Shown: positions 1 to 64,000 of the stretch, piece by piece | Numbering within the stretch: position 1 is the stretch's first letter | Layout: each line of letters begins with the position of its first letter | Assembly: GCF_003952505.1 (NCBI RefSeq) | Contig: NZ_CP034450.1 | Coordinates: 558,001-622,000, forward strand | DNA length: 64,000 nucleotides | Reading direction: 5' to 3' | Source of the DNA: Mesorhizobium sp. M4B.F.Ca.ET.058.02.1.1 | Lineage (GTDB): Bacteria > Pseudomonadota > Alphaproteobacteria > Rhizobiales > Rhizobiaceae | Notes under the pieces: model-generated | Database searches by the model: none | What the model was told of the DNA's origin: nothing | What the model saw: the letters and a program-made list of their open reading frames with translations, nothing else | Program-made: the position numbers and the translations under genes

Positions 1-204
1 GAATGCCTGGTCGAGCACGAGATGGGCGTTGACGAGATCGTTGCGCGCGGCCATGACCGGGCGACAGTGGCGCGGGTCGAGCACCTGCTCTACATCGCCG
101 AATACAAGCGCCGGCAGGCCGCACCGGGCGTGAAGATCACTAGGAAGAACTTCGGCCGCGACCGCCGCTATCCGATCACCAACCGGTTCAGGGACGGGCG
201 GTAA
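1..204 (+). CDS. nadE: NAD+ synthetase, C-terminal fragment (5' end outside window)
   Basis: The frame is open from base 1 and ends in TAA, leaving the last 67 residues. The tail ITRKNFGRDRRYPITNRF matches the C-terminus I know from rhizobial glutamine-dependent NAD+ synthetases, which amidate deamido-NAD to NAD+ in the cytoplasm. The ATP-binding and glutaminase domains lie upstream of the window, so identity rests on this tail alone. Confidence 0.8.
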   Translation, partial: ECLVEHEMGVDEIVARGHDRATVARVEHLLYIAEYKRRQAAPGVKITRKNFGRDRRYPITNRFRDGR

Positions 205-627
205 GCGCTCCGTCCGCAGCGCAGCCGCATAGCCTGAGCCACGGCAACGGCACAACCCGCCGTTGTTGCAAAATCGTCTCACTGCTTGGACCAGATGCGC
301 ATTTGGTCGCAGCCTGGCTTGGCGATGCGCAGGGGCGTCTCTATAAAGGCGTCTCCGCGATTCTCCACCTGGAGGAACCGAATGCCACAATTTGACATCG
401 TTATGCGAGGCCGCGAAGCCTAGGTCCTGATCGAGGCCTCGCGAAGGCTTGCCTTCGCGACAAGAACTCGATCGAGGAGAGGCATCTGCCGCTGCCGGTC
501 GCCGCCGGCATATGGGCGTGCCGCCACTATGCTGAACCTCCGCATTCCCGGCGCCAGATTGGCGCCAACGCGGTTTTCTCAATTTCCAGCTTACCGGGAC
601 CGGGCACATTTGCGCCTGGATGACATC
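205..627. other. Intergenic region with a 13-residue ORF and a perfect hairpin
   Basis: No full gene is visible between nadE and the ABC exporter. A GGAGG at 371-375 precedes an ATG at 382 that opens a 13-residue ORF (MPQFDIVMRGREA, stop at 421-423). Its start resembles the first strand of amidohydrolases (FDIVIRG), so it may be a remnant; this is a guess. A perfect 9-bp stem with a 2-nt loop lies at 440-459 without a T tract. Confidence 0.35.
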
Positions 628-2433
628 ATGGCTCGTTTTCGAATCGATCTGCGTGCCGAAGCCTTCCGCAGCGTGCTTGGCTTCACGCTCGGCCATTGGC
701 GGCGCCAGCCGTGGCGGCTTTCGCTGATCATGGCCGCCTTCCTTTTGTCGACGCTGGCCGATGTGCTGACGCCGCTCTATTCCGGACGGCTGGTCGACGC
801 CGTCGCCAGCAGTGGTGCTGCCGACGACGTCGCCTGGAACGCGGCAATCTCAGCCTTCTGGATGCTGGTCGCCCTGGCGCTGACCGGCGTCGTGCTGCGC
901 AACGCCGCCTTCATGGCCATCGTCGAGCTGACGCTGAAGATGATGGCCGACATCGCCGCCGACGCCTTCCACCGCGTCCAGCGTTTTTCCACCGACTGGC
1001 ATGCCAACAGCTTCGCCGGCTCGACCGTGCGCAAGATCACGCGCGGCATGTGGGCGCTCGACCTGCTCAATGACACGATCCTGATCGCACTGTTGCCGTC
1101 GGTCGTCATGCTCGTCGGCTCGACCCTGCTGCTCGGCTGGTTCTGGCCGCTGATGGGCGCGGTGGTCGCCGCTGGCTCTGTGCTGTTCATCATGGTGACG
1201 GCGATGCTGTCGCTTGGCTATGTCGCGCCGGCGGCCCGGCTCGCCAACACATGGGATACGCGCCTTGGCGGTTCACTCGCCGATGCGGTGAGCTGCAATG
1301 CCGTGGTCAAGGGTTTCGGCGCCGAGGCGCGCGAGGAAGCGCGTCTTGCCTGGGTCGTCGCCAAATGGCGCGCCCGCACCCGCCGCACCTGGGTGCGCGG
1401 CACCGTCAACGGCACCACGCAGGGCACGATGCTTCTGCTGCTGCGGACGGCTGTGATCGGTCTGGCGCTGATGCTGTGGGCGTGGGGCGAGGCCAGCGCC
1501 GGCGACGTCGCCTTCGTGCTCACCTCGTTCTTCGTGCTGCAGGGCTATCTGCGCGACATCGGCACGCATATCCGCAACCTGCAGCGTTCGATCAACGACA
1601 TGGAGGAACTGGTCGACTTCCAGGCCGAACCGCTCGGCATCGAAGACCGGACGACCGCGGGGCCGATCCGCATCAGCGATGGAGGCATCAGCTTCGACAA
1701 GGTCACCTTCCACTATGGCAACCATCGGCTGCCGCTCTACCGCGATTTCTCGGTCGAAATCGCGCCCGGCGAGCGCGTCGGGCTGGTCGGCCATTCCGGT
1801 TCGGGCAAGACGACCTTCGTCAAGCTGATCCAGCGCCTCTACGATGTGAACGCCGGCAGGATCCTGATCGACGGCCAGGATATTGCCGAGGTGGCGCAGG
1901 CATCACTGCGCGCGCAGATCGCCATCGTCCAGCAGGAGCCGATCCTGTTCCACCGCTCGCTGGCCGAGAACATCGCCTATGCCCGGCCCAGCGCCACGCA
2001 GCCCGAGATCGAGCATGCGGCGCGGCTGGCGAGCGCGCATGAGTTCATCGCCAACCTGCCGAAAGGCTATGGCACGCTGGTCGGCGAGCGCGGCGTGAAG
2101 CTGTCGGGCGGCGAGCGCCAGCGGGTGGCGATCGCGCGTGCCTTCCTCGCCGACGCGCGCGTCCTGATCCTCGACGAGGCGACGTCCAGCCTCGATTCGG
2201 AATCGGAGGTGCTGATCCAGCAGGCGATGGAGCGGTTGATGGTCGGCCGCACGACGCTGGTCATCGCCCACCGGCTGTCGACCGTCAGGGCGCTCGACAG
2301 GCTGCTGGTGTTCGATCGTGGCCGCATCGTCGAGGAGGGCTCGCATGACCAGCTGATCCGGCTGAACGGCGGCATCTATCGCCGCTTGTTCGAACGCCAG
2401 GCGCTCGAGCTGACCAAGGGTCTGGTCATCTGA
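628..2433 (+). CDS. ABC exporter, fused permease and ATP-binding protein
   Basis: This 601-residue protein has the MsbA-like layout: an N-terminal six-helix transmembrane domain (about residues 25-330) and a C-terminal nucleotide-binding domain. Walker A is GHSGSGKTT near residue 388, the ABC signature LSGGERQR near 492, and Walker B VLILDEATSSLDS near 513. The H-loop His lies in VIAHRLST. It probably works as a homodimer or heterodimer exporting lipid, drug or peptide substrates; the substrate cannot be read from sequence. I prefer the ATG at 628 to the in-frame ATG at 529, because the extra 33 residues do not look like an exporter N-terminus and 628 sits just before the typical amphipathic segment. 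Confidence 0.9.
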   Translation: MARFRIDLRAEAFRSVLGFTLGHWRRQPWRLSLIMAAFLLSTLADVLTPLYSGRLVDAVASSGAADDVAWNAAISAFWMLVALALTGVVLRNAAFMAIVELTLKMMADIAADAFHRVQRFSTDWHANSFAGSTVRKITRGMWALDLLNDTILIALLPSVVMLVGSTLLLGWFWPLMGAVVAAGSVLFIMVTAMLSLGYVAPAARLANTWDTRLGGSLADAVSCNAVVKGFGAEAREEARLAWVVAKWRARTRRTWVRGTVNGTTQGTMLLLLRTAVIGLALMLWAWGEASAGDVAFVLTSFFVLQGYLRDIGTHIRNLQRSINDMEELVDFQAEPLGIEDRTTAGPIRISDGGISFDKVTFHYGNHRLPLYRDFSVEIAPGERVGLVGHSGSGKTTFVKLIQRLYDVNAGRILIDGQDIAEVAQASLRAQIAIVQQEPILFHRSLAENIAYARPSATQPEIEHAARLASAHEFIANLPKGYGTLVGERGVKLSGGERQRVAIARAFLADARVLILDEATSSLDSESEVLIQQAMERLMVGRTTLVIAHRLSTVRALDRLLVFDRGRIVEEGSHDQLIRLNGGIYRRLFERQALELTKGLVI

Positions 2434-2503
2434 CGTGAAAGAGGGCATCCACTCGCTCCGGACGCCCTTCAAATCGACACAGAGGCAAGGCCCGCTGAGG
2501 CGA

Positions 2504-2872
2504 TCAGCCGTAGTGCAACTTCGGCTTCGGCTCGGTGCCGGTGAACTGGACGCCGACGCGATCGTTGCGGCGCCAGCGGACCTCCGATCGGTAGGCGACG
2601 CCGTCGACCGGTACATAGAGCAGGAAGCGATCGGGAACGCGGGCGTCCGGCGCGACCTTCAGCTCGGCGCCGCCCTCATTCTGGTTGCGCAAGGTGCAGC
2701 TGATCTCGGAATTCTTGATGCCGGTGATGATCGAACCGCCCTTGAGCACGCGCTGGCGGTGCTTGCGACGGCTGTCGCTGGAATTGTTTTCGAGTGGTTG
2801 TGTGGTGTTGGTCATCGCCAAGTATGCCAGGGCAGCCGAATCGATCTTAGAGGTCATACTGGCGCGCGGCAA
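2504..2872 (-). CDS. Single-domain PilZ protein
   Basis: A small soluble protein (122 residues at most) with one PilZ domain, the cyclic-di-GMP receptor fold. The arginine patch RRKHRQR is followed by LRNQNEGGAEL, which corresponds to the family D/N-x-S-x-x-G motif but with Asn in place of Ser. This pattern is common in small rhizobial PilZ proteins, and ligand binding is not assured. In-frame ATGs at 2857 and 2815 are alternatives; starting at 2815 gives about 103 residues, close to the usual family size. It is convergent with the ABC exporter upstream. Confidence 0.8.
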   Translation of the reverse strand: MPRASMTSKIDSAALAYLAMTNTTQPLENNSSDSRRKHRQRVLKGGSIITGIKNSEISCTLRNQNEGGAELKVAPDARVPDRFLLYVPVDGVAYRSEVRWRRNDRVGVQFTGTEPKPKLHYG

Positions 2873-2920
2873 TGACCGGTCCGAAGCATGGCTCCGCCGT
2901 GCCGGTGTTAGGCGGTCAAT

Positions 2921-3409
2921 TCACGCGAATTTGCGCGGATTGGCGCAGAAATGGGCGATGATCTGGCAGAGGTCCGGCTCGTTGACCATGCGCACGGCTT
3001 CGGTCGAGTTCACCCATTTGCGGGTGCGCGCCCGCTTTTCCTTCCAGCGGTCGGCAACGCGGTCGACCCGCAGCGGGAAGACCAGCACCTCGCAAGGCAC
3101 TTCCTCGCCGGAAGCGAGTGCCTTGGCATAGAAATAGCGGCCGGCTTCGAGATGGGAGACCGTGCCGCGCAACCCGGCTTCTTCGCCGGCCTCGCGCGCC
3201 GCCGCCTCGCAAAGCGGCTCCTTGGCTTCCGGCCAACCCTTGGGCAGCACCCAACGGCCGGTGTCGCGGCTGGTGATCAGCATGATCTCGACGCCATCGC
3301 CGGCCTCGCGCCAGGGCAAAGCGGCAACCTGCAGGCGGCACGGCGCGGTGCCGAACAGTCGCCGGACCCTTTCGGCTAGATGATAGTGCGTCGTTGGCCT
3401 CGTCAACAT
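2921..3409 (-). CDS. Nudix hydrolase, DIPP-like
   Basis: A 162-residue protein with a complete Nudix box at about residues 58-80: G(x5)E(x7)REAGEEAGL with REAGEE as the metal-binding core. Family members hydrolyse nucleoside diphosphates linked to another moiety; the surrounding WVLPKG and late RKW resemble diphosphoinositol-polyphosphate-type members. An in-frame TTG at 3484 would add a basic 25-residue leader, but the ATG at 3409 gives a normal-length protein. Substrate unknown. Confidence 0.85.
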   Translation of the reverse strand: MLTRPTTHYHLAERVRRLFGTAPCRLQVAALPWREAGDGVEIMLITSRDTGRWVLPKGWPEAKEPLCEAAAREAGEEAGLRGTVSHLEAGRYFYAKALASGEEVPCEVLVFPLRVDRVADRWKEKRARTRKWVNSTEAVRMVNEPDLCQIIAHFCANPRKFA

Positions 3410-3618
3410 TGGAGAAGCTAGCCCCAGCCCTCGAACTCGTTGTCGCCTTAAGAAACGAATCTTACGACCGATTATACGCAACAAAAGTAAAAAACTTCAC
3501 AGGAACTTGTTGAATTCCACCAAGAAAAGTCGATCACGCGAAACAGGGCTCTCGGCGCTCCTTGCTCGCGTAGCAAAAAAATGCACGCTGAATCGTTTCA
3601 GTAGAATATCTAACCAGG
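3410..3618. promoter_or_regulatory. AT-rich intergenic region with a possible leftward promoter
   Basis: The stretch between the Nudix gene and gpt is markedly AT-rich for this genome. On the minus strand a perfect TATAAT (plus-strand 3472-3477) lies about 63 nt upstream of the Nudix ATG. The candidate -35 about 17 nt further up is only weakly matched (TGAAGT). No gene is seen here. The promoter is an inference from motif and position. Confidence 0.3.
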
Positions 3619-4119
3619 TCAGCCGGCGTGATCGTCGGCGATCGGCTTCTGGTAAGTGAAGCCCATATCCCAGGGAAAGTAGATCCAGGTATCCTGGCTG
3701 ACCTCGGTGACGAAGGTATCGACCAGCGGTCGCCCCTTCGGCTTGGCGTAGACGGTGGCGAAATGCGCCTTAGGCATCATGGCGCGTACGATGCCCGCGG
3801 TCTTGCCGGTGTCGGTGAGGTCGTCGATGATCAGCACACCGGCGCCGTCGTCGGCGAGCAACGCCGGCGTGATTTCCTTCAGAACCTGCAACTGCCCCTG
3901 GCTGGTGTAGTCGTGATAGGAGGCGACGCAAACCGTCTCGATGACCCGGATGCCGAGCTCGCGCGAGATGATGGCGGCTGGCACAAGGCCGCCGCGGGTG
4001 ATGCAGACGATCGCCTTCCACTGCCCCTTGCTGGCGCCGGCAAGCCGCCAGGCAAGCGCGCGGGCGTCGCGGTGGAACTGGTCCCAGGAGACCGGGAAGG
4101 CTTTTTCGGGAAGGGACAT
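3619..4119 (-). CDS. gpt: Xanthine-guanine phosphoribosyltransferase
   Basis: A 166-residue cytoplasmic purine salvage enzyme that converts xanthine or guanine plus PRPP to XMP or GMP. The PRPP-binding loop is [13 protein letters not shown], and the N-terminal ITRGGLVPA loop is typical of the family. The ATG at 4119 has a GGAG upstream at a rather long distance; an in-frame GTG at 4140 is less likely. It is slightly longer than the E. coli enzyme but collinear with rhizobial ones as I recall them. Confidence 0.92.
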
Positions 4120-4268
4120 TTTTCGCGCACTCCGCAACACGCGACCAGGCGCGTGACGACATCCAAGGGGAATGCAGGCGGAATTAGCGGGAAAATGCCG
4201 CCCTTGGCAAGGTGGCGGCTAGCGATACCGGTGGACTTAACGCCGCGCTTGCTTTGAACGGCGTTAGG

Positions 4269-5102
4269 TCATCTAGACAGGAAGGCCGCCACTGGCGCGG
4301 TGCGCAGCACCGTGCGTGTCACGCCGCCGAACAGCAGTTGGCGCAGCCAGGAATGGCTGTAAGCGCCGAGCACGAGCAAGTCGGCGCCGGTCTCGGCGAT
4401 GCGTGTCTGGATCAGGTCATCGACGGAACCGCCATTCGACCTCTGCACCGAGACGCTGACGGTGGCGCCGTGCCTGGAGAGCGCCGCGGCGATCTCGGCG
4501 CCGGCGGCCTCCGGGGCTTCGTCCAGCGTCTCCGGCGGATCGATGATCAATATGTCCGTCTTCTCCGCCTCGCTGATGAAGGGCAGGGCGTCGAAGGCGG
4601 CGCGTGCGGCCTCCTTGCTGCCGTTCCAGGCCAGGAGCACACGCTTGAAGGTTGTGATGAGGGGGCCTTCATGCGGCACCACGAGCACGGGCCGTCCGGC
4701 ATCATAGACCAGCGTGTCGACATCGGCGCTCGGATCGCCGCCGGTGTCGCGCTGGGCGGCGATGATCAGGTCGGCTGCACGGACGCTTGAAATGCCGGTC
4801 AGCGCGCTGTCGCCGGAAAAGCTCTCGAGGCTGCGCCACTCGAAGGATAGGCCCGACGCTTCGATGCGCCTCAGGAAAAGCGCTTCCAGCTTGTCGGCGC
4901 GTTCCCGGTTCATCTCGGCCGACACCTGCAGGAACTCGGTGTCCGGAAAGCCGGTCGCCGAGGTGTAGGGGACTGGAAGCGCCTCGGCATGGATGCCGAC
5001 GAGATGGCTTTGAAAGCGGTCGGCAAGCGGGATGGCGCAATCGAGCACGCGCTCGGCGTCCTGCTCGTTCTGCAATATGGCGACGATGGTCTTGAAGCGC
5101 AT
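4269..5102 (-). CDS. Tandem universal stress protein
   Basis: A 277-residue protein made of two Usp (adenine-nucleotide alpha-hydrolase-like) domains, about residues 1-140 and 150-277. The second ends with LVLGAYSHSWLRQLLFGGV, which aligns with the family ATP-binding G-x2-G-x9-G segment; the first domain is more divergent. A GAGGG lies ahead of the ATG. Usp proteins are soluble stress-related ATP-binding or AMP-cycling proteins; no specific role can be read. It is in line with gpt and the CinA-like gene but with sizeable gaps. Confidence 0.88.
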   Translation of the reverse strand: MRFKTIVAILQNEQDAERVLDCAIPLADRFQSHLVGIHAEALPVPYTSATGFPDTEFLQVSAEMNRERADKLEALFLRRIEASGLSFEWRSLESFSGDSALTGISSVRAADLIIAAQRDTGGDPSADVDTLVYDAGRPVLVVPHEGPLITTFKRVLLAWNGSKEAARAAFDALPFISEAEKTDILIIDPPETLDEAPEAAGAEIAAALSRHGATVSVSVQRSNGGSVDDLIQTRIAETGADLLVLGAYSHSWLRQLLFGGVTRTVLRTAPVAAFLSR

Positions 5103-5183
5103 GGCAATCCCTCATCTTGCGGCGATCGAAAATCGCCTGCGACAAACGCTAGAGGAGCGCGCTTGGTTCCGGAATGACCTGGA

Positions 5184-5927
5184 TCAACCGGCCGCCTTGG
5201 CGAGGCCGGCCACCATGGCTTCGACATCCCTGCGCGCGGCCTCCAGCGCTTCCTCGCTGCGGGCGCGCACGACGAGTTCGGTCCAGAACTTGCCGTCGCC
5301 ATATTTCGGGTAAGAGCCGATGATGGTGTCGGAATGCGCCTTCTGGATATCGGCCAGGGGGCCGCCGATCAGGCCCTCGCCGAACGGGCACTGGACCGTC
5401 ACCGACAGCATTTTGGTCCCCGCCTTCAGCGTCGGCACGACATTGTCGAGCATGGCCTGGAAGATCGACGGCACGCCGGCCATGACATGGACGTTGCCGA
5501 TGCGGAAGCCCGGCGCGATAGACACCGGATTGTCGATATGGTCGGCGCCACGCGGCATGCGCGCCATGCGCTTCCTCGCCTCGGTGTATTCAATGCCGCG
5601 CGCGGCATAGCTCGCTTCCAGCATCGCATAGGCCTTGGCGTCGTATTCGCATGGCACGCTGAACGCCTTGGCGATCGAATCGGCGGTGATGTCGTCATGC
5701 GTGGGGCCGATGCCGCCGGTGGTGAAGACGTAGGTGTAGCGAGCGCGCACGGCATTGACCGCGGCGACGATCTCGTCCTCCTCGTCGGCAACGATGCGCA
5801 CTTCCTTCAGGTCGATGCCTATGGCCGTCATGATGTCGGCAAGGTGGCCGATGTTCTTGTCCTTGGTCCGGCCCGACAGGATCTCGTCGCCGATGACGAG
5901 CATGGCGGCGGTGACAATTTCAGGCAT
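5184..5927 (-). CDS. CinA-like molybdopterin-binding domain protein
   Basis: A 247-residue protein covering only the N-terminal half of CinA, the MoCF-biosynthesis fold, with the diagnostic loop TTGGIGPTHDD near residue 75 and GDEILSGRT near residue 13. It lacks the C-terminal nicotinamide-nucleotide amidase (PncC) domain; stand-alone forms are common in Rhizobiales. GGAG eight bases before the ATG at 5927 decides the start over an upstream in-frame ATG at 5942. Exact enzymatic role is unknown. Confidence 0.88.
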   Translation of the reverse strand: MPEIVTAAMLVIGDEILSGRTKDKNIGHLADIMTAIGIDLKEVRIVADEEDEIVAAVNAVRARYTYVFTTGGIGPTHDDITADSIAKAFSVPCEYDAKAYAMLEASYAARGIEYTEARKRMARMPRGADHIDNPVSIAPGFRIGNVHVMAGVPSIFQAMLDNVVPTLKAGTKMLSVTVQCPFGEGLIGGPLADIQKAHSDTIIGSYPKYGDGKFWTELVVRARSEEALEAARRDVEAMVAGLAKAAG

Positions 5928-6063
5928 GGCTGGCTCCGGCAAACAGGGTCGCCTGAGATAGCGCGGCGATGGGCCGCCGGCAATCAGCCAGCACTATGCC
6001 ACGGCGGCGCCTTGCAGCGACATCTGCGGCGGGTAATCTGCCTCGGTCTGCTGCGGGTGGAAG

Positions 6064-7031
6064 ATGTCGATATCGATTCTGTGGTGGCTGCTCGGTGGCG
6101 TGGTCGTGCTGGCGGTCGTGGTACTTCTTTTTTTGGTGCTGGCGACATGGTGGATCGCCGCCAAGGCGAAACGGCTGGTGCCGGCGCGCGGAACGTTTGT
6201 CGAGATCGACGGCAACCGCATCCATTATGTCGAGGAAGGCGAGGGCAGGCCGATCGTTTTCCTGCATGGGCTAGGCGCCCAGCACCATCATTTCCGCCAC
6301 ACGCTGTTCGGCCGTTTTGGCCCCGGATATAGGCTGATCGCGCTCGACCGTCCGGGCTCTGGCTATTCGGTGCGGGCTGGCGACGCCACCGGGCGACTGC
6401 CCGAGCAGGCCGAAATCGTGCGGCGCTTCATCGACAAGCTGGGGCTGGAGAAGCCGCTGGTCGTTGGTCATTCGCTGGGCGGCGCAATCGCGCTGACGCT
6501 GGCGGTGGAGCACCCCGGGAGGATTTCGGGCATCGCCTTGCTCGCACCCCTGACGCATCTGGAAACCAGGGTGCGCCAGAAATTCGACCTGCTCTACGTT
6601 CCTTCGCGGCTGCTGCGCCGGATCATGGCGTATACGGTGGCGATACCGTTGAGTTTGAAATACGCGGAGCCGACAATGAGGTTCATCTTCGCGAGCAGGC
6701 CGTTCCAGGTGACTATATGACCGGAGGAGGCGGCTGGCTCGGGTTGCGGCCCGCCCATTTCCATGCAACCTCGACCGATGTTGTTGCGGTGGAACAGGAT
6801 CTCGGCCGCATCGAGCAGCGCTATGGCGAGATCGCCATGCCTGCCGGCATTTTGTTCGGCACCGCCGACCGCGTCATTGGCATGGCTGTCCATGGCCAAC
6901 CGATGCGGGACAGGCTCAAAGGGCTCGATTTCGAGGCCGTCGACGGCGTGGGCCACATGCCGCAATTCATCGAGCCGGAGCGCGTCGCCGCTTTCGTCAG
7001 GCGCATTGCCGAGCGGGCGTTTGCTGGCTGA
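6064..7031 (+). pseudogene. Membrane-anchored alpha/beta hydrolase, frameshifted
   Basis: The first part (6064-6720) has an N-terminal membrane helix (about residues 5-32), an oxyanion HGLG and the nucleophile elbow GHSLGG. It then runs into a stop at 6718-6720. The rest of the lid and the C-terminal part (GILFGTADRVIG, acid region; DGVGHMPQF with the catalytic His) continues in another frame to 7031. Reading the second frame back gives EQAVPGDYMTGGG, which joins smoothly if one G is restored near 6691 (TTC-GGC-GAG). One-base deletion is therefore the simplest explanation, either a real mutation or a sequencing error. Confidence 0.8.
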
Positions 7032-7115
7032 ACATCACCCAGCCCTCACGACAATTCACTGAACCTTCGACGTGACCATCGGGTCTGACCCATGTCGCAT
7101 CAGGGAGCAAAACCA

Positions 7116-7400
7116 ATGATGATGAGACTGCTTGCAGCCTCGGCTTTGACGATCGGCCTCGCCACATCGGCATTGGCCCAGTCGGCCGAGACAACGTCTG
7201 GAAGCCATCGCAACTGGCTGTTCGAAACGAAGACACGTTCCCCGTCGATCGCAACACCACGGCCAGCATTGCCGGCAGCGATGCGTCAGGCCTGAACACG
7301 CTGGGCAACCCCGGCCCGGCCGGGCCTTGCGCCTCTAGCACGTCCGGACCCGACGCCAATGCCGGGCAAGAACGTCAACGATCAGTATTGCGGCAAGTAG
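7116..7400 (+). pseudogene. Small secreted protein gene with two opposing frameshifts
   Basis: The ATG at 7116 opens a clear signal peptide (MMMRLLAASALTIGLATSALA). The reading frame makes sense only if it moves at about 7190 into a second frame (DNVWKPSQLAVRNEDTFPVD, TASIAGSDASGLNTLGNPG). It then moves back near 7350 into the original frame to end NVNDQYCGK at 7398-7400. One missing G at 7190 (GAG-GAC) and one extra C in the CCC at about 7348-7351 would explain this. As written, translation stops at 7293-7295. The family is unrecognised beyond being a short exported protein of about 94 residues. Confidence 0.6.
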
Positions 7401-7485
7401 CAGACCGCACGCTTTCCAAGTGGCGGCAGGGTGCCATGGCGGGTATCGGCGGCCGCTGTGGCAAGGGCCGCGCCAGGAGCAGACG

Positions 7486-7725
7486 CTAGTCGGAAACTTC
7501 GGTTTGTGGCCGATCCCGGCCGTCGGCCAGTTCGTCGTGCCAATTGCCTTCGGCGTCCTCGTATTGGATGCCGTCCGTGGCGCCGGCGATCTGCTGCTCG
7601 GCCGAAGCGATCTCGGCGGCGCGCAGCGCGTCCTGGTGGGTAGGGAACGTCTCCGAAAAGGTCGCACCGACCTTGTAGGCCCAGCCGCCATCGTGCTCGA
7701 CGATCTTGTAAGTCAGCTTCGCCAT
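7486..7725 (-). CDS. DUF2188-like small protein
   Basis: A 79-residue soluble protein. The N-terminal LTYKIVEHDGGWAYKVGATF and FPTHQDALRAAEIAS match the DUF2188 pattern (a short beta hairpin with GGW, then a helix), and the tail is acidic. A strong GGAGG five bases before the ATG supports expression. Function is unknown. It is followed on the same strand, upstream, by the DUF982 gene. Confidence 0.75.
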   Translation of the reverse strand: MAKLTYKIVEHDGGWAYKVGATFSETFPTHQDALRAAEIASAEQQIAGATDGIQYEDAEGNWHDELADGRDRPQTEVSD

Positions 7726-7756
7726 GAAGTCCTCCGGTTGAAAAGCCCCCTTTTGC

Positions 7757-8035
7757 TCAATGCAGCCGATCGTCGGGCAAGCGGTCGTCGGGCACCAGCA
7801 CTTCCGATTCCTTGGCCGCCTCGATCAAGGCCCGGCGCGCATCCGCCGTCGAACGATATCCTTCCAGCACTTTGAGGCAAGTGTCGACGGCATCACGATG
7901 CCGCGGGCCGCGATTGAGCGGCCAAACCGTCATCAGGCATTCCGCCGCTTCTTTTGTGCTGCGGATCTGGCGATATTTGCCGACATGGCCGAGTTCGACC
8001 ACCACCGGCTTTTCAAAAGGCTTGCTGTCCATCAT
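7757..8035 (-). CDS. DUF982 family protein
   Basis: A 92-residue protein with the DUF982 hallmarks: a beta-strand start (KPVVVELG), the segment TKEAAECLMTVWPLNRGPRHRDAVDTC, and a C-terminal helix (DARRALIEAAKES). The family is small, of unknown function and concentrated in rhizobia, often in many copies. The second Met at 8032 could equally be the start. The tail repeats PDDRL twice. Confidence 0.78.
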   Translation of the reverse strand: MMDSKPFEKPVVVELGHVGKYRQIRSTKEAAECLMTVWPLNRGPRHRDAVDTCLKVLEGYRSTADARRALIEAAKESEVLVPDDRLPDDRLH

Positions 8036-8223
8036 GGCCGCAAACGCAAAGCAGCCAATTTGGTTGCAATCGTGTCTTCCAGGCTGCGCCCAAACGTCTC
8101 AGCGAAGTTGGTCAGCCCGCCGCCTTCATCCAATGCCGCATCGTCGTCACCGAGCGGGCAAGCTGCGGCGCCGGGTGGATTTCCTCGCCGAAGGTGGCCG
8201 CGTGCCAGCGAACGCCGCCGCAT
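8032..8223 (-). CDS. Doubtful 63-residue ORF overlapping the DUF982 start
   Basis: This short ORF ends in TGA overlapping the DUF982 ATG by four bases, the arrangement of translationally coupled genes. Its second half (LTNFAETFGRSLEDTIATKL) has a plausible amphipathic helix. However, the first half is Arg/Gly/Pro rich as expected of random high-GC frames, and no clear ribosome binding site is visible. Listed only because of the overlap. Confidence 0.2.
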   Translation of the reverse strand: MRRRSLARGHLRRGNPPGAAACPLGDDDAALDEGGGLTNFAETFGRSLEDTIATKLAALRLRP

Positions 8224-8273
8224 CTCTGGCGCGAAGCAGGTAACGTGATTAGACTTGAAGTCGGAGAGACCTA

Positions 8274-8831
8274 ATGCCGGGCCCGTTCGAAGCCGTTAGC
8301 ACATACTTCCATGCGAAGGATGGGAACCGTCCATTCTTGATGCGGCGCGCCTTTACTGGAGACATCCATCTGGAAATGGTCGTGAAGACCGAAGCCATCT
8401 CCTTTCCGAGTTCGGCCGACGGGGTGGCCGCGATCGAAGAGATTCTTAGTCGTGGTTTCGCCAATGATTTCGAGAACGTCTACACCTTCTGCCTTGCGCA
8501 ACCAACGGAGGCCAATCGGCGCCATTTTCCATGCCACTGGCTGGTCGGTATGTCGGCCAAGAACAATGGTCCAATTCGGGTCGGGAGCGGGCGCTACGAC
8601 TGGTATTTTACACGGGGTGCACAGTGCAAGGTCGAAAAGCTGGTCATCACCATAGATGTGATGCAGATATTTCCTGCTGATAAGCTTGACCGGATCATGG
8701 GCTGGATTACGAATCTGCCTTATCCCTGGTGCGAGCCCGGGGAGATGATGAGAGAAATGCCGCGCCTTGAAGGGCTTGCACCCATTCAGCGCTACCTGAA
8801 GGAGATTCGGCCAATTCCGCCGGAGCGCTGA
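8274..8831 (+). CDS. NTF2/SnoaL-like fold protein
   Basis: A 185-residue protein resembling the SnoaL/NTF2-like superfamily: an early helix (FEAVSTYFHAKD), then strand segments HLEMVVKTEAISF, VYTFCLAQ, HFPCHWLVGMSA and CKVEKLVITIDVMQIF. GGAGAG before the ATG supports the start. Members include small-molecule isomerases and binding proteins; no catalytic assignment is possible. Codon use here is less GC-biased than in neighbours, which hints at acquisition. Confidence 0.65.
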   Translation: MPGPFEAVSTYFHAKDGNRPFLMRRAFTGDIHLEMVVKTEAISFPSSADGVAAIEEILSRGFANDFENVYTFCLAQPTEANRRHFPCHWLVGMSAKNNGPIRVGSGRYDWYFTRGAQCKVEKLVITIDVMQIFPADKLDRIMGWITNLPYPWCEPGEMMREMPRLEGLAPIQRYLKEIRPIPPER

Positions 8832-8974
8832 TGCCCCGGAAGAAAAGCCGCTAACAACCTGCACCAGACACGAGGCGGTGAAAAATGCCGCCCTGGACCA
8901 ATGGCTGGCCCGATTGCATGAATGGCGGTTCGCGGCTAGGCCCGTGCGCGGGCACGGGTTCATCGGAGTTCATC

Positions 8975-9552
8975 ATGGAAGATCGCATTCGCATCCGCTC
9001 GGAAGAGGTGCTGTCCGACGACTGGGCGGTCCTGAAGAAGACGGTGCTCGATTATCGCCGACGCGACGGGCAGTGGGAGACGCAGATCCGCCAGACCTAC
9101 GATCGCGGCGATGGCGCGGTGATTCTGCCCTTTGATCCCGCTCGCTCGACCGTGCTCTTGGTGCGGCAGTTCCGGTATCCGGCCTATGTCACCGGCCATC
9201 GCGAACCCCTGATCGAGGCCTGCGCTGGCCTGCTCGACGAGAACGACCCGGAAACCTGCATCCGCAAGGAGGCGGAGGAGGAGCTCGGCTACCGGCTGAA
9301 GGACGTCGAGCGGCTGTTCGCGCCCTATATGAGCCGGGCAGCGTGACGGAGCGGCTCTGGTTCTTCGTCGCGCGCTACACCCCGGCCGACCGCATCTCGG
9401 CCGGCGGCGGCGCGCCGGAAGAGGGTGAGGATATCGAGGTGCTGGAGATGACGCTCGACGACGCGCTGGCCGGCATCGCCGACGGGCGCATTGTCGATGC
9501 CAAGACGATCATCCTGATCCAGCACCTGAAATTGTACCCGATCCCGGCTTGA
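8975..9552 (+). pseudogene. NudK-like Nudix hydrolase, frameshifted
   Basis: The product resembles E. coli NudK (GDP-mannose pyrophosphatase family) over its whole length: YDRGDGAVILPFD, VLLVRQFRYP, the Nudix box GLLDENDPETCIRKEAEEEL, and VERLFAPYMS. At that point (about 9334) the frame is lost and a stop follows at 9344-9346. The downstream frame gives GSVTERLWFFVARY, EDIEVLEM and GRIVDAKTI to 9552, exactly the expected continuation. Restoring one C (AGC-CCG-GGC) rejoins them. GGAG six bases before the ATG at 8975 fixes the start. Confidence 0.82.
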
Positions 9553-9645
9553 AGGCTGCCGGGCGCCAAGTTCCGGCGCCAGCCCACGCAGCGTCCGCAC
9601 ATGGGCGGTTGACGTTTCGGCCCGAAGCCCCGAAAAGCAACGGGC

Positions 9646-9731
9646 GCGGACGTGGCGGAACTGGTAGACGCAAGGGACTTAAAATCCCTCGATCTCTGAT
9701 CGTACGGGTTCGATTCCCGTCGTCCGCACCA
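9646..9731 (+). tRNA. tRNA-Leu (anticodon UAA)
   Basis: Acceptor halves GCGGACG (9646-9652) and CGTCCGC (9721-9727) pair fully and are followed by encoded A-CCA. The anticodon arm is AGGGA-CTTAAAA-TCCCT, giving anticodon TAA (leucine). A long variable arm (class II) and a T-arm with GGGTTCGATTCCC are present. The length of 86 nt including CCA is normal for tRNA-Leu. A degenerate copy of its 3' half lies at 11281. Confidence 0.97.
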
Positions 9732-9817
9732 TCGCACTGGCGCGATCACGGAATTACGCTCAGCGCCCACCTTGCTAAGTTCCTCTGGCGGCGGACTTGA
9801 TCCGCCTAGGGCCGGCG
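9674..9817 (+). repeat. Left copy of tRNA-Leu 3'-half direct repeat (attL-like)
   Basis: The segment from the tRNA anticodon arm through about 90 nt of downstream DNA recurs, diverged, at 11281-11422. Similarity is strongest over CGTACGGGTTCGATTCCCGT and continues into ACTGGCGCGATC and CTTGATCCGCC, ending in the terminator stem. Integrative elements commonly use tRNA 3' ends as attachment sites, so this may be attL, but a plain segmental duplication is also possible. Confidence 0.6.
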
Positions 9818-9861
9818 TCTTACCCCAAAGCCCCCCGCCCAACAGGCGCCGGCCTCTTTTT
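9810..9861 (+). terminator. Rho-independent terminator after tRNA-Leu
   Basis: GGCCGGCG (9810-9817) pairs with CGCCGGCC (9847-9854), followed directly by TCTTTTT. The loop is long (29 nt, C-rich). Position 80 nt after the tRNA suits termination of the tRNA transcript. Confidence 0.65.
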
Positions 9862-10009
9862 GTCAGAGATTATTGCGATCACTCCTCGCGAAACTCCTGG
9901 TTCTGTTCCGTTAGCGGTCGCTGAAATACCTTGTCGCGATTGAGCATTCACCCTAAACTCTGCCCTTCTCAAAGCGTGCCCAGTCCTCCGGTTTGACACA
10001 GGGTAGCGA

Positions 10010-10906
10010 ATGCGCCGCGTTTTGCTTTTGCTTCCATTGGTGCTTTTGCACCTTCCGATTGCAACGCATGCCGCCGCTATCCACGACGCCGCCACGAAGG
10101 GCGATGTCGCGGCGATCACCGCAGCGCTCGACGCAGGTGCTGGCGTTGATGAGAGCGATGGGAAAGCGACACCACTCTATCTTGCGGTTAAGAGTGGGCA
10201 TTTTGCGGCGGCAAAACTGCTCATGGATCGCGGTGCCGACGTCAACGCCGCCCCGACACCGCTTTTGGGTCCTGCTCTCATGCCGGCTTTGGCAAAACGC
10301 AGGATCGACTTGATCAAACTGTTGCTGGACGGAGGCGCAAATCCAAATTCGAAGCGCAGCCGCGAAAACGCTATCCACATCGCGGTCAATCTGGGTTGCC
10401 TCGATTGCGTGAGGGCACTGGTCGAGGCCGGCGCGGACGTCAATGCGAAGACAAAGGACGGCAAGACGCCGCTCCATCTGGCAAAATTCAAGGGGCTACG
10501 CGAAATCGCTGACTATCTCATGTCGCACGGCGTCATCTTGCCAACGCCGTCTCCGATCTCGATGAAGTTGGCTACCGCCGATATTGAGAAAGGCCGAACC
10601 TCCTTCACCCGACTATGTGCCGGTTGCCACAATGTCGAGCCACAGGGAGGAACCAAGACGGGGCCGAACTTGTGGAGTGTCGTCGGCCGCGATAAGGCTT
10701 CTATGACAAAAATGCGTTATTCCGACACCTTGCTGGGCTGGGAAGGCGTGTGGACGTACGAGGACCTGAACAAATATCTGCTTGAGCCCATGGTCACTAC
10801 GCCAGGCGTTTACATGGAGATGCCCGGTGTTCCGGATGAGACTGAACGGGTCAATCTGATCGCCTACTTACACACACTCAGTGACAAGCCGATCCCGCTG
10901 CCCTGA
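10010..10906 (+). CDS. Ankyrin repeat-cytochrome c fusion, periplasmic
   Basis: A 298-residue exported protein. A signal peptide (residues 1-22, ending ATHAA) is followed by about four ankyrin repeats (25-180, e.g. GKATPLYLAVKSGHF, DGKTPLHLAKFKGL). A class I cytochrome c domain (about 190-298) follows, with heme motif CAGCH, GPNLWSVVGR, and a Met-rich axial-ligand region MEMPGVPDETERVNLIAYL. The cytochrome part would carry a covalent c-heme in the periplasm, with the ankyrin part as a likely protein-docking module. It is the only substantial gene in the islet beside tRNA-Leu. The redox partner is unknown. Confidence 0.85.
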   Translation: MRRVLLLLPLVLLHLPIATHAAAIHDAATKGDVAAITAALDAGAGVDESDGKATPLYLAVKSGHFAAAKLLMDRGADVNAAPTPLLGPALMPALAKRRIDLIKLLLDGGANPNSKRSRENAIHIAVNLGCLDCVRALVEAGADVNAKTKDGKTPLHLAKFKGLREIADYLMSHGVILPTPSPISMKLATADIEKGRTSFTRLCAGCHNVEPQGGTKTGPNLWSVVGRDKASMTKMRYSDTLLGWEGVWTYEDLNKYLLEPMVTTPGVYMEMPGVPDETERVNLIAYLHTLSDKPIPLP

Positions 10907-11064
10907 ACCCCTCGTCCTACCCCAGGAGGGCTTGGCCGGGTCGCTGTGTAAGGTCGTAATCGCGCATCAACCGACCTCCCGATACCTACTCCGATTTAGC
11001 AATCTCTCAGCTATGGACTCGATTGCTGTGTGGAAGCATTCTCGGCGCTCGGGGAGAGAAGGGC

Positions 11065-11223
11065 GTGGATAAATTAAACATAGGGGCTGATCAGGCTAAA
11101 CGCTGGCGAGACCAGGCCCTGCGCGGTCGGAGGAGGCGCCTTTCGCGCGGCGCCGTGTCGTGGGCGCTGATCCTGGTGGCGATAATCATTCTCTGCGGTC
11201 TGATTGTGCTGAAAGCCCACTAG
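11065..11223 (+). CDS. Small single-span membrane protein
   Basis: A GTG start at 11065, preceded by GAGAAGG four bases away, opens a 52-residue ORF. The N-terminal half is basic (RWRDQALRGRRRRLSRG), and one strong hydrophobic helix follows (VSWALILVAIIILCGLIVL), consistent with an N-in membrane anchor. No family is recognised. A longer in-frame start at 11023 lacks a ribosome binding site. Confidence 0.45.
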   Translation: MDKLNIGADQAKRWRDQALRGRRRRLSRGAVSWALILVAIIILCGLIVLKAH

Positions 11224-11280
11224 TAAGCGTCACTTCAGGCTTTGCGTGGCACTTTGGACACCCAAGGGTGGACACACAGA

Positions 11281-11422
11281 GAGACTTAAAATCACTCGAT
11301 TTCCGATCGTACGGGTTCGATTCCCGTCGTCGCATCATGGTACTGGCGCGATCGCGGAATTACCCTTTTCGCCCATGTCGTTAGGTTAATCTGGTGGCGA
11401 ACTTGATCCGCCCAGGCCGGCG
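11281..11422 (+). repeat. Right, degenerate copy of tRNA-Leu 3' half (attR-like)
   Basis: This copy begins GAGACTTAAAATC and keeps the T-arm GGGTTCGATTCCC but lacks the tRNA 5' half. It has point changes and a missing base in the acceptor strand (CGTCGC for CGTCCGC), so it cannot make a tRNA. It ends in a GGCCGGCG stem repeating the terminator, now without a T tract. With 9674-9817 it bounds a 1.5-kb islet. Confidence 0.6.
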
Positions 11423-11500
11423 TCTTTCAGGCCCCACCCATTCCCCCGCCCCCTGCGGGCGCCGGCCACCCCATTTCCGGGCGCAACAAGCCGGCCGCGA

Positions 11501-12148
11501 TCAGAATTTGTAGCTCAAATTCACTCCCAGGGTGTGGAGCTTGACGTCCTGATCGCGGTCGTCCGGAATGTCGAAATGTTCCGAACGGAAATCGTAGTAC
11601 CGGTATTGGGCGCCAACGACGAATTTGTCCGTGAGGGCAAAGTCGACGCCGGCACCGAGCGTCCAGCCGACATCTGTCCGCGTGTCTGCAACGCCATTGC
11701 GTGACGCTTCGATGCCGGCAAAGGCGATGCCGCCGATGCCGTAGACCAACACGCGGTCCATGGCGTAGCCGGCCTTGGCGTCGACGGAGCCGAACCATTT
11801 TATCTCGGCGCCGGCAGAATCTCCGAGACCGAGGTCCGCCGCGCCGTTGACCGAGGAATAGTTGAGGTCGGCCTGGGCGCCGAGAACCGCCTGGTCGAAC
11901 TGCCAGAGGCCGGCGACGTGGCCGCCGATGAACCCGCCATTGAGATCCGGCGAGGCGGAAAACGGCGCGCCACCGGTCGAACTCATGTCGGAGCTTCCCC
12001 AGCCGTAGCCGCCCTGCAGGCCGGCATAGTAGCCAGTCCAGTCGAACCCCGGGGCGGTCATTGGCAGATCGGCGCCCAAGTCCGCCGCCTGGGCCGACCC
12101 GGACAGCAGCGCAAGTAAACCGGCACTGGCGAGCGTCAATCTACGCAT
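11501..12148 (-). CDS. Outer membrane beta-barrel protein (Omp25/Omp31-like)
   Basis: A 215-residue porin-like protein. A signal peptide (MRRLTLASAGLLALLSGSAQA) leads into DWTGYYAGLQGGYGWG, the classic first strand of rhizobial/Brucella Omp25-type barrels. Alternating amphipathic strands follow, and the C-terminus LGVNLSYKF ends in the terminal Phe recognised by the BAM machinery. GGAG ahead of the ATG at 12148 sets the start. It sits in the outer membrane, probably structural or a small pore. Confidence 0.9.
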   Translation of the reverse strand: MRRLTLASAGLLALLSGSAQAADLGADLPMTAPGFDWTGYYAGLQGGYGWGSSDMSSTGGAPFSASPDLNGGFIGGHVAGLWQFDQAVLGAQADLNYSSVNGAADLGLGDSAGAEIKWFGSVDAKAGYAMDRVLVYGIGGIAFAGIEASRNGVADTRTDVGWTLGAGVDFALTDKFVVGAQYRYYDFRSEHFDIPDDRDQDVKLHTLGVNLSYKF

Positions 12149-12239
12149 CGAGTTCTCCGAAATGGCGGTTTCGAAAGACTCCCTGGTACAACCTAGCCTT
12201 ATTCGCCGCAAAACGGAATTGGCTTCATTCAACAACGGT

Positions 12240-12452
12240 TTACGCCGGCGGGTCGCGCACCCGATCCTCCAGGTCGCGCTGTTTTTCGAGAGGCGACGCC
12301 AGACGGTTGAAGGCGAACTTGGCCAGCACGGAGCCGGCGATGAAAATCAGGATAGGCGCGGCCCATGTCCAGAACGAATGCGAGGTAAAGAATGCCAGTC
12401 CGGCAAGGCCGGCCGTCACTGCGAAGATTGCGAACCTGATCGTCCCTGCCAT
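12240..12452 (-). CDS. Small two-helix membrane protein
   Basis: A 70-residue ORF with two hydrophobic segments (about residues 5-22 and 28-45) and a charged C-terminal tail (LEKQRDLEDRVRDPP). GGCGG lies just before the ATG. No family is recognised. It lies between the porin and an alpha/beta hydrolase on the same strand. Confidence 0.55.
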   Translation of the reverse strand: MAGTIRFAIFAVTAGLAGLAFFTSHSFWTWAAPILIFIAGSVLAKFAFNRLASPLEKQRDLEDRVRDPPA

Positions 12453-12505
12453 TTTCCGCCAATCCGAATGATCGTCAGCGACCGACGAACATTCCGGCTC
12501 GCTGG

Positions 12506-13360
12506 CTATTTGGCGTCGATGAAATCCAGCGCCGCCTTGCTGTATTCGTCCGGCGCCTGGAGCATGGCGAAATGGCTGGCGTTGGGCAGGATGATCAGCT
12601 TCGCACCAGGAATGACCGAGGCCATGTATTCGGTGTGCTCGCGTTTGATCGCCTCGTCATGGTCGCCGGCGACGATCGCCGTCGGCGTGGTAATCTTGCC
12701 GAGTTGTTCCTTGGTCCACGCCGGCTCGCTCTCCCACATGTGGCTGATCTGGGCCACGAAGGCGTCATACTGGTCCGGTGTCTTCGACATCTTCTTGTAG
12801 TCGAGCCCAGAGCGCTCGATGTAGGCCGCAAAGGTCTTGTTGGTCATCACGCCCGGATCGACGCCATCGGTGGTGACATTCGCCGCCTGCGCAAAGAGCC
12901 TTGTCAGCCGTTCCGGATGATGCAGCGCGATGTCGATACCGATAATGCCGCCATCGCTCCAGCCGACAAGCGCGGTCTTGTCGATCTTCAGGTAGTCGAG
13001 CAGCGCCAGATAGTCCGACGCCATCAGGTCGTAGCCATAGGGCTGCTCCGTGCGGGTGGAGCGGCCATGGCCGCGGCTGTCAGCGACAATGACCTTGTGC
13101 GTTTTGGCAAGCGTCGCCACCTGGCTCGCCCAGATGTCGGCGTGGCCAAGGCCGCCATGGATGAGCAGCACCGGGTCGCCCGCGCCGAACACAGTATAGT
13201 ACATCTGGATGCCGTTGACCGGCGCATAGCCGCTTTGCTCGGGCTTGGGCATCGCCGCAGGTTCCGGCAAGGTCTGCCAGCGTTCCTCGGCGGATACAGA
13301 CCCGGTTGATGCGAGGAGCAGAATGGCGGCGGCAAATGCTTTCCAGAAACGGGTCATCAT
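12506..13360 (-). CDS. Secreted alpha/beta hydrolase
   Basis: A 284-residue protein with a cleavable signal peptide (MMTRFWKAFAAAILLLASTGSVSA) and a complete alpha/beta hydrolase domain. It has oxyanion HGGLG, nucleophile elbow GWSDGG (Ser), acid AGDHDEA, and catalytic His in NASHFAML. AGAGGGG before the tandem ATGs supports this start; upstream in-frame extension is unlikely. It is probably a periplasmic esterase-like enzyme of unknown substrate. Confidence 0.87.
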   Translation of the reverse strand: MMTRFWKAFAAAILLLASTGSVSAEERWQTLPEPAAMPKPEQSGYAPVNGIQMYYTVFGAGDPVLLIHGGLGHADIWASQVATLAKTHKVIVADSRGHGRSTRTEQPYGYDLMASDYLALLDYLKIDKTALVGWSDGGIIGIDIALHHPERLTRLFAQAANVTTDGVDPGVMTNKTFAAYIERSGLDYKKMSKTPDQYDAFVAQISHMWESEPAWTKEQLGKITTPTAIVAGDHDEAIKREHTEYMASVIPGAKLIILPNASHFAMLQAPDEYSKAALDFIDAK

Positions 13361-13505
13361 TCCCCTCTTAGGTTGAGGCCGGATGAGCAGCATCGCCTTT
13401 TGCGTGAAATAGTCAACAATTGCGGTCTGCTGCAGGACCCCATGCAGACGGCTCTGGTTCCTTGCTCCGACTTTTGCCAGACTGGCGGCAGCAGAGGACT
13501 TGCCG

Positions 13506-15323
13506 ATGACAAATGCCAAAACCGCCAACGCCGCAAAGCCCAAACCCTGGGCGGAAGTGGCGACGCATCTCGTCGATGTCGCGATGGGGCGCAAACCCGC
13601 CGATCTCGTCATCCGCAACGGCCGTTGGGTGAATGTTCATTCAGGCGAGATCGTCGCTGGCACCGACATCGCCATCGCCGGCGGGCGCTTCGCCTATTGC
13701 GGGCCGAATGCCGGCCACGCCATCGGGCTAGGCACCAAGGTGGTTGATGCCGGTGGGCGCTATCTGGTGCCCGGCCTTTGCGACGCGCACATGCATGTCG
13801 AGAGCGGCATGGTGACGGTGACCGAGTTCTGCCGTGCCGTGATTCCGCACGGCACCACCTCGATGTTCATCGACCCGCACGAGATCGCAAATGTGCTGGG
13901 CCTGGCCGGCGTGCGGCTGATGCATGACGAGGCCGTCGCCATGCCGATCAACGTGCATGTGCAGATGCCGTCCTGCGTGCCTTCGGCGCCTGGGCTGGAA
14001 CATGCCGGCGCCGAGCTGACGGTCGCCGATGTCGCCGAGGCGATGACCTGGGAGAACATCATCGGGCTCGGCGAAGTAATGAATTTCCCGGGCGTCGCCG
14101 CCAACGACCCTGTCATGTCGGGCGAGATCGCCGCCACGGTGAAGGCCGGCAAGACGGTCGGCGGGCACTATGCCTCGCGTGACCTCGGCCTGCCGTTCCA
14201 CGGCTATGTCGCCGGCGGTCCGGAGGACGATCATGAAGGCACACGAGCCGAAGATGCGATCGCGCGGGTGCGCCAGGGTATGAAGGCGATGTTGAGACTG
14301 GGCTCGGCCTGGTATGACGTCGCTTCGCAGATCAAGGCGGTGACGGAGAGCGGGCTCGACCCGCGCAACTTCATGCTGTGCACCGACGACAGCCATTCCG
14401 GCACGCTGGTCCATGAAGGCCATATGGACCGGGTGGTCCGCCACGCCATCGGCCAGGGTTTGAAGCCGGTGACGGCGATCCAGATGGCGACGCTCAATAC
14501 CGCGCAGCATTTCAGACTGGAGCGCGAGATCGGCTCGATCGCGCCGGGGCGGCTTGCCGACCTGCTGATTGTCTCCGATCTGGCGGCAATGACCATCGAC
14601 GAGGTCTATGCTCGCGGCGTCAGGCTGGCCAAGGGCGGCAAGCTCGACATCGACATCCCGGCCTACGACTATCCGAAGACAGCGAAGAACACGGTCAAGC
14701 TCGGCAGGAAGCTCAAGGCCGGCGATTTCGACGTGGCGGCGCCGAAGGGCGCCAACGAGGTGCGCGTGCGCGTCATCGGCGTGATCGAGAACCAGGCGCC
14801 GACGCGCGCGCTGGAGGCCGACCTGCCGGTCGAGGACGGGCTGGTCGGCATGGACCGTCGCAACGATGTGTGCCAGATCGCGCTGGTTGAGCGCCACCGC
14901 GGCACCGACGGTGTCACCAATGCCTTCGTCTCCGGTTTCGGCTACATGGAGGACTGCGCGATGGCGTCGAGCGTGGCGCATGACGCCCACCACATCATCG
15001 CCGTCGGCACCAGCAAGCGGGATATGGCGCTGGCCGTCAACCGGCTGGGTCAGGTCGGCGGCGGCGTCGTGCTGTTCTCAAAGGGCAAGGAACTGGCGCT
15101 GGTTGAGATGCCGATCGCCGGGCTGATGTCGGACGAGCGTGCCGAGATCGTCGCGGCCAAGGCCGAGCAGTTAACGGAGGCGATGCGCAAGATGGGCTGT
15201 TCGCTGAACAATGCCTACATGCAGCACTCGCTGCTGGCGCTGGTGGTCATCCCCGAACTAAGGATTTCCGATGTCGGCCTGATCGACGTGACGACGTTCC
15301 AGAAAGTCGACCTGTTTCTCTGA
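13506..15323 (+). CDS. ade: Adenine deaminase
   Basis: A 605-residue amidohydrolase-superfamily enzyme that deaminates adenine to hypoxanthine in purine salvage. Metal ligands appear in CDAHMHVESG, followed by the family segments FIDPHEIANV, GLGEVMNFPGV, GGHYASRD and TDDSHSGTL. The C-terminal adenine deaminase domain has DRRNDVCQIA and HDAHHIIAVG. AGAGGA seven bases before the ATG at 13506 decides the start over a TTG at 13500. Confidence 0.95.
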   Translation: MTNAKTANAAKPKPWAEVATHLVDVAMGRKPADLVIRNGRWVNVHSGEIVAGTDIAIAGGRFAYCGPNAGHAIGLGTKVVDAGGRYLVPGLCDAHMHVESGMVTVTEFCRAVIPHGTTSMFIDPHEIANVLGLAGVRLMHDEAVAMPINVHVQMPSCVPSAPGLEHAGAELTVADVAEAMTWENIIGLGEVMNFPGVAANDPVMSGEIAATVKAGKTVGGHYASRDLGLPFHGYVAGGPEDDHEGTRAEDAIARVRQGMKAMLRLGSAWYDVASQIKAVTESGLDPRNFMLCTDDSHSGTLVHEGHMDRVVRHAIGQGLKPVTAIQMATLNTAQHFRLEREIGSIAPGRLADLLIVSDLAAMTIDEVYARGVRLAKGGKLDIDIPAYDYPKTAKNTVKLGRKLKAGDFDVAAPKGANEVRVRVIGVIENQAPTRALEADLPVEDGLVGMDRRNDVCQIALVERHRGTDGVTNAFVSGFGYMEDCAMASSVAHDAHHIIAVGTSKRDMALAVNRLGQVGGGVVLFSKGKELALVEMPIAGLMSDERAEIVAAKAEQLTEAMRKMGCSLNNAYMQHSLLALVVIPELRISDVGLIDVTTFQKVDLFL

Positions 15324-15341
15324 TCGACCGACGCGCTTTGC

Positions 15342-16505
15342 CTATCCGCCAGTGGCGATGGTCAGCACCTTGAACGGCGTGGTGATGACCACTTCGGCGA
15401 CCGATCCCACGGCCTTTCCAATGCCTTGGCCGATATTGTCAAACTCGGCCGAGTTGGGTTCGTTCGATCGCAGGGCAGCTGGTGTACGCAGTCGGTCGCC
15501 GAGCAGTTGCACCAGCATCGGATTGTCCGCGAACTTGGCATGGTTCAAACGGTCGCCGCCCTTGGTGTTGGTCAGATCCGCCACGACCACGCCATAGCTG
15601 GCAAGGTCGGCGGCATTGCCGTAGTCGCCGACGCGCGGCTTGTCGCCGGAAATCAGGGAAGACAGCTTCAGCGCGCGGTCGTCTCCCGAAAGCAGGATGG
15701 CGAAGGGCTTGTCGGGCTTGCCGTAGCGGATCATCTGCTTCTTGAAGACGTCGACGTCGATGTCCGGCGAGGCCAGGATGACATAGCCGATCTTGCCGCC
15801 GAGATCGCGGTCGCCGGTGATGGCGAGCTGGCGCAGCGCCTCCATCGTCAGCCACGTTCCCATCGAATGGGCGATGATATCGATGCTCTTGACGTGGGTC
15901 TTGGCCAGCATCCGCAGCGTCGCCTCGAGGTCGTCGCGCGCGGCTGTGGAGCTGTCCTTGTCGTAGATATAGCCGGTCGTCTTGCCGCTCGACGCCCAGG
16001 AAAACAGCACCGGCGTGCCTGGATATTTCGTGTCGTGCGCGATCTGGGTCAGCCGGAAGACGCCATCGTCGAAGCCGTTGTTGAAGCCGTGCACGAAGAC
16101 CAAAGCGCGGTCGCCGCTTATGGCGATGTTGGCGCCGACGGCCTTGGCGAATTGCTGCTGGTCCCCATAGTGAACGACCTCGGTGGCGGTGAACTGCTTG
16201 GCCGGGTTGCTGTCGGCCGAACCCTTGGCGCGTTCGATGGCGCCGACCTGGTGCACCTTGGGGACGGTGACGTCGACGCGGGCGTAGCTGGTGGTCAGCG
16301 AGCGGTCTCCGTCGAACACCTGCCTTGGGTCTTTCGTCGCCTGCTGGCGGGTGGTGGCGACGAAGATCTCGTGCGTCGCGGCAATGTCGGAACCCGGCAC
16401 CGTAACCGTCGTCTTGTTGAGCAGGTCATGCGTATTCGGGCCGGCGCAGCCCGCAACGAGCAGTGCCAAGGCAGCGACGAGAATAGTGTTCGAACGCACG
16501 ATCAC
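15342..16505 (-). CDS. DUF900 alpha/beta hydrolase lipoprotein (copy 1)
   Basis: A 387-residue predicted lipoprotein: N-terminal hydrophobic segment and lipobox LVAGC, then a DUF900-type alpha/beta hydrolase domain. It contains VFVHGFNNGFDDGVFRLTQI, the nucleophile elbow IAHSMGTW (Ser), and LASPDIDVDVF near the acid. It is about two-thirds identical by eye to the next gene upstream, so the two are tandem paralogues. The GTG at 16505 has GAGAG-like sequence upstream; other GTGs (16523, 16499) are possible. Likely a cell-envelope esterase or peptidase-like hydrolase. Confidence 0.8.
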   Translation of the reverse strand: MIVRSNTILVAALALLVAGCAGPNTHDLLNKTTVTVPGSDIAATHEIFVATTRQQATKDPRQVFDGDRSLTTSYARVDVTVPKVHQVGAIERAKGSADSNPAKQFTATEVVHYGDQQQFAKAVGANIAISGDRALVFVHGFNNGFDDGVFRLTQIAHDTKYPGTPVLFSWASSGKTTGYIYDKDSSTAARDDLEATLRMLAKTHVKSIDIIAHSMGTWLTMEALRQLAITGDRDLGGKIGYVILASPDIDVDVFKKQMIRYGKPDKPFAILLSGDDRALKLSSLISGDKPRVGDYGNAADLASYGVVVADLTNTKGGDRLNHAKFADNPMLVQLLGDRLRTPAALRSNEPNSAEFDNIGQGIGKAVGSVAEVVITTPFKVLTIATGG

Positions 16506-16631
16506 GCGGCTCTCGCGAAGCACGACGTCGATCCCGCGACGTCAATTGATATTTCGATAAGGCCGCAGCACGGCCGGGTCCAGTTCAAAATTGACGGATG
16601 GTGGGCAATCCTGATCGGATACGGCCTACCC

Positions 16632-17705
16632 TTACTGTCCGAGTTGGCTGATGCGGTCGGTTACAGCCTGATCACTGGCGAAGCCGTCATCCTCGCGCAG
16701 CCGCTGGCCAATCATCTTAACCAGCACCGGATTGTCGGCGAACTTGGTGTGGTTGAAGCTGTCCGATCCCTTGGCACTGGAGAGGTCGACGACCGTCACG
16801 CCATAGGTGGCGAGGTCGGCCGCGTCCTTGTAGTCGCCGACGCGCGGGCGCGAGCCGGCGATCAGGCCGGAAAGCCGCAGCGCGCGGTCGTCGTCGGACA
16901 GGAGCAGGATGAAGGGCTTGTCCGGCTTGCCGTAGCGGCGCATCTGACTCTTGAAGACATCCACGTCGATGTCGGGAGAGGCCAACACCACGTCGCCCAG
17001 CTTGCCGCCGAGGTCGCGGTCGCCGGTGATGGCGAGCTGGCGCAGCGTTTCCATGGTCACCCAGGTTCCCATCGAATGAGCGACGATGTCGATGCGCCGC
17101 GCGCCGGTCTGGGCGAGCATGCGCAGCGTCACCTCAAGCTGGTCGCGTGCGGCGCTGGCGCTTTCCTTATCGTAGACATAGTCGGTGGTCTTGGCGCCCG
17201 AGGCCCAGGAGAACAGCACCGGCGTGCCCGGGTAGCCGGAATCGTGGACGATCTGCGTCAGGCGATAGACCGCGTCGTCGAAGCCGGTGTTGTAGCCGTG
17301 GACGAAGACCATGACACGACCGCCGCGCGCTGCAATGTCGGCGTTGAGCGCGCTGGAGAATTTGGGCTGCGTGTCGTAGCCGACCAGCTCGGAGGCCATG
17401 AAATATTTGGTGGGATCGTCCGACTTGCCGCGCGAGCGTCGCTCGATCTGGCCCGTCTCGTGGACCGGCGGAACCGTGACGTTGACGCGGGCGTAGTTCA
17501 GCGTCGCCGAGCGCTCGCCGTCGAAGACCTTGTTCGGGTCGTCGGAACGCTTGCGCGTCGTGGCGATGAAGATCGAGTGGTTGCCGGCGATTTCTGTCAC
17601 CGGCGTAGCCATAACGGCACTGCCGAGGATTTCCTCGGCTTTACGGCCGCCGCAGCCGGCCACCAGCAATGCAAGCGCAAGAATGCAAATCGTCTTCAAA
17701 GTCAC
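16632..17705 (-). CDS. DUF900 alpha/beta hydrolase lipoprotein (copy 2)
   Basis: Paralogue of the downstream gene. The lipobox is LVAGCGG, followed by SIFIATTRKR, VFVHGYNTGFDDAVYRL, IVAHSMGTW (nucleophile Ser) and LASPDIDVDVF. A GTG at 17705 (or TTG at 17699) starts directly before the lipoprotein signal peptide. The frame is open much further upstream, but that part is antisense-like overlap with the M24 gene, not protein. The copies share order and orientation, 126 nt apart. Confidence 0.78.
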   Translation of the reverse strand: MTLKTICILALALLVAGCGGRKAEEILGSAVMATPVTEIAGNHSIFIATTRKRSDDPNKVFDGERSATLNYARVNVTVPPVHETGQIERRSRGKSDDPTKYFMASELVGYDTQPKFSSALNADIAARGGRVMVFVHGYNTGFDDAVYRLTQIVHDSGYPGTPVLFSWASGAKTTDYVYDKESASAARDQLEVTLRMLAQTGARRIDIVAHSMGTWVTMETLRQLAITGDRDLGGKLGDVVLASPDIDVDVFKSQMRRYGKPDKPFILLLSDDDRALRLSGLIAGSRPRVGDYKDAADLATYGVTVVDLSSAKGSDSFNHTKFADNPVLVKMIGQRLREDDGFASDQAVTDRISQLGQ

Positions 17706-17809
17706 GCCAAAATATCCAATCGGGCCCCCAAAGAGGCCGTCCACCCACCGCGATATCTCCCCGACAGCCGAAGTGCGGCGGAAGTAAGTCGTGTCCAGCC
17801 GAAAAGTGA

Positions 17810-19213
17810 TCAGCGCCCGGCGACGGCCATTGCACTGTTGCGCGAAAGCCAGAACGGCGGCAGGAAGGCGGGAATGTTGGAGAAGGGCAGCACTTCCGGC
17901 TTCAGCCGGATGCCGAGCACATCGCCCATGAAGGCGCGGCGCGCCTCGATACGACTCCAGGCTTCCGAATAGCGCGCGGCGATCTCCTCGCGCAACGGTT
18001 CGTCGGCGAGCGCGATGCCGTCCTCGATGTTGGTGGTGAAATAATCGGTGCCGGTTGCGGGGATGACGTCGACCTGCAGCGCCATCCCCGATTTCAGTTG
18101 GATGCCGGAGCCTGAAAACACCGGCGAATGCATCCACTCGTCGATATGAATGAGATGGCCGGGATTGAGACCAACGCCGAAGAACGGGTCGCCGATGCGC
18201 TCGTGCACCGCTTTCCACAGCGCGCCGCCGGCGACACCGATGCCGATAGTCTCGTACCAGTCGACGGCGGCGGAAAAATAGGGCGCCACAAGCTTTTCGA
18301 TGTAATCGCTTATGCCCCGCGGCAGCTCGGCGGCGCTCTCGACCAGGAAGCCGGCGCGGGCGTTTAGCGAACCCTGGATGCCGTAGGCCATGGTGATCGG
18401 ATCGCCGCGCTTGATGATGTCGAGGCGGGGGCTCGGCAGCCCATAGGGGGCGCGCCTGCCGGCGGACAGCATCAGGTGGCAGCATTGCGGCAGGCCGTTG
18501 ATGCCCATCAGCCGCGCCGCCTGCAGCTCGGTCATGTCGGGTTCGATGCCCTGGAGCACGTTGCGCAGGCCTTGCGAGGAGAAGGTCGCGGCGAATTCGA
18601 AGGACGCAAGCTGATCGGCCTCGTTGATCGCGCGCAGGCCGTCGGCAGGGTTCATCAAGAGATCGGCCGCATTCCGGACCGCGCCGTTGTTGCCGGCGAG
18701 CGCGCGCAGCGTGTCGGCGATGAAGGAGGGTAGGTCGAGCGTCGCCTCGCCAAAGCCGGCATCGCCAGCGCCGAACGACTTCCAGCCTATGGCGCCGATC
18801 CGGTGGCCCGACCTCAGCCCGCAAGCGGCCAGGATGTCCGGCAGCGCGTCGGAACGGTCGCGCGGCTGCGCCGGCAGCGAAAAGGTCTGGTAGAGGACGC
18901 GCTCATAGGGGCCGCCGCAGAGTTCGGCATAGCCCCAGCCCTCATTGCCGACCAGCAGTTTTGCTTCCCTGCCGGGAACGATGACCAGCAGCGTCTCCTC
19001 GAAGCGGGGGTCGTAGCCGCAGAGATAGGCGACGTTGGCGGCATGCTCGCGGTCGCCGTAGATGACGAAGCCATCGAAGCCGGCCTTCAAGCCGCGCGCA
19101 ACCAGCGCTTCGATGCGCGCCTCGTAAGTGGCGCGTGGAATGAGCGGCATCACCGTCGGCTCGCCGAATTCCGGCAGCGACATGGTTTTCAGGGCAACCG
19201 ACGCGACAGGCAT
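17810..19213 (-). CDS. M24-fold (Xaa-Pro aminopeptidase-like) protein
   Basis: A 467-residue protein. The N-terminal part (about 25-190) looks like a creatinase/prolidase N domain (RIEALVARGLKAGFDGFVIYG, ANVAYLCGYDPRFEETLLVI). The C-terminal part is pita-bread-like (RGDPITMAYGIQG, GLNPGHLIHIDEWMHSP, SGMALQVDVIPATG). The usual Asp-Asp-His-Glu-Glu metal ligands of M24 peptidases are not evident, so it may be a non-peptidase member. GGAGG nine bases before the ATG at 19213 sets the start. Confidence 0.75.
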   Translation of the reverse strand: MPVASVALKTMSLPEFGEPTVMPLIPRATYEARIEALVARGLKAGFDGFVIYGDREHAANVAYLCGYDPRFEETLLVIVPGREAKLLVGNEGWGYAELCGGPYERVLYQTFSLPAQPRDRSDALPDILAACGLRSGHRIGAIGWKSFGAGDAGFGEATLDLPSFIADTLRALAGNNGAVRNAADLLMNPADGLRAINEADQLASFEFAATFSSQGLRNVLQGIEPDMTELQAARLMGINGLPQCCHLMLSAGRRAPYGLPSPRLDIIKRGDPITMAYGIQGSLNARAGFLVESAAELPRGISDYIEKLVAPYFSAAVDWYETIGIGVAGGALWKAVHERIGDPFFGVGLNPGHLIHIDEWMHSPVFSGSGIQLKSGMALQVDVIPATGTDYFTTNIEDGIALADEPLREEIAARYSEAWSRIEARRAFMGDVLGIRLKPEVLPFSNIPAFLPPFWLSRNSAMAVAGR

Positions 19214-19350
19214 GAACAAACGCCTCCAAGTGCTTGCAAATACCGGGAATGCCGGTAGCGGGGCTCATGGCCGGCGGACAATGGCCTTGCGGGACCGGAT
19301 GTGCAATAGGCTTACATCAACCCGCCCAGTGCGCTTCGGGACAATTTGCC

Positions 19351-20607
19351 ATGAACAGTTTTTCTTCTCGCGTTGCCACCGCCGCCGCCGCTATTCGCCA
19401 GATCTTCCCGGAAACGCCGCTGCAGGAAAACGACTATCTGTCGAAGAAAACCGGGGCGCGGGTGCTTCTCAAGCGCGAGGACCTGACGCCGGTACGCTCC
19501 TACAAGATCCGTGGCGCCTTCAATTTCTTCCGCAAGGCGCTGGCCGCCGGCAACAACGCCGAGCTGTTCGTCTGCGCCTCCGCCGGCAATCACGCCCAGG
19601 GCTTTGCCTTCGTGTGCCGCCATTTTGGCAAAAAGGGCGTGGTCTTTATGCCGGTGACTACACCTCAGCAGAAGATCGACAAGACGCGGCTGTTTGGCGG
19701 CGACTTCGTCGAGATCAGGCTGGTCGGCGACTTCTTCGACGATTGCTATCGCGCCGCGTTCGAATTCGCGGAAAGCGGCGGCGCGCATATGGTGCCGCCC
19801 TTCGACCACAAGGACATCATCGAAGGACAGGCGACCGTTGCCTATGAGATCGCGGACCAAATGCCGGGCGCGCGCATGCCCGATGTCGTCATGCTGCCGG
19901 TCGGCGGCGGTGGTCTCGCCGCCGGTGTGACGCACTACTTCGCCGACCAGCATCGCGAGGCGCGTTTTGTCTTCTGCGAGCCGGCAGGCGCGCCGAGCCT
20001 CAGCGAGAGCCTGTCCTCAGGCAAACGGATCAAGCTCTCCAAGGTCGACAATTTTGTCGACGGCGCCGCTGTCGCGGAGATCGGCCGTGAGCCGTTGCGG
20101 CATCTGAGGGAATTTGCCGCCGATGCGGTGCGGCTGATCCCGGAGAACCGGCTCTGCGCGACCATGATCGAGATGCTCAACGTTGAAGGCGTGGTGCTGG
20201 AGCCGGCAGGCGCCCTGGCGATCGATGCGCTCAAGGATTTTTCCCGCAAGGAGATCAGGGGCAAGACCATCGTCGCGGTGGTTTCGGGCGGCAATTTCGA
20301 TTTCGAGCGGCTGCCCGACGTCAAGGAGCGGGCGCTGCGCTTCGAAGGGCTGAAGAAATACTTCATCATCCGCTTTCCGCAGCGGCCGGGCGCGTTGCGC
20401 GATTTCCTCGAAATGCTGGGGCCGGACGACGACATCGCCCGCTTCGAATATCTGAAGAAATCGGCGCGCAATTTCGGTTCGGTGCTGATCGGCATCGAGA
20501 CCAAGGACCGCCGCAATTTCGATCTGCTGAGAGCGAATTTCGACGCCGAAGGCGTGCAATACCAGGACATCACCGACAACGAGACGCTGGCCGGGTTTAT
20601 CATATGA
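19351..20607 (+). CDS. ilvA: Threonine ammonia-lyase (threonine dehydratase)
   Basis: A 418-residue PLP enzyme converting threonine to 2-oxobutanoate for isoleucine synthesis. The PLP lysine lies in RSYKIRGAFNF, the substrate loop in SAGNHAQGFA, and the phosphate loop in PVGGGGLAAG. A C-terminal ACT-like regulatory region (about 325-418, starting FEGLKKYFIIRFPQRPGAL) suggests isoleucine feedback. Its stop overlaps the next ATG by four bases. Confidence 0.93.
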   Translation: MNSFSSRVATAAAAIRQIFPETPLQENDYLSKKTGARVLLKREDLTPVRSYKIRGAFNFFRKALAAGNNAELFVCASAGNHAQGFAFVCRHFGKKGVVFMPVTTPQQKIDKTRLFGGDFVEIRLVGDFFDDCYRAAFEFAESGGAHMVPPFDHKDIIEGQATVAYEIADQMPGARMPDVVMLPVGGGGLAAGVTHYFADQHREARFVFCEPAGAPSLSESLSSGKRIKLSKVDNFVDGAAVAEIGREPLRHLREFAADAVRLIPENRLCATMIEMLNVEGVVLEPAGALAIDALKDFSRKEIRGKTIVAVVSGGNFDFERLPDVKERALRFEGLKKYFIIRFPQRPGALRDFLEMLGPDDDIARFEYLKKSARNFGSVLIGIETKDRRNFDLLRANFDAEGVQYQDITDNETLAGFII

Positions 20608-21161
20608 GCGGGAAAGGAGCGGTCTTCGTCGCGCTGTTTTCCGGCATCAATGTCGGCGGCAACCGCATTGTCAGGATGGCGGAGTTGCGGACCTTCTTCG
20701 AGGAACTCGGCTTTTCCGATGTGGTCAGCTATGTGCAGAGCGGCAACGTCGTGTTCCGGTCAGCAAAGGGCGACGCCGCCGGTTTGACGAAAAAGCTGGA
20801 GGCCGCCTTCGAGAAGCAATGGGGGTTCCATTCGCGCATCATGGTGCGCGATGCCGGCTGGTTCGTGCGGCTGGTGAAGGAAAATCCCTATCCGGAGGTC
20901 TCCGACGATCCGACCAAGCTGCATGCCTATGTGCTGGAGCGCGGGCCGACGACCGAGGAGATCGCGCGGCTCGCCGAAAAATGCACCGGCCCGGAGCGCT
21001 TCGAGGTCAAGCGCGACGTGCTTTACCTGCATGCGCCGGAGGGGCTCGGAAAATCAGTGTTTGCCAATCTCATTCCACGCACCCTGAAAGTGCCGGGCAC
21101 AGCCCGCAACTGGCGCTCGGTGCTGGCGCTGGTCGAGATGGCGGGCCAGACAGGCGCTTGA
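20604..21161 (+). CDS. DUF1697 family protein
   Basis: A 185-residue soluble protein starting with the DUF1697 signature FVALFSGINVGGNRIVRMAE, then VVSYVQSGNVVFRS and a C-terminal GKSVFANLIPRTL...TARNWRSV. The ATG overlaps the ilvA stop (ATGA), so translation is probably coupled. Function is unknown; the family has a ferredoxin-like fold. Confidence 0.88.
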   Translation: MSGKGAVFVALFSGINVGGNRIVRMAELRTFFEELGFSDVVSYVQSGNVVFRSAKGDAAGLTKKLEAAFEKQWGFHSRIMVRDAGWFVRLVKENPYPEVSDDPTKLHAYVLERGPTTEEIARLAEKCTGPERFEVKRDVLYLHAPEGLGKSVFANLIPRTLKVPGTARNWRSVLALVEMAGQTGA

Positions 21162-21172
21162 CGCCAATCGGC

Positions 21173-21463
21173 TCACGCGGCCTTCTGCCAGTCGAAGGTC
21201 AGTTCCTCGCGGAAGGCAAAGCGCTTGATGTGGTCGGCGACGACCGTTTCCAGGCGTTCGAGCGATGTCGCGTCGTCGGCTGCCACGGCGATATGGAGCG
21301 CTTTGGCATCGGCCTCCATCACCGTGCGTCCCAGCGACGTCAGGTCGATAGCGCCGTGGTGCGGGTCGAACTCGACCGGAAATTTGTGCGCCCAGTGCTT
21401 GCAGAGTTGCTGCAGGTAGCGGCTGGCATGTTCGGTGGCGACATCGGCGCGACTGGTCGGCAT
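21173..21463 (-). CDS. DUF2218 family protein
   Basis: A 96-residue protein with the DUF2218 pattern: SRADVATEHASRYLQQLCKHWAHK near the N-terminus, then a strand with HGAIDLTSLGR. The tail is LETVVADHIKRFAFREELTFDWQ. Homologues are often linked to siderophore or iron genes, but nothing here shows that. It is convergent with the DUF1697 gene. Confidence 0.85.
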   Translation of the reverse strand: MPTSRADVATEHASRYLQQLCKHWAHKFPVEFDPHHGAIDLTSLGRTVMEADAKALHIAVAADDATSLERLETVVADHIKRFAFREELTFDWQKAA

Positions 21464-21484
21464 GGATGAATTTCTCCCGGCGGA

Positions 21485-21517
21485 TCAAGAAAAACGCCAG
21501 CCTCGTAAAGCTGGCGT
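21485..21517 (-). terminator. Rho-independent terminator of the glyoxalase gene
   Basis: On the minus strand ACGCCAGC pairs with GCTGGCGT around an 8-nt loop (plus-strand 21494-21517) and is followed by TTTTTTCTT. It lies about 80 nt beyond the gloA stop and before the DUF2218 start, so it separates the two leftward genes. Confidence 0.75.
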
Positions 21518-21594
21518 CATGAGCGGATAGATAGGCGCCGTCTGGCGAAGCGCCAGAGCTTGGCGGTTAAATTGCCGTGGGATTGGCGAAACGC

Positions 21595-22035
21595 CTACCA
21601 GCTGCCTGTGTTCGGCATCGAGGCCCAAGGCTCGGCCTTGGCCTTTGCCGGGCCCTTCTGCAGCAGCTCGATCGAGATCCCGTCCGGCGAGCGGATGAAG
21701 GCCATGTTGCCGTCCCGCGGCGGCCGGTTGATGGTGACGCCGCTGTCCATCAGGTGCTGGCAGGTGGCATAGATGTCGTCGACCTCATAGGCGAGGTGGC
21801 CGAAATTGCGGCCACCCTTGTAGTCCTCCGGGTCCCAATTGTAGGTCAATTCGACCAGCGGCGCCTTCTCCGCGATGCCGCTCTTCTCGTCTCCCGACGC
21901 GGCGAGAAAGATCAGCGTGTAGCGCCCCTGCTCGTTCTCGTAGCGGCGCACTTCCTTCAGGCCGAGCTTGTTGCAGTAGAAGTCGAGCGAGGCATCGATG
22001 TCGGCGATGCGGACCATGGTGTGCAGATAGCGCAT
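21595..22035 (-). CDS. gloA: Lactoylglutathione lyase (glyoxalase I)
   Basis: A 146-residue VOC-fold enzyme that isomerises the methylglyoxal-glutathione hemithioacetal to S-lactoylglutathione. The N-terminal [20 protein letters not shown] carries the first metal His. [11 protein letters not shown] and [12 protein letters not shown] carry Glu and His, and DPDG-like [11 protein letters not shown] carries the last Glu. Length is typical. GGAGAAAG precedes the ATG at 22035. Confidence 0.92.
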
Positions 22036-22333
22036 GGGATCTTTCTCCGGGCGTTGCGTCGCGGCGGAACATAGGGGCCACCCGACCAAAGGGCAATCGC
22101 CGGAACGCCGGAGCAAGAGGGGCAATCCGACAGTCAAGCCGAGCCGGAGCGCGGCACAGTCCGATTTTAGGACACGTCACCCCGGTTGCGGACATGCCGG
22201 CAAACGACAAATGAGGTATTCCAGTGTTCAACGGTGAAAAAAGGCACGTCAGGTCTTGCACACACCGGAAGCCGCGGTGTTAATCTGATGTCAAGAATCA
22301 GTTGCGGTTGTGTTGAAAAAAGGGGGCATTCTT

Positions 22334-22930
22334 ATGGGGGAAAAGGCCTCTTTTACGGGGCGGGACGGAAGCCTTGACGGCGCCTTGAAGCGCGACAGCG
22401 GCGGCGAGGGCGCCGACCTTGTCGAAATCGCCGGCGCGATCAAATGGTTCGACGTGGCCAAGGGCTACGGCTTCATTCTTCCGGACGATGGTGCCTCCGG
22501 TGATATCCTCCTCCATGTGACATGCCTTCGAAAGGACGGGTTCCAGACCGCGCTGGAAGGCGCGCGTGTCGTTTGCCTGGTCAAGCAGGGCGAGCGCGGC
22601 CTGCAGGCCTTCCGCGTTCTTTCCATGGATGCCAGCACGGCGGTGCACCCGGCCGAGATGCAGGAGCAGCGCACACATGTCACCGTGGCGCCGGAGAGCG
22701 GACTCGAACGGGCGCTGGTGAAGTGGTTCAACCGCACCAAGGGATTCGGCTTCCTGACCCGGGGCGAGGGCACCGAGGACATTTTCGTCCACATGGAGAC
22801 GCTGCGGCGCTATGGCATCACCGAGCTCAGGCCCGGTCAGGTCGTGCTGGTTCGTTTCGGCCGCGGCGACAAGGGCCTTATGGCTGCCGAAATTCACCCG
22901 GATATGGGCACCTTGCCGGTCTCGCATTAA
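22334..22930 (+). CDS. Double cold-shock domain protein
   Basis: A 198-residue protein with two CspA-type OB folds: domain 1 (about 32-100) with [13 protein letters not shown] and DILLHV, domain 2 (about 125-195) with [13 protein letters not shown] and DIFVHM. These are the RNP1 and RNP2 nucleic-acid-binding motifs. Two-domain Csp proteins of this size are usual in Alphaproteobacteria. GGGGG seven bases before the ATG at 22334 fixes the start. The 300-nt upstream region has a less GC-rich segment that may hold a cold-regulated leader, but I see no defined structure. Confidence 0.9.
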
Positions 22931-22954
22931 GCGCAGTCCGGCCGAGGATCTTGC

Positions 22955-23518
22955 ATGCTTCACAGGAACTGGCTGACGGCTGGCGCGGTCTGCGTCGCGA
23001 TGGCTTTCGTCATCGCGGCCGCCGTCTATTTCTATTCACAGCGGCCGACTTCGGCCGATGGTCAGGCCATGATCCTGCCCGTCGACCCGACGCCGCTGGT
23101 GGCGGTGACGAAATCGGGTGAACGCTCCTTTTCGATCGAGATCGCCGACACATCCGATGAGCGAGAGGCTGGCCTGATGTTCCGCCAGCAGATGGCCGAC
23201 GATCACGGCATGCTGTTCGTGTTCGAGGAGTCCAGGGACCTGACTTTCTGGATGAAGAACACGCCGATGCCGCTCGACCTGATCTTCGTCGGGCAGGACG
23301 GCAGGATCCGGGCAATCTTGCACGGCGAGCCGCAGTCCGAGGCGATCATCTCGCCCGGCGAACCGGTGCGCTTCGTGCTCGAGCTCAAGGCAGGCACGGC
23401 CGCCAAGGACGGTATCGCGGACGGCGACCTGTTGCGCCATCCGGCCATCGGCACGGCGTCGGGGCCGGCCAGGCCGGCGCCGGACAAGGGCGATGCGCCG
23501 AGCGTCGATCCCAACTGA
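22955..23518 (+). CDS. DUF192 family exported protein
   Basis: A 187-residue protein with an N-terminal hydrophobic helix (about 9-29) and a DUF192 domain: SIEIADTSDEREAGLMFRQQ, HGMLFVFEESRDLTFWMKNT, PLDLIFVGQDGRI and a conserved ILELKAGTA-like end. The domain is a small beta barrel of unknown function, here anchored at or exported across the membrane. It starts 24 nt after the Csp gene and may be co-transcribed. Confidence 0.87.
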   Translation: MLHRNWLTAGAVCVAMAFVIAAAVYFYSQRPTSADGQAMILPVDPTPLVAVTKSGERSFSIEIADTSDEREAGLMFRQQMADDHGMLFVFEESRDLTFWMKNTPMPLDLIFVGQDGRIRAILHGEPQSEAIISPGEPVRFVLELKAGTAAKDGIADGDLLRHPAIGTASGPARPAPDKGDAPSVDPN

Positions 23519-23537
23519 ACAATCCGGACCTTTGCCG

Positions 23538-24305
23538 ATGCAGTATTTTTCGCACGACGGTTTCGACCTTGCCTATCTCGATCGCCAGCCGGCATCGGGC
23601 TACGGCGATCCGGTGCTGATGATCCACGGCTTTGCCTCCAGCCACTATGTCAACTGGGTGTCGCCCGGCTGGTTCAAGACGCTGAACGATGCCGGCTACC
23701 GGGCGATTGCCTTCGACAACCGTGGTCACGGCTCGTCATCGAAGAGTTACAACGAGGCCGACTACACGCCGGCGAAAATGGCTTCCGACGGGGCAGCCTT
23801 GCTCGATCATCTCGGTATCGAACGGGCCCATGTGATGGGCTATTCGATGGGCGCGCGCATCTCGGCTTTCCTGGCGCTGTCCGACCCGGACAAGGTGGCG
23901 ACGCTGGTGTTCGGCGGCCTTGGCATCGGCATGGTCGACGGTGTCGGCGACTGGGACCCGATCGCGGCGGCACTTCTTGCCGAAGATCCAGCGGCGACGA
24001 CGCATCCGCGCGGCCGCTCGTTTCGCGCCTTCGCCGACCAGACGCGCAGCGACCGCCGGGCGCTTGCCGCTTGTATCGCCACCTCGCGCGAACTGCTCAG
24101 CGAAGGTGACATGGCGCGGATTTTCCAGCCGACCCTGATCGCCGTCGGCACCAAGGACGACATTGGCGGCTCGCCGGACGAACTGGCGGCGTTGATGCCG
24201 AATGCAAGGGCATTCCACATCGAGGGCCGCGACCATATGCTGGCCGTCGGCGATAAGAGCTTCAAGCAGCGCGTGCTGGAGTTCTACGCCGAAAACCCGC
24301 TCTAA
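23538..24305 (+). CDS. Alpha/beta hydrolase
   Basis: A 255-residue cytoplasmic alpha/beta hydrolase: HGFAS near residue 30, IAFDNRGHGSSSK, nucleophile elbow GYSMGAR (Ser about 96), acid GTKDDIGG and His in GRDHMLAVG. It follows the DUF192 gene by 19 nt. The ATG at 23538 gives the usual short N-terminus; the in-frame ATG at 23493 would overlap the previous gene. Substrate unknown. Confidence 0.88.
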   Translation: MQYFSHDGFDLAYLDRQPASGYGDPVLMIHGFASSHYVNWVSPGWFKTLNDAGYRAIAFDNRGHGSSSKSYNEADYTPAKMASDGAALLDHLGIERAHVMGYSMGARISAFLALSDPDKVATLVFGGLGIGMVDGVGDWDPIAAALLAEDPAATTHPRGRSFRAFADQTRSDRRALAACIATSRELLSEGDMARIFQPTLIAVGTKDDIGGSPDELAALMPNARAFHIEGRDHMLAVGDKSFKQRVLEFYAENPL

Positions 24306-24324
24306 TACGGCACCAGTGAGTGCC

Positions 24325-24825
24325 ATGGTCGACCTTCTCGTCACTTACATGGAGATGACCGAGCCGCCGTCCGGCGAGGGCATTGCTGCCCGGCTGGCGG
24401 GTGCGACGGTGGGGCGGGAAACGCTCGATATCGGAGGCTATGTCAGCCTCTACCGCGCCGTCGGCGAGCCGCTGCAGTGGGATCAACGGCTGCGCATGGA
24501 GCCACGGGAGCTTGAACGGCTGCTCGCCAGTCCGGCGACGCATGTCCATGTCCTGCGCGTCGACGGCGAGGCGGCCGGCCTGTGCGAGTTCAACGGCGTT
24601 GGCCAATCCGTTGTCGAGCTCACCCATTTCGGGCTTGTGCCCGCTTTCCAGGGCCGTCGGCTCGGGCCGTTCCTGCTTGACCGGTCGCTTCGCGCGGTCT
24701 GGTCATATCGGCCCGAAAGGCTCTGGCTGCACACCGACACCTATGACCATCCCAATGCGCAGCCAGTCTACCGGCGCGCAGGCTTCAAGGCCTATGCCGA
24801 GCAGATGGAGACCTTGCCGGATTAG
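24325..24825 (+). CDS. GNAT-family N-acetyltransferase
   Basis: A 166-residue protein whose second half carries the GNAT core: VVELTHFGLVPAFQGRRLGPFLLD is motif A with the acetyl-CoA loop Q-x-R-x-G/A, and LWLHTDTYDHPNAQPVYRRAGF is motif B. The N-terminal 60 residues are a less conserved extension. It is 19 nt after the hydrolase and probably in the same operon. Acceptor unknown. Confidence 0.87.
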   Translation: MVDLLVTYMEMTEPPSGEGIAARLAGATVGRETLDIGGYVSLYRAVGEPLQWDQRLRMEPRELERLLASPATHVHVLRVDGEAAGLCEFNGVGQSVVELTHFGLVPAFQGRRLGPFLLDRSLRAVWSYRPERLWLHTDTYDHPNAQPVYRRAGFKAYAEQMETLPD

Positions 24826-24848
24826 GCAATGCAGCTATTATTTTCCAC

Positions 24849-24892
24849 GCAATTCCGGACGGAAAACCGTTACACACTTTTCCTGGAATTGC
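24849..24892. repeat. 44-bp hairpin repeat, copy 1
   Basis: GCAATTCC at the left end pairs with GGAATTGC at the right end, and the inner GGAAAA pairs with TTTTCC, separated by a GGAC/T asymmetry and an 11-nt loop. Near-identical copies lie at 33576-33619 and 35126-35169. This copy abuts the stop codon of the leftward HD-domain gene (24893-24895). Confidence 0.85.
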
Positions 24893-25492
24893 TCAAGCTT
24901 CGAGCGCCTGCAGCGATCGTGCAAGGTTCCGCCTGGCCTGGGGTTCGAACCGTTGCCGGAACTCGTCGGTGTGGAAGATATGCGGGCGGGCAAGGAAACT
25001 CTTCAGCACCGCGCCGCGTCCGGCACGCCACATCGGCTCCTCGACCCAATGGTATTCCTGGCGGACGGCCCGCTCGTAGGCATCGAAGGTCTCGGGCGCC
25101 GCACCCAGGATAGCGAGGTCCATGTCGAGCATGAGTGCCGCGTCGCTGGCGAAATCCTCATCGTCGGAGCGCGGCAGTTCGTGCGTGGCGGTGGCGAGGA
25201 TCATCGCGGCGACGCGGCCGAGGCGCCCCGCGTCGGTGCGGCCGGCGAGTTTTTGCTCGGCAAGAGCGGCACTCTGCGCCTCGTTGTCCTTGGCCCGGCT
25301 GTCATAGATGGCGTCATGGAACCAGATCGCCGCCTCCACGGCTTCCGGGTCATGGAGCAGGCGTCTATAGTCCGCCGCAAGCTCCAGCATCGCCTCGATA
25401 TGGGCGAGGCCATGGTAGCGGCGGTCCGTTGCCCGATAGAGGGCCGAGAGCTCGCTTTTCAGCGGCTCATCGATCAAGGGTTCGTTTTCCAT
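24893..25492 (-). CDS. HD-domain phosphohydrolase-like protein
   Basis: A 199-residue protein with RRYHGLAHIEAMLE (first His), AAIWFHDAIYD (the HD doublet) and a later DMDLAILG (Asp), the metal-ligand order of HD-superfamily phosphohydrolases. Members act on nucleotides or other phosphates; the substrate is unknown. The stop codon touches a hairpin repeat. Confidence 0.85.
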   Translation of the reverse strand: MENEPLIDEPLKSELSALYRATDRRYHGLAHIEAMLELAADYRRLLHDPEAVEAAIWFHDAIYDSRAKDNEAQSAALAEQKLAGRTDAGRLGRVAAMILATATHELPRSDDEDFASDAALMLDMDLAILGAAPETFDAYERAVRQEYHWVEEPMWRAGRGAVLKSFLARPHIFHTDEFRQRFEPQARRNLARSLQALEA

Positions 25493-25615
25493 GGCTGCTT
25501 GAATTCCCGTAAACCAAATCCATTTGACAGAGCACTAAGGAAAATTGAGTTCAATCCTGCTACGATCTGGCCTATATGTGCGGCCGGAGAATAGCCGGCA
25601 GGCCGGAGACCGTCG

Positions 25616-26464
25616 ATGAACAGCATTACGATTGCCCGCCCCAGCATTGTGCAGCCGGTCGACCCGATCTGGCGCTCGGTCCGTGACGAGGCGATGGAAG
25701 CGGTCAACCGCGATCCGCTGCTTGCCGCGTTCCTCTATTCGACCATCCTCAACCAGGAAAGCCTGGAAGAAGCGGTGATCCATCGGCTGGCCGAACGGCT
25801 CGACCATCAGGACATCGGTTCCGACCTCATCCGGCAGACCTTCAATGCCATGCTGGCCGACGATCCGGATTGGAGCACGACGGTTCGCGTCGACATCAAG
25901 GCCTATTACGACCGTGATCCGGCCTGCGACCGCTTCATCATGCCGGTGCTCTACTTCAAGGGCTTCCACGCCATCCAGACGCATCGGCTGGCGCACTGGC
26001 TGTGGAACCAGGGCCGCCGGGATTTCGCGCTCTACCTGCAGAGCCGCTCCTCCTCGGTGTTCCAGACCGACATCAACCCGGCCGCCCGTATCGGCAAGGG
26101 CATTTTCGTCGACCACGCCACCGGCCTAGTCGTCGGTGAGACCGCGGTGATCGAGGACGATGTCTCGATCCTGCACGGGGTAACTCTCGGCGGTACCGGC
26201 AAGGCCGGCGGCGACCGCCATCCGAAGATCCGCCGCGGCGTGCTGATCGGCGCCGGCGCCAAGATCCTCGGCAACATCGAAGTCGGCCATTGCTCGAAGA
26301 TCGCTGCCGGATCGGTCGTGCTATCGCCGGTGCCGCACAACAAGACGGTCGCCGGCGTGCCGGCGCGCGTCGTCGGCGAAACCGGTTGCGACCAGCCTTC
26401 CAGGCAGATGGACCAGCTTCTGCCGTCGCAGACCATGGACCACGTTGTCAGCTTCGATATCTGA
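25616..26464 (+). CDS. cysE: Serine O-acetyltransferase
   Basis: A 282-residue enzyme transferring acetyl from acetyl-CoA to L-serine for cysteine synthesis. An N-terminal helical domain (about 10-150; IWRSVRDEAMEAVNRDPLL) is followed by a left-handed beta helix of hexapeptide repeats (about 155-265). The latter contains FVDHATGLVVGETAVIEDD and HGVTLGGTGK, with catalytic His/Asp in this region. The C-terminus ends SFDI, as required for docking to cysteine synthase in the family. Confidence 0.95.
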   Translation: MNSITIARPSIVQPVDPIWRSVRDEAMEAVNRDPLLAAFLYSTILNQESLEEAVIHRLAERLDHQDIGSDLIRQTFNAMLADDPDWSTTVRVDIKAYYDRDPACDRFIMPVLYFKGFHAIQTHRLAHWLWNQGRRDFALYLQSRSSSVFQTDINPAARIGKGIFVDHATGLVVGETAVIEDDVSILHGVTLGGTGKAGGDRHPKIRRGVLIGAGAKILGNIEVGHCSKIAAGSVVLSPVPHNKTVAGVPARVVGETGCDQPSRQMDQLLPSQTMDHVVSFDI

Positions 26465-26604
26465 GGCCGGGATGCCCGCGCGCGGCTGAATCCGGCTGTA
26501 CGCGCGGAGCGGTTCCGGTTCTGTCGCCGGCTTGCCTTTACATCGCCATTGTCGGCGTGCCAGAAGCCGCGTTCAAATCAGCAAGCCGACGATCGGAGAA
26601 GACT

Positions 26605-26808
26605 TTGAAGCCGGACGAAATCAGAAAGCTGGACGCCTATTTCAAGCGCGTCTTCCAGAATCCCAAGCTCCAGGTGAAGGCGCGCCCGCGCAAGGAGGAT
26701 TCGGCCGAGGTCTATGTCGGCGACGAATTCCTCGGCATCGTCTTCAAGGACGAGGATGATGGCGACTACAATTTCTCGATGGCGATCCTCGACATCGATC
26801 TGGGCTGA
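26605..26808 (+). CDS. DUF3126 family small protein (TTG start)
   Basis: A 67-residue protein, KPDEIRKLDAYFKRVFQ...VYVGDEFLGIVFKDEDDGD...MAILDIDL, matching the DUF3126 family of Alphaproteobacteria. The start is a TTG at 26605, six bases after GGAG. No ATG is available at the family N-terminus, so TTG use is well supported. Function is unknown. Confidence 0.85.
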   Translation: MKPDEIRKLDAYFKRVFQNPKLQVKARPRKEDSAEVYVGDEFLGIVFKDEDDGDYNFSMAILDIDLG

Positions 26809-26885
26809 GCCCTCTGCCGGCCGGACCTGAGCCTGTGCGGTCCGGTCGATGCTTCCCATTGGAAACATGCAATGAATCTAATGGG

Positions 26886-27617
26886 CTAGCGCCCTGTCTT
26901 CAGGATGTGCGTAGCCTTCGCGGCGATTGCCGCGTCAAGCGCCTGCCAGTTGCCGAGAAACTCTCGGGGAAAGCGGTAGGTGAGGCTGAGGCCGTCGCCG
27001 ACATGGATGTCGCGCTCGCAGGGCGCCAGCGATTCCTCCGCGCTCGGTCCGCTCAGGCAGCGGGCAACGAAAGGATCCTTGCCCGGGCGGGCGGCGACAG
27101 CAAGTACCTCGTTGAGATAACCTGACTTCTCGGTGAAGCCATAAAGCGTCGTGCCGCCCGGCCCCGAGGTGCCGGGCTGGACGATCAGCGCGCTGTAGAT
27201 CGGGGCGAGGCGGCCGCTCATGTCGCGCGACATCATCTGTTGCTCGAAGGACAGGAACACGATGTTCTTGCGTTCGCCCTTGTGGTTGAAGTCGTCGCGC
27301 GCGGCGGTGCTGTAGCCGTCCAGTTCGGGATAGCGCATGTAGAGGTCGAGACGCGAGGCGATGCCGTCGCGCCGTGCCTGCTCGAAGCGAATGAAATTGG
27401 CTGGCACGGCAATGACATTGTTGCCGATCACGACTTCATGGACGGTCGTGTCGTCAGTGTAGCCGGCCATGGCGATCGAGCGTCCCACCCACTTGCCGCC
27501 GAGGCTGATTGCCACCGACAGCAGCGCCAGCGCCGCGAAGGTATAGAAGACCCGCTTCATCAGCGTGGAATCGACAACCTCGAATTCCGGGCCATTGACT
27601 GTCGCAACCTGCTTCAT
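26886..27617 (-). CDS. Conserved membrane-anchored protein
   Basis: A 243-residue protein with one N-terminal hydrophobic helix (about 24-42) and a large, probably periplasmic domain. The domain contains NVIAVPANFIRFEQARRDG, LDLYMRYPELDGYS, GYLNEVLAVAARPG, and a cysteine pair (RCLSGP...APCERD) that could form a disulfide. GGGGAAG precedes the ATG at 27617. The family resembles uncharacterised rhizobial proteins; no function can be given. Confidence 0.75.
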   Translation of the reverse strand: MKQVATVNGPEFEVVDSTLMKRVFYTFAALALLSVAISLGGKWVGRSIAMAGYTDDTTVHEVVIGNNVIAVPANFIRFEQARRDGIASRLDLYMRYPELDGYSTAARDDFNHKGERKNIVFLSFEQQMMSRDMSGRLAPIYSALIVQPGTSGPGGTTLYGFTEKSGYLNEVLAVAARPGKDPFVARCLSGPSAEESLAPCERDIHVGDGLSLTYRFPREFLGNWQALDAAIAAKATHILKTGR

Positions 27618-27744
27618 CGCTTCCCCGTTACCTCGGCCGCCTGACATCCCGGATGTCCCCTGGCGGCACACATGGCGCGGCATGGCACTTGCAGCGCGCC
27701 TGTCGGGCGCGACTGTGCGACGTCATGGTAAAAGGAAGGTAAAG

Positions 27745-28089
27745 ATGGGTGCTGTGGAGCTCTGGCTCTTTACTTTCGCGGTCGGCCTCACCGCTAGCGG
27801 CATGGCCGGATCGACGATGGAACTGGCTTGCGGCCGACGGCTTGCCTTCACTGAACCCTACGTGTCGCCTTCACATATACTGCGATCGCTGGCCGCGACG
27901 GCATGCGCTGGACCCTTCATGCTCGCCAACGATGCGCTGGATGCCCACAGACGGGGCCGCATCACCATGCTTGCGCTGATTTCCTGCGGCTGCACGACGA
28001 TAGCCTGGACGCTGGCGCTGGGTATCGTCCTGCTCGCCATTGCATCCTGGGCGACCGGTCTCCTAGGGTCGGCTCACTTCCCAGCGTGA
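27745..28089 (+). CDS. Four-helix membrane protein of unknown function
   Basis: A 114-residue hydrophobic protein with about three to four helices (5-25, 50-66, 78-102), starting MGAVELWLFTFAVGLTASGM. GGAAGG before the ATG at 27745 supports this start. It resembles small uncharacterised rhizobial membrane proteins (possibly DUF6949), but I am not certain. It is 19 nt upstream of the gamma-carbonic anhydrase gene on the same strand. Confidence 0.6.
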   Translation: MGAVELWLFTFAVGLTASGMAGSTMELACGRRLAFTEPYVSPSHILRSLAATACAGPFMLANDALDAHRRGRITMLALISCGCTTIAWTLALGIVLLAIASWATGLLGSAHFPA

Positions 28090-28108
28090 GACGATTCGGA
28101 GACGGACA

Positions 28109-28636
28109 ATGCCGACCTATACGATCGACGGAAAGGCTCCCACCTTCGAGGACGCCGACAGCAACTGGATCGCGCCGGACGCGACGCTGATCGGCGACAT
28201 CAGCATCGGCCGCGATGCCGGCTTCTGGTTCGGTGTCGTCATCCGCGGCGACAACGAGCCGATCACCGTCGGCGCCGAGACCAATGTCCAGGAGCATACG
28301 GTGATGCACACCGATCCGGGCTTTCCGCTGACTATCGGCACGGGCTGCACGATCGGCCACCGGGCGCTGCTGCATGGCTGCACGATCGGCGACAACAGCC
28401 TGATCGGCATGGGCGCCATCGTGCTCAACGGGGCAAGGATCGGCAGGAACTCGCTGGTCGGCGCCGGCGCACTGGTTACCGAGGGCAAGGTCTTTCCCGA
28501 CAATTCGCTGATCGTCGGCTCGCCCGCCCGCGTGGTGCGGGAACTTGACGAAGCGGCCGTCGCCAGGCTGCGCGGCTCGGCGGCGCACTACGTCGCAAAC
28601 GGCAAGCGCTTCAAGGCCGGGCTGAAGAAGGCCTGA
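28109..28636 (+). CDS. Gamma-class carbonic anhydrase family protein
   Basis: A 175-residue left-handed beta-helix protein of hexapeptide repeats with the gamma-CA signature: FWFGVVIRGDNEPI, NVQEHTVMHTDPG, IGHRALLHGCTIGDN (metal-binding His residues) and GIGA-like GMGAIVLNGA. Members are trimeric, zinc or iron dependent; many related proteins bind acyl-CoA instead, so activity is not proven. Confidence 0.9.
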   Translation: MPTYTIDGKAPTFEDADSNWIAPDATLIGDISIGRDAGFWFGVVIRGDNEPITVGAETNVQEHTVMHTDPGFPLTIGTGCTIGHRALLHGCTIGDNSLIGMGAIVLNGARIGRNSLVGAGALVTEGKVFPDNSLIVGSPARVVRELDEAAVARLRGSAAHYVANGKRFKAGLKKA

Positions 28637-28667
28637 GTCCGCGACAGGTGGCGGGCATTGGCATCTC

Positions 28668-29231
28668 TCAGTGTTCATCCCGGCCAGCAGGCTTATCCAG
28701 CGCCCCGCGCAGCAATGCGGCGCCGGTTTCAAAGCCGGCATCGTCCGCTTCCTCCAGCGCCGTCGAACAATCATCGATGCGGGTCCTGAGCGCCGGGTCC
28801 GCGCCGGCCGCGAGAAGCAGGCGTATCGCCTCTACATCACGCATCGCCACCGCGTAGTGAAGCGGCGTCCAGTCGTTGACGCCGCGCATGTCGGGATCGG
28901 CGCCATGCTCGATGAGGGTACGGATGACGTCGTGCCTGTCTCGCCGCTCGGTCGACAGCGCTGCGATGATGGAAGGGAACCCGGCATGGTCCGCATAGTT
29001 CGGATTCGAGCCCGCCTCGATCAGCGCCGAGATGAAGGCAAGCGGGCTCCAGTAGATCGCGTACTCCAGCGGGTGGCCAAGGCCGAGCTCGAACGGCATG
29101 CGTTCGTCGAACCAGCGCGGCGCGCCGCCCAGGGCCGTGCCGAGAACCTCAAAGTCGCCGGCTTTGAAGGCATCGTCGATGGCCTTGAACAGCCGATGAC
29201 GCTCACACCGGTCGTCGGGGATCTCCAGCAT
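28668..29231 (-). CDS. Ankyrin repeat protein
   Basis: A 187-residue cytoplasmic protein without signal peptide. About four ankyrin repeats are visible: FKAIDDAFKAGDFEVLGTAL, WSPLAFISALIEAGSNPN, DVIRTLIEHGADPDMRG and DWTPLHYAVAMRDVEAIRLL. A role in protein-protein binding is likely; the partner is unknown. The ATG at 29231 is chosen over a TTG at 29246. Confidence 0.85.
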   Translation of the reverse strand: MLEIPDDRCERHRLFKAIDDAFKAGDFEVLGTALGGAPRWFDERMPFELGLGHPLEYAIYWSPLAFISALIEAGSNPNYADHAGFPSIIAALSTERRDRHDVIRTLIEHGADPDMRGVNDWTPLHYAVAMRDVEAIRLLLAAGADPALRTRIDDCSTALEEADDAGFETGAALLRGALDKPAGRDEH

Positions 29232-29324
29232 GGCTCTGATCCGCAATGATTGACCATATTGCTCTCAATCACCCCAGGCGCAAAGCCATTGTCGACCGGA
29301 GTGCTGCGCACCGCCAGAAATGGC

Positions 29325-29353
29325 GGAGCCGGCCCGGGGACAGGGCCGGCTCC
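29325..29353. other. Perfect 11-bp GC hairpin
   Basis: GGAGCCGGCCC pairs with GGGCCGGCTCC around a 7-nt loop. No T tract follows on either strand, so it is not a standard terminator. It lies in the 271-nt gap between the ankyrin gene start and the BTLCP gene end. A second weaker hairpin with a short T-rich tail occurs near 29409-29440; nothing coding is seen there. Confidence 0.55.
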
Positions 29354-29502
29354 TAAAACCCGGTCGTTGGGGACGGGGAGGGTGGGGACTCGACCGGGCT
29401 TTCTCCCTAAGCGCGCGGCGTGGATGCTACGCGCTTAATCTCTTTGTGCATGCCGCTGCCCCAAAATCGCTGCGCTGCTTTCGGGCGGCGTGCTTCGGCG
29501 GC

Positions 29503-30108
29503 CTAGCGGACGCTGGCGACCGCGTCCTCGCGGCCGTCATTGATCGTCACCCAAACGCCCGAATTCTCCGTCGACTGGCGCTTGAGGTAGGTGTAGTCGG
29601 TGTCGGTCCAGGCCAGCACCTTGGGTTGAAGATTGTCGAGGATGAACTCGCCAAGGCTGGTGCGCACGGTGAGCACCGCATGGCCGTCGCCGTTCGGCTG
29701 CCGCGCCACCGTCATCAGCAGGTCGCCGGCCGGCACGCCGATGTTCATCAGCGCGCGGCGCTTTTCCAGCGCGTAGTCCTCGCAGTCGCCAAAGCCGTTG
29801 TCGGGGTAGGACCAGACCTCTTCCTTGCCCCACATCTCCATGTCGGTGCGCGGCGTGATCCTGGTGTTGACGGAATTGTTGATGTTGACGATGGCCGCCC
29901 ACAGCTTGCGGGTCAGTTCGATCGGCGCCTGCTTCGGCGTCCGTTCCTTGCATTCCTGCGGAAGCTTCTGGCAGAATTCGTAGTGGCCGACCGGCTGGGT
30001 AGTGCGACCGCCCGTGTGCATGAAAGCCGGTCCCGCATATGCCGTTGCCCAAGCGGAAAGCTGCATCGCCATTGCCATGAGCAACAGCTTGCCCCTCGTC
30101 TTCTTCAT
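29503..30108 (-). CDS. BTLCP transglutaminase-like cysteine protease
   Basis: A 201-residue exported protein with a signal peptide (MKKTRGKLLLMAMAMQLSAW...AYA). The bacterial transglutaminase-like cysteine peptidase fold carries the catalytic Cys in GFGDCEDYALEK, His in DGHAVLTVRT and Asp in FILDNLQ. LapG, the periplasmic protease that releases the LapA adhesin under cyclic-di-GMP control, belongs to this family. Here a tandem PilZ gene lies directly upstream on the same strand. GGAG nine bases before the ATG at 30108 sets the start. Confidence 0.88.
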   Translation of the reverse strand: MKKTRGKLLLMAMAMQLSAWATAYAGPAFMHTGGRTTQPVGHYEFCQKLPQECKERTPKQAPIELTRKLWAAIVNINNSVNTRITPRTDMEMWGKEEVWSYPDNGFGDCEDYALEKRRALMNIGVPAGDLLMTVARQPNGDGHAVLTVRTSLGEFILDNLQPKVLAWTDTDYTYLKRQSTENSGVWVTINDGREDAVASVR

Positions 30109-30313
30109 TGTTTTAGTCTCCCCGTTTGAGGAGACCATCTCATGACCGGATTTATTTGACGCAAAAACCCGAAGTAGACATTGAGTAAAACGCCAAGAGA
30201 ATAAGCATAAAATTTGAATTAGTTTGAACTAAAATTCTTACGGCCCTTCGTCGGCCAGGATCTGACGAGCCGACCGTGTCATGCGCAGGGGCAATTCCGG
30301 TCGTGTGGGGCGC
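30109..30313. other. AT-rich intergenic leader upstream of the BTLCP gene
   Basis: The segment around 30155-30245 is strikingly AT-rich for this genome and contains no ORF. It likely carries the promoter of the BTLCP gene. I could not define a convincing -35/-10 pair. Confidence 0.3.
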
Positions 30314-30345
30314 GAAAAAACAAAACCGGCCGCGATGGGCCGGTT
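30314..30345 (-). terminator. Rho-independent terminator of the tandem PilZ gene
   Basis: On the minus strand AACCGGCC and GGCCGGTT form an 8-bp stem with a 6-nt loop (plus-strand 30324-30345), then TTTGTTTTTT. It lies 28 nt after the PilZ gene stop and so separates that gene from the BTLCP gene. Confidence 0.8.
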
Positions 30346-30372
30346 CAGCTGCTGGTCTCGCGGGCCCGTTGC

Positions 30373-30990
30373 TCAGGCGCGCGGCGTGTTGAACTCGGAA
30401 TCCAGGGTTTCCGGCCGCTGGATGACGGCGAATTCGACAGCGACACCATCCTCGAAATGACGCACCACCTGGCCGCGCATCGTGCCCAGCATGATCTGCA
30501 CGCCGATCGCCGGCTTGACGTCGATCTCGACCGCGGCGCCCGAGAGCGACAGGTCGATGATGCGACACTGGTACTGGCGCCCGTCGGTGAGCTGGAGCAC
30601 GCTCATCGGATTGCGCGGCGCGACGCGTTCGTGGCGGCGGTCTTCCGGCAGGTCGAGCTCGTGCTTGTTGGCAAGCCAGGTCAGCTGCGCGGCAAGCTTG
30701 TCCTTCTTGCGGTCCGAGGCGATGACGGTCATGGCGAAACCGTCCTGCGAGGTGCGGGTCACCACACCCTCGACGCGGCCGATGTGATCGATATAGGCGA
30801 TGACCTTCTCACCCGGCATGCCGACGCGCTCGGTTCGAAGTGCGACGTTGCCCGGCGACATGTCGATCACCTGGCACGGGTGCTCGGTGCGGTCCTCCAG
30901 CATGAAGCGCCCGTAGATCTTGACGCGGACGCGCTGAAAATTACGCCTTTCGGCGCGGGACGGCGCAAAGTCGACCGCCGTTGACCTCAT
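30373..30990 (-). CDS. Tandem PilZ domain protein
   Basis: A 205-residue protein with two PilZ domains. Domain 1 (about 12-100) has RRNFQRVRVK and DMSPGNVAL, where Asn replaces the last Gly of the D/N-x-S-x-x-G motif. Domain 2 (about 115-200) has RRHERVAPR and IDLSLSGAAVEI, an intact motif. Domain 2 is therefore the likely cyclic-di-GMP binder. It stands between a PAS-domain gene upstream and a BTLCP protease gene downstream, all on the minus strand. Confidence 0.88.
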   Translation of the reverse strand: MRSTAVDFAPSRAERRNFQRVRVKIYGRFMLEDRTEHPCQVIDMSPGNVALRTERVGMPGEKVIAYIDHIGRVEGVVTRTSQDGFAMTVIASDRKKDKLAAQLTWLANKHELDLPEDRRHERVAPRNPMSVLQLTDGRQYQCRIIDLSLSGAAVEIDVKPAIGVQIMLGTMRGQVVRHFEDGVAVEFAVIQRPETLDSEFNTPRA

Positions 30991-31118
30991 GACTGCCTAC
31001 ACCCCGTTGGCATTCCCCGCGTCAATGCGAGGAATTTCACCGGGAAAACTACAACAATGGAGGTTAACAAAGGGGAAAAGTGGACCCCCTTCGCAGTCGA
31101 TCCGAATGCTGGAGGTGG

Positions 31119-31757
31119 CTACTCGCCGCGCCCGCCCTCGAACACCACCAGATGGCGGATGCGACGCGCGCGGCCGAGTGCCGGAAACGTTTCTGGCGGA
31201 TCGAACTCTGAAGGCACAAGCGAGGGAACATTGATGGCAGGCCGGTTCTTCAGGAACATCGGCTCCTTGTCCGGATCGACGACGCGGATCGAATCGATCA
31301 GCGCGTCGGTGATCGGGTCGGCACCCAGCCAGAATGGTCTTTCGGCGGCGCTGATGACACCCAGGCAGCGCGGATTCTCGACGCCGCCGTCGAGCGGCAG
31401 GGCAAGCAGTTCGAACTTGTTGGATCGGCCGTTTCCACTGAAGCCCTCATAGGTGATCAGCACCACGGATTTCTGCTCGAAAACGCCGTGGACCAGCCGC
31501 GAGACAAGCCGCTGGTCCTTCTCGCGCCACAGCGAGGGGAAGGAGAACCCCTTCAGTTCGCGACCATAGGAGGCGCAAAGCCTGGTGCCGGCCAGCCGGA
31601 ACACGGCCTCGCCGCGCGTATCCCTTTCCAGGATGAATGTGTCGGCCAAAAGCGACTTGATGTCGGCGGGCTCCACTTCCGAACGCTTCGGGGCGGGGCG
31701 CCCATCACGCAGCTGGTTCCAATATTGGAACAGCGTGATCGATCCGTTCTGGTTCAT
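31119..31757 (-). CDS. PAS_5 family protein
   Basis: A 212-residue protein resembling the PAS_5 family of Alphaproteobacteria. The start NGSITLFQYWNQLRDGRPAP and the segments FILERDTRGEAVFRLAGTRL, CASYGRELKGFSF and LITYEGFSGNGRSNKFELLALPL fit a single PAS fold. No output domain is attached, so it probably acts by protein contact. The ATG at 31757 begins the conserved part. Confidence 0.82.
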   Translation of the reverse strand: MNQNGSITLFQYWNQLRDGRPAPKRSEVEPADIKSLLADTFILERDTRGEAVFRLAGTRLCASYGRELKGFSFPSLWREKDQRLVSRLVHGVFEQKSVVLITYEGFSGNGRSNKFELLALPLDGGVENPRCLGVISAAERPFWLGADPITDALIDSIRVVDPDKEPMFLKNRPAINVPSLVPSEFDPPETFPALGRARRIRHLVVFEGGRGE

Positions 31758-32411
31758 TGTGTGCTCTTTCGCGCAAACTGTCTTTTCATGTCCCATCGGC
31801 GAACAGACAGGGCGCCCTCCGATGACCTACATGCGTTGCGGAGCAGGATGCGTGCCAGCATCGTTAACACTTGTTCACGGGTCGGGGACGTTAAGGTTAA
31901 CAAGTCGTTTACGTTGCGGCCGAGCCCCGCCTGTGGCACACCAAAACCACTCCAGAAGCGGTCGTTTCGCGACGATCGGCAGCACTTCGGTCAAGAGTTT
32001 CGGGGAGCAGGGGCTCGACCGGCCGTTCAAGGGGGAACCTTGGACGGCTTCTTTTTTGATTCGCGCATGCAGCGATTCGCGGCCTCTCGACAGGCGACAG
32101 CGTGATCCCGTTAACCGAAGCGCGTTCGTGCCGGAACGTTGCAGCAAGCTGGCGTGGCGACCTGAACCGGTCATTGCGTACTGCCCCTGTCCGCGGGTCT
32201 CTTCGTCTAGGCCCTCCTGCAAGGGCGGCGCGCATCTGGTCTCCACGGCGGCAGCAACATTTGCCAACGACGCGCTTCGAAAGAGAATAATCTGCGTTCC
32301 GGGCGGTTCCGCCGCCGCTGTACCTTTCGCGAATTCGCTCATCGAGGCGCGACGGCGGCGATCCCGCGGTCCGGAGACGTGCCTTGTCGGCGTTACTCCT
32401 GGGGAATTCTC
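31758..32411. promoter_or_regulatory. 654-nt divergent intergenic region with two GTTAAC sites
   Basis: No convincing gene is seen; the ORFs here are Arg/Ser/Pro-rich random frames. An AT-rich spot holds two GTTAAC palindromes (31863-31868 and 31896-31901), 33 bp apart, with an extra TTAA between them. ACTTGTT (31869-31875) and AACAAGT (31899-31905) form an inverted repeat. This lies about 110-150 nt upstream of the PAS gene start and could be an operator or CtrA-like half-site cluster. The right part leads into the sugar-binding protein gene. Confidence 0.35.
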
Positions 32412-33455
32412 ATGAAGACTTCTATTCTCGGATTATTTACTGCCGGCCTGCTTGCCTGCGCCGTACCGGTTGGGGCGGCACACGCCGCCGGGGTCGCCGG
32501 TGCTCCAGCGCCCTTCGACAAGGGCGGCGTGAAGGTGGCGCTCGTCACCTTCATCTCGGCCGGCGATTTCTTCCAGGCCTATCAGGCCGGTGCGGCGAAA
32601 CAGGCGAAAGCGCTCGACATCGACCTGCAGATCTTTTCCGGCCGGCAGGATGCGGCCGCGCAACGCGACCAGATAGAGCAGGCGATCAATCTCGGCGTCC
32701 AGGCCATCATCATCGACCACGGCCAGCCCGAAGCGCTGAAGGACGTTGCACAGAAGGCGCTCGATGCCGGCATCAAGGTCGTCGCCTTCGACGTCAATCT
32801 CGACAATCCGAAGATCCCGCAGGTCGAACAATCCGACCACGAGCTCGCCAAGGCAGCGCTCGGCCAGGCGCTCAAGGACAATGGCGCATCGTTCCAGGCG
32901 GGCTATGTCTATGTAGCGGGTTTCGCGCCGCTCGATCGTCGCAACGAAATCTGGGACGAGGTCAAGAAGGCCAATCCAGGCATTGTCGAGAAGGCGCGCT
33001 GGGGCACGGTCAACGACACGACCGCGGTGTCGACCGCCGATCAGACCAAGGCGGCGTTCCAGGCCAATCCCGATATCAGCGTTGTCTTCGCCCCCTATGA
33101 CGAGTTCGCGCGCGGGGTGAAGCTCGCCACCGACGAACTCGGCATTTCGAGCAAGGTGAAGATCTATTCGGCCGACGTGTCCACCGCCGATATCACCGAG
33201 ATCACCGCGGAACGAAGCCCGTGGATGGCCACGGCAGCCACCAATCCGGCCGTCGTCGGCGCGGTTTCGGTGCGGGCTGCGGCCAAGCTGATCGCCGGCG
33301 AGGATCCGGGCCACAACATCGTCGTCAAGCCGGTGCTGCTGACCCAGGAAGAACTGCGCAAGAACGGCATCAAGACGGTCGAGGACCTCGACGCCAAGCT
33401 TCCGGCCTTTGGCCAGAGCGACGCGGCCGCCGCCAGCTGGATCCCATCCAACTGA
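32412..33455 (+). CDS. Periplasmic sugar-binding protein of an ABC importer
   Basis: A 347-residue protein with a signal peptide (about 1-25, ending AAHA). The type I periplasmic binding fold of the ribose/xylose-binding family follows: VKVALVTFISAGDFFQAYQAGAAKQA, QRDQIEQAINLGVQAIIID, VFAPYDEFARGVKLA. It would deliver a sugar to the permease/ATPase encoded nearby (35172-37714), although those genes run in the opposite direction. The actual ligand is unknown. GGGGA precedes the ATG. Confidence 0.9.
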   Translation: MKTSILGLFTAGLLACAVPVGAAHAAGVAGAPAPFDKGGVKVALVTFISAGDFFQAYQAGAAKQAKALDIDLQIFSGRQDAAAQRDQIEQAINLGVQAIIIDHGQPEALKDVAQKALDAGIKVVAFDVNLDNPKIPQVEQSDHELAKAALGQALKDNGASFQAGYVYVAGFAPLDRRNEIWDEVKKANPGIVEKARWGTVNDTTAVSTADQTKAAFQANPDISVVFAPYDEFARGVKLATDELGISSKVKIYSADVSTADITEITAERSPWMATAATNPAVVGAVSVRAAAKLIAGEDPGHNIVVKPVLLTQEELRKNGIKTVEDLDAKLPAFGQSDAAAASWIPSN

Positions 33456-33521
33456 TCTCTTCTCCCTCGCCTCGGGGGAGAAAAGAAATTGCCTGAAAGC
33501 TTGGCTCCCCTTTATTCGCCT

Positions 33522-33558
33522 GAGCGGTTCACTGTTTCACGGAACCAGTGAACCGCTC
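33522..33558 (+). terminator. 12-bp palindrome with T-rich tail after the binding-protein gene
   Basis: GAGCGGTTCACT and AGTGAACCGCTC form a perfect 12-bp stem with a 13-nt loop, followed by TATCTCTTTGTTTT. Position 67 nt after the sugar-binding protein stop suits a rho-independent terminator on the plus strand. Confidence 0.6.
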
Positions 33559-33575
33559 TATCTCTTTGTTTTGAC

Positions 33576-33619
33576 GCAATTCCGGACGGAAAACCGTTTC
33601 ACACTTTTCCTGGAATTGC
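33576..33619. repeat. 44-bp hairpin repeat, copy 2
   Basis: Same architecture as 24849-24892 (GCAATTCC...GGAAAA...TTTTCC...GGAATTGC) with a two-base loop change. It ends 6 nt beyond the stop of the leftward ThiS-like gene. Confidence 0.85.
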
Positions 33620-33625
33620 CCTAAC

Positions 33626-33919
33626 CTAACCGCCGCTGATTGCCGTCAGGATAAAAACCTCGGTGCCGGGCGCGAGCCTGGTTTCAAGGGTCGCTCTCTC
33701 GCCATCGACGAAGACGTTCATATGGCGGCGGATCGCTGGGCGGGAATCGCAGATTCGGTCGCGCATGCCGGGCCAGCGCGCGTCCAGCCCGTCGATCATT
33801 TCCTTCGTGGTCGAGGCCGGCAGTTCGACCCGGCGCGGCGCGCCAGGAAACAGGTCGATGAGCACGCCCGGGAGCCGCGCGACGACAAGGGGCACACTGT
33901 CGGCGGTGGCGTTCGACAT
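33626..33919 (-). CDS. MoaD/ThiS-like ubiquitin-fold protein
   Basis: A 97-residue beta-grasp protein ending in the diagnostic Gly-Gly (FILTAISGG). In MoaD and ThiS this end is adenylated and thiocarboxylated for sulfur transfer. No molybdopterin or thiamine genes lie near; instead it starts 8 nt after the BNR-propeller gene. The role may be sulfur transfer or protein conjugation with a non-standard partner. Its AMP-forming E1-like activator is not in the window. Confidence 0.82.
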   Translation of the reverse strand: MSNATADSVPLVVARLPGVLIDLFPGAPRRVELPASTTKEMIDGLDARWPGMRDRICDSRPAIRRHMNVFVDGERATLETRLAPGTEVFILTAISGG

Positions 33920-33927
33920 TTGCGTTA

Positions 33928-35007
33928 CTAGCCCACCACCATCGCCTCGACGGACAGGATCGCGGGCAGATGCTGAGCGATCTCCGACCAGTTTTCGCCT
34001 TCGTTGGCACTGGCGAAAAGCGAGCCGCCGCTGGTGCCGAAATAGACGCCGGCCGGCTCGAGGCTGTCGGTCGCCATAGCTTGCCGCAACACGCCTGCGT
34101 AGCAGTTCTCCTGCGGCAGGCCCTTGCGCTCGTCCATCCAGGTGGCGCCCGCATCCTCAGTCTTCCAGACCGCCGCCTTCGCGTCCGGCACATAGCGGCC
34201 GGCACTGTCGCCATTGAGCGGCAGAAGGAAGAGCGTGTCGGCGTCGCGCGGATGCGTGGCCGCAGGAAATCCGAAGGTCGAGGGAAGGCCCTTCTCGATG
34301 CTCTGCCAGTTCTTGCCGCCGTCGTCGGAGCGGTACATGCCGCAATGGTTCTGCTGGTAGAGCCGATCGGGCTTGCCGGGCGCCATCACCAGGCAGTGCA
34401 CGCACTGGCCGAACTCTGGATAGTTTTGTCCTTCGGGGAGGAAGTCGGCGCGGGTGCCGCGGTTGCGCGGCTCCCACGTCTGGCCGCCGTCCCAGGTGTA
34501 GAACACGCCCGCGGACGAGATGCCCACCCAGATCTGCTCCTTGTCCCTGGGGTGCGTGACGATGGAATGAAGGATGAGGCCGGCGCCTCCCGGGGTCCAG
34601 TCCTTGCGGCTTGGGTGACGCTGCAGGCCCTCGATGTGGCTCCAGGTGGCGCCGTCGTCGTCGGAGCGAAACAGGCCGGCCGGCTGCACGCCGGCATAGA
34701 GGCTGCCGTTGCGCCTGGCGAGGCTCCATACCGCTTTGATCGGTTCCTCGCCAGCCTCGTAGGCCAAGCCCTCGCTGGAATGCGTCCAGGTCTCGCCAAG
34801 GTCGTCCGACTTCCAGACCGCCGGACCGAACCACTCGTTGCCGCCGGCGCCGTAGATCGCGCCGGTCTCGGGGTCGCCGACGACATGGTTCATAGGCCAG
34901 TGCTCGCAAAACGGACCGCGCAGCTTCCACGACCCGCGCTTGCCATTGCTCTCGGCGATGAAGGCGCCTTTTTTCGTGCCGATGAGGACCAGGACTTTTT
35001 CCGGCAT
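33928..35007 (-). CDS. BNR/sialidase-like beta-propeller protein
   Basis: A 359-residue protein of repeated Asp-box-like units: SDDLGETWTHSSEG, SDDDGATWSHIEG, TWDGGQTWEPRNRG, SDDGGKNWQSIEKG, TEDAGATWMDERKG. These S/T-x-D-x-G-x-x-W motifs mark sialidase/YCF48-type propellers. Catalytic sialidase residues (Arg triad, Tyr-Glu) are not evident and there is no signal peptide, so it is probably a cytoplasmic non-enzymatic propeller. A strong GGAGGAG precedes the ATG at 35007. It is operonic with the ThiS-like gene. Confidence 0.85.
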   Translation of the reverse strand: MPEKVLVLIGTKKGAFIAESNGKRGSWKLRGPFCEHWPMNHVVGDPETGAIYGAGGNEWFGPAVWKSDDLGETWTHSSEGLAYEAGEEPIKAVWSLARRNGSLYAGVQPAGLFRSDDDGATWSHIEGLQRHPSRKDWTPGGAGLILHSIVTHPRDKEQIWVGISSAGVFYTWDGGQTWEPRNRGTRADFLPEGQNYPEFGQCVHCLVMAPGKPDRLYQQNHCGMYRSDDGGKNWQSIEKGLPSTFGFPAATHPRDADTLFLLPLNGDSAGRYVPDAKAAVWKTEDAGATWMDERKGLPQENCYAGVLRQAMATDSLEPAGVYFGTSGGSLFASANEGENWSEIAQHLPAILSVEAMVVG

Positions 35008-35125
35008 TTTCTCCTCCCGTTGCATACCTACCATCAAGGACGGCGGAGCGCGGGCCTAGCCGACAGGGTCAGAGACTTTTTTGCAGTCTAACCCCGTCGA
35101 GGCCAAAGTGAGAAGATATGCCGCC

Positions 35126-35169
35126 GCAATTGCGGACGGAAAACCGCAACACACTTTTCCTGGAATGGC
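35126..35169. repeat. 44-bp hairpin repeat, copy 3
   Basis: A variant of the hairpin at 24849 and 33576, with GCAATTGC at the left and GGAATGGC at the right, while the GGAAAA/TTTTCC inner stem is kept. It ends 2 nt beyond the stop of the leftward ABC permease gene. Confidence 0.8.
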
Positions 35170-35171
35170 TC

Positions 35172-36185
35172 TCAACGCTTCTTTCCGAGGCCGAAGGTCG
35201 CCGCCAGCGCGCCGACCAGCACGACACCCTTGACGAAGTCCTGCGTGTAATAGGGGGCATTCAGCATGGTGAGGCCGTTGAGCAGCACGCCGACGAAGAT
35301 GGCGCCGACGACGGTGCCGATCACATGCGGGCGGCGCTTGTCGAGCACGGCATAGCCGATCAACGAGGCGGCGACGGCGTCGAGCAGCAGCGAGTTGCCG
35401 GCCGAGACGTCGCCGCGGCCGACGCGCGAGGCGACGATGAGCCCGCCGAGCGATGCCCGCGCGCCCGAAATGACATAGGCCGAGAGGCGGTAGGCCTTGG
35501 TCGGCGCGCCGGAAAGATGCGCGGCCGTCTCGTTGCCGCCGATGGCGTAAAAGACGCGGCCCCAGCGCGTGCGCTCCATCAAGAACCAGGCAAGGAACGC
35601 GACGACCGCCATCACCACGACCGACATCGGAACCAGGTCGAAGAGCCGCGAGCGCCCGAGGATCAGGAAAGCCGGATCGTAGGCGCCGGGCACCGTCGAG
35701 CCGTCGGGAAGCACCATGCCGGCGGTGATCGAGCGGCCGCCAGTCGGGATCAGCTGCAGGCCAGCGAGCAGGAACATGGTCGCGAGCGTGGCGAGAAGAT
35801 CCGGGACGCCGACGCGCACAATCAGCAGTCCGTTGGCCAGGCCGATCAAGGCGCCCATCAGCAGCACCAGCGCGATCGTCCCGGCGGCGTCCATCTGCCA
35901 GACGACCATGGCATAGCTCGCCGCCATCACCGAGGAGGCGGCGACGCTACCGACCGAAAGATCGAATCCATCCGCCGCCATGGTGATCGACACGCCAACG
36001 CCGAGGATGGCGACCACCGAAACCGCCTGCAGGATCGAGAACAGATTGGCCGAGCGGATGAAGGCCGGCTGCACATGCCAGAAGCCGATGACCATCAGGG
36101 CAAGCAGGACGAAGAGCGCGAATCGGCGGATCTCGCGCAGAAGCGAAGGACGTGGCGCGGCATGCGTTGTGGTCAGTTCGGTCAT
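35172..36185 (-). CDS. Sugar ABC transporter permease (RbsC-like)
   Basis: A 337-residue membrane protein with about eight to ten helices. It has the family signatures ITMAADGFDLSVGSVAA and GLANGLLIVRVGVPDLLATLATMFL of the ribose/branched-chain permease class, plus the cytoplasmic loop GGNETAAHLSGAPTK that contacts the ATPase. Its ATG overlaps the ATPase stop by four bases (36182-36185), so the two are translationally coupled. Confidence 0.92.
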   Translation of the reverse strand: MTELTTTHAAPRPSLLREIRRFALFVLLALMVIGFWHVQPAFIRSANLFSILQAVSVVAILGVGVSITMAADGFDLSVGSVAASSVMAASYAMVVWQMDAAGTIALVLLMGALIGLANGLLIVRVGVPDLLATLATMFLLAGLQLIPTGGRSITAGMVLPDGSTVPGAYDPAFLILGRSRLFDLVPMSVVVMAVVAFLAWFLMERTRWGRVFYAIGGNETAAHLSGAPTKAYRLSAYVISGARASLGGLIVASRVGRGDVSAGNSLLLDAVAASLIGYAVLDKRRPHVIGTVVGAIFVGVLLNGLTMLNAPYYTQDFVKGVVLVGALAATFGLGKKR

Positions 36186-37714
36186 CTCGGGTCTCCGGCG
36201 GTCTCCTCTCCCTCGACCTTGTCGATCCGGTCGGTGAGCGAGCCATGGCCGTCTTCGGCCATATGAAGGGAATGGTTGCGCATGACGAGGATGCGGTCGG
36301 CAACCTCCAGCGCTTCCTCGGTATCGCTGGTCGCGATCAGGGTCGCCGAGCCGCTCTGGCTGCCGCGGATGGCGGCGATCAGGTCGGCGCGCGCGCCGAC
36401 ATCGACGCCTTGGAACGGTTCGTCGAGCAAGAGCAGCCGGCAAGGTGCCGCCTGCCAGCGGGCGAGCACGACCTTCTGCTGGTTGCCGCCGGAAAGTTCG
36501 TCCAACGTGTCGTCCGGTCCGCGCGCCTTGATGCCAAGCCGCACTATCGCCTCGGCGGAAACCTTTCGCTCGCGCTGGGTCCTGAGCAGGCCGCCTGGAA
36601 ACCAGCGGCTGAGATGCGGCAGGGCGATGGTGCCGGCGATGGTGGCGCCGGGAACTTCCGGAGGCAGCAGCGATGATTGCCAGCGATCCTCGGCGGCCAT
36701 GAAGACGCCCTTCTGGATCGACTGTCCTGGCCCGTTCGAAAGCCAGGGTTTTCCGTCGATCTCGAAATTGCCTTCGGCAAGGATTTCGAGGCCAAACAGC
36801 ACGCGCAGCAGCCGGCTCTTGCCGGAACCAAGCGTGCCGATGATGGCGACGACCTCGCCCGAGCGGAGATCGAGGTCGAAGGGCTCGGCGCCAGCGACCA
36901 GCCTGGCACCCTTGACCGACAGGATCACCGGCGCGGTCGACGCCTTGTCGCGACGGGTGGCAGCTTCCAGCGGCCGGCCGATCATTGCGGCCACCGCCGC
37001 CGGGAAATCGATCGGCCTGGCAAAGGCGCCGACAATGCGGCCGCCGCGCATTACGACGGCGCGGTCGGCGATCGCGGCGAGATCGCCGAGCCGGTGCGAA
37101 ATGTAGAGCACCGCCATGCCGCTTGCGCGCAACCGCCGGATGACGGCGAACAGCCGCTCGGCTTCGGTGGTCGAAAGGCTCGATGTCGGCTCATCGAGGA
37201 TCAGGACGGAGGCGCTCGCGGCGACGGCACGGGCGATTGCAATCAATTGCCGCTCCGCCGGGCGAAGGTCGATGAAGTCGCGGTCGAGCGCCAGGTCGAG
37301 ATCGATCAGTGCCGCGATCTCCTTCGCGCGCTTGCGGATCGACCTGTTCGAGACGAGAAAACGCCCGCCCGGGCTGCAAAGCTCGTCGAGCACAAGATTC
37401 TCGGCGACCGTCAGCCCGGGAGCACCCGCCTGGTCGGTTGCCTGATGCACCGTCGCGATGCCGGCGGCCTTGGCGGCGCTGGGCGAGGCGAAGGCAACGG
37501 CCCTGCCGTCCAGCATGATCGTGCCCGCATCGGGCGTGTACGAACCCGACAGGATCTTCACCAAGGTCGATTTGCCGGCGCCGTTGGCGCCCATCAGCGC
37601 CACGACCTCGCCGGGGGCGACGTCAAGGTCGGCGCCAGCGAGCGCGCGTGTCGGCCCGAAGGACTTTTCGATGCCGGTAACGGAGACGGCTATGGCTGAG
37701 GCGGCTTGTGGCAA
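36182..37714 (-). CDS. Sugar ABC transporter ATP-binding protein (two NBDs)
   Basis: A 510-residue RbsA/XylG-type ATPase with two nucleotide-binding domains. Domain 1 has GANGAGKST, DLRPAERQLIAIARAVA (a signature lacking the usual SGG, normal for this class) and LILDEPTSS. Domain 2 has a Walker A variant GTLGSGKSR, signature LSGGNQQKVVLARW and LLLDEPFQGVD. In this class the second or first site is often degenerate. The only available start is a TTG at 37714 without a strong ribosome binding site, so the start is uncertain. It energises import with the permease downstream. Confidence 0.9.
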   Translation of the reverse strand: MPQAASAIAVSVTGIEKSFGPTRALAGADLDVAPGEVVALMGANGAGKSTLVKILSGSYTPDAGTIMLDGRAVAFASPSAAKAAGIATVHQATDQAGAPGLTVAENLVLDELCSPGGRFLVSNRSIRKRAKEIAALIDLDLALDRDFIDLRPAERQLIAIARAVAASASVLILDEPTSSLSTTEAERLFAVIRRLRASGMAVLYISHRLGDLAAIADRAVVMRGGRIVGAFARPIDFPAAVAAMIGRPLEAATRRDKASTAPVILSVKGARLVAGAEPFDLDLRSGEVVAIIGTLGSGKSRLLRVLFGLEILAEGNFEIDGKPWLSNGPGQSIQKGVFMAAEDRWQSSLLPPEVPGATIAGTIALPHLSRWFPGGLLRTQRERKVSAEAIVRLGIKARGPDDTLDELSGGNQQKVVLARWQAAPCRLLLLDEPFQGVDVGARADLIAAIRGSQSGSATLIATSDTEEALEVADRILVMRNHSLHMAEDGHGSLTDRIDKVEGEETAGDPR

Positions 37715-37774
37715 GGTGCGTGAGCTTCGGGCTGATGGCGGTGCGCTGGGGGCGGAGGGTGATAGTCGCCTTTG

Positions 37775-37959
37775 TCACCTGTCATATTCCATGGTCGCCA
37801 GCCCGGCATTGCAGTCCGGCGAATAGACGATGCCATTGGCATCGACGAACACGTTGGTCGACTGGATTGCTTGCCGGCCGGTTGGGGCGCTTGTCAGCGT
37901 CTCGGAGACCAAGCTGCGACGCCGGCGGCGAGAGTCAACGAGAGGATATGCTTGATCAT
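37775..37959 (-). pseudogene. Remnant of an exported LVIVD-like propeller protein
   Basis: An ATG at 37959 with AGGGG seven bases upstream opens a signal-peptide-like segment (MIKHILSLTLAAGVAAW), but that frame stops after about 21 residues. In another frame the remaining sequence reads AIQSTNVFVDANGIVYSPDC and ends GLATMEYDR. This resembles the C-terminal blade of LVIVD-repeat beta-propeller proteins. A large internal deletion plus frameshift of a once full-length gene would explain this. Identification is tentative. Confidence 0.4.
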
Positions 37960-38184
37960 GTGGAGACCCCTTTGAAATCGGCCGCATTCTAGGGAGGAGT
38001 CTTGCTGCTTCCGAGAACGCGCGTTGCGAGTTTCGCGAACGCCAGAGCATTTCCACTTTGTCTCCTTTCGGGTTCTTAGCAAATGACGGCGAGGCTGCGG
38101 CCGCACGCTTTGGGAAACAGAATTGTTTCAACCCGGGCGCCCTTGCTCTAAAGCTCGCCGATCGAATCCCAGGATGCTTTGTCA

Positions 38185-38916
38185 ATGAGCGAGCCGGTTA
38201 GCCCTTCGGAAATCGAACAGCAGGACGATGCGCCGGAACCGCGCCGCGAACCGGTGTTCAACCTGCCGTCGGTGGTGCTGGCGGTGATCGGCATCTGCAT
38301 TGCCGTTCATCTGGTGCGCGTCTACCTACTGACCGACGACCAGGATTTCGCCCTGCTGGTGCGGGCGGCGTTCATCCCGATCCGCTATTCCGGCCGTTAT
38401 GACCTCGAGGTTTATGCCTTCACCAGCCCCTTCACCTATGCGTTCCTGCATGGCGGCTGGGCGCATCTCCTGATCAACATGGTGTGGCTGGCGGCGTTCG
38501 GCTCGCCGCTGGCGAACCGTTTCGGCGCGCTTCGCTTCGCGCTGTTCTTTGCGGTGACGGGGCTTGCGGCGGTGGCATTGTTCTATGTCCTGCACCCGCT
38601 CGGCGAGGCGCCGCTGGTCGGCGCTTCGGGCGCGATTTCCGGCATGATGGGGGCGGCGGCGCGCTTCGCCTTCCGCATCGACCGTTCGTCGGGCAGAGGC
38701 GCCTTTGCCGGCGCGCCCTTGCCGATGACGGAGGTGTTCCGCTCGCGCGGCGTCGTCACTTTCCTTGGTGTCTGGATGGTGATCAACCTCGTCACCGGCC
38801 TGATAGGCTTTGCTCCAGGCGTCGACGGACAGATCGCCTGGGAGGCGCATATTGGCGGCTTTGTCGCCGGCTTCTTCGGCGTGCGCGCTTTCGACCGCCG
38901 CCAGCCGCTGGAGTGA
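38185..38916 (+). CDS. Rhomboid-family intramembrane serine protease
   Basis: A 243-residue membrane protein with about six helices. The catalytic Ser lies in VGASGAISGMMG and the catalytic His in WEAHIGGFVAGF; the helix 2 HGGWAHLLINMVWL carries the conserved His/Asn of rhomboids. It cleaves membrane-protein segments; targets are unknown. The start is the ATG at 38185, not the TTG two codons earlier. Confidence 0.93.
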   Translation: MSEPVSPSEIEQQDDAPEPRREPVFNLPSVVLAVIGICIAVHLVRVYLLTDDQDFALLVRAAFIPIRYSGRYDLEVYAFTSPFTYAFLHGGWAHLLINMVWLAAFGSPLANRFGALRFALFFAVTGLAAVALFYVLHPLGEAPLVGASGAISGMMGAAARFAFRIDRSSGRGAFAGAPLPMTEVFRSRGVVTFLGVWMVINLVTGLIGFAPGVDGQIAWEAHIGGFVAGFFGVRAFDRRQPLE

Positions 38917-39021
38917 GCCGCGCCGCACTTGAAATGCAAACAATCACGGCGCACCATGTTCACCGGAACGTGAATGCCGGTCAGGGCAGGAACCGGCAAG
39001 CAACAAGCTGAGGAGGACGCC

Positions 39022-39453
39022 ATGACTGTTAAGGCAATTCTCGAGAAGAAGGGCCATGACGTGTTGACGCTCGGGCCGAACGAAAAGCTGAGCGAGGCCA
39101 TCCGCATCCTGACCGAACACAGGATCGGCGCGCTGGTCATCACCAATGGCGACCACAAGATCGTCGGCATCCTCTCCGAGCGCGACATCGTGCGCGTGCT
39201 GGCCAAGGAAGGTGCCGCGGCGCTCGACATCGCGGTACGTTCGGCGATGACGCCGAAGGTGAAGATCTGCAACGAGAACCACACCGTCAACGAGGTGATG
39301 GAGATCATGACCAAGGGTCGCTTCCGCCATCTGCCGGTGGAAAAGGATGGCCTGCTCTACGGCATCGTGTCGATCGGCGACGTCGTCAAGCGTCGCATCG
39401 AGGATGTCGAGCGCGAGGCCGAGGAGATCAGGGCCTATATCGCCACCGCCTAG
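39022..39453 (+). CDS. CBS-domain pair protein
   Basis: A 143-residue protein consisting of two CBS domains (about 7-65 and 75-135), which form a Bateman module that binds adenine nucleotides. The motifs GALVITNGDHKIVGILSERDIV and HLPVEKDGLLYGIVSIGDVVK are the two C-terminal CBS strands and helices. GAGGAGG before the ATG gives a strong ribosome binding site. Such stand-alone proteins are regulatory; the target is unknown. Confidence 0.92.
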   Translation: MTVKAILEKKGHDVLTLGPNEKLSEAIRILTEHRIGALVITNGDHKIVGILSERDIVRVLAKEGAAALDIAVRSAMTPKVKICNENHTVNEVMEIMTKGRFRHLPVEKDGLLYGIVSIGDVVKRRIEDVEREAEEIRAYIATA

Positions 39454-39619
39454 CAAACGTGGCGAGAACCGCCGGCCGCTGCCGGCCGGATAGGCGAAAG
39501 CGGCCGAAAAGGCCAGCGCGCGGCTTTGCGCTTGTCTCGCCGGGCGGTTTGCACTAGCGAAGGCCAACACCCAAATTCGCGAAAATCGCAATTCTCGCGA
39601 GCCACAAGCGCAGGCCACC

Positions 39620-41119
39620 ATGAGCATCATCGATACCCGCACCCCCGACGCAAAACGACTGATCCCCGGCGCCACCGGCGACTGGGAAGTCATCATCGGT
39701 CTCGAAGTGCATGCCCAGGTGACCTCGGAGGCGAAGCTGTTTTCCGGGGCGTCGACCTCGTTCGGCGCGGCACCCAACGCCAATGTCAGCCTGGTCGACG
39801 CGGCGATGCCCGGCATGCTGCCCGTCATCAACGAGGAATGCGTCAAGCAGGCGATCCGCACCGGCCTTGGCCTGAAGGCCGAGATCAACCACAAGTCGGT
39901 TTTCGACCGGAAGAACTATTTCTATCCGGACCTGCCGCAGGGCTACCAGATTTCGCAGTTCAAGCAGCCGATCGTCGGCGAGGGCAAGGTCATCGTCTCG
40001 GTCGGCCCGGACCGCCAGGGCGAGTTCGAGGACATCGAGGTCGGCATCGAGCGGCTGCATCTGGAACAGGACGCCGGCAAGTCGATGCACGACCAGCATC
40101 CGACCATGTCCTATGTCGACCTCAACCGTTCCGGCGTGGCGCTGATGGAGATCGTCTCCAAGCCGGATATGCGCTCGGCCGACGAGGCCAAGGCCTATGT
40201 GACCAAGCTGCGCACCATCGTGCGCTATCTCGGCACCTGCGACGGCAACATGGACGAAGGCTCGCTGCGCGCCGACGTCAACGTCTCGGTGCGCAGGCCG
40301 GGCGGCGCATTCGGCACGCGCTGCGAGATCAAGAACGTCAACTCGATCCGCTTCATCGGCCAGGCCATCGAATACGAGGCGCGCCGGCAGATCGCCGTCA
40401 TCGAGGATGGCGGCACGATCGACCAGGAGACGCGGCTGTTCGACCCCAACAAGGGCGAGACGCGCTCGATGCGCTCCAAGGAAGAGGCACATGACTACCG
40501 CTATTTCCCCGACCCGGACCTTCTGCCGCTGGAGTTCGACCAGGCCTATGTCGACGCGCTGGCCAAGGATCTGCCGGAACTGCCCGACGACAAGAAGGCG
40601 CGGTTGATCGCGGCGCTCGGCCTGTCGACCTATGACGCCTCGATCCTGGTGTCCGAAAAGCCGATCGCCGACTATTTCGAGAAGGTGGCCTCCGGCCGCG
40701 ACGGCAAGCTCGCCGCCAACTGGGTGATCAACGATCTGCTTGGCGCTCTCAACAAGGCCGACAAGGACATTGAAAATGCTCCAGTTTCGCCCGAGCAGCT
40801 CGGCGCCGTCATCGATCTGATCAAGGAAGGCACGATCTCCGGCAAGATCGCCAAGGACCTGTTCGAAATCGTCTGGAACGAGGGCGGCGATCCGCGCCAG
40901 CTCGTCGAAAGCCGCGGCATGAAGCAGGTCACCGACACCGGCGCCATCGAGAAGGCGGTGGATGAGGTGATCGCCGCCAATCCGGACAAGGCCGACCAGG
41001 CCCGCGCCAAGCCGACCATGGCCGGCTGGTTTGTCGGCCAGGTGATGAAGGCGACCGGCGGCAAGGCCAATCCGCAGGCGGTCAACGACCTCGTCAAGGC
41101 CAAGCTCGGAATCGAATAA
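39620..41119 (+). CDS. gatB: Asp/Glu-tRNA amidotransferase subunit B
   Basis: A 499-residue subunit of GatCAB that amidates Glu-tRNA(Gln) and Asp-tRNA(Asn). The N-terminal [41 protein letters not shown] and [13 protein letters not shown] form the kinase-like core. The C-terminal helical and YqeY-like tail (about 330-499) binds tRNA. gatC and gatA are not in the window, so the subunits are encoded apart here, or upstream genes lie elsewhere. Confidence 0.97.
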
Positions 41120-41123
41120 AGCG

Positions 41124-41612
41124 ATGTTCGTCCGTACCGCCAGCGAGCGCGATCTTGTTGCGATCCGCGCGCTGCTGGTCGAGACGTGGCACGCGACGTA
41201 TGACGCCATTTACGGCGCCGAGCCGGTCGGGGCGCTCACCGACGAATGGCATTCGATCGCCTCGCTCAAGGCCCGGCTGACGCGGCCGAACTCCGAATTC
41301 CTGGTCGCCGACGACGGCAGGCGACTCGGCGGCATGGCATTCGCCGCCGCCACTACCGACCCGAAGATCGTCCTGTTGAACCAGCTTTATGTGCACCCGT
41401 CCTGCCAGCGGCAAGGGATCGGCAAGGCGCTGCTCGATGAGGTCGAGGCCAGCTTTCCGGAAGCGAACAGGCTGCGCCTCGAGGTGGAGGAAGCCAACGC
41501 GGGGGCGATCGCCTTCTACCGGTCACAGGGATTTGTGGCCGCCGGCGAAACCAAGGATTGCGGCGGCGGTTCCGGGCTGCCGGCGCTGGTTTTCGAGAAG
41601 CCCCTCGGATAG
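41124..41612 (+). CDS. GNAT-family N-acetyltransferase
   Basis: A 162-residue GNAT: VLLNQLYVHPSCQRQGIGKALLDEV is motif A with the acetyl-CoA pyrophosphate loop RQGIGKA, and LRLEVEEANAGAIAFYRSQGF is motif B. It begins 4 nt after the gatB stop, suggesting coupled translation. Substrate unknown. Confidence 0.9.
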   Translation: MFVRTASERDLVAIRALLVETWHATYDAIYGAEPVGALTDEWHSIASLKARLTRPNSEFLVADDGRRLGGMAFAAATTDPKIVLLNQLYVHPSCQRQGIGKALLDEVEASFPEANRLRLEVEEANAGAIAFYRSQGFVAAGETKDCGGGSGLPALVFEKPLG

Positions 41613-41659
41613 TCAGCGCGGGAGACAGCGGCGCGGGCGAAAGGTCTGACCGCGCGCAG

Positions 41660-42523
41660 TCAGGGCGGCGACATGACGGCAGGAATCTCCACATTGTCGA
41701 TCAGCCTGGTCGTGCCGAGCCAGACGGCCGCGAGCACGCGGCCGTCGCGGTCGCGCCGCCAGGGGGCGAGCGTCAGGCTTTCACGCGCCGCGACATAGTC
41801 CACCTTCCGGAAGCCTGCCTCGACAAGCGCTTGCCGAGCCGCGTGGGCCGCATCGGCTTCGTCGGCACCCGCGGCGAGCGCGGCCGCAGTCCGGCGCAAA
41901 ACGACATTCAGCTTGCGAGCGACCGCAAGTTCCTTCTCGCCGAGATAGGCGTTGCGCGAGGACATGGCGAGGCCATCCGCATCGCGCACAGTCGGTGCGC
42001 CGACGATGGCGACGGGCAGGTCGAGGTCGCGGCAAAGCTGCCTGACGACGCAAAGCTGCTGATAGTCCTTCTCGCCGAAGATCGCATAGTCGGGAGCCGC
42101 TTGCAGGAAGAGCTTGGCCACGACGGTGGCGACACCGTCGAAGAAGCTAGGCCTGAAATCCGATTCCAGGCCGGAGGAGGGGCCGCCGACCGAAATCCTG
42201 GTGGCGAAGCCGGCCGGGTACATCTCCGCGACGCCTGGCGTGAAGACGAGATGCGCGCCGGCTTCGGCCAGCCGTTCGAGGTCGCGGGCAAGCTGGCGCG
42301 GATATTTGTCGAGATCCTCGGTCGGGGCGAACTGCGCCGGATTGACGAAGATCGAGACGACGCAGCGCTCGGCCTTTTCGAGCGCCATCCTGACCAGCGA
42401 GATATGGCCGTCATGCAGCGCGCCCATGGTCGGCACCATGGCGATGCCGAGGCCCTCGCGCCGCCAGTCGCGGATTTGCGCGCGAAGGGCGGGAACCGTT
42501 TCGGCGACGATCGGTCGACTCAT
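41660..42523 (-). CDS. panC: Pantothenate synthetase
   Basis: A 287-residue enzyme that condenses pantoate with beta-alanine using ATP. HIGH-type motif is GALHDGHISLVR; VSIFVNPAQFAPTEDLDKYPR and FGEKDYQQL and MSSRNAYL (KMSKS-like region) are family landmarks. Its ATG overlaps the panB stop by four bases, so panB-panC are coupled for coenzyme A synthesis. Confidence 0.96.
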   Translation of the reverse strand: MSRPIVAETVPALRAQIRDWRREGLGIAMVPTMGALHDGHISLVRMALEKAERCVVSIFVNPAQFAPTEDLDKYPRQLARDLERLAEAGAHLVFTPGVAEMYPAGFATRISVGGPSSGLESDFRPSFFDGVATVVAKLFLQAAPDYAIFGEKDYQQLCVVRQLCRDLDLPVAIVGAPTVRDADGLAMSSRNAYLGEKELAVARKLNVVLRRTAAALAAGADEADAAHAARQALVEAGFRKVDYVAARESLTLAPWRRDRDGRVLAAVWLGTTRLIDNVEIPAVMSPP

Positions 42524-43362
42524 ACCTTGTCCTTATCGGGTGTGGCGGCAAAGACGTGGTCCGGGCCGGGAAACGCGCGGTCGCGCACCTCCGCCGCGTA
42601 GCGGGCGGCAGCGTCCGAGACGACATCGCGCAGGCTGGCATATTCCTTGACGAATTTCGGTACGCGGTCGACGGTCAGGCCGACCATGTCGTCGATGACC
42701 AGGATTTGGCCGTCGCAATCGCGGCTGGCGCCAATGCCGATGGTGGGGATGGCGATGGCGCGGGTAAGATCAGCCGCGACGCTCTCGACGGTGCCCTCGA
42801 TGACCACGGAAAAGGCGCCGGCCTTTTCCACCGCTTCGGCGTCGCGGAACAGGGCGGCCACATTGTCTTCGGTCCGGCCCTTGATCTTGTAGCCGCCGTC
42901 CTTTTCCACCGATTGCGGCTGCAGGCCGATATGGCCCATGACCGGGATGCCGCCGGCCACGATCGCGGCGATCTGCCCGACCATGTCGACGCCGCCCTCG
43001 AGCTTGACCGCCTGGCAGCCCGTCTCCTCGACAATGCGCCGCGCCGAGGCGACGGCCTCAGCCACCGACGTCTCATAGCTGCCGGCAGGCATGTCGACGA
43101 CCACGCAAGCCCTGTCGGAGCCGCGCATCACCGCCTGACCGTGCGCGATCATCATCTCCAGGGATGCGCCAAGCGTGGTCTTGTGGCCGTGCAGCACCAT
43201 GGCGACACTGTCGCCGACCAGAAGCAGGTCGACGTGGGGATCGAGCAATCGGGCGACAGGATAGGTATAGGCGGTCAGGCAGACGATCGGCACGCCGCCC
43301 TTGCGGCGGCGAATGGCGTCGGCGCTGATCCGGCCACTGGCGGACAGGTCTTGAATCTTCAC
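42520..43362 (-). CDS. panB: 3-methyl-2-oxobutanoate hydroxymethyltransferase
   Basis: A 280-residue TIM-barrel enzyme making ketopantoate from 2-oxoisovalerate and methylene-tetrahydrofolate. Landmarks are LTAYTYPVARL, LLVGDSVAMVLHGH (metal Asp), DMPAGSY, KLEGG, GIPVMGHIGLQPQ and TIGIGASRDCDGQILV. It is first in the panB-panC pair. Confidence 0.96.
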   Translation of the reverse strand: MKIQDLSASGRISADAIRRRKGGVPIVCLTAYTYPVARLLDPHVDLLLVGDSVAMVLHGHKTTLGASLEMMIAHGQAVMRGSDRACVVVDMPAGSYETSVAEAVASARRIVEETGCQAVKLEGGVDMVGQIAAIVAGGIPVMGHIGLQPQSVEKDGGYKIKGRTEDNVAALFRDAEAVEKAGAFSVVIEGTVESVAADLTRAIAIPTIGIGASRDCDGQILVIDDMVGLTVDRVPKFVKEYASLRDVVSDAAARYAAEVRDRAFPGPDHVFAATPDKDKV

Positions 43363-43583
43363 CTCCCTTGGCCGGGCACCAGGCCAGGCGCCCGTTGCCG
43401 GGCGAGCAGAGCTTTAGAAAGACAGGAACTGCTTGGCAAGCAGGGCTGCCGCTATCCGCGCGGCTGTATCGATTTAGCGCACGAACCATTTACATTGCGC
43501 CCCACGGCAAAACCCTTGCCTTCGCGATTGCGTGACGCCATAAGCAGGAGAAAGGCGCAGCCGCTGCCGCCGCGAGGACTTGG

Positions 43584-43982
43584 ATGAAAGCTTTCCTTAC
43601 GCAGTTTTTCACCTGGTGGAACAGCCAGACGCTGGGAACGCGGTTCCACACATGGCGCCACGGCAGGAAGGTCGGCCAGGACGAAGCCGGCAACGTCTAT
43701 TACGAGGGCGGCATCGATTCAGAAGGCCGCACCCGTCGCTGGGTCATCTACCGGGACTATTCGGAAGCCTCGAAGATCCCGCCGGGCTGGCACGGCTGGA
43801 TTCATCATCGCGTCGATGTGGCGCCGCCGAGCGACGACTATCGTCCGCGCGAATGGCAGAAGCCGCATTTGCCGAATCTCACCGGCAGCCCTGCGGCCTA
43901 CCGTCCGCAGGGCTCGGTGCTGACCAACCAGCACCGCCCGCAAGTGACCGGCGACTACGACGCCTGGACGCCCGGCTCGTAA
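43584..43982 (+). CDS. NDUFA12-family complex I accessory subunit
   Basis: A 132-residue protein with the NDUFA12/B17.2 signature GTRFHTWRHGRKVGQDEAGNVYYE and RRWVIYRDYSEASKIPPGWHGWIHH. In Alphaproteobacteria it is a supernumerary subunit of NADH:ubiquinone oxidoreductase on the cytoplasmic side of the inner membrane. It lies apart from the nuo operon and ahead of a DUF2155 gene, an arrangement I recall as conserved in Rhizobiales. Confidence 0.92.
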   Translation: MKAFLTQFFTWWNSQTLGTRFHTWRHGRKVGQDEAGNVYYEGGIDSEGRTRRWVIYRDYSEASKIPPGWHGWIHHRVDVAPPSDDYRPREWQKPHLPNLTGSPAAYRPQGSVLTNQHRPQVTGDYDAWTPGS

Positions 43983-44108
43983 TCGGCGGCCGAGGTGCTG
44001 ATCGGTCCTTTGTCGCCACAATTGACGTTTAGCTGCTTGCTGATCTGAAAACGGCGACTAGCCTTGGGCGAGCAAGAATCACTCCGGGCGCAACCACCGG
44101 TATCCCGC

Positions 44109-44645
44109 ATGAGCATCTTCAGCCGAATCTCGTTGGGCGCCGCGGCCGCGGCAACAGCCGCTGTCGCCGCCTGCACGGTGACGGTTGCCGCTGCGCAGAC
44201 GCCGGCGGCGCCGGTGGCTGCCGAGCGCATCACCAATCCGGTCGCCGAGTTCGCCGGCATCGACAAAATCACCGGCCGGATCATCACCTTCGATGTCTAT
44301 ATCGACGAGACGGTGCAGTTCGGCGCTTTGCAGGTGACGCCGCGCATCTGCTATTCGCGGCCGGAGACGGAGGAGCCGAAGACCGATTCCTTCGTCGAGG
44401 TCGATGAGATCACGCTCGACCGCAAGATCCGCCGCATCTTCACCGGCTGGATGTTCGCCGAGAGCCCCGGCCTCAACGCCGTCGAGCACGCCGTCTATGA
44501 CGTCTGGCTGAAGGGTTGCAAGCAGAAGTCGGACGTGCCGCCGCCCGAGGCCGCCAAGACCGGTGCGTCACAGGTCGATACGTCCAAGCCGAAGGCCGCC
44601 GCCGCTCCGGCTGCGACCGAGCCGGATAGCGGCGAGGCCAACTGA
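44109..44645 (+). CDS. DUF2155 family exported protein
   Basis: A 178-residue protein with an N-terminal signal peptide (about 1-30, Ala-rich). A DUF2155 domain follows: AEFAGIDKITGRIITFDVYIDETVQFGAL, ITPRICYSRP-like VTPRICYSRP, RIFTGWMFAESPGLNAVEHAVYDVWLKGC. The tail is a low-complexity Ala/Pro/Lys stretch. Probably periplasmic, function unknown. Two conserved Cys may form a disulfide. Confidence 0.88.
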   Translation: MSIFSRISLGAAAAATAAVAACTVTVAAAQTPAAPVAAERITNPVAEFAGIDKITGRIITFDVYIDETVQFGALQVTPRICYSRPETEEPKTDSFVEVDEITLDRKIRRIFTGWMFAESPGLNAVEHAVYDVWLKGCKQKSDVPPPEAAKTGASQVDTSKPKAAAAPAATEPDSGEAN

Positions 44646-44731
44646 TCCAACAGCAGAATCGGGGAACCGCTTCGTTCGCCACACGTTGGCAAAAGAGCGA
44701 TTGCGCACTGTTGCGCATGGAGGATCTTGCG

Positions 44732-45118
44732 ATGTCAGCAACCAAGCACATGACGGTCAGCAAGAAGGAATTGCTTGACCTCGAAAGGGGATTCTGGACC
44801 GGCGATGCGGCCTACTATGCGGCCAACGCCGATGCCGAATGCCTCGTGGCCTTTCCGGAGATGGCGCATGCGATCAGCAATGCCGATCTGGCTAAAACCG
44901 CCAGCAAGCCACGTCGCTGGCGCGATCTCGACATCGACCTAAAGGGCATGGTCGAACCCGGCAGCGACATTGTCATGCTGACCTACGAGGCGCACGCGAC
45001 GCGCGAGAATGGCGAAATCTACAACGCGCTGGTCAGCACCGGCTACGTGCATCGAACCAATGGCTGGAAGATGATGTTCCATGCGCAAACGCCGATAGAG
45101 GCTTCAGCAAAAGGCTGA
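44732..45118 (+). CDS. DUF4440/SnoaL-like small protein
   Basis: A 128-residue NTF2-like protein: KKELLDLERGFWTGDAAYYAANADAECLVAFP is the initial helix-strand of the DUF4440/ketosteroid-isomerase-like fold. MLTYEAHATRENGEIYNALVSTGYVHR and WKMMFHAQTP are the closing strands. GGAGG eight bases before the ATG at 44732 fixes the start. Function is unknown. Confidence 0.8.
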   Translation: MSATKHMTVSKKELLDLERGFWTGDAAYYAANADAECLVAFPEMAHAISNADLAKTASKPRRWRDLDIDLKGMVEPGSDIVMLTYEAHATRENGEIYNALVSTGYVHRTNGWKMMFHAQTPIEASAKG

Positions 45119-45129
45119 TCGCTACGGCC

Positions 45130-45747
45130 TCATGGCGAGAAGATGGCTTCGCTCTTCAAGGCCTCGGCCAGCATCTTCTCATACTGGCCGCGCGGCACGT
45201 CGACGGCGCCGAAGCGCTTGAGGTGCTCGGTGGTGAACTGGGTGTCGAGCAGCGCGAAACCGCGCGCCTTCAAGCGCTCGACCAGGTGATAAAGACAGGT
45301 CTTGGAGGCGTCCGTTTCCCTGGCGAACATACTTTCGCCGAAGAAGACGCGCCCCAGCGAGACGCCGTAAAGGCCCCCGACCAGCCGATCCTCGCGCCAG
45401 GCCTCGACCGAATGGCAATGGCCGAGGCGATAGAGTTCGACGTAAGCCTCGCGGATCGGCGCGTTGATCCAGGTCGAGCGGCGCTCCTCGCGTCTCTCGG
45501 CGCAGCCGTCGATTGTCGCCTCGAAATCGAAATCATAGCGGATGTCGAAGGGGTGTCTGCGGATCGTCTTCTTCAGGCTGCGCGGTGTATGAAACCTGTC
45601 CAGCGGGATGATGCCACGCGTCTCCGGCCGCACCCAGAACACTTCCGGATCGCTGGCGCTTTCGGCCATCGGGAAGACGCCCGAGGCATAGGCCTTCAGC
45701 AAGAGGTCGGTCGGGATGCGATAGCCGGGCGCATAGGGACGGGTCAT
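45130..45747 (-). CDS. aat: Leucyl/phenylalanyl-tRNA-protein transferase
   Basis: A 205-residue N-end-rule enzyme that adds Leu or Phe to N-terminal Arg/Lys of proteins so that ClpAP degrades them. Landmarks are [57 protein letters not shown] and [10 protein letters not shown]. It lies downstream of accC on the same strand. Confidence 0.95.
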
Positions 45748-45775
45748 CGCGGCATTATAACTGCAAGTTCAGCGG

Positions 45776-47119
45776 CTATTCCTCTTTAGCCAGATATTTT
45801 TCCAGCCAGTGGATGTCGTAGTCGCCATTGGCGATGTCGGGGTTGCCGACCAGGTCGCGGAACAGCGGCAGCGTCGTCTTGATGCCGTCGACGACGAATT
45901 CGTCCAGCGCTCGGCGCAGCCGCATCATACACTCGACGCGGTTGCGGCCGTGCACGATCAGCTTGCCGATCAGGCTGTCGTAATAGGGCGGGATCTTGTA
46001 GCCGGAATAGACGCCGGAATCGACGCGGATGCCCAGCCCGCCCGGCGTGTGGAAATGGGTGATCGTGCCCGGCGAGGGGGTGAAGGTGCGCGGGTCCTCG
46101 GCATTGATGCGGCATTCGATGGCGTGGCCGTTGAACTTGATGTCCTCCTGCCTGACCGAGAGGCCGCCGCCGGAGGCGACACGGATCTGCTCATGCACCA
46201 GGTCGATGCCGGTGATCGCTTCCGTCACCGGATGCTCGACCTGCAGGCGGGTGTTCATCTCGATGAAATAGAACTCGCCGTCCTCGTAGAGGAATTCGAT
46301 GGTGCCGGCGCCGGAATAGCCGAGATCGGCGACGGCCTTGGCGCAGATGCCGCCGATGCGCGCGCGTTCCTCGGCATTGAGCGCGGGCGAATTCGCCTCT
46401 TCCCAGACCTTCTGGTGACGGCGCTGCAGCGAGCAGTCGCGCTCGCCGAAATGGACGCCGCGGCCGGCGCCGTCGCCGAACACCTGCAGTTCGATATGGC
46501 GCGGCTTCTCCAGGTATTTCTCGATATAGACGGCATCGTCGCCGAAGGCGGCGCCGGCTTCCGAGCGCGCCGTCTGCAGGGCGATCTCGAGGTCGGCCTC
46601 GCTGCGCGCCACCTTCATGCCGCGCCCGCCACCACCGGCCGAAGCCTTGATGATCACGGGGTAGCCGATCTCGGCGGCGACGCGCTTGGCTTCCTTCTCT
46701 TCGCTGATCGCGCCGTCGGAGCCCGGCACGACCGGGATGCCCAGGCGTTTTGCGGTGCGCTTGGCCTCGATCTTGTCGCCCATGACGCGGATATGGTCGC
46801 CGGACGGGCCGATGAAGGTGATGTTGTGAGCGGCCAGGATGTCGGCGAACTTGGCGTTCTCCGACAGGAAACCATAGCCCGGATGCACCGCGTCCGCGCC
46901 GGTGATCTCGCAGGCGGCGACGATCTGGTGGATGTTGAGATAGCTGTCGCGCGACGGCGGCGGGCCGATGCAGACGCTCTCGTCGGCAAGCCTGACATGC
47001 ATGGCGTCGGCGTCGGCCGTCGAATGCACCACCACGGTCTGGATGCCGAGTTCCTTGCAGGCGCGGAGCACCCTGAGGGCGATTTCGCCGCGATTGGCGA
47101 TGAGGATTTTCTGAAACAT
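45776..47119 (-). CDS. accC: Acetyl-CoA carboxylase, biotin carboxylase subunit
   Basis: A 447-residue ATP-grasp enzyme that carboxylates biotin on AccB. The N-terminal FQKILIANRGEIALRVLRAC, the Gly-rich ATP loop KASAGGGGRGMK, the metal-binding FIEMNTRLQVEHPVTEAITG and ARG region MRRALDEF-like MMRLRRALDEF are all present. Length matches the family. accB is 8 nt upstream, so accB-accC form the usual operon. Confidence 0.97.
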   Translation of the reverse strand: MFQKILIANRGEIALRVLRACKELGIQTVVVHSTADADAMHVRLADESVCIGPPPSRDSYLNIHQIVAACEITGADAVHPGYGFLSENAKFADILAAHNITFIGPSGDHIRVMGDKIEAKRTAKRLGIPVVPGSDGAISEEKEAKRVAAEIGYPVIIKASAGGGGRGMKVARSEADLEIALQTARSEAGAAFGDDAVYIEKYLEKPRHIELQVFGDGAGRGVHFGERDCSLQRRHQKVWEEANSPALNAEERARIGGICAKAVADLGYSGAGTIEFLYEDGEFYFIEMNTRLQVEHPVTEAITGIDLVHEQIRVASGGGLSVRQEDIKFNGHAIECRINAEDPRTFTPSPGTITHFHTPGGLGIRVDSGVYSGYKIPPYYDSLIGKLIVHGRNRVECMMRLRRALDEFVVDGIKTTLPLFRDLVGNPDIANGDYDIHWLEKYLAKEE

Positions 47120-47127
47120 TCCCGGCT

Positions 47128-47592
47128 CTACTCGATGACGACGAGAGGCATGCCGTATTCGACCGGCTGGGCGTCCTCGAAGAGGATCGCCGTCACCGTG
47201 CCGGCGCGCGGCGAGGGGATCTGGTTCATAGTCTTCATCGCTTCGATGATCAGCAGCGTCTGGCCTTCCTTGACTTTCTGGCCAATCTCTATGAACGGCT
47301 TGGCGTCGGGCGACGGCGCCAAGTAGGCGGTGCCGACCATAGGCGAGGGCACGGCGTTCTTGGACTGGTCGGCCGTTGCAGGCGCTGAGGCCGCAGCCGC
47401 GGGCTGAGCTGGCGCCGCCGGCGCATAAGCGGGCGCGGGAGCGGCCACCGCGTGCACGGTCTGCGACTGACGCGACACGCGCACCTTCAGGTCACCGAGC
47501 TCGACCTCGATCTCGGTAAGATTGGTGTCGTTCAGTATGCCCGCCAGATCGCGGATCAGCTGCTGGTCAACACCGGTCTTCTTTATAGACAT
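47128..47592 (-). CDS. accB: Biotin carboxyl carrier protein of acetyl-CoA carboxylase
   Basis: A 154-residue protein: helical N-terminal segment, an Ala/Pro-rich flexible linker (about 48-80), and the C-terminal biotinyl domain (about 80-154). The biotinylated Lys is in EAMKTMNQI, a slight variant of the common EAMKLMNEI. AGAAGG before the ATG at 47592 supports the start. Operonic with accC. Confidence 0.96.
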
Positions 47593-47618
47593 TTTCGAGC
47601 CTTCTGTTTGTTGGCCGG

Positions 47619-48053
47619 TCAAAGGCGTGCCGCCAGCGCCTGCAGCGCGAGCGTGTAGCCGAGCGGCCCGAACCCGCAGATCATGCCGACGGCGACCGGC
47701 GCGACCATGGAGACGTGGCGGAACGGTTCCCGCGCATGGATGTTGGAGAGATGGACTTCGGCGACGGGCAGCGGCGCGACAGCGCGGATGGCGTCGTGAA
47801 TGGCAATCGAGGTGTGGCTGTAGGCGCCCGGATTGATGACGATTCCGACGGCTTTGTCGCCGGCTTCCTGGATCCAGTCGACGAGGTCGCCCTCATGGTT
47901 CGACTGGCGGAAGTCGATCTCCAGCCCAAGCTCGGCGCCCGCCTTCTTGCAGTCCTCGGCGATCGCGGCAAGCGTCATGCCGCCATAGATGCCCGGCTCG
48001 CGCTTGCCGAGCGCGTTGAGATTGGGACCGTTCAGGACGAAAACCGTTTTCAA
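47619..48053 (-). CDS. aroQ: Type II 3-dehydroquinate dehydratase
   Basis: A 144-residue dodecameric enzyme of the shikimate pathway. [20 protein letters not shown] includes the catalytic Tyr loop, [15 protein letters not shown] the active-site lid, [17 protein letters not shown] the substrate loop, and [17 protein letters not shown] the catalytic His. It lies just upstream of accB on the same strand, a usual alphaproteobacterial order. Confidence 0.96.
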
Positions 48054-48198
48054 GAATGCTGACCTTTCCCGGCGCCGGCCGCAAGCCGGCGCCCTGGGCT
48101 TCTATAATGGGCATAGACGCCCGCGAAAAGAGCGCAAGTGCGTTCTTTCGCTGTCCACAGCGGGCGGAAAGTCGCCCGCCGCAAGGGCTTGGGGCCGA

Positions 48199-49005
48199 TC
48201 AGAGCGCGGCCTTCGCCGCCTCGATCTTTTCGGCAAGGACATCCTTCCCGAGCGCGCCGAACACCACCTCGTTGCCGACCACATAGGAGGGCGTGCCGGT
48301 GATCGACAGCTTGGTGGCAAGATCATAGGTCCGGGACAGCGCTTCGTTGATGCTGGGGTCCTTCATCTTCTCGCGCAGCTTCGCCTCGTCGGCGCCGAGC
48401 GAGACCGCGATCTTGATGGCGATCGACTCGGTGGCGCGGCCCTGGCCGCCAAGCAAGGCGGTGTGGAACTCGCCGTATTTCTCCGGCATCATCAAATGGA
48501 AGGCCATGGAGACGACGCTGGCCTTTTGCGAATCCGGGCTGAGGATCGGGAATTCCTTGAGGACGAAGCGCAGGTCGGAGTCGGCCTTGGTCAGCGCCTG
48601 CATGTCCTCGATGGCGCGTTTGCAGAAGCCGCAATTGTAATCGTAGAATTCGACGATGGTGACCTTGCCGTTCGGATTGCCGACGATGCCGTCAAAGGCG
48701 GAGTTGAAGATCTCGTCCTTGGCGTTCTTGATGACGCCGAGGGCGGCAATGCGCTGCTCTTCCTTCTGCTTGGCCTCCAGCGCCTCCTGCACCTCGAGCA
48801 GCACTTCCGGGTTCTTGAGGAGGTAGTCGCGGATGATGCCCTCGACCTCGGCCCGGTCGATCTTGCTGTCCGAGGGCGCGGCGGCCTGGACGACCTGCGT
48901 CGTGTCGGCCTTGGCCGCCTGAGGGCTGCCGGCGACGAAGCCGACCGCCAGCATGGCAAGGGCGGCCACCACACCCGTCGTGCCAAGCAAGATTGCCTTG
49001 TTCAT
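48199..49005 (-). CDS. DsbA-family thiol-disulfide oxidoreductase
   Basis: A 268-residue exported protein with a signal anchor or peptide (about 5-32), an N-terminal helical segment (about 50-95), and a thioredoxin fold with the active site NCGFCKRAI. The cis-Pro region is TGTPSYVVGNEVVFG. The Scs/Dsb-type N-terminal extension is common in alphaproteobacterial DsbA-like proteins (Com1 type). It acts in periplasmic disulfide formation. Confidence 0.92.
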   Translation of the reverse strand: MNKAILLGTTGVVAALAMLAVGFVAGSPQAAKADTTQVVQAAAPSDSKIDRAEVEGIIRDYLLKNPEVLLEVQEALEAKQKEEQRIAALGVIKNAKDEIFNSAFDGIVGNPNGKVTIVEFYDYNCGFCKRAIEDMQALTKADSDLRFVLKEFPILSPDSQKASVVSMAFHLMMPEKYGEFHTALLGGQGRATESIAIKIAVSLGADEAKLREKMKDPSINEALSRTYDLATKLSITGTPSYVVGNEVVFGALGKDVLAEKIEAAKAAL

Positions 49006-49065
49006 GATCCTCGATCCCTTTTGCCTGTTCCAGTCCGCTTCCGTTGCCCGGAGCGGCCGGAAGGT

Positions 49066-50475
49066 TCACTTGGTTTTGCCCGAAGGCCCGTAGTTTATGA
49101 TATCCTGGGCGCGAAGCCAGCCAGGCTCGCCGCGCTTCATCTTCTGTTGCGCGCGCATGGCGAAAATCTTCGCGTTCCGGTAGTCGCCGGAATAGAAATG
49201 GCCTTCGGCCGTGGCAAGGTCCGCCGCCGGTATGTTGCCGAGTTCGCCATAGGCCTGCGCCAGATAGCGGTAGCCGACGGCGTTCTCCTTGTCGCGCCCA
49301 AGACCGTTGTTGATCTGCACCACGGCCTTTTTCAGGGCATCCGGCGTGCCGATCGCCATCAGAGCCTGGCCGAGCGAGACCGGCAGCAGCCCGGACCTCG
49401 CGGGATCGAGGCTGACCGCCTTGGCATATGCGTCAGCGGCATCCTTGGGCTTGTTCGCCTTCATCAGGATGTCGCCGCGCAGTTCCTGGAAATAGGGGTT
49501 CTTCGGCTGTTCCTTGATCAGTGCGGACGTCTTGACGAGCGCGGCATTGAGGTTGCCGTAAAGATAGGCGAGCTGCGCCTCGCCGTAGCGCGAGGCGAGG
49601 CTGCCCGGATTCTTGCGCATCAGGCGCGAGGCGGCCGCCTGTCCCTGCATGTAGGCGGCGATCTTGATGCGCATCATGTCATGCCGCTGCTGCAGAGCCG
49701 GCGGGTCGAGCTTGTCGACGTAGGGGCTTTGCTTGACCAGCGCCTCGAGGTTGGCGATGCGCTCCTGCGGCATCGGGTGGCTTATCCGGTAAGGGTCGAC
49801 CTGCGTGCCGGACAGCGACAGCGCGTTCTGGAAGCGGGAAAAGGTCTTCAGCATGCCCATGCCGGACTGGCCGGTGGCGTTGAGGTAGCTGATCGCCGAG
49901 CGATCGGCAGTCGTCTCCTCGGTGCGCTGATAGGCCAGGATGCTGCGCTGCGCCATCTCGCCGCCGCCCGCCGCGACGCCCATGCCGGCGCCGGCCAGCC
50001 CACGGCTGTTGGTGGTGGCGCCGGCCACCATGGCGCCAGCGCCGAGCAGCGTGGCAATGATGGCCATCGTCTTGGCGCGCTCGAGCTGGTCGCGCAGCTT
50101 CTGCTGGTGGCCGCCGGCGATATGGCCGGCCTCGTGAGCCATGACGCCGATGATCTCGTTGGGCGTTTCCGCCGTCATCAGCGCGCCGGTGTTGATGAAC
50201 ATGCGGCGTCCGGTAACGAAGGCATTGAAGCTCGGATCGTTGACCAGCACGATATCGATGCCGTCATTGGCCAGCCCAGCCGCCTTGAAGATCGGCCGCG
50301 CGTAGTCGCGTACCAGTGCCTCGATCTCGGCGTCGCGCACGATGGGGACGTTTTGCGCAAATGCGCTGACCGAGCCGGAGACCGCGACGGCGGCCGCAAG
50401 CAAAAGCGTGGCGAAGCCGCGCGCGGTCCTTGCAACGGTCGATCTGGCAGTGGTCGATCTGGGTCGGCTCAACAT
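49066..50475 (-). CDS. M48 metalloprotease with TPR tail (BepA-like)
   Basis: A 469-residue periplasmic zinc protease: signal peptide (about 18-42, ending SAFA), Zn motif HEAGH with the third ligand Glu in EETTADRSA, and TPR-like helices from about 270 to the C-terminus. BepA-type proteins survey outer-membrane protein assembly. It lies directly upstream of the DsbA-like gene, so the two may serve envelope quality control together. The ATG at 50475 is preferred to the in-frame 50556. Confidence 0.9.
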   Translation of the reverse strand: MLSRPRSTTARSTVARTARGFATLLLAAAVAVSGSVSAFAQNVPIVRDAEIEALVRDYARPIFKAAGLANDGIDIVLVNDPSFNAFVTGRRMFINTGALMTAETPNEIIGVMAHEAGHIAGGHQQKLRDQLERAKTMAIIATLLGAGAMVAGATTNSRGLAGAGMGVAAGGGEMAQRSILAYQRTEETTADRSAISYLNATGQSGMGMLKTFSRFQNALSLSGTQVDPYRISHPMPQERIANLEALVKQSPYVDKLDPPALQQRHDMMRIKIAAYMQGQAAASRLMRKNPGSLASRYGEAQLAYLYGNLNAALVKTSALIKEQPKNPYFQELRGDILMKANKPKDAADAYAKAVSLDPARSGLLPVSLGQALMAIGTPDALKKAVVQINNGLGRDKENAVGYRYLAQAYGELGNIPAADLATAEGHFYSGDYRNAKIFAMRAQQKMKRGEPGWLRAQDIINYGPSGKTK

Positions 50476-50609
50476 GACAGGTCCACTGGTAGACGAGCGG
50501 GCGGAGGATGAAAAGTCGGCACCGAAAACTTCCTGCGCTTGTGATCCCCACATCAATCGGGCATTTGTGCGGCGCGGCCAGGGCGGATCCTGGCGTGTTG
50601 GATTTGAAA

Positions 50610-51758
50610 ATGATTGTTTCGCTTTCGCGCCGCGGCGAGGTCGAGCCGTTCCACGCCATGGATATTCTGGCCGAGGCCAACCGGTTGAAGGCGACCGGGG
50701 CGCCGGTGGTTTCGATGGCGGTCGGGCAGCCGTCCGACCCGGCGCCGGCCGGCGTGCGGCAGGCCGCTGCGAATGCCCTGAAGGTCGGGCGCATCGGCTA
50801 CACCGACGCGCTGGGTCTGGCCGATCTGCGCCAGGCTATCGCAAGGCACTATGGCGACCATTACGGGATACATGTCCCGGCGGCGCGAATCGCCGTCACC
50901 ACCGGATCGTCCGCCGCCTTCAACCTGGCTTTCCTCGCGATGTTCGATCCAGGCGACCGTGTCGCGATCGCCGCGCCAGGCTATCCAGCCTATCGCAACA
51001 TCATGGCCGCACTCGGTATCGAGATCGTCGAGATCGAACTCGGCGGCGATGCATATCTTCATGCCGAGCATCTGAGGACCGCGCACCGCGAAGGGCCGCT
51101 GAAGGGGGTGCTGTTCGCCAGTCCGGCCAATCCGACCGGTGCGGTGATTCCGGCCGACGAGCTCGCCGCGCTGGTTTCGACGGCCGAAGAACTCGGCATC
51201 GCCGTTATTTCCGACGAGATCTACCACCGGCTCGCCTATGCCGCGCCGGACACGACGGCGCTCGCCTACGGCTCGGCCGTAACGGTGATCAATTCGTTCT
51301 CGAAATACTATTGCATGACCGGCTGGCGCATTGGTTGGATGGTGCTGCCGGAACCACTGGTGCGTCCGGTCGAGCGCATCGCCCAGAGCCTCTATATATC
51401 GCCGCCGGAACTGTCGCAGATCGCCGCGATCGAAGCGTTCAAGGCGACAGAGGAGCTGGAGGCGGTGAAGGCGCGCTACGCTTGGAACCGCGAGCTGCTG
51501 ATGAAGCGGCTGCCGGAGCTCGGCTTCGCGCTCGCGGCACCCATGGACGGCGCCTTCTACGCCTTCTGCGATGTCACAAGGCACACCAATGACAGCATGG
51601 CCTTCGCGCGTCGCATGCTTGCCGAGGCGCACGTGGCGGCAACGCCCGGCCGCGACTTCGATCCGCTTCAAGGTCATCGCACCATGCGCTTTTCCTATGC
51701 CGGCAGCCACGACGACATGGTCGAGGCGATGGCGCGCATCGAGCGCTGGCTGAAATAG
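50610..51758 (+). CDS. PLP-dependent aminotransferase, class I/II
   Basis: A 382-residue fold type I aminotransferase: VGQPSDPAP, the PLP-stacking region [39 protein letters not shown], and the Schiff-base Lys in [16 protein letters not shown]. Arg of the C-terminal MRFSYAG binds the substrate carboxylate. The amino-acid substrate is not evident. The ATG at 50610 begins the conserved part. Confidence 0.9.
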
Positions 51759-51768
51759 CGGGGAGACC

Positions 51769-52698
51769 ATGCCGGAACTCGAACAGGCGCTTGCCGAAGT
51801 CGCCGCCGAAATGGCCGAGCGCACGGATCGCGGCGACGTCGCCACCTATATCCCGCAGCTCGGCAAGGTCGACCCGAAGAAGTTCGGCATCGCGGCGGTC
51901 ACCAATGACGGCCGCGTGCTGCTTGCCGGCGACGCCGAGGAAGCCTTCTCCATCCAGAGCATTTCCAAGGTGTTCACGCTGACGCTGGCGCTCGGCAATG
52001 TCGGCGATGCGCTGTGGCAGCGCGTCGGACGCGAGACGTCGGGCAATCCGTTCAACTCGATCGTCCAGCTCGAGCATGAGAACGGCATTCCGCGCCACCC
52101 GTTCATCAATGCCGGCGCCATCGTCGTTTCGGACATATTGCTCGCCGGCCACCAGCCGCGCGAAGCGATCGGCGAGATCCTGCGCTTCATCCAGTTCCTG
52201 GCCGACGATGACACCATCATCATCGACCGCGAGGTGGCGGCCTCCGAACGTGCCACCGGCTACCGCAATTTCGCTTTAGCTAACTACATGAAATCCTTTG
52301 GCAATCTCCACCATGCGCCGGAACTGGCGCTGGGTGTCTATTTCCACCATTGCGCCGTTGCCATGAGCTGCCGGCAATTGGCAATGGCCGGCCGCTTCCT
52401 TGCCAATGGCGGCAAGAACCCGGCGACCGGGCATTCGGTGGTGTCGGCCGAGCGGGCGCGCCGCATCGGTGCGATGATGCTGACCTGCGGCCACTATGAC
52501 GGATCCGGCGATTTCGCCTTCCGCGTCGGCATCCCCGGCAAAAGCGGCGTCGGCGGTGGCATATTGGGGATCGTGCCGGGGACGGCTTCGCTCGCGGTCT
52601 GGTCGCCTGGCCTCAATGCCAACGGCAATTCCAAGCTGGGCTCGATCGCGCTGGAGAGGCTGGCGAAGATGATGAACTGGTCGATCTTCGCGCCTTAG
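51769..52698 (+). CDS. glsA: Glutaminase
   Basis: A 309-residue serine-dependent glutaminase that hydrolyses glutamine to glutamate and ammonia. The catalytic S-x-x-K is in SIQSISKVF, with [21 protein letters not shown] [27 protein letters not shown] and [15 protein letters not shown] as family landmarks. It starts 10 nt after the aminotransferase, so the two may form an amino-nitrogen operon. Confidence 0.95.
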
Positions 52699-52761
52699 GG
52701 CTGCCGACATTCAGGTTGTGCCGGCCTGACTTCAAGGCTTGGACCACGGCGGCATAACCAC

Positions 52762-52804
52762 AAAAAAATCCCGCGCCGTTTTTGACGACGCGGGATTTCT
52801 TTTG
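52762..52804. terminator. Bidirectional terminator between glsA and rne
   Basis: AAATCCCGCG (52766-52775) pairs with CGCGGGATTT (52789-52798) with a 13-nt loop. T-rich runs follow on both strands (CTTTTGG on plus, TTTTTTG on minus). It lies between the convergent glsA and rne genes and can serve both. Confidence 0.85.
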
Positions 52805-52835
52805 GTCAAGAAACTACTCCAAACCTTTGAAAGGC

Positions 52836-55786
52836 TTAAAAGAAGCCTTTCCGCTGCCACCAGCCGGCGCGCTTCGGCTTGTCCTCGGTTTTTGTCTCAT
52901 CGGCAACGCTCGACGAGACCACTGGCACGGCCGGAGCATTTGTCGACGCGGGCTTGCGCCTGGTCGGGCGGGCTGGCTCGTCCTCGGAGGGAGCAGCAGG
53001 CGCCGCCTCGACCGGAGCCGGGGGGGTTCAATCGTTGCCTCGGGCACGGCCTCGGCTACCGTCTCCGCAACAACGGCCTCCGCGGCCTCCGCGGTCTTCT
53101 TCGACCTCGAGGCGCGCTTGGGCTTCTTCGGCTTTTCGGCACTCGGCGCGTCGTCATTGGCGGGAGCAGGAACGGCCGGCTCCTCGACGGGCGCGGCGGT
53201 CACGGTCTCGGCCACCACGGTTTCGTCTTCCGACGCGACGTTTTCGACGCCGTCGACCTCTTCGCCGGCGGCCGCATCGGCAGCGTCTTCACCCTCCTCG
53301 CGGCGATTGCGCTTGCCGCCGCGCTTGCCGCGCCGGCGCTTCTTGCCGTGGCTGTCTTCCGCTGCTTCGGCCGTTTCGCCAATGCCGACCGTAGCTTCAT
53401 CGCCCGCTTCGGCTGCCTCGTTGCTCGCGGCGGCGGAAACGCTATCCGCCGGCGCCGGCGTTGAGACTACTCCAGCGCCATGCTCGCGCTCGCCGTGCTC
53501 GCGATCGCGATCCTTGCCGCCGCGCCGCCGGCGGCGCTTGCGGCGCTTGCGGTCACGGCCTTCGCCGTCCTCACCGGACCTCTGCTGCTGCGGCTGCTGC
53601 TGGGACTGGCGCGGCTGTTCCGCCTGGGCGGGCGCCTCCTCCTCGTCCTCGATGACGATCTCGTCCTCGGGCTCCTCCGGCTCGACATAGGCCGGCAGAC
53701 TGCGCACTTCGACGAAGCCCTCGGGCTTTTCGGCGATCGCGCCACGGAAGATCGCATAGTGCTGCGCGCCGACCGTGTCGTCGGCCTCGATCGTGATGGT
53801 CAGGCCGAAGCGGCTTTCGAGTTCGACCAGCGTGCCGCGCTTGTGGTTGAGCACATAAAGCGCGGTCGCTGCCGGCGTGCGGACCGTGATGTGGCTGCGC
53901 GAATCCTTGAGCAGGAATTCCTCTATCGCCCTGACCACCATCAGCGCTACCGAGGAGTCGGAACGCACATGGCCGGTACCGCCGCAATGCGGGCAGGGCT
54001 TCATGGTAGATTCCAGCACGCTGGCGCGGATGCGCTGGCGCGACATCTCCATCAGGCCGAAATGCGAGATGCGGCCAACCTGGATGCGGGCGCGGTCGTT
54101 CTTGAGGTGATCCTTCAGCCGCTTCTCGACGGAGCGGTTGTTGCGGTTCTCCTCCATGTCGATGAAGTCGATGACGATCAGGCCGGCAAGGTCGCGCAGC
54201 CTGAGTTGCCTGGCGACTTCCTCGGCGGCTTCCAGATTGGTGTGGAGCGCCGTGTCCTCGATCGAGTGCTCCTTTGTGGAGCGACCCGAATTGACGTCGA
54301 TAGAGACCAGCGCCTCGGTCTGGTTGATGATGATGTAGCCGCCGCTCTTCAGCGTCACCTGCGGCTGCAGCATGCGGTCGAGCTGCGCCTCGATGCCGTT
54401 GCGCACGAAGATCGGGGTGGTGTCGCGATAGGGCTGAACCACCTTGGCGTGGCTCGGCATCAGCATGCGCATGAAGTCCTTGGCCTCGCGATAGCCGTCC
54501 TCGCCGGAGACCAGGATCTCGTCGATATCCTTGTTATAGAGGTCGCGCACCGAGCGCTTGATCAGGCTGCCTTCCTCGTAGACCAGGGCAGGGGCCGTGG
54601 ACTGCAGAGTGAGGTTGCGGACATTCTCCCAAAGCCGCATCAGATATTCATAATCGCGCTTGATCTCGGCCTTGGTGCGGCTCTCGCCGGCCGTGCGCAG
54701 GATGACGCCCATGCCCTGCGGCACTTCGAGGTCGGCGACGACTTCCTTCAGCCGCTTGCGGTCCTGGGCGTTGGTGATCTTGCGCGAAATGCCGCCGCCG
54801 CGCGCGGTGTTCGGCATCAGCACCGAATAGCGGCCGGCGAGCGACAGATAGGTGGTGAGTGCGGCGCCCTTGTTGCCGCGCTCTTCCTTGACCACCTGGA
54901 CCAGCAGGATCTGACGGCGCTTGATGACTTCCTGGATCTTGTACTGGCGGCGCACCGGCTTGCGGCGGTTGCGCACCTCTTCAAGCGCATCCTCGGCGCC
55001 GACCGATTCGATTTCGTGGTCGTCCGGATGCGAGGACTGCACCTCTTCCAGCATGCCGCGATCGTCGCTGGAGGGGGCTTCGCCGTTCTGTTCGGCTTGC
55101 GGGGCCGGTTCGGAAATCACGTCGGCTTCGACGCTAGCGGCGATCGAGGTAGGGCCACCCTCGGATGTTTCGCCACCGTCGTCCGCGGTGGCATTGTCGC
55201 CATGCTCCGCGCCGCCGTGATCCTTGCCGCCATCCTGCGAGCCGGCGTCGGCATCATTGGACTGAATCTCGATGGTCTCGGCGATCGTCTCGACGACCTC
55301 TTCGCCGCTTTCACCGGCAGCCTCGCCGCTTGCGACCTCTGCGGCGCTGTCGCCGGGCTCCTCGGAACCGGCGGCGCTGGCCTCGCGCTTGTGTTCGCCA
55401 CGGTCGCGGTTCTTGCCGCCGCGCCGGCGACCGCGCCGGCCGCGATCGCGGGCCTGGTGCTCCTCGCCGTCGCCGTCCTCATCGTCTTCGTCCTCGGCCT
55501 CCTGCGCTTCCGCGCGCAACAGTGCCTGACGGTCGGCGACCGGGATCTGATAGTAGTCGGGGTGGATTTCACTGAAGGCGAGGAAACCGTGACGGTTGCC
55601 GCCATACTCGACAAAAGCTGCCTGAAGGGACGGTTCGACGCGCGTTACGCGGGCGAGGTAGATGTTTCCTTTGAGCTGCTTCTTGTCCTGGGATTCAAAG
55701 TCGAATTCTTCAATACGGTTACCGCGAATGACGACAACGCGTGTTTCCTCCTGGTGGGAGGCGTCTATCAGCATCTTGTTGGGCAT
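52836..55786 (-). CDS. rne: Ribonuclease E/G, with C-terminal frame disruption
   Basis: This is the endonuclease scaffold of the RNA degradosome, about 980 residues. The start MLIDASHQEETRVVVIRGN and the S1 domain (GNIYLARVTRVEPSLQAAF) are split by a long acidic/Arg-rich insertion (about 115-285). Then come the catalytic domain (SIDVNSGRST, LIVIDFIDME) and the zinc-link CPHCGGTG. The tail is a low-complexity Arg/Ala/Glu region. At 53020-53026 a run of seven G breaks the frame; with eight G the end reads AGWWQRKGFF and stops at 52836. As written, translation runs on to 52814. The start is the ATG at 55786, after GGGAGG. Confidence 0.88.
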
Positions 55787-56434
55787 TATTTCGTTTCCTC
55801 CCGGCAGCCGCCAGCCGCAGCTTGCGGGGCAAAGCCCGCTGCTTCGGTCCTGGAACATGGATGCCGGACAATTGAACGTCCGCCGGCCGCCGCTTGAGCG
55901 CCATGGCGGTGCCGCCCGCAGCCACGATGGCGCGGTTTGCTGCGGACCTTTCCATGATTGCGCTTGAAGCCATTGGCACCAGCAGAACCTTTTGAACCAA
56001 AGCCCGGACGAACCGGACCAGCTTGTTTGCTCATACAGAGCCGGCGCGGGACACCCCGGCCGTTTTCCTCACGCAAGCGATTCCCCCGCCACGGGCGCAC
56101 GCCTGCGAAATTCGTCGCGATCACCTGAAGCCTTTTCGCTGGAAGCGAAAGGAGCCGCCTTTCATCTGACCTGTAGCAGGAAGCTGCGGAGGAAGCGGTT
56201 CCAGGATTGCAGTGATCCACCATCGCTTTTATGATTTGGCGGCAGGGAAGGCAACCCCGATTTCGGATGCCGGCAAAAAGGAGTTCCCTAAGGGAAGCCC
56301 GGCCTTCAATTCCTTGCGCGAAAAGGCTTGGTTAACCTTCTCTGGATACCAATCGTTAATCGAGTTCGCGGCCTTGCCGGCACTTCGATGCAACGACCGG
56401 CGCCTGGCGCCAAACCGGGAGCAACTGAAAGAAC
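55787..56434. promoter_or_regulatory. 648-nt divergent leader between rne and the amidase gene
   Basis: No gene is supported here. The region is divergent between rne (leftward) and the amidase (rightward), so it must hold both promoters. rne homologues typically have long autoregulatory 5' leaders, which fits this length, but I cannot define the transcript. An AT-richer patch with GGTTAACC at about 56330 may belong to the amidase promoter. Confidence 0.4.
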
Positions 56435-57694
56435 ATGGGACTGGCAGGCACCGCAAACAAGGGTCGTTGCGCAGCCTGGCCTGTCTTGCATGCGGCCTGC
56501 GCGTTTTTGCTTATGGCGGTTTTCCTCGGCCTGTCGGGCGTTTCCCGCGCCGGAGACGCGCCGCTCGGCGCCACCAGCTACAAGATGGCCGGCGATGCCA
56601 CCAAGATGCGCATCGTCATGACTTTCGACCGCGAGCCCGACATTAAATGGTTCCTGCTGCGCGGCCCCAATCGCCTCGTCGTTGACCTGCCGCGCACCAG
56701 ATTCGCCATGAGTGCCAAGGATGTGAAGGCGCGCGGCCTGGTCCGGGCTGTACGCTACGGCGATCAGGGTGAGGGGTCACGGCTGATCCTCACCAGCAAG
56801 GGGCCGTTTGCGGTCGACAAGCTCGACGTACTCAAGAACGACGACGGCGGCGGCTATCGCATCGCCATCGACATATCGGCGGCCTCCGCGCGGGAATTCG
56901 ATGCCGCGCTCGCCAACCAGGCGTTGACCACCGGCTCGACGGTGTCAACCGACAAGGGCGGCAGGGTCGGAACCGGGCCGATCTCCAATCCCGGCCATCG
57001 CTTCACCGTCGTCATCGATCCCGGCCATGGCGGCGTCGACGGCGGCGCCGAGGGTCTCAACGGCACCATCGAGAAGAATGTCACGCTCGCCTTCGCCACC
57101 GAGTTGCGCGACCAGCTCGTCGCGGTCGGCAAATACGATGTGTTCATGACGCGCGAGACGGACGAGTTCCTGCGGCTGGACGACCGGGTGCGCATCGCCC
57201 GCCAGCATGAGGCCGACCTGCTGATATCGATCCACGCCGACACGATCAGCGTCAAGGGCATTCGCGGCGCCACCGTCTACACCGTCTCCGACAAGGCTTC
57301 CGATCCCGAGGCGCAGGCGCTCGCCGATCGCGAGAACCTCTCCGACCAGTTCGCCGGCATGGAGATCAAGGACGACAACAAGGAAGTGACCGACATCCTG
57401 ATCGACCTGATCCGCCGCGAGACCCACAGCTTCTCGATGAGCTTTGCCCATACGCTGGTCGGGCAGCTTTCGACCAGCGTCGGCCTGATCAACAATCCGC
57501 AGCGCTCTGCCGGGTTCAAGGTGCTGAAGGCGCCTGACGTGCCTTCAGTGCTGGTCGAGCTGGGCTATCTCTCCAACGCCAAGGACGAAGCGCAACTGCT
57601 CAGCGCCGACTGGCGCGGCAAGGCCGCGCAGAGCATAACCAACGCCGTCGCGCTGTTCGCATCAGCCAAGGCCGGAACGGGGACCGGAGGCTGA
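56435..57694 (+). CDS. N-acetylmuramoyl-L-alanine amidase (AmiC type)
   Basis: A 419-residue periplasmic peptidoglycan amidase for daughter-cell separation. It has a signal peptide (about 1-40), an AMIN domain (about 45-150, VVDLPRTRFAM) and an Amidase_3 domain (about 185-410). Zinc ligands are in VIDPGHGGVDGGAEG (His, Glu) and SIHADTI (His), and the catalytic Glu is in VLVELGYLSN. It is followed at 211 nt by the PBP1A gene, a usual rhizobial order. Confidence 0.94.
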   Translation: MGLAGTANKGRCAAWPVLHAACAFLLMAVFLGLSGVSRAGDAPLGATSYKMAGDATKMRIVMTFDREPDIKWFLLRGPNRLVVDLPRTRFAMSAKDVKARGLVRAVRYGDQGEGSRLILTSKGPFAVDKLDVLKNDDGGGYRIAIDISAASAREFDAALANQALTTGSTVSTDKGGRVGTGPISNPGHRFTVVIDPGHGGVDGGAEGLNGTIEKNVTLAFATELRDQLVAVGKYDVFMTRETDEFLRLDDRVRIARQHEADLLISIHADTISVKGIRGATVYTVSDKASDPEAQALADRENLSDQFAGMEIKDDNKEVTDILIDLIRRETHSFSMSFAHTLVGQLSTSVGLINNPQRSAGFKVLKAPDVPSVLVELGYLSNAKDEAQLLSADWRGKAAQSITNAVALFASAKAGTGTGG

Positions 57695-57905
57695 GGTGGC
57701 TGCCGCCTGCAACCAGAGGCGGCGTTGCACGGCGACAACACCCGGCGCTATAATTTCCCGAGAGGGAAGCCGAAAACCCGGTGCTGCCGTATTTTGTCCA
57801 CATGGTGGCGACATGGGTTTTCCATTGCGGATTGGGACCGTCCCGGAAGCTTGCGCCAAAGGCGGCTTCGTTTAGGAAATTCCCGAACCACGGACTGGAG
57901 CGGGC

Positions 57906-60329
57906 ATGATTCGTCTCATCGGCTATTTCTTCGGCATCGGAACGACGCTGGCCCTTATCGTGGCCGCCGGCGTGGCGATCTACATCAGCCATCTGGCGAA
58001 GGATCTGCCCGACTACGAGGCTGGCCATGCGTCGGATGGCTCGCTGATGGCTGAATATGCGCGCGAGCGCCGTCTCTATCTGCCGATCCAGGCGGTCCCG
58101 GATCGTGTGAAGGCCGCCTTCCTCTCGGCCGAGGACAAGAATTTCTACAACCATCCCGGCATTGACGTGACCGGCCTCGGCCGCGCCATCATCGTCAACC
58201 TGCAGAATTTTGGGTCGGGCAGACGCCAGGTCGGTGCCTCGACGATCACCCAGCAGGTGGCGAAGAACTTCCTGCTCACCTCGGACCAGACCTACGAGCG
58301 CAAGATCAAGGAGATGATCCTGGCCTTTCGCATCGAGCAGGCCTACTCGAAGGACCGCATCCTCGAGCTCTATCTCAACGAGATTTTCTTCGGCTTCGGC
58401 GCCTATGGCGTGGCCGGCGCGGCGCTGACCTATTTCGACAAGTCGGTCAACGAGCTCACGGTGGCAGAGGCGGCCTATCTCGCCTCGCTGCCGAAAGGCC
58501 CCAACAACTATCACCCCTTCAAGCATGCCGACCGCGCGCTGGAGCGCCGCAACTGGGTGATCGACCAGATGGTCGAGAACGGCTATGTGACGCGCGAGGA
58601 AGGCGACAAGGCCAAGGCCGAGCCGCTTGGCGTGACGCCACGCCGCAACGGCTCATACCTGTTCGCAGGCGAGTATTTCACCGAGGAAGTGCGCCGCCAG
58701 ATCATCGCCCGCTACGGCGAGAATGCGCTCTACGAGGGCGGTCTTTCGGTGCGCACGACGCTTGACCCGAAGATACAGCTCATTGCCCGCAAGGCGATGC
58801 AGAACGGGTTGCTGAAGTACGACACACTGCGCGGCTATCGCGGACCAGTGACCCACATCGACGTTTCCGGCGACTGGGGCGTGCCGCTCGGCAACGTCAA
58901 GGGTCTGGAGGACGTGCCCGAGTGGGCGCTTGCCGTGGTGCTTGACAGTTCCGACACCGGCCTCTCCATCGGCCTGCAACCGGCGCGTCAGGTCTCGGGC
59001 GACATCGTCAAGGAGCGCGTCGAAGGCACCGTCAGCAAGGACGACATGGGATTTGCCATGCGTCACATCGTTGACGGCAAGAGCGTCAAGGCAAAATCGC
59101 CGGCGGACGTGCTGCAGCCCGGCGATGTCGTCTTCGTGCAGAAGAACGAAGGTTCGGACAGCGCCTACAGCCTGCGTCAGGTCCCGGAAGTGGAAGGCGG
59201 CCTGGTCGCCATGGATCCGCACACCGGTCGCGTACTCGCCATGGTGGGCGGCTTCTCCTATGCGCAATCGGAGTTCAATCGGGCGACCCAGGCGATGCGT
59301 CAGCCGGGCTCCTCATTCAAGCCGATCGTCTATTCGGCCGCGCTCGACAATGGCTACACGCCGGCCTCGGTGATCATGGACGGCCCGATCACCATCCAGA
59401 GCGGCAACACGACATGGACGCCGAAGAATTATGACGGCACCGCTGCCGGTCCGGCGACATTGCGTTCCGGCATCGAAAAGTCGCGCAACCTGATGACGGT
59501 GCGGCTCGCCAACGACATGGGCATGAAGCTGGTTGTCGAATATGCCGAGCGCTTTGGCGTCTATGACCATCTTGCACCCTACCTGCCGATGGCACTCGGC
59601 TCCGGCGAGACGACGGTGATGCGCATGGTGTCGGCCTATTCGATCATGGCCAATGGCGGCAAGTCGATCAAACCCTCGCTGATAGACCGCATCCAGGATC
59701 GCTATGGCAAGACCGTGTTCAAGCAGGACGAGCGCGGCTGCGAAGGCTGCAACGCCGCTGAGTGGAAGAACCAGACTGAGCCGGAGCTGGTGGACAATTC
59801 CGAGCAGGTGCTCGATCCGATGACCGCCTACCAGATCACCTCGATGATGGAAGGCGTCGTACAGCGCGGCACCGGCGCCACCATCGCCGAACTCGGGCGT
59901 CACATCGCCGGCAAGACCGGCACGACGAATGACGAGAAGGATGCCTGGTTCATCGGCTATACGCCGAACCTGGTTGTCGGCCTCTATATGGGCTTCGACA
60001 CGCCAAAGGGTCTCGGCAAGGGCGCGACCGGTGGCGGCCTCGCGGCGCCCATCTTCAAGGACTTCATGCGCGTGGCGCTGGACGGCACGCCCAATGTCGA
60101 CTTCCAGGTTCCGGAAGGCATGAAGCTCATCGCCATCAACCGCAAGACCGGCATGAAGGCAGCCGAAGGCGAGGCGGGCACGATCATCGAAGCTTTCAAG
60201 CCAGGCACCGGCCCGGCCGACAGCTATTGGGTGATCGGCATGGGAGCCGACGGTTCGAACGGCGCCGGCGGCGCGCTGTCGCCGCAAGCCACGCAGGCCA
60301 TCCAGGATGGCGGCGGCGGACTTTACTGA
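57906..60329 (+). CDS. Penicillin-binding protein 1A
   Basis: An 807-residue bifunctional peptidoglycan synthase. It has a membrane anchor (about 3-28) and a GT51 glycosyltransferase domain (about 50-230) with AEDKNFYNHPGID (catalytic Glu), QVGASTITQQVAKNFLL and the second Glu in ILELYLNEIFFG. An OB-like insertion (about 310-410) precedes the transpeptidase with SSFKP (nucleophile Ser), SRN and KTGTTND motifs. It polymerises and cross-links the wall on the periplasmic face. All catalytic motifs are intact. Confidence 0.96.
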   Translation: MIRLIGYFFGIGTTLALIVAAGVAIYISHLAKDLPDYEAGHASDGSLMAEYARERRLYLPIQAVPDRVKAAFLSAEDKNFYNHPGIDVTGLGRAIIVNLQNFGSGRRQVGASTITQQVAKNFLLTSDQTYERKIKEMILAFRIEQAYSKDRILELYLNEIFFGFGAYGVAGAALTYFDKSVNELTVAEAAYLASLPKGPNNYHPFKHADRALERRNWVIDQMVENGYVTREEGDKAKAEPLGVTPRRNGSYLFAGEYFTEEVRRQIIARYGENALYEGGLSVRTTLDPKIQLIARKAMQNGLLKYDTLRGYRGPVTHIDVSGDWGVPLGNVKGLEDVPEWALAVVLDSSDTGLSIGLQPARQVSGDIVKERVEGTVSKDDMGFAMRHIVDGKSVKAKSPADVLQPGDVVFVQKNEGSDSAYSLRQVPEVEGGLVAMDPHTGRVLAMVGGFSYAQSEFNRATQAMRQPGSSFKPIVYSAALDNGYTPASVIMDGPITIQSGNTTWTPKNYDGTAAGPATLRSGIEKSRNLMTVRLANDMGMKLVVEYAERFGVYDHLAPYLPMALGSGETTVMRMVSAYSIMANGGKSIKPSLIDRIQDRYGKTVFKQDERGCEGCNAAEWKNQTEPELVDNSEQVLDPMTAYQITSMMEGVVQRGTGATIAELGRHIAGKTGTTNDEKDAWFIGYTPNLVVGLYMGFDTPKGLGKGATGGGLAAPIFKDFMRVALDGTPNVDFQVPEGMKLIAINRKTGMKAAEGEAGTIIEAFKPGTGPADSYWVIGMGADGSNGAGGALSPQATQAIQDGGGGLY

Positions 60330-60346
60330 CGTCTGCGAGGCTACGG

Positions 60347-60382
60347 AATGGCCGGCTGATCACAGCCGGCCATTATTGCTTT
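60347..60382 (+). terminator. Rho-independent terminator after the PBP1A gene
   Basis: AATGGCCGGCT and AGCCGGCCATT make an 11-bp stem with loop GATCAC (60347-60374), followed by ATTGCTTT. It lies 17 nt after the PBP1A stop and separates it from prfB. Confidence 0.75.
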
Positions 60383-60457
60383 ACAGGCGGCGGTGCCGTG
60401 CCTATGTATCGCGCCTATCCCAGACAAGAACCAGACAACAGGACAGAACTGGCAGCC

Positions 60458-61589
60458 ATGCGCGCGGAAACGCAGAACATCGTCGACGAGATCAGGCAGG
60501 CGATAACCCTGCTGAGGAGGCATCTTTGACTGGGACCAGGCCATCAAGCGGCTTGAGTACCTGAACGTCCGCGCCGAGGATTCCAGCCTCTGGAACGAGC
60601 CGCTGGAAGCGCAGAAGCTGATGCGGGAGCGCCAGGAATTGGAGGACGGTATCGCCGCCGTCAAGGGCCTGACGCAGGCGCTGGAAGACAATATCGGCCT
60701 GATCGAGCTTGGCGAGGAAGAGGGCGACGAAGGCGTCGTGGCCGAGGCCGAAGCGGCGTTGCGCTCGATGCAGGGCGAAGCCAAGGCCCGCCAGGTCGAG
60801 ACGTTGCTGTCGGGAGAGGCCGACGCCAATGACACCTATCTCGAAATCCATGCCGGTGCCGGTGGCACCGAGAGCCAGGACTGGGCCTCGATGCTTTTGC
60901 GCATGTACACGCGCTGGGCGGAGCGCCGCCGTTTCAAGGTCGAAGTGCTGGAAGTGCATGACGGCGAAGAGGCGGGCATCAAGTCGGCCACGGTGCTGAT
61001 CAAGGGCCACAATGCCTATGGCTGGCTGAAGACCGAATCCGGCGTCCACCGGCTGGTGCGCATCTCGCCCTACGACAGCAATGCGCGGCGCCACACCTCC
61101 TTCGCCAGCGTCTGGGTCTATCCGGTCATCGACGATACGATCGAGATCGCCGTTTCCGAATCGGATGTCCGCATCGACACCTACCGTTCGTCGGGATCGG
61201 GCGGCCAGCACGTCAACACCACCGATTCGGCGGTCCGCATCACCCATCTGGCGACCGGCATAGCGGTCGCCTGCCAGGCCGAGCGTTCGCAGCACAAGAA
61301 TCGGGCCAAGGCCTGGGAGATGCTGCGCTCGCGCCTCTACGAAGAAGAGCTGAAGAAGCGCGAGGCGGTGGCCAACGCCACCGAGGCGTCGAAAAGCGAC
61401 ATCGGCTGGGGCCACCAGATCCGTTCCTACGTGCTGCAGCCCTATCAGTTGGTGAAGGATTTGCGCACCGGCGTCGAAAGCACCAGCCCGTCGAGCGTTC
61501 TCGACGGCGATCTCGACGAGTTCATGGAAGCCTCGCTGTCGCACCGCATCGAAGGCGGGGCGGGCGAAGCGGTGGCGGACCTCGACTAG
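60458..61589 (+). CDS. prfB: Peptide chain release factor 2 with programmed +1 frameshift
   Basis: This factor ends translation at UGA and UAA. The first 23 codons ([14 protein letters not shown]...LRRHL) end at an in-frame TGA (60527-60529). The slippery site CTT-TGA-C (60524-60530) is preceded by an internal Shine-Dalgarno AGGAGG (60515-60520) three bases before CTT, the known RF2 autoregulatory device. After the +1 shift the protein continues [13 protein letters not shown] to 376 residues. It carries the GGQ peptidyl-hydrolysis motif ([14 protein letters not shown]) and the stop-codon recognition segment [13 protein letters not shown] (SPY where E. coli has SPF). The ATG at 60404 is an alternative start. 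Confidence 0.95.
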
Positions 61590-61651
61590 GATATGTCCAT
61601 ATTCAGGTGAGGCCGGGCTGACACCTTGGGCACCAGATGAAGGAGGCGCTT

Positions 61652-62080
61652 GTGACCAAGCCGGACAAGGCAAATACTCACAGACTTTCCGGAAGGTGCT
61701 TTTGCGGCGCCGTCCACTACGAGGTGGCGGACGAATTCGTCTATGCCTTGAACTGCCACTGCTCGAACTGCCAGCGCGCCACCGGGTCGGCTTTCAAGCC
61801 CTTCGCCGGCATCGAGCGGGACAAGCTGCGCCTGACCGCCGGCGACGACAGGCTGCTGGTCTTCGGCGATCCGAGCGGCGCTCACGACAAGCACTGCGGG
61901 CAGTGCGGCTCGCTGCTTTATTCGGTGGTGCGGGAGGGCGCCTACGTCCACGTCACCATGGGGACGCTGGTGGATACGCCGAGCATCCGCCCGACGGCGC
62001 ATATCTTCGTTGGTTCCAAGGCGAAATGGTTCACAGTCACCGACGACCTGCCGCGGTATGATGAGCATATTCCCGGTTGA
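61652..62080 (+). CDS. GFA-family zinc protein (copy 1)
   Basis: A 142-residue protein of the glutathione-dependent formaldehyde-activating (GFA/CENP-V) family. The cysteine pairs of the zinc sites are CFCGAVHY, NCHCSNCQRATGSAF and HCGQCGSLLY. The start is probably the GTG at 61652, five bases after AAGGAGG, rather than the ATG at 61637 that lies inside that signal. Function beyond zinc binding and possible thiol-adduct chemistry is unproven. Confidence 0.88.
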   Translation: MTKPDKANTHRLSGRCFCGAVHYEVADEFVYALNCHCSNCQRATGSAFKPFAGIERDKLRLTAGDDRLLVFGDPSGAHDKHCGQCGSLLYSVVREGAYVHVTMGTLVDTPSIRPTAHIFVGSKAKWFTVTDDLPRYDEHIPG

Positions 62081-62378
62081 ACGGCTGGAACCAGCTTCAT
62101 CCGAATTTCGTTGTCCGGCACCAGACATCCGTCGCTAACGGCTCGTTAACCAAGCCGGCGCACGATTCTGGCTGCAGAGGTTTGGCGTGCGGCGCGGCGT
62201 TGCCGATGCGGCCGCTTCTTGCGCCGGCCAAGGAATCAGCCCAGCATTCGGGCTGAGGGGATAGAAGCATTTATGGCCGGACGCGGCATATCTGCGACCT
62301 GACGATCCGGCCAGTGGGAAGACACGTTCCGGGAACGGGCAAGCGAAGGCTTGGAGCTCGTTTGAAAGGAACGTTCTC

Positions 62379-62750
62379 ATGTTTGCTGCCACAATTCGAC
62401 AGGCCAAAGCCGTTGAACCGGTTGGCCGCTTCCTGTTTTTCCTGGCCGCGGCGGTCGTAGTGTTGACGGCGCCTGCGCTCGCGCATGACGCCAAGCCTAC
62501 CGCGGCATTGCCGCAAGGCTGGAGCTATCCCTTCTCCTGCTGTGCCAACTACGATTGCCGCACGACCCACTCGGGCGAAGTCCTGGAGAAGCCGGAGGGC
62601 TATGTGATCGCCGGCACGGGCGAGGTGGTTCCCATGACCGACAAGCGCGTCAAGGACAGCCCCGACGGTGAATTCCACTGGTGCGCGCATCAGGCGGGGC
62701 TCGATGCCGGCAAGACGATCTGCCTGTTCGTGCCGCCGCGCTCCTATTGA
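62379..62750 (+). CDS. Exported Cys-containing protein of unknown function
   Basis: A 123-residue protein with a long hydrophobic signal segment (about 16-36, ending PALAH) and a small mature domain with four cysteines: FSCCANYDCRTT, FHWCAHQ and ICLFVPP. Disulfide bonding is likely in the periplasm. It resembles uncharacterised short exported proteins of rhizobia. The 298-nt gap upstream holds no gene that I can support. Confidence 0.7.
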   Translation: MFAATIRQAKAVEPVGRFLFFLAAAVVVLTAPALAHDAKPTAALPQGWSYPFSCCANYDCRTTHSGEVLEKPEGYVIAGTGEVVPMTDKRVKDSPDGEFHWCAHQAGLDAGKTICLFVPPRSY

Positions 62751-62899
62751 GGCGACGGGCATCCGACCTGCGGGTCAAGGGGCATCGGGCTTTCCAGTTT
62801 TGAGAGCGGGCAGGCAAGCCTGCCGTCAGGCGGTTGTCAGGAACGCTTCTTTATGTTGCCTTGCCGTGGAGGCGGCGGACAATGGAGAGGAAATCGTTC

Positions 62900-63268
62900 A
62901 TGACCATCAAGGGAAGCTGCCACTGCGAAGCGACAACGTTCGAGGTTTCGGAACCGCCGCAAACCGTGACGCAATGCACATGCTCCTTCTGCTCGAAACG
63001 CGGCTCGCTCTGGGCCTATTATTTGCCCGAGCAATTCAAGCTCACCAGCCCGCCCGAAAACGTCTCGTTCTACCGCTGGGGGTCAAAGACCATAAAGCAC
63101 GGCTTTTGCGCCGCATGCGGCTGCGGCACCTTCACCGAAACGCCCGACTGGTCGAGCGGTGAGCCGGACTTCGACAACCCGAAGGTCAGCGTGAATTCGC
63201 GCCTGTTCGACGATTTTGACCTCGACAAGGTCGAGGTCGTCGTCATCGACGGCAAGAATCTCTGGTAG
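62900..63268 (+). CDS. GFA-family zinc protein (copy 2)
   Basis: A 122-residue GFA/CENP-V-like protein, MTIKGSCHCEATTFEV, with cysteine pairs CHC, CTCSFCSKRGSLWAYY and FCAACGCGTF. It is only distantly similar to the copy at 61652. AGAGGA eight bases before the ATG at 62900 supports this start; 62882 is an in-frame alternative. Substrate unknown. Confidence 0.87.
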   Translation: MTIKGSCHCEATTFEVSEPPQTVTQCTCSFCSKRGSLWAYYLPEQFKLTSPPENVSFYRWGSKTIKHGFCAACGCGTFTETPDWSSGEPDFDNPKVSVNSRLFDDFDLDKVEVVVIDGKNLW

Positions 63269-63423
63269 AGGGCACTGGCCGGAACGTCCGCGCATTGCGG
63301 CGACGGAAAAGCTTTGATTGGCATTTTGCCGTTCCGCTTTTCGCCGTATTTCATGCTACAAGACCGCCGGAAGGGCTGATATGGCGCGGCTGCAATGGCC
63401 GCGGTTTGGAGAGGGACATTCTC

Positions 63424-64000
63424 ATGAAGAAGACTGTGCTCGTCGTCGTGGCGACGGCTGTATTGGTGAGCGCTTGCACCACCACCGATCCCTACACCGG
63501 TGAGCAGAAGGTTTCCAACACGGCGGCCGGCGCCGGCCTTGGCGCGATCGCGGGTGCCGGGCTTGGCCTTTTGGCCGGCGGCAACGACCGCCGCAACGCG
63601 CTGATCGGCGCCGGCATCGGCGCGCTCGCCGGCGGCGCTATTGGCGCCACGATGGACCAGAACGAGGCCGAGTTGCGCCGCCAGCTCCAGGGCACCGGCG
63701 TCAGCGTCACCCGCACCGGCGACCAGATCATCCTCAACATGCCGTCCGATATCACCTTCAACGTGGACCAGGACGCGGTGAAGCCCGGCTTCTATCCGGT
63801 GTTGAATTCGGTGGCGCTGGTGCTGAACAAGTTCCGCCAGACCACGGTCGATGTTTTCGGCCACACCGATTCGACGGGCGGCGACGAACACAATTTCGAT
63901 CTGTCGCAGCGCCGCGCGCTGGCGGTCGCCAACTATCTGTCGGGGCAAGGCGTCGATTCGCGCCGCTTCGCCGTCACCGGCTTCGGCGAGACCCGTCCGG
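63424..64000 (+). CDS. OmpA-family lipoprotein, 3' end outside window
   Basis: 192 residues are visible. A lipoprotein signal (MKKTVLVVVATAVLVSAC) is followed by a glycine-zipper region (about 30-80, GAGLGAIAGAGLGLLAGG and GIGALAGGAIG) that can insert in membrane. An OmpA C-terminal domain (from about 100) has VDVFGHTDSTGGDEHNFDLSQRRALAVANYL, the peptidoglycan-binding signature. It is probably an outer-membrane lipoprotein tethering the wall. The ORF runs off the window end. Confidence 0.92.
   Translation, partial: MKKTVLVVVATAVLVSACTTTDPYTGEQKVSNTAAGAGLGAIAGAGLGLLAGGNDRRNALIGAGIGALAGGAIGATMDQNEAELRRQLQGTGVSVTRTGDQIILNMPSDITFNVDQDAVKPGFYPVLNSVALVLNKFRQTTVDVFGHTDSTGGDEHNFDLSQRRALAVANYLSGQGVDSRRFAVTGFGETRP

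Follow-up and report, generated by a model that had tools for sequence, protein, structure and literature searches.

The analysed stretch of Mesorhizobium DNA (64,000 nucleotides in its full length, hereafter the window) encodes a small ubiquitin-fold protein (Ubl) next to an Asp-box propeller, and the association between them is well supported, and we regard the two proteins as very probably functional partners. The pair probably represents an undescribed sulfur-transfer or protein-modification pathway in which the Ubl is likely a sulfur carrier, and for the chemistry of the propeller we can put forward candidates only. To our knowledge, every bacterial sulfur-carrier Ubl that can be named has a client of an established type (ThiG, MoaE, cysteine synthase, BexX, TtuA, or YcaO-TfuA), and a propeller client, if true, would be a new kind. 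A widespread family that records annotate as exo-alpha-sialidase, with the orphan structure 3b7f and a Pseudomonas aeruginosa pair among its members, would thereby gain a role.

The two genes sit inside a sugar-type ABC transporter locus, where a PAS-domain protein is also a neighbour. The features of the locus are:

33626..33919, reverse strand: ORF of the Ubl, a ThiS/MoaD-family, CysO-like ubiquitin-fold protein of 97 aa with the C-terminus TAISGG (ILTAISGG)
33928..35007, reverse strand: ORF of the 7-bladed Asp-box (BNR) propeller, 359 aa, ATG at 35007
32412-33452, forward strand: sugar-type ABC transporter binding protein
35175-36185, reverse strand: ABC transporter permease
36185-37714, reverse strand: ABC transporter ATPase
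33475..35175, no strand: segment missing at the matching site of the same-genus genome G505 (L228), containing the pair and two repeat copies
33584..33616, forward strand: dispersed intergenic repeat copy, downstream of the Ubl gene
35134..35166, forward strand: second copy of the dispersed intergenic repeat, upstream of the propeller gene

The original prediction described a Ubl with a terminal Gly-Gly starting 8 nt after an Asp-box propeller gene, and both the ORFs and the Pfam domains bear this out: 8 nt (33920-33927) separate the stop codon of the propeller gene from the Ubl ATG, the Ubl matches Pfam ThiS with 26 bits (cut-off 22.5), and the propeller matches Sortilin-Vps10 (52.6 bits) and BNR (33.4 bits), both above cut-off. 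The larger protein has repeated Asp-box hairpins and a propeller fold and, judged by eye, no signal peptide. Direct tests are possible, since the proteins are small, come from adjacent genes and show no obvious signal peptide. That no thiamine or molybdopterin genes are near also proved correct, the immediate neighbours being the ABC transporter and the PAS-domain protein; the only domain of that kind checked within the window, MoCF_biosynth together with FLAD1_M (5187-5942), is 28 kb from the pair. In G505 the transporter genes abut, with flanks that are 84% and 88% identical and 43 bp separating them. The closest propeller among the best 80 of 565 named loci, from Mesorhizobium neociceri, is 95% identical; this gene (L060:6001-7083) carries a premature stop, and at L060 the pair is there and most of the transporter has no match, which fits gain and loss of the segment alike. 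The dispersed repeat has 48 copies, partly tandem, at no more than 2 mismatches in the host genome (6.46 Mb, one contig); two of them bracket the gene pair, and a further window copy is found at 24857-24889.

The Ubl has a beta-grasp fold that is closest to CysO (PDB 3dwg, 3dwm, 4n6e). According to the titles of these entries, from Mycobacterium tuberculosis and Amycolatopsis, the partners of CysO are a cysteine-pathway protein and BexX, whereas here the partner is a propeller. The window Ubl has a free C-terminal Gly-Gly, ending SGG, and Gly-Gly is the end of 89 of the 94 complete paired Ubls, with three that extend beyond it and two that have lost it. The three extended ones (L032, L108, L127) look as though they required trimming. 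Position 66 is His in 82 of 91 paired Ubls, and most of the paired Ubls end S-G-G (S95, 83/91), unlike the CysO-type Ubls read by eye, which have Phe at position 66 and mostly end A-G-G. SAMP1, Urm1 and TtuB are Ubls with both carrier and conjugation roles, but the window Ubl reaches only 31.3 bits with the SAMP1 model (NCBIfam NF041918), below its curated cut-off of 60. The same genome has four other ThiS-family matches. Two are ThiS genes, one per copy of the thiamine cluster, with ThiG partners confirmed by Pfam; the third is a MoaD adjoining a MoaE, also Pfam-confirmed; and the fourth, without a Gly-Gly end, adjoins a Pfam-confirmed molybdopterin-binding oxidoreductase. Because all of these have partners, the Ubl of the pair is the only one without a known client. 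The duplicated thiamine cluster (L001, L003) comprises ThiO-, ThiS-, ThiG- and ThiE-like ORFs, named by reading except for ThiG, which was assigned by Pfam.

The pairing recurs across bacteria. Among 192 alphaproteobacterial genomes the propeller is present in 37 (E <= 1e-20) and the pair in 31 of these 37, a recurrence that makes the observation more than chance. Searched over the same genomes, the Ubl profile gave 32 strong matches (E < 1e-15; next best 4e-8), 31 of them beside a propeller. The propeller genomes without a strong adjacent Ubl are G020, G060, G100, G104, G178 and G188, and in G060 the propeller is cut by a contig end. A Ubl is present in 62 of the 80 named loci, which are the best-scoring of 565 and thus biased to close relatives, and a survey of 299 genomes over the phyla gave 15 propellers, 13 with an adjacent Ubl and two without (L203, L205). 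Of 146 genomes of the genus, 11 encode the propeller, and in all 11 it is accompanied by a Ubl with the ISGG end. All of the 95 adjacent Ubls found among 121 loci, a set in which near-identical species may recur and 30 loci span just 1.5 kb per side, are on the propeller strand, 79 in the propeller-first order and 16 in the Ubl-first order. According to record titles and tree labels, the paired phyla are Pseudomonadota, Chloroflexota, Actinomycetota (Thermoleophilia), Acidobacteriota, Planctomycetota and Omnitrophota; the Ubl tree was built from 40 of the 95 adjacent Ubls, to which L180, which is unlinked, and rows for comparison were added. Propeller and Ubl distance matrices correlate with an r of 0.935 that includes species kinship and was reached by 0 of 999 permutations (91 of the 95 pairs, with partial propellers, L064 and L090 excluded). 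One pair is located on a Pseudomonas aeruginosa plasmid, and 50,697 phage records gave no match. No natural fusion of Ubl and propeller was seen, a 1019-residue frame in G109 being a propeller with a separate Ubl ahead of it. The constant pairing in other bacteria to which the original prediction looked is supported (31/37, 62/80, 13/15 and 11/11), with the qualification that some lineages keep the propeller without any such Ubl.

A constant third gene was rejected as a candidate, as none is constant across the 104 loci whose flanks extend further (clustering by blastp of ORFs of at least 90 aa, with propeller, Ubl and frames antisense to them set aside). The largest neighbour cluster, from 13 of the 104 loci, consists of frames antisense to a divergently oriented MarR gene. 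A profile search located this regulator no more than 400 nt upstream of the propeller gene at 15 of the 121 loci, and all 15 have a Ubl:

L069:5445-5891: divergent MarR regulator
L056:5464-5910: divergent MarR regulator
L115:5463-5909: divergent MarR regulator
12 more loci: divergent MarR regulator

The MarR domain was confirmed by Pfam, 14 of the 15 regulators have a Cys-x-Cys near the N-terminus, and the nearest PDB chain is 4fx0 (E 1.2e-20), which we take to be the redox-sensing MosR. These are hints of thiol or redox control that do not fix the function of the pair, and at the window's own locus that profile found no such regulator. Other neighbours occur in 10 of the 104 loci each: a YCII-domain protein, a sigma factor with DUF6596, a VOC-type protein and an ArsR-type regulator, identified by Pfam, and a response-regulator-like and an alcohol-dehydrogenase-like ORF, identified by reading. 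On a Rhodobacter plasmid (L140:5601-9128) a propeller without a Ubl adjoins the ergothioneine genes egtB and egtD; a link to ergothioneine was discarded because tblastn over the propeller loci found egtB/egtD in that record only.

Propellers are common scaffolds, and with no constant third gene and a commonest extra neighbour present in just 15 of 121 loci, the propeller could be a scaffold on which the Ubl docks to reach an enzyme encoded elsewhere. We consider this improbable in view of the pocket that an alignment of 115 propellers revealed (K13, W137, H204, Q219, H221, R271 and R308), whose residues, placed by strand order and not from measured coordinates, lie together on the side away from the Asp boxes. 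For the structure alignments, A6 and A7, 73 rows were taken from the 115 of A4 and 65 from the 71 of A5. According to PMC2716378, the corresponding face bears the active sites of glycosidase propellers, and such a conserved cluster of His, Arg, Lys, Gln and Trp would be needless in a mere scaffold. There is no invariant Cys, the best being C202 (90/115), which counts against the propeller as a sulfur-accepting enzyme.

Public records label the propeller 'exo-alpha-sialidase' or 'sialidase family protein', and it might accordingly be a true sialidase-type glycosidase, the Ubl a spare MoaD/ThiS and their adjacency operon hitchhiking. However, the alignment of the 115 propellers shows no conserved acidic residue on this active-site face, with faces again assigned by strand order: the Asp/Glu columns of at least 85% are the Asp-box residues D69, D117, D173, D45, D255 and D314, on the Asp-box side by strand ranges. 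Moreover, the F510_1955 glycosylhydrolase model (NF045728) gives 68.1 bits, below its curated cut-off of 175, the ThiS and MoaD proteins of the genome are already partnered by ThiG and MoaE, and the pairing extends over six phyla and two gene orders. All these data make a glycosidase with an incidental neighbour very improbable.

A sulfur-carrier role of the Ubl, which we favour with some confidence, would require an activating E1, and the original prediction had proposed to search for one elsewhere. This search was successful, as the same genome has one strong ThiF/MoeB-type gene, together with three weaker matches, one of them above cut-off. An E1 is also found in 36/36 and 10/10 other genomes and in 12 of 14 controls, and being in nearly every genome its presence says little. 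Just two of the 121 loci, a set with 30 members that span 1.5 kb per side, have an E1 beside the pair; in both of these distant loci (L137, L139) it is a divergent gene with a rhodanese domain adjoining the pair. Rhodanese-E1 proteins such as MOCS3, Uba4 and MoeZ make Ubl thiocarboxylates. In L189 a fusion protein unites a related Ubl with E1 and rhodanese, and the only strong unpaired Ubl of the 192-genome survey (G041) clusters with a rhodanese-E1, TfuA and YcaO, in the manner of TfuA-YcaO thioamidation clusters. Papers place ThiS-like proteins, thiF, moaD and moeB near TfuA-YcaO. The TfuA and YcaO of G041 had no tblastn match in the propeller loci. The alphaproteobacterial cluster at L174:7064-11281, with a CysO-like Ubl, a rhodanese-E1, TfuA and YcaO, likely encodes a thioamide pathway that has a sulfur carrier of its own. 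A Prok-JAB (JAMM) peptidase, as in the CysO-Mec type, was rejected as a fixed component because it is not constant among the 31 paired genomes, where 10 have a strong match (E < 1e-15), 16 have one above cut-off and four have none at E <= 0.001.

Tentatively, we read the two genes as a module for sulfur transfer. In this scheme a MoeB-type E1 would adenylate the Gly-Gly end of the CysO-type Ubl, and a sulfur donor would convert it into a thiocarboxylate. The propeller would be the dedicated client, its positively charged funnel opposite the Asp boxes taking up the carrier tail and an anionic small substrate, to which the sulfur would then move from the Ubl tail. That the propeller is the sulfur-accepting enzyme is a possibility that we place slightly short of even. 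A broader formulation, evenly balanced in our judgement, is that of a Ubl-dependent propeller enzyme of a new class, in which a CysO-like thiocarboxylate would deliver sulfur into an anionic metabolite or Gly-Gly would act as a switch on Lys13, the partnership having been recruited more than once and lying in some lineages beside a thiol-bearing MarR regulator.

The propeller could instead be a covalent target, with the Gly-Gly of the Ubl joined to it, at Lys13 as first candidate, and switching a binding activity. K13 is retained in 112 of the 115 propellers (the exceptions are L070 and the distant, Ubl-less L045 and L046), and L070 has both the sole K13 change (K13R) among 93 paired propellers and a Ubl without Gly-Gly, which also has N for H66. 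The chance of this coincidence is about 2 in 93, for a single case spotted post hoc. Furthermore, Ubl sulfur carriers of Thermococcus are reported to conjugate too (PMC11323500). On the other hand, the Ubl of L062 has lost Gly-Gly (it ends SGD) while its propeller keeps K13, the Ubl-less propellers, L045 and L046 excepted, have K13 as well, and a conserved Lys amid His and Arg equally resembles substrate binding. We hold modification of the propeller to be unlikely, if slightly less so than a docking role, and return to the sulfur-accepting enzyme as our preferred reading.

The propellers without an adjacent Ubl count against the favoured reading. Of the 18 named loci of this kind, 16 had their genomes searched (L103 and L125, at contig ends, were excluded), and six of the 16 genomes have no Ubl match at E <= 0.001; when five survey genomes are added, nine of the 21 genomes searched whole have no match at that threshold and two have weak matches only. 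Elsewhere the Ubl is separated from the propeller, as in G192 (Elioraea), with a paired-type Ubl away from it, and in nine genomes (G199-G207) with Ubls of the paired profile at other places. The Ubl-less propellers retain the pocket except L045 and L046, the only two of the 115 that lost most of it. As some propellers have no Ubl and a few Ubls end without or past Gly-Gly, neither of the two is strictly necessary.

BexX, a barrel of the ThiG type, differs in this from the propeller. It is a client enzyme of 2-thiosugar synthesis that gets its sulfur from a Ubl and borrows the carriers of other pathways (PMC11323500). Similar borrowing could explain the propellers that persist without a Ubl, or the pocket may perhaps have a role of its own. 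The propeller Reut_B4987 (PDB 3b7f) was solved alone, and at the Cupriavidus metallidurans locus (L141) the Ubl precedes the propeller, whereas in the window it follows. In agreement with the original prediction, which knew of no described function for the pair, we found none in the openly published papers searched, some of the searches being of low power. Neither 'propeller' nor 'BNR' nor 'sialidase' occurs in the main text of Iyer 2006 (PMC1779556), and the passages of PMC1796856 treat another beta-grasp superfamily.

Finally, the Bil or E1-E2 defence layout, with E1, E2 and JAB genes beside a Ubl, was not found at the window's locus. Elsewhere in the same genome (G000:C1:4946600-4950100; L224:7425-10060), an E1-like gene (BilD model, 1.2e-15) adjoins a JAB gene (BilC model, 1.1e-16), together with a 205-aa ORF to which PADLOC gave no match and two ORFs with IetS matches, and this could possibly be a Ubl-type or defence islet.
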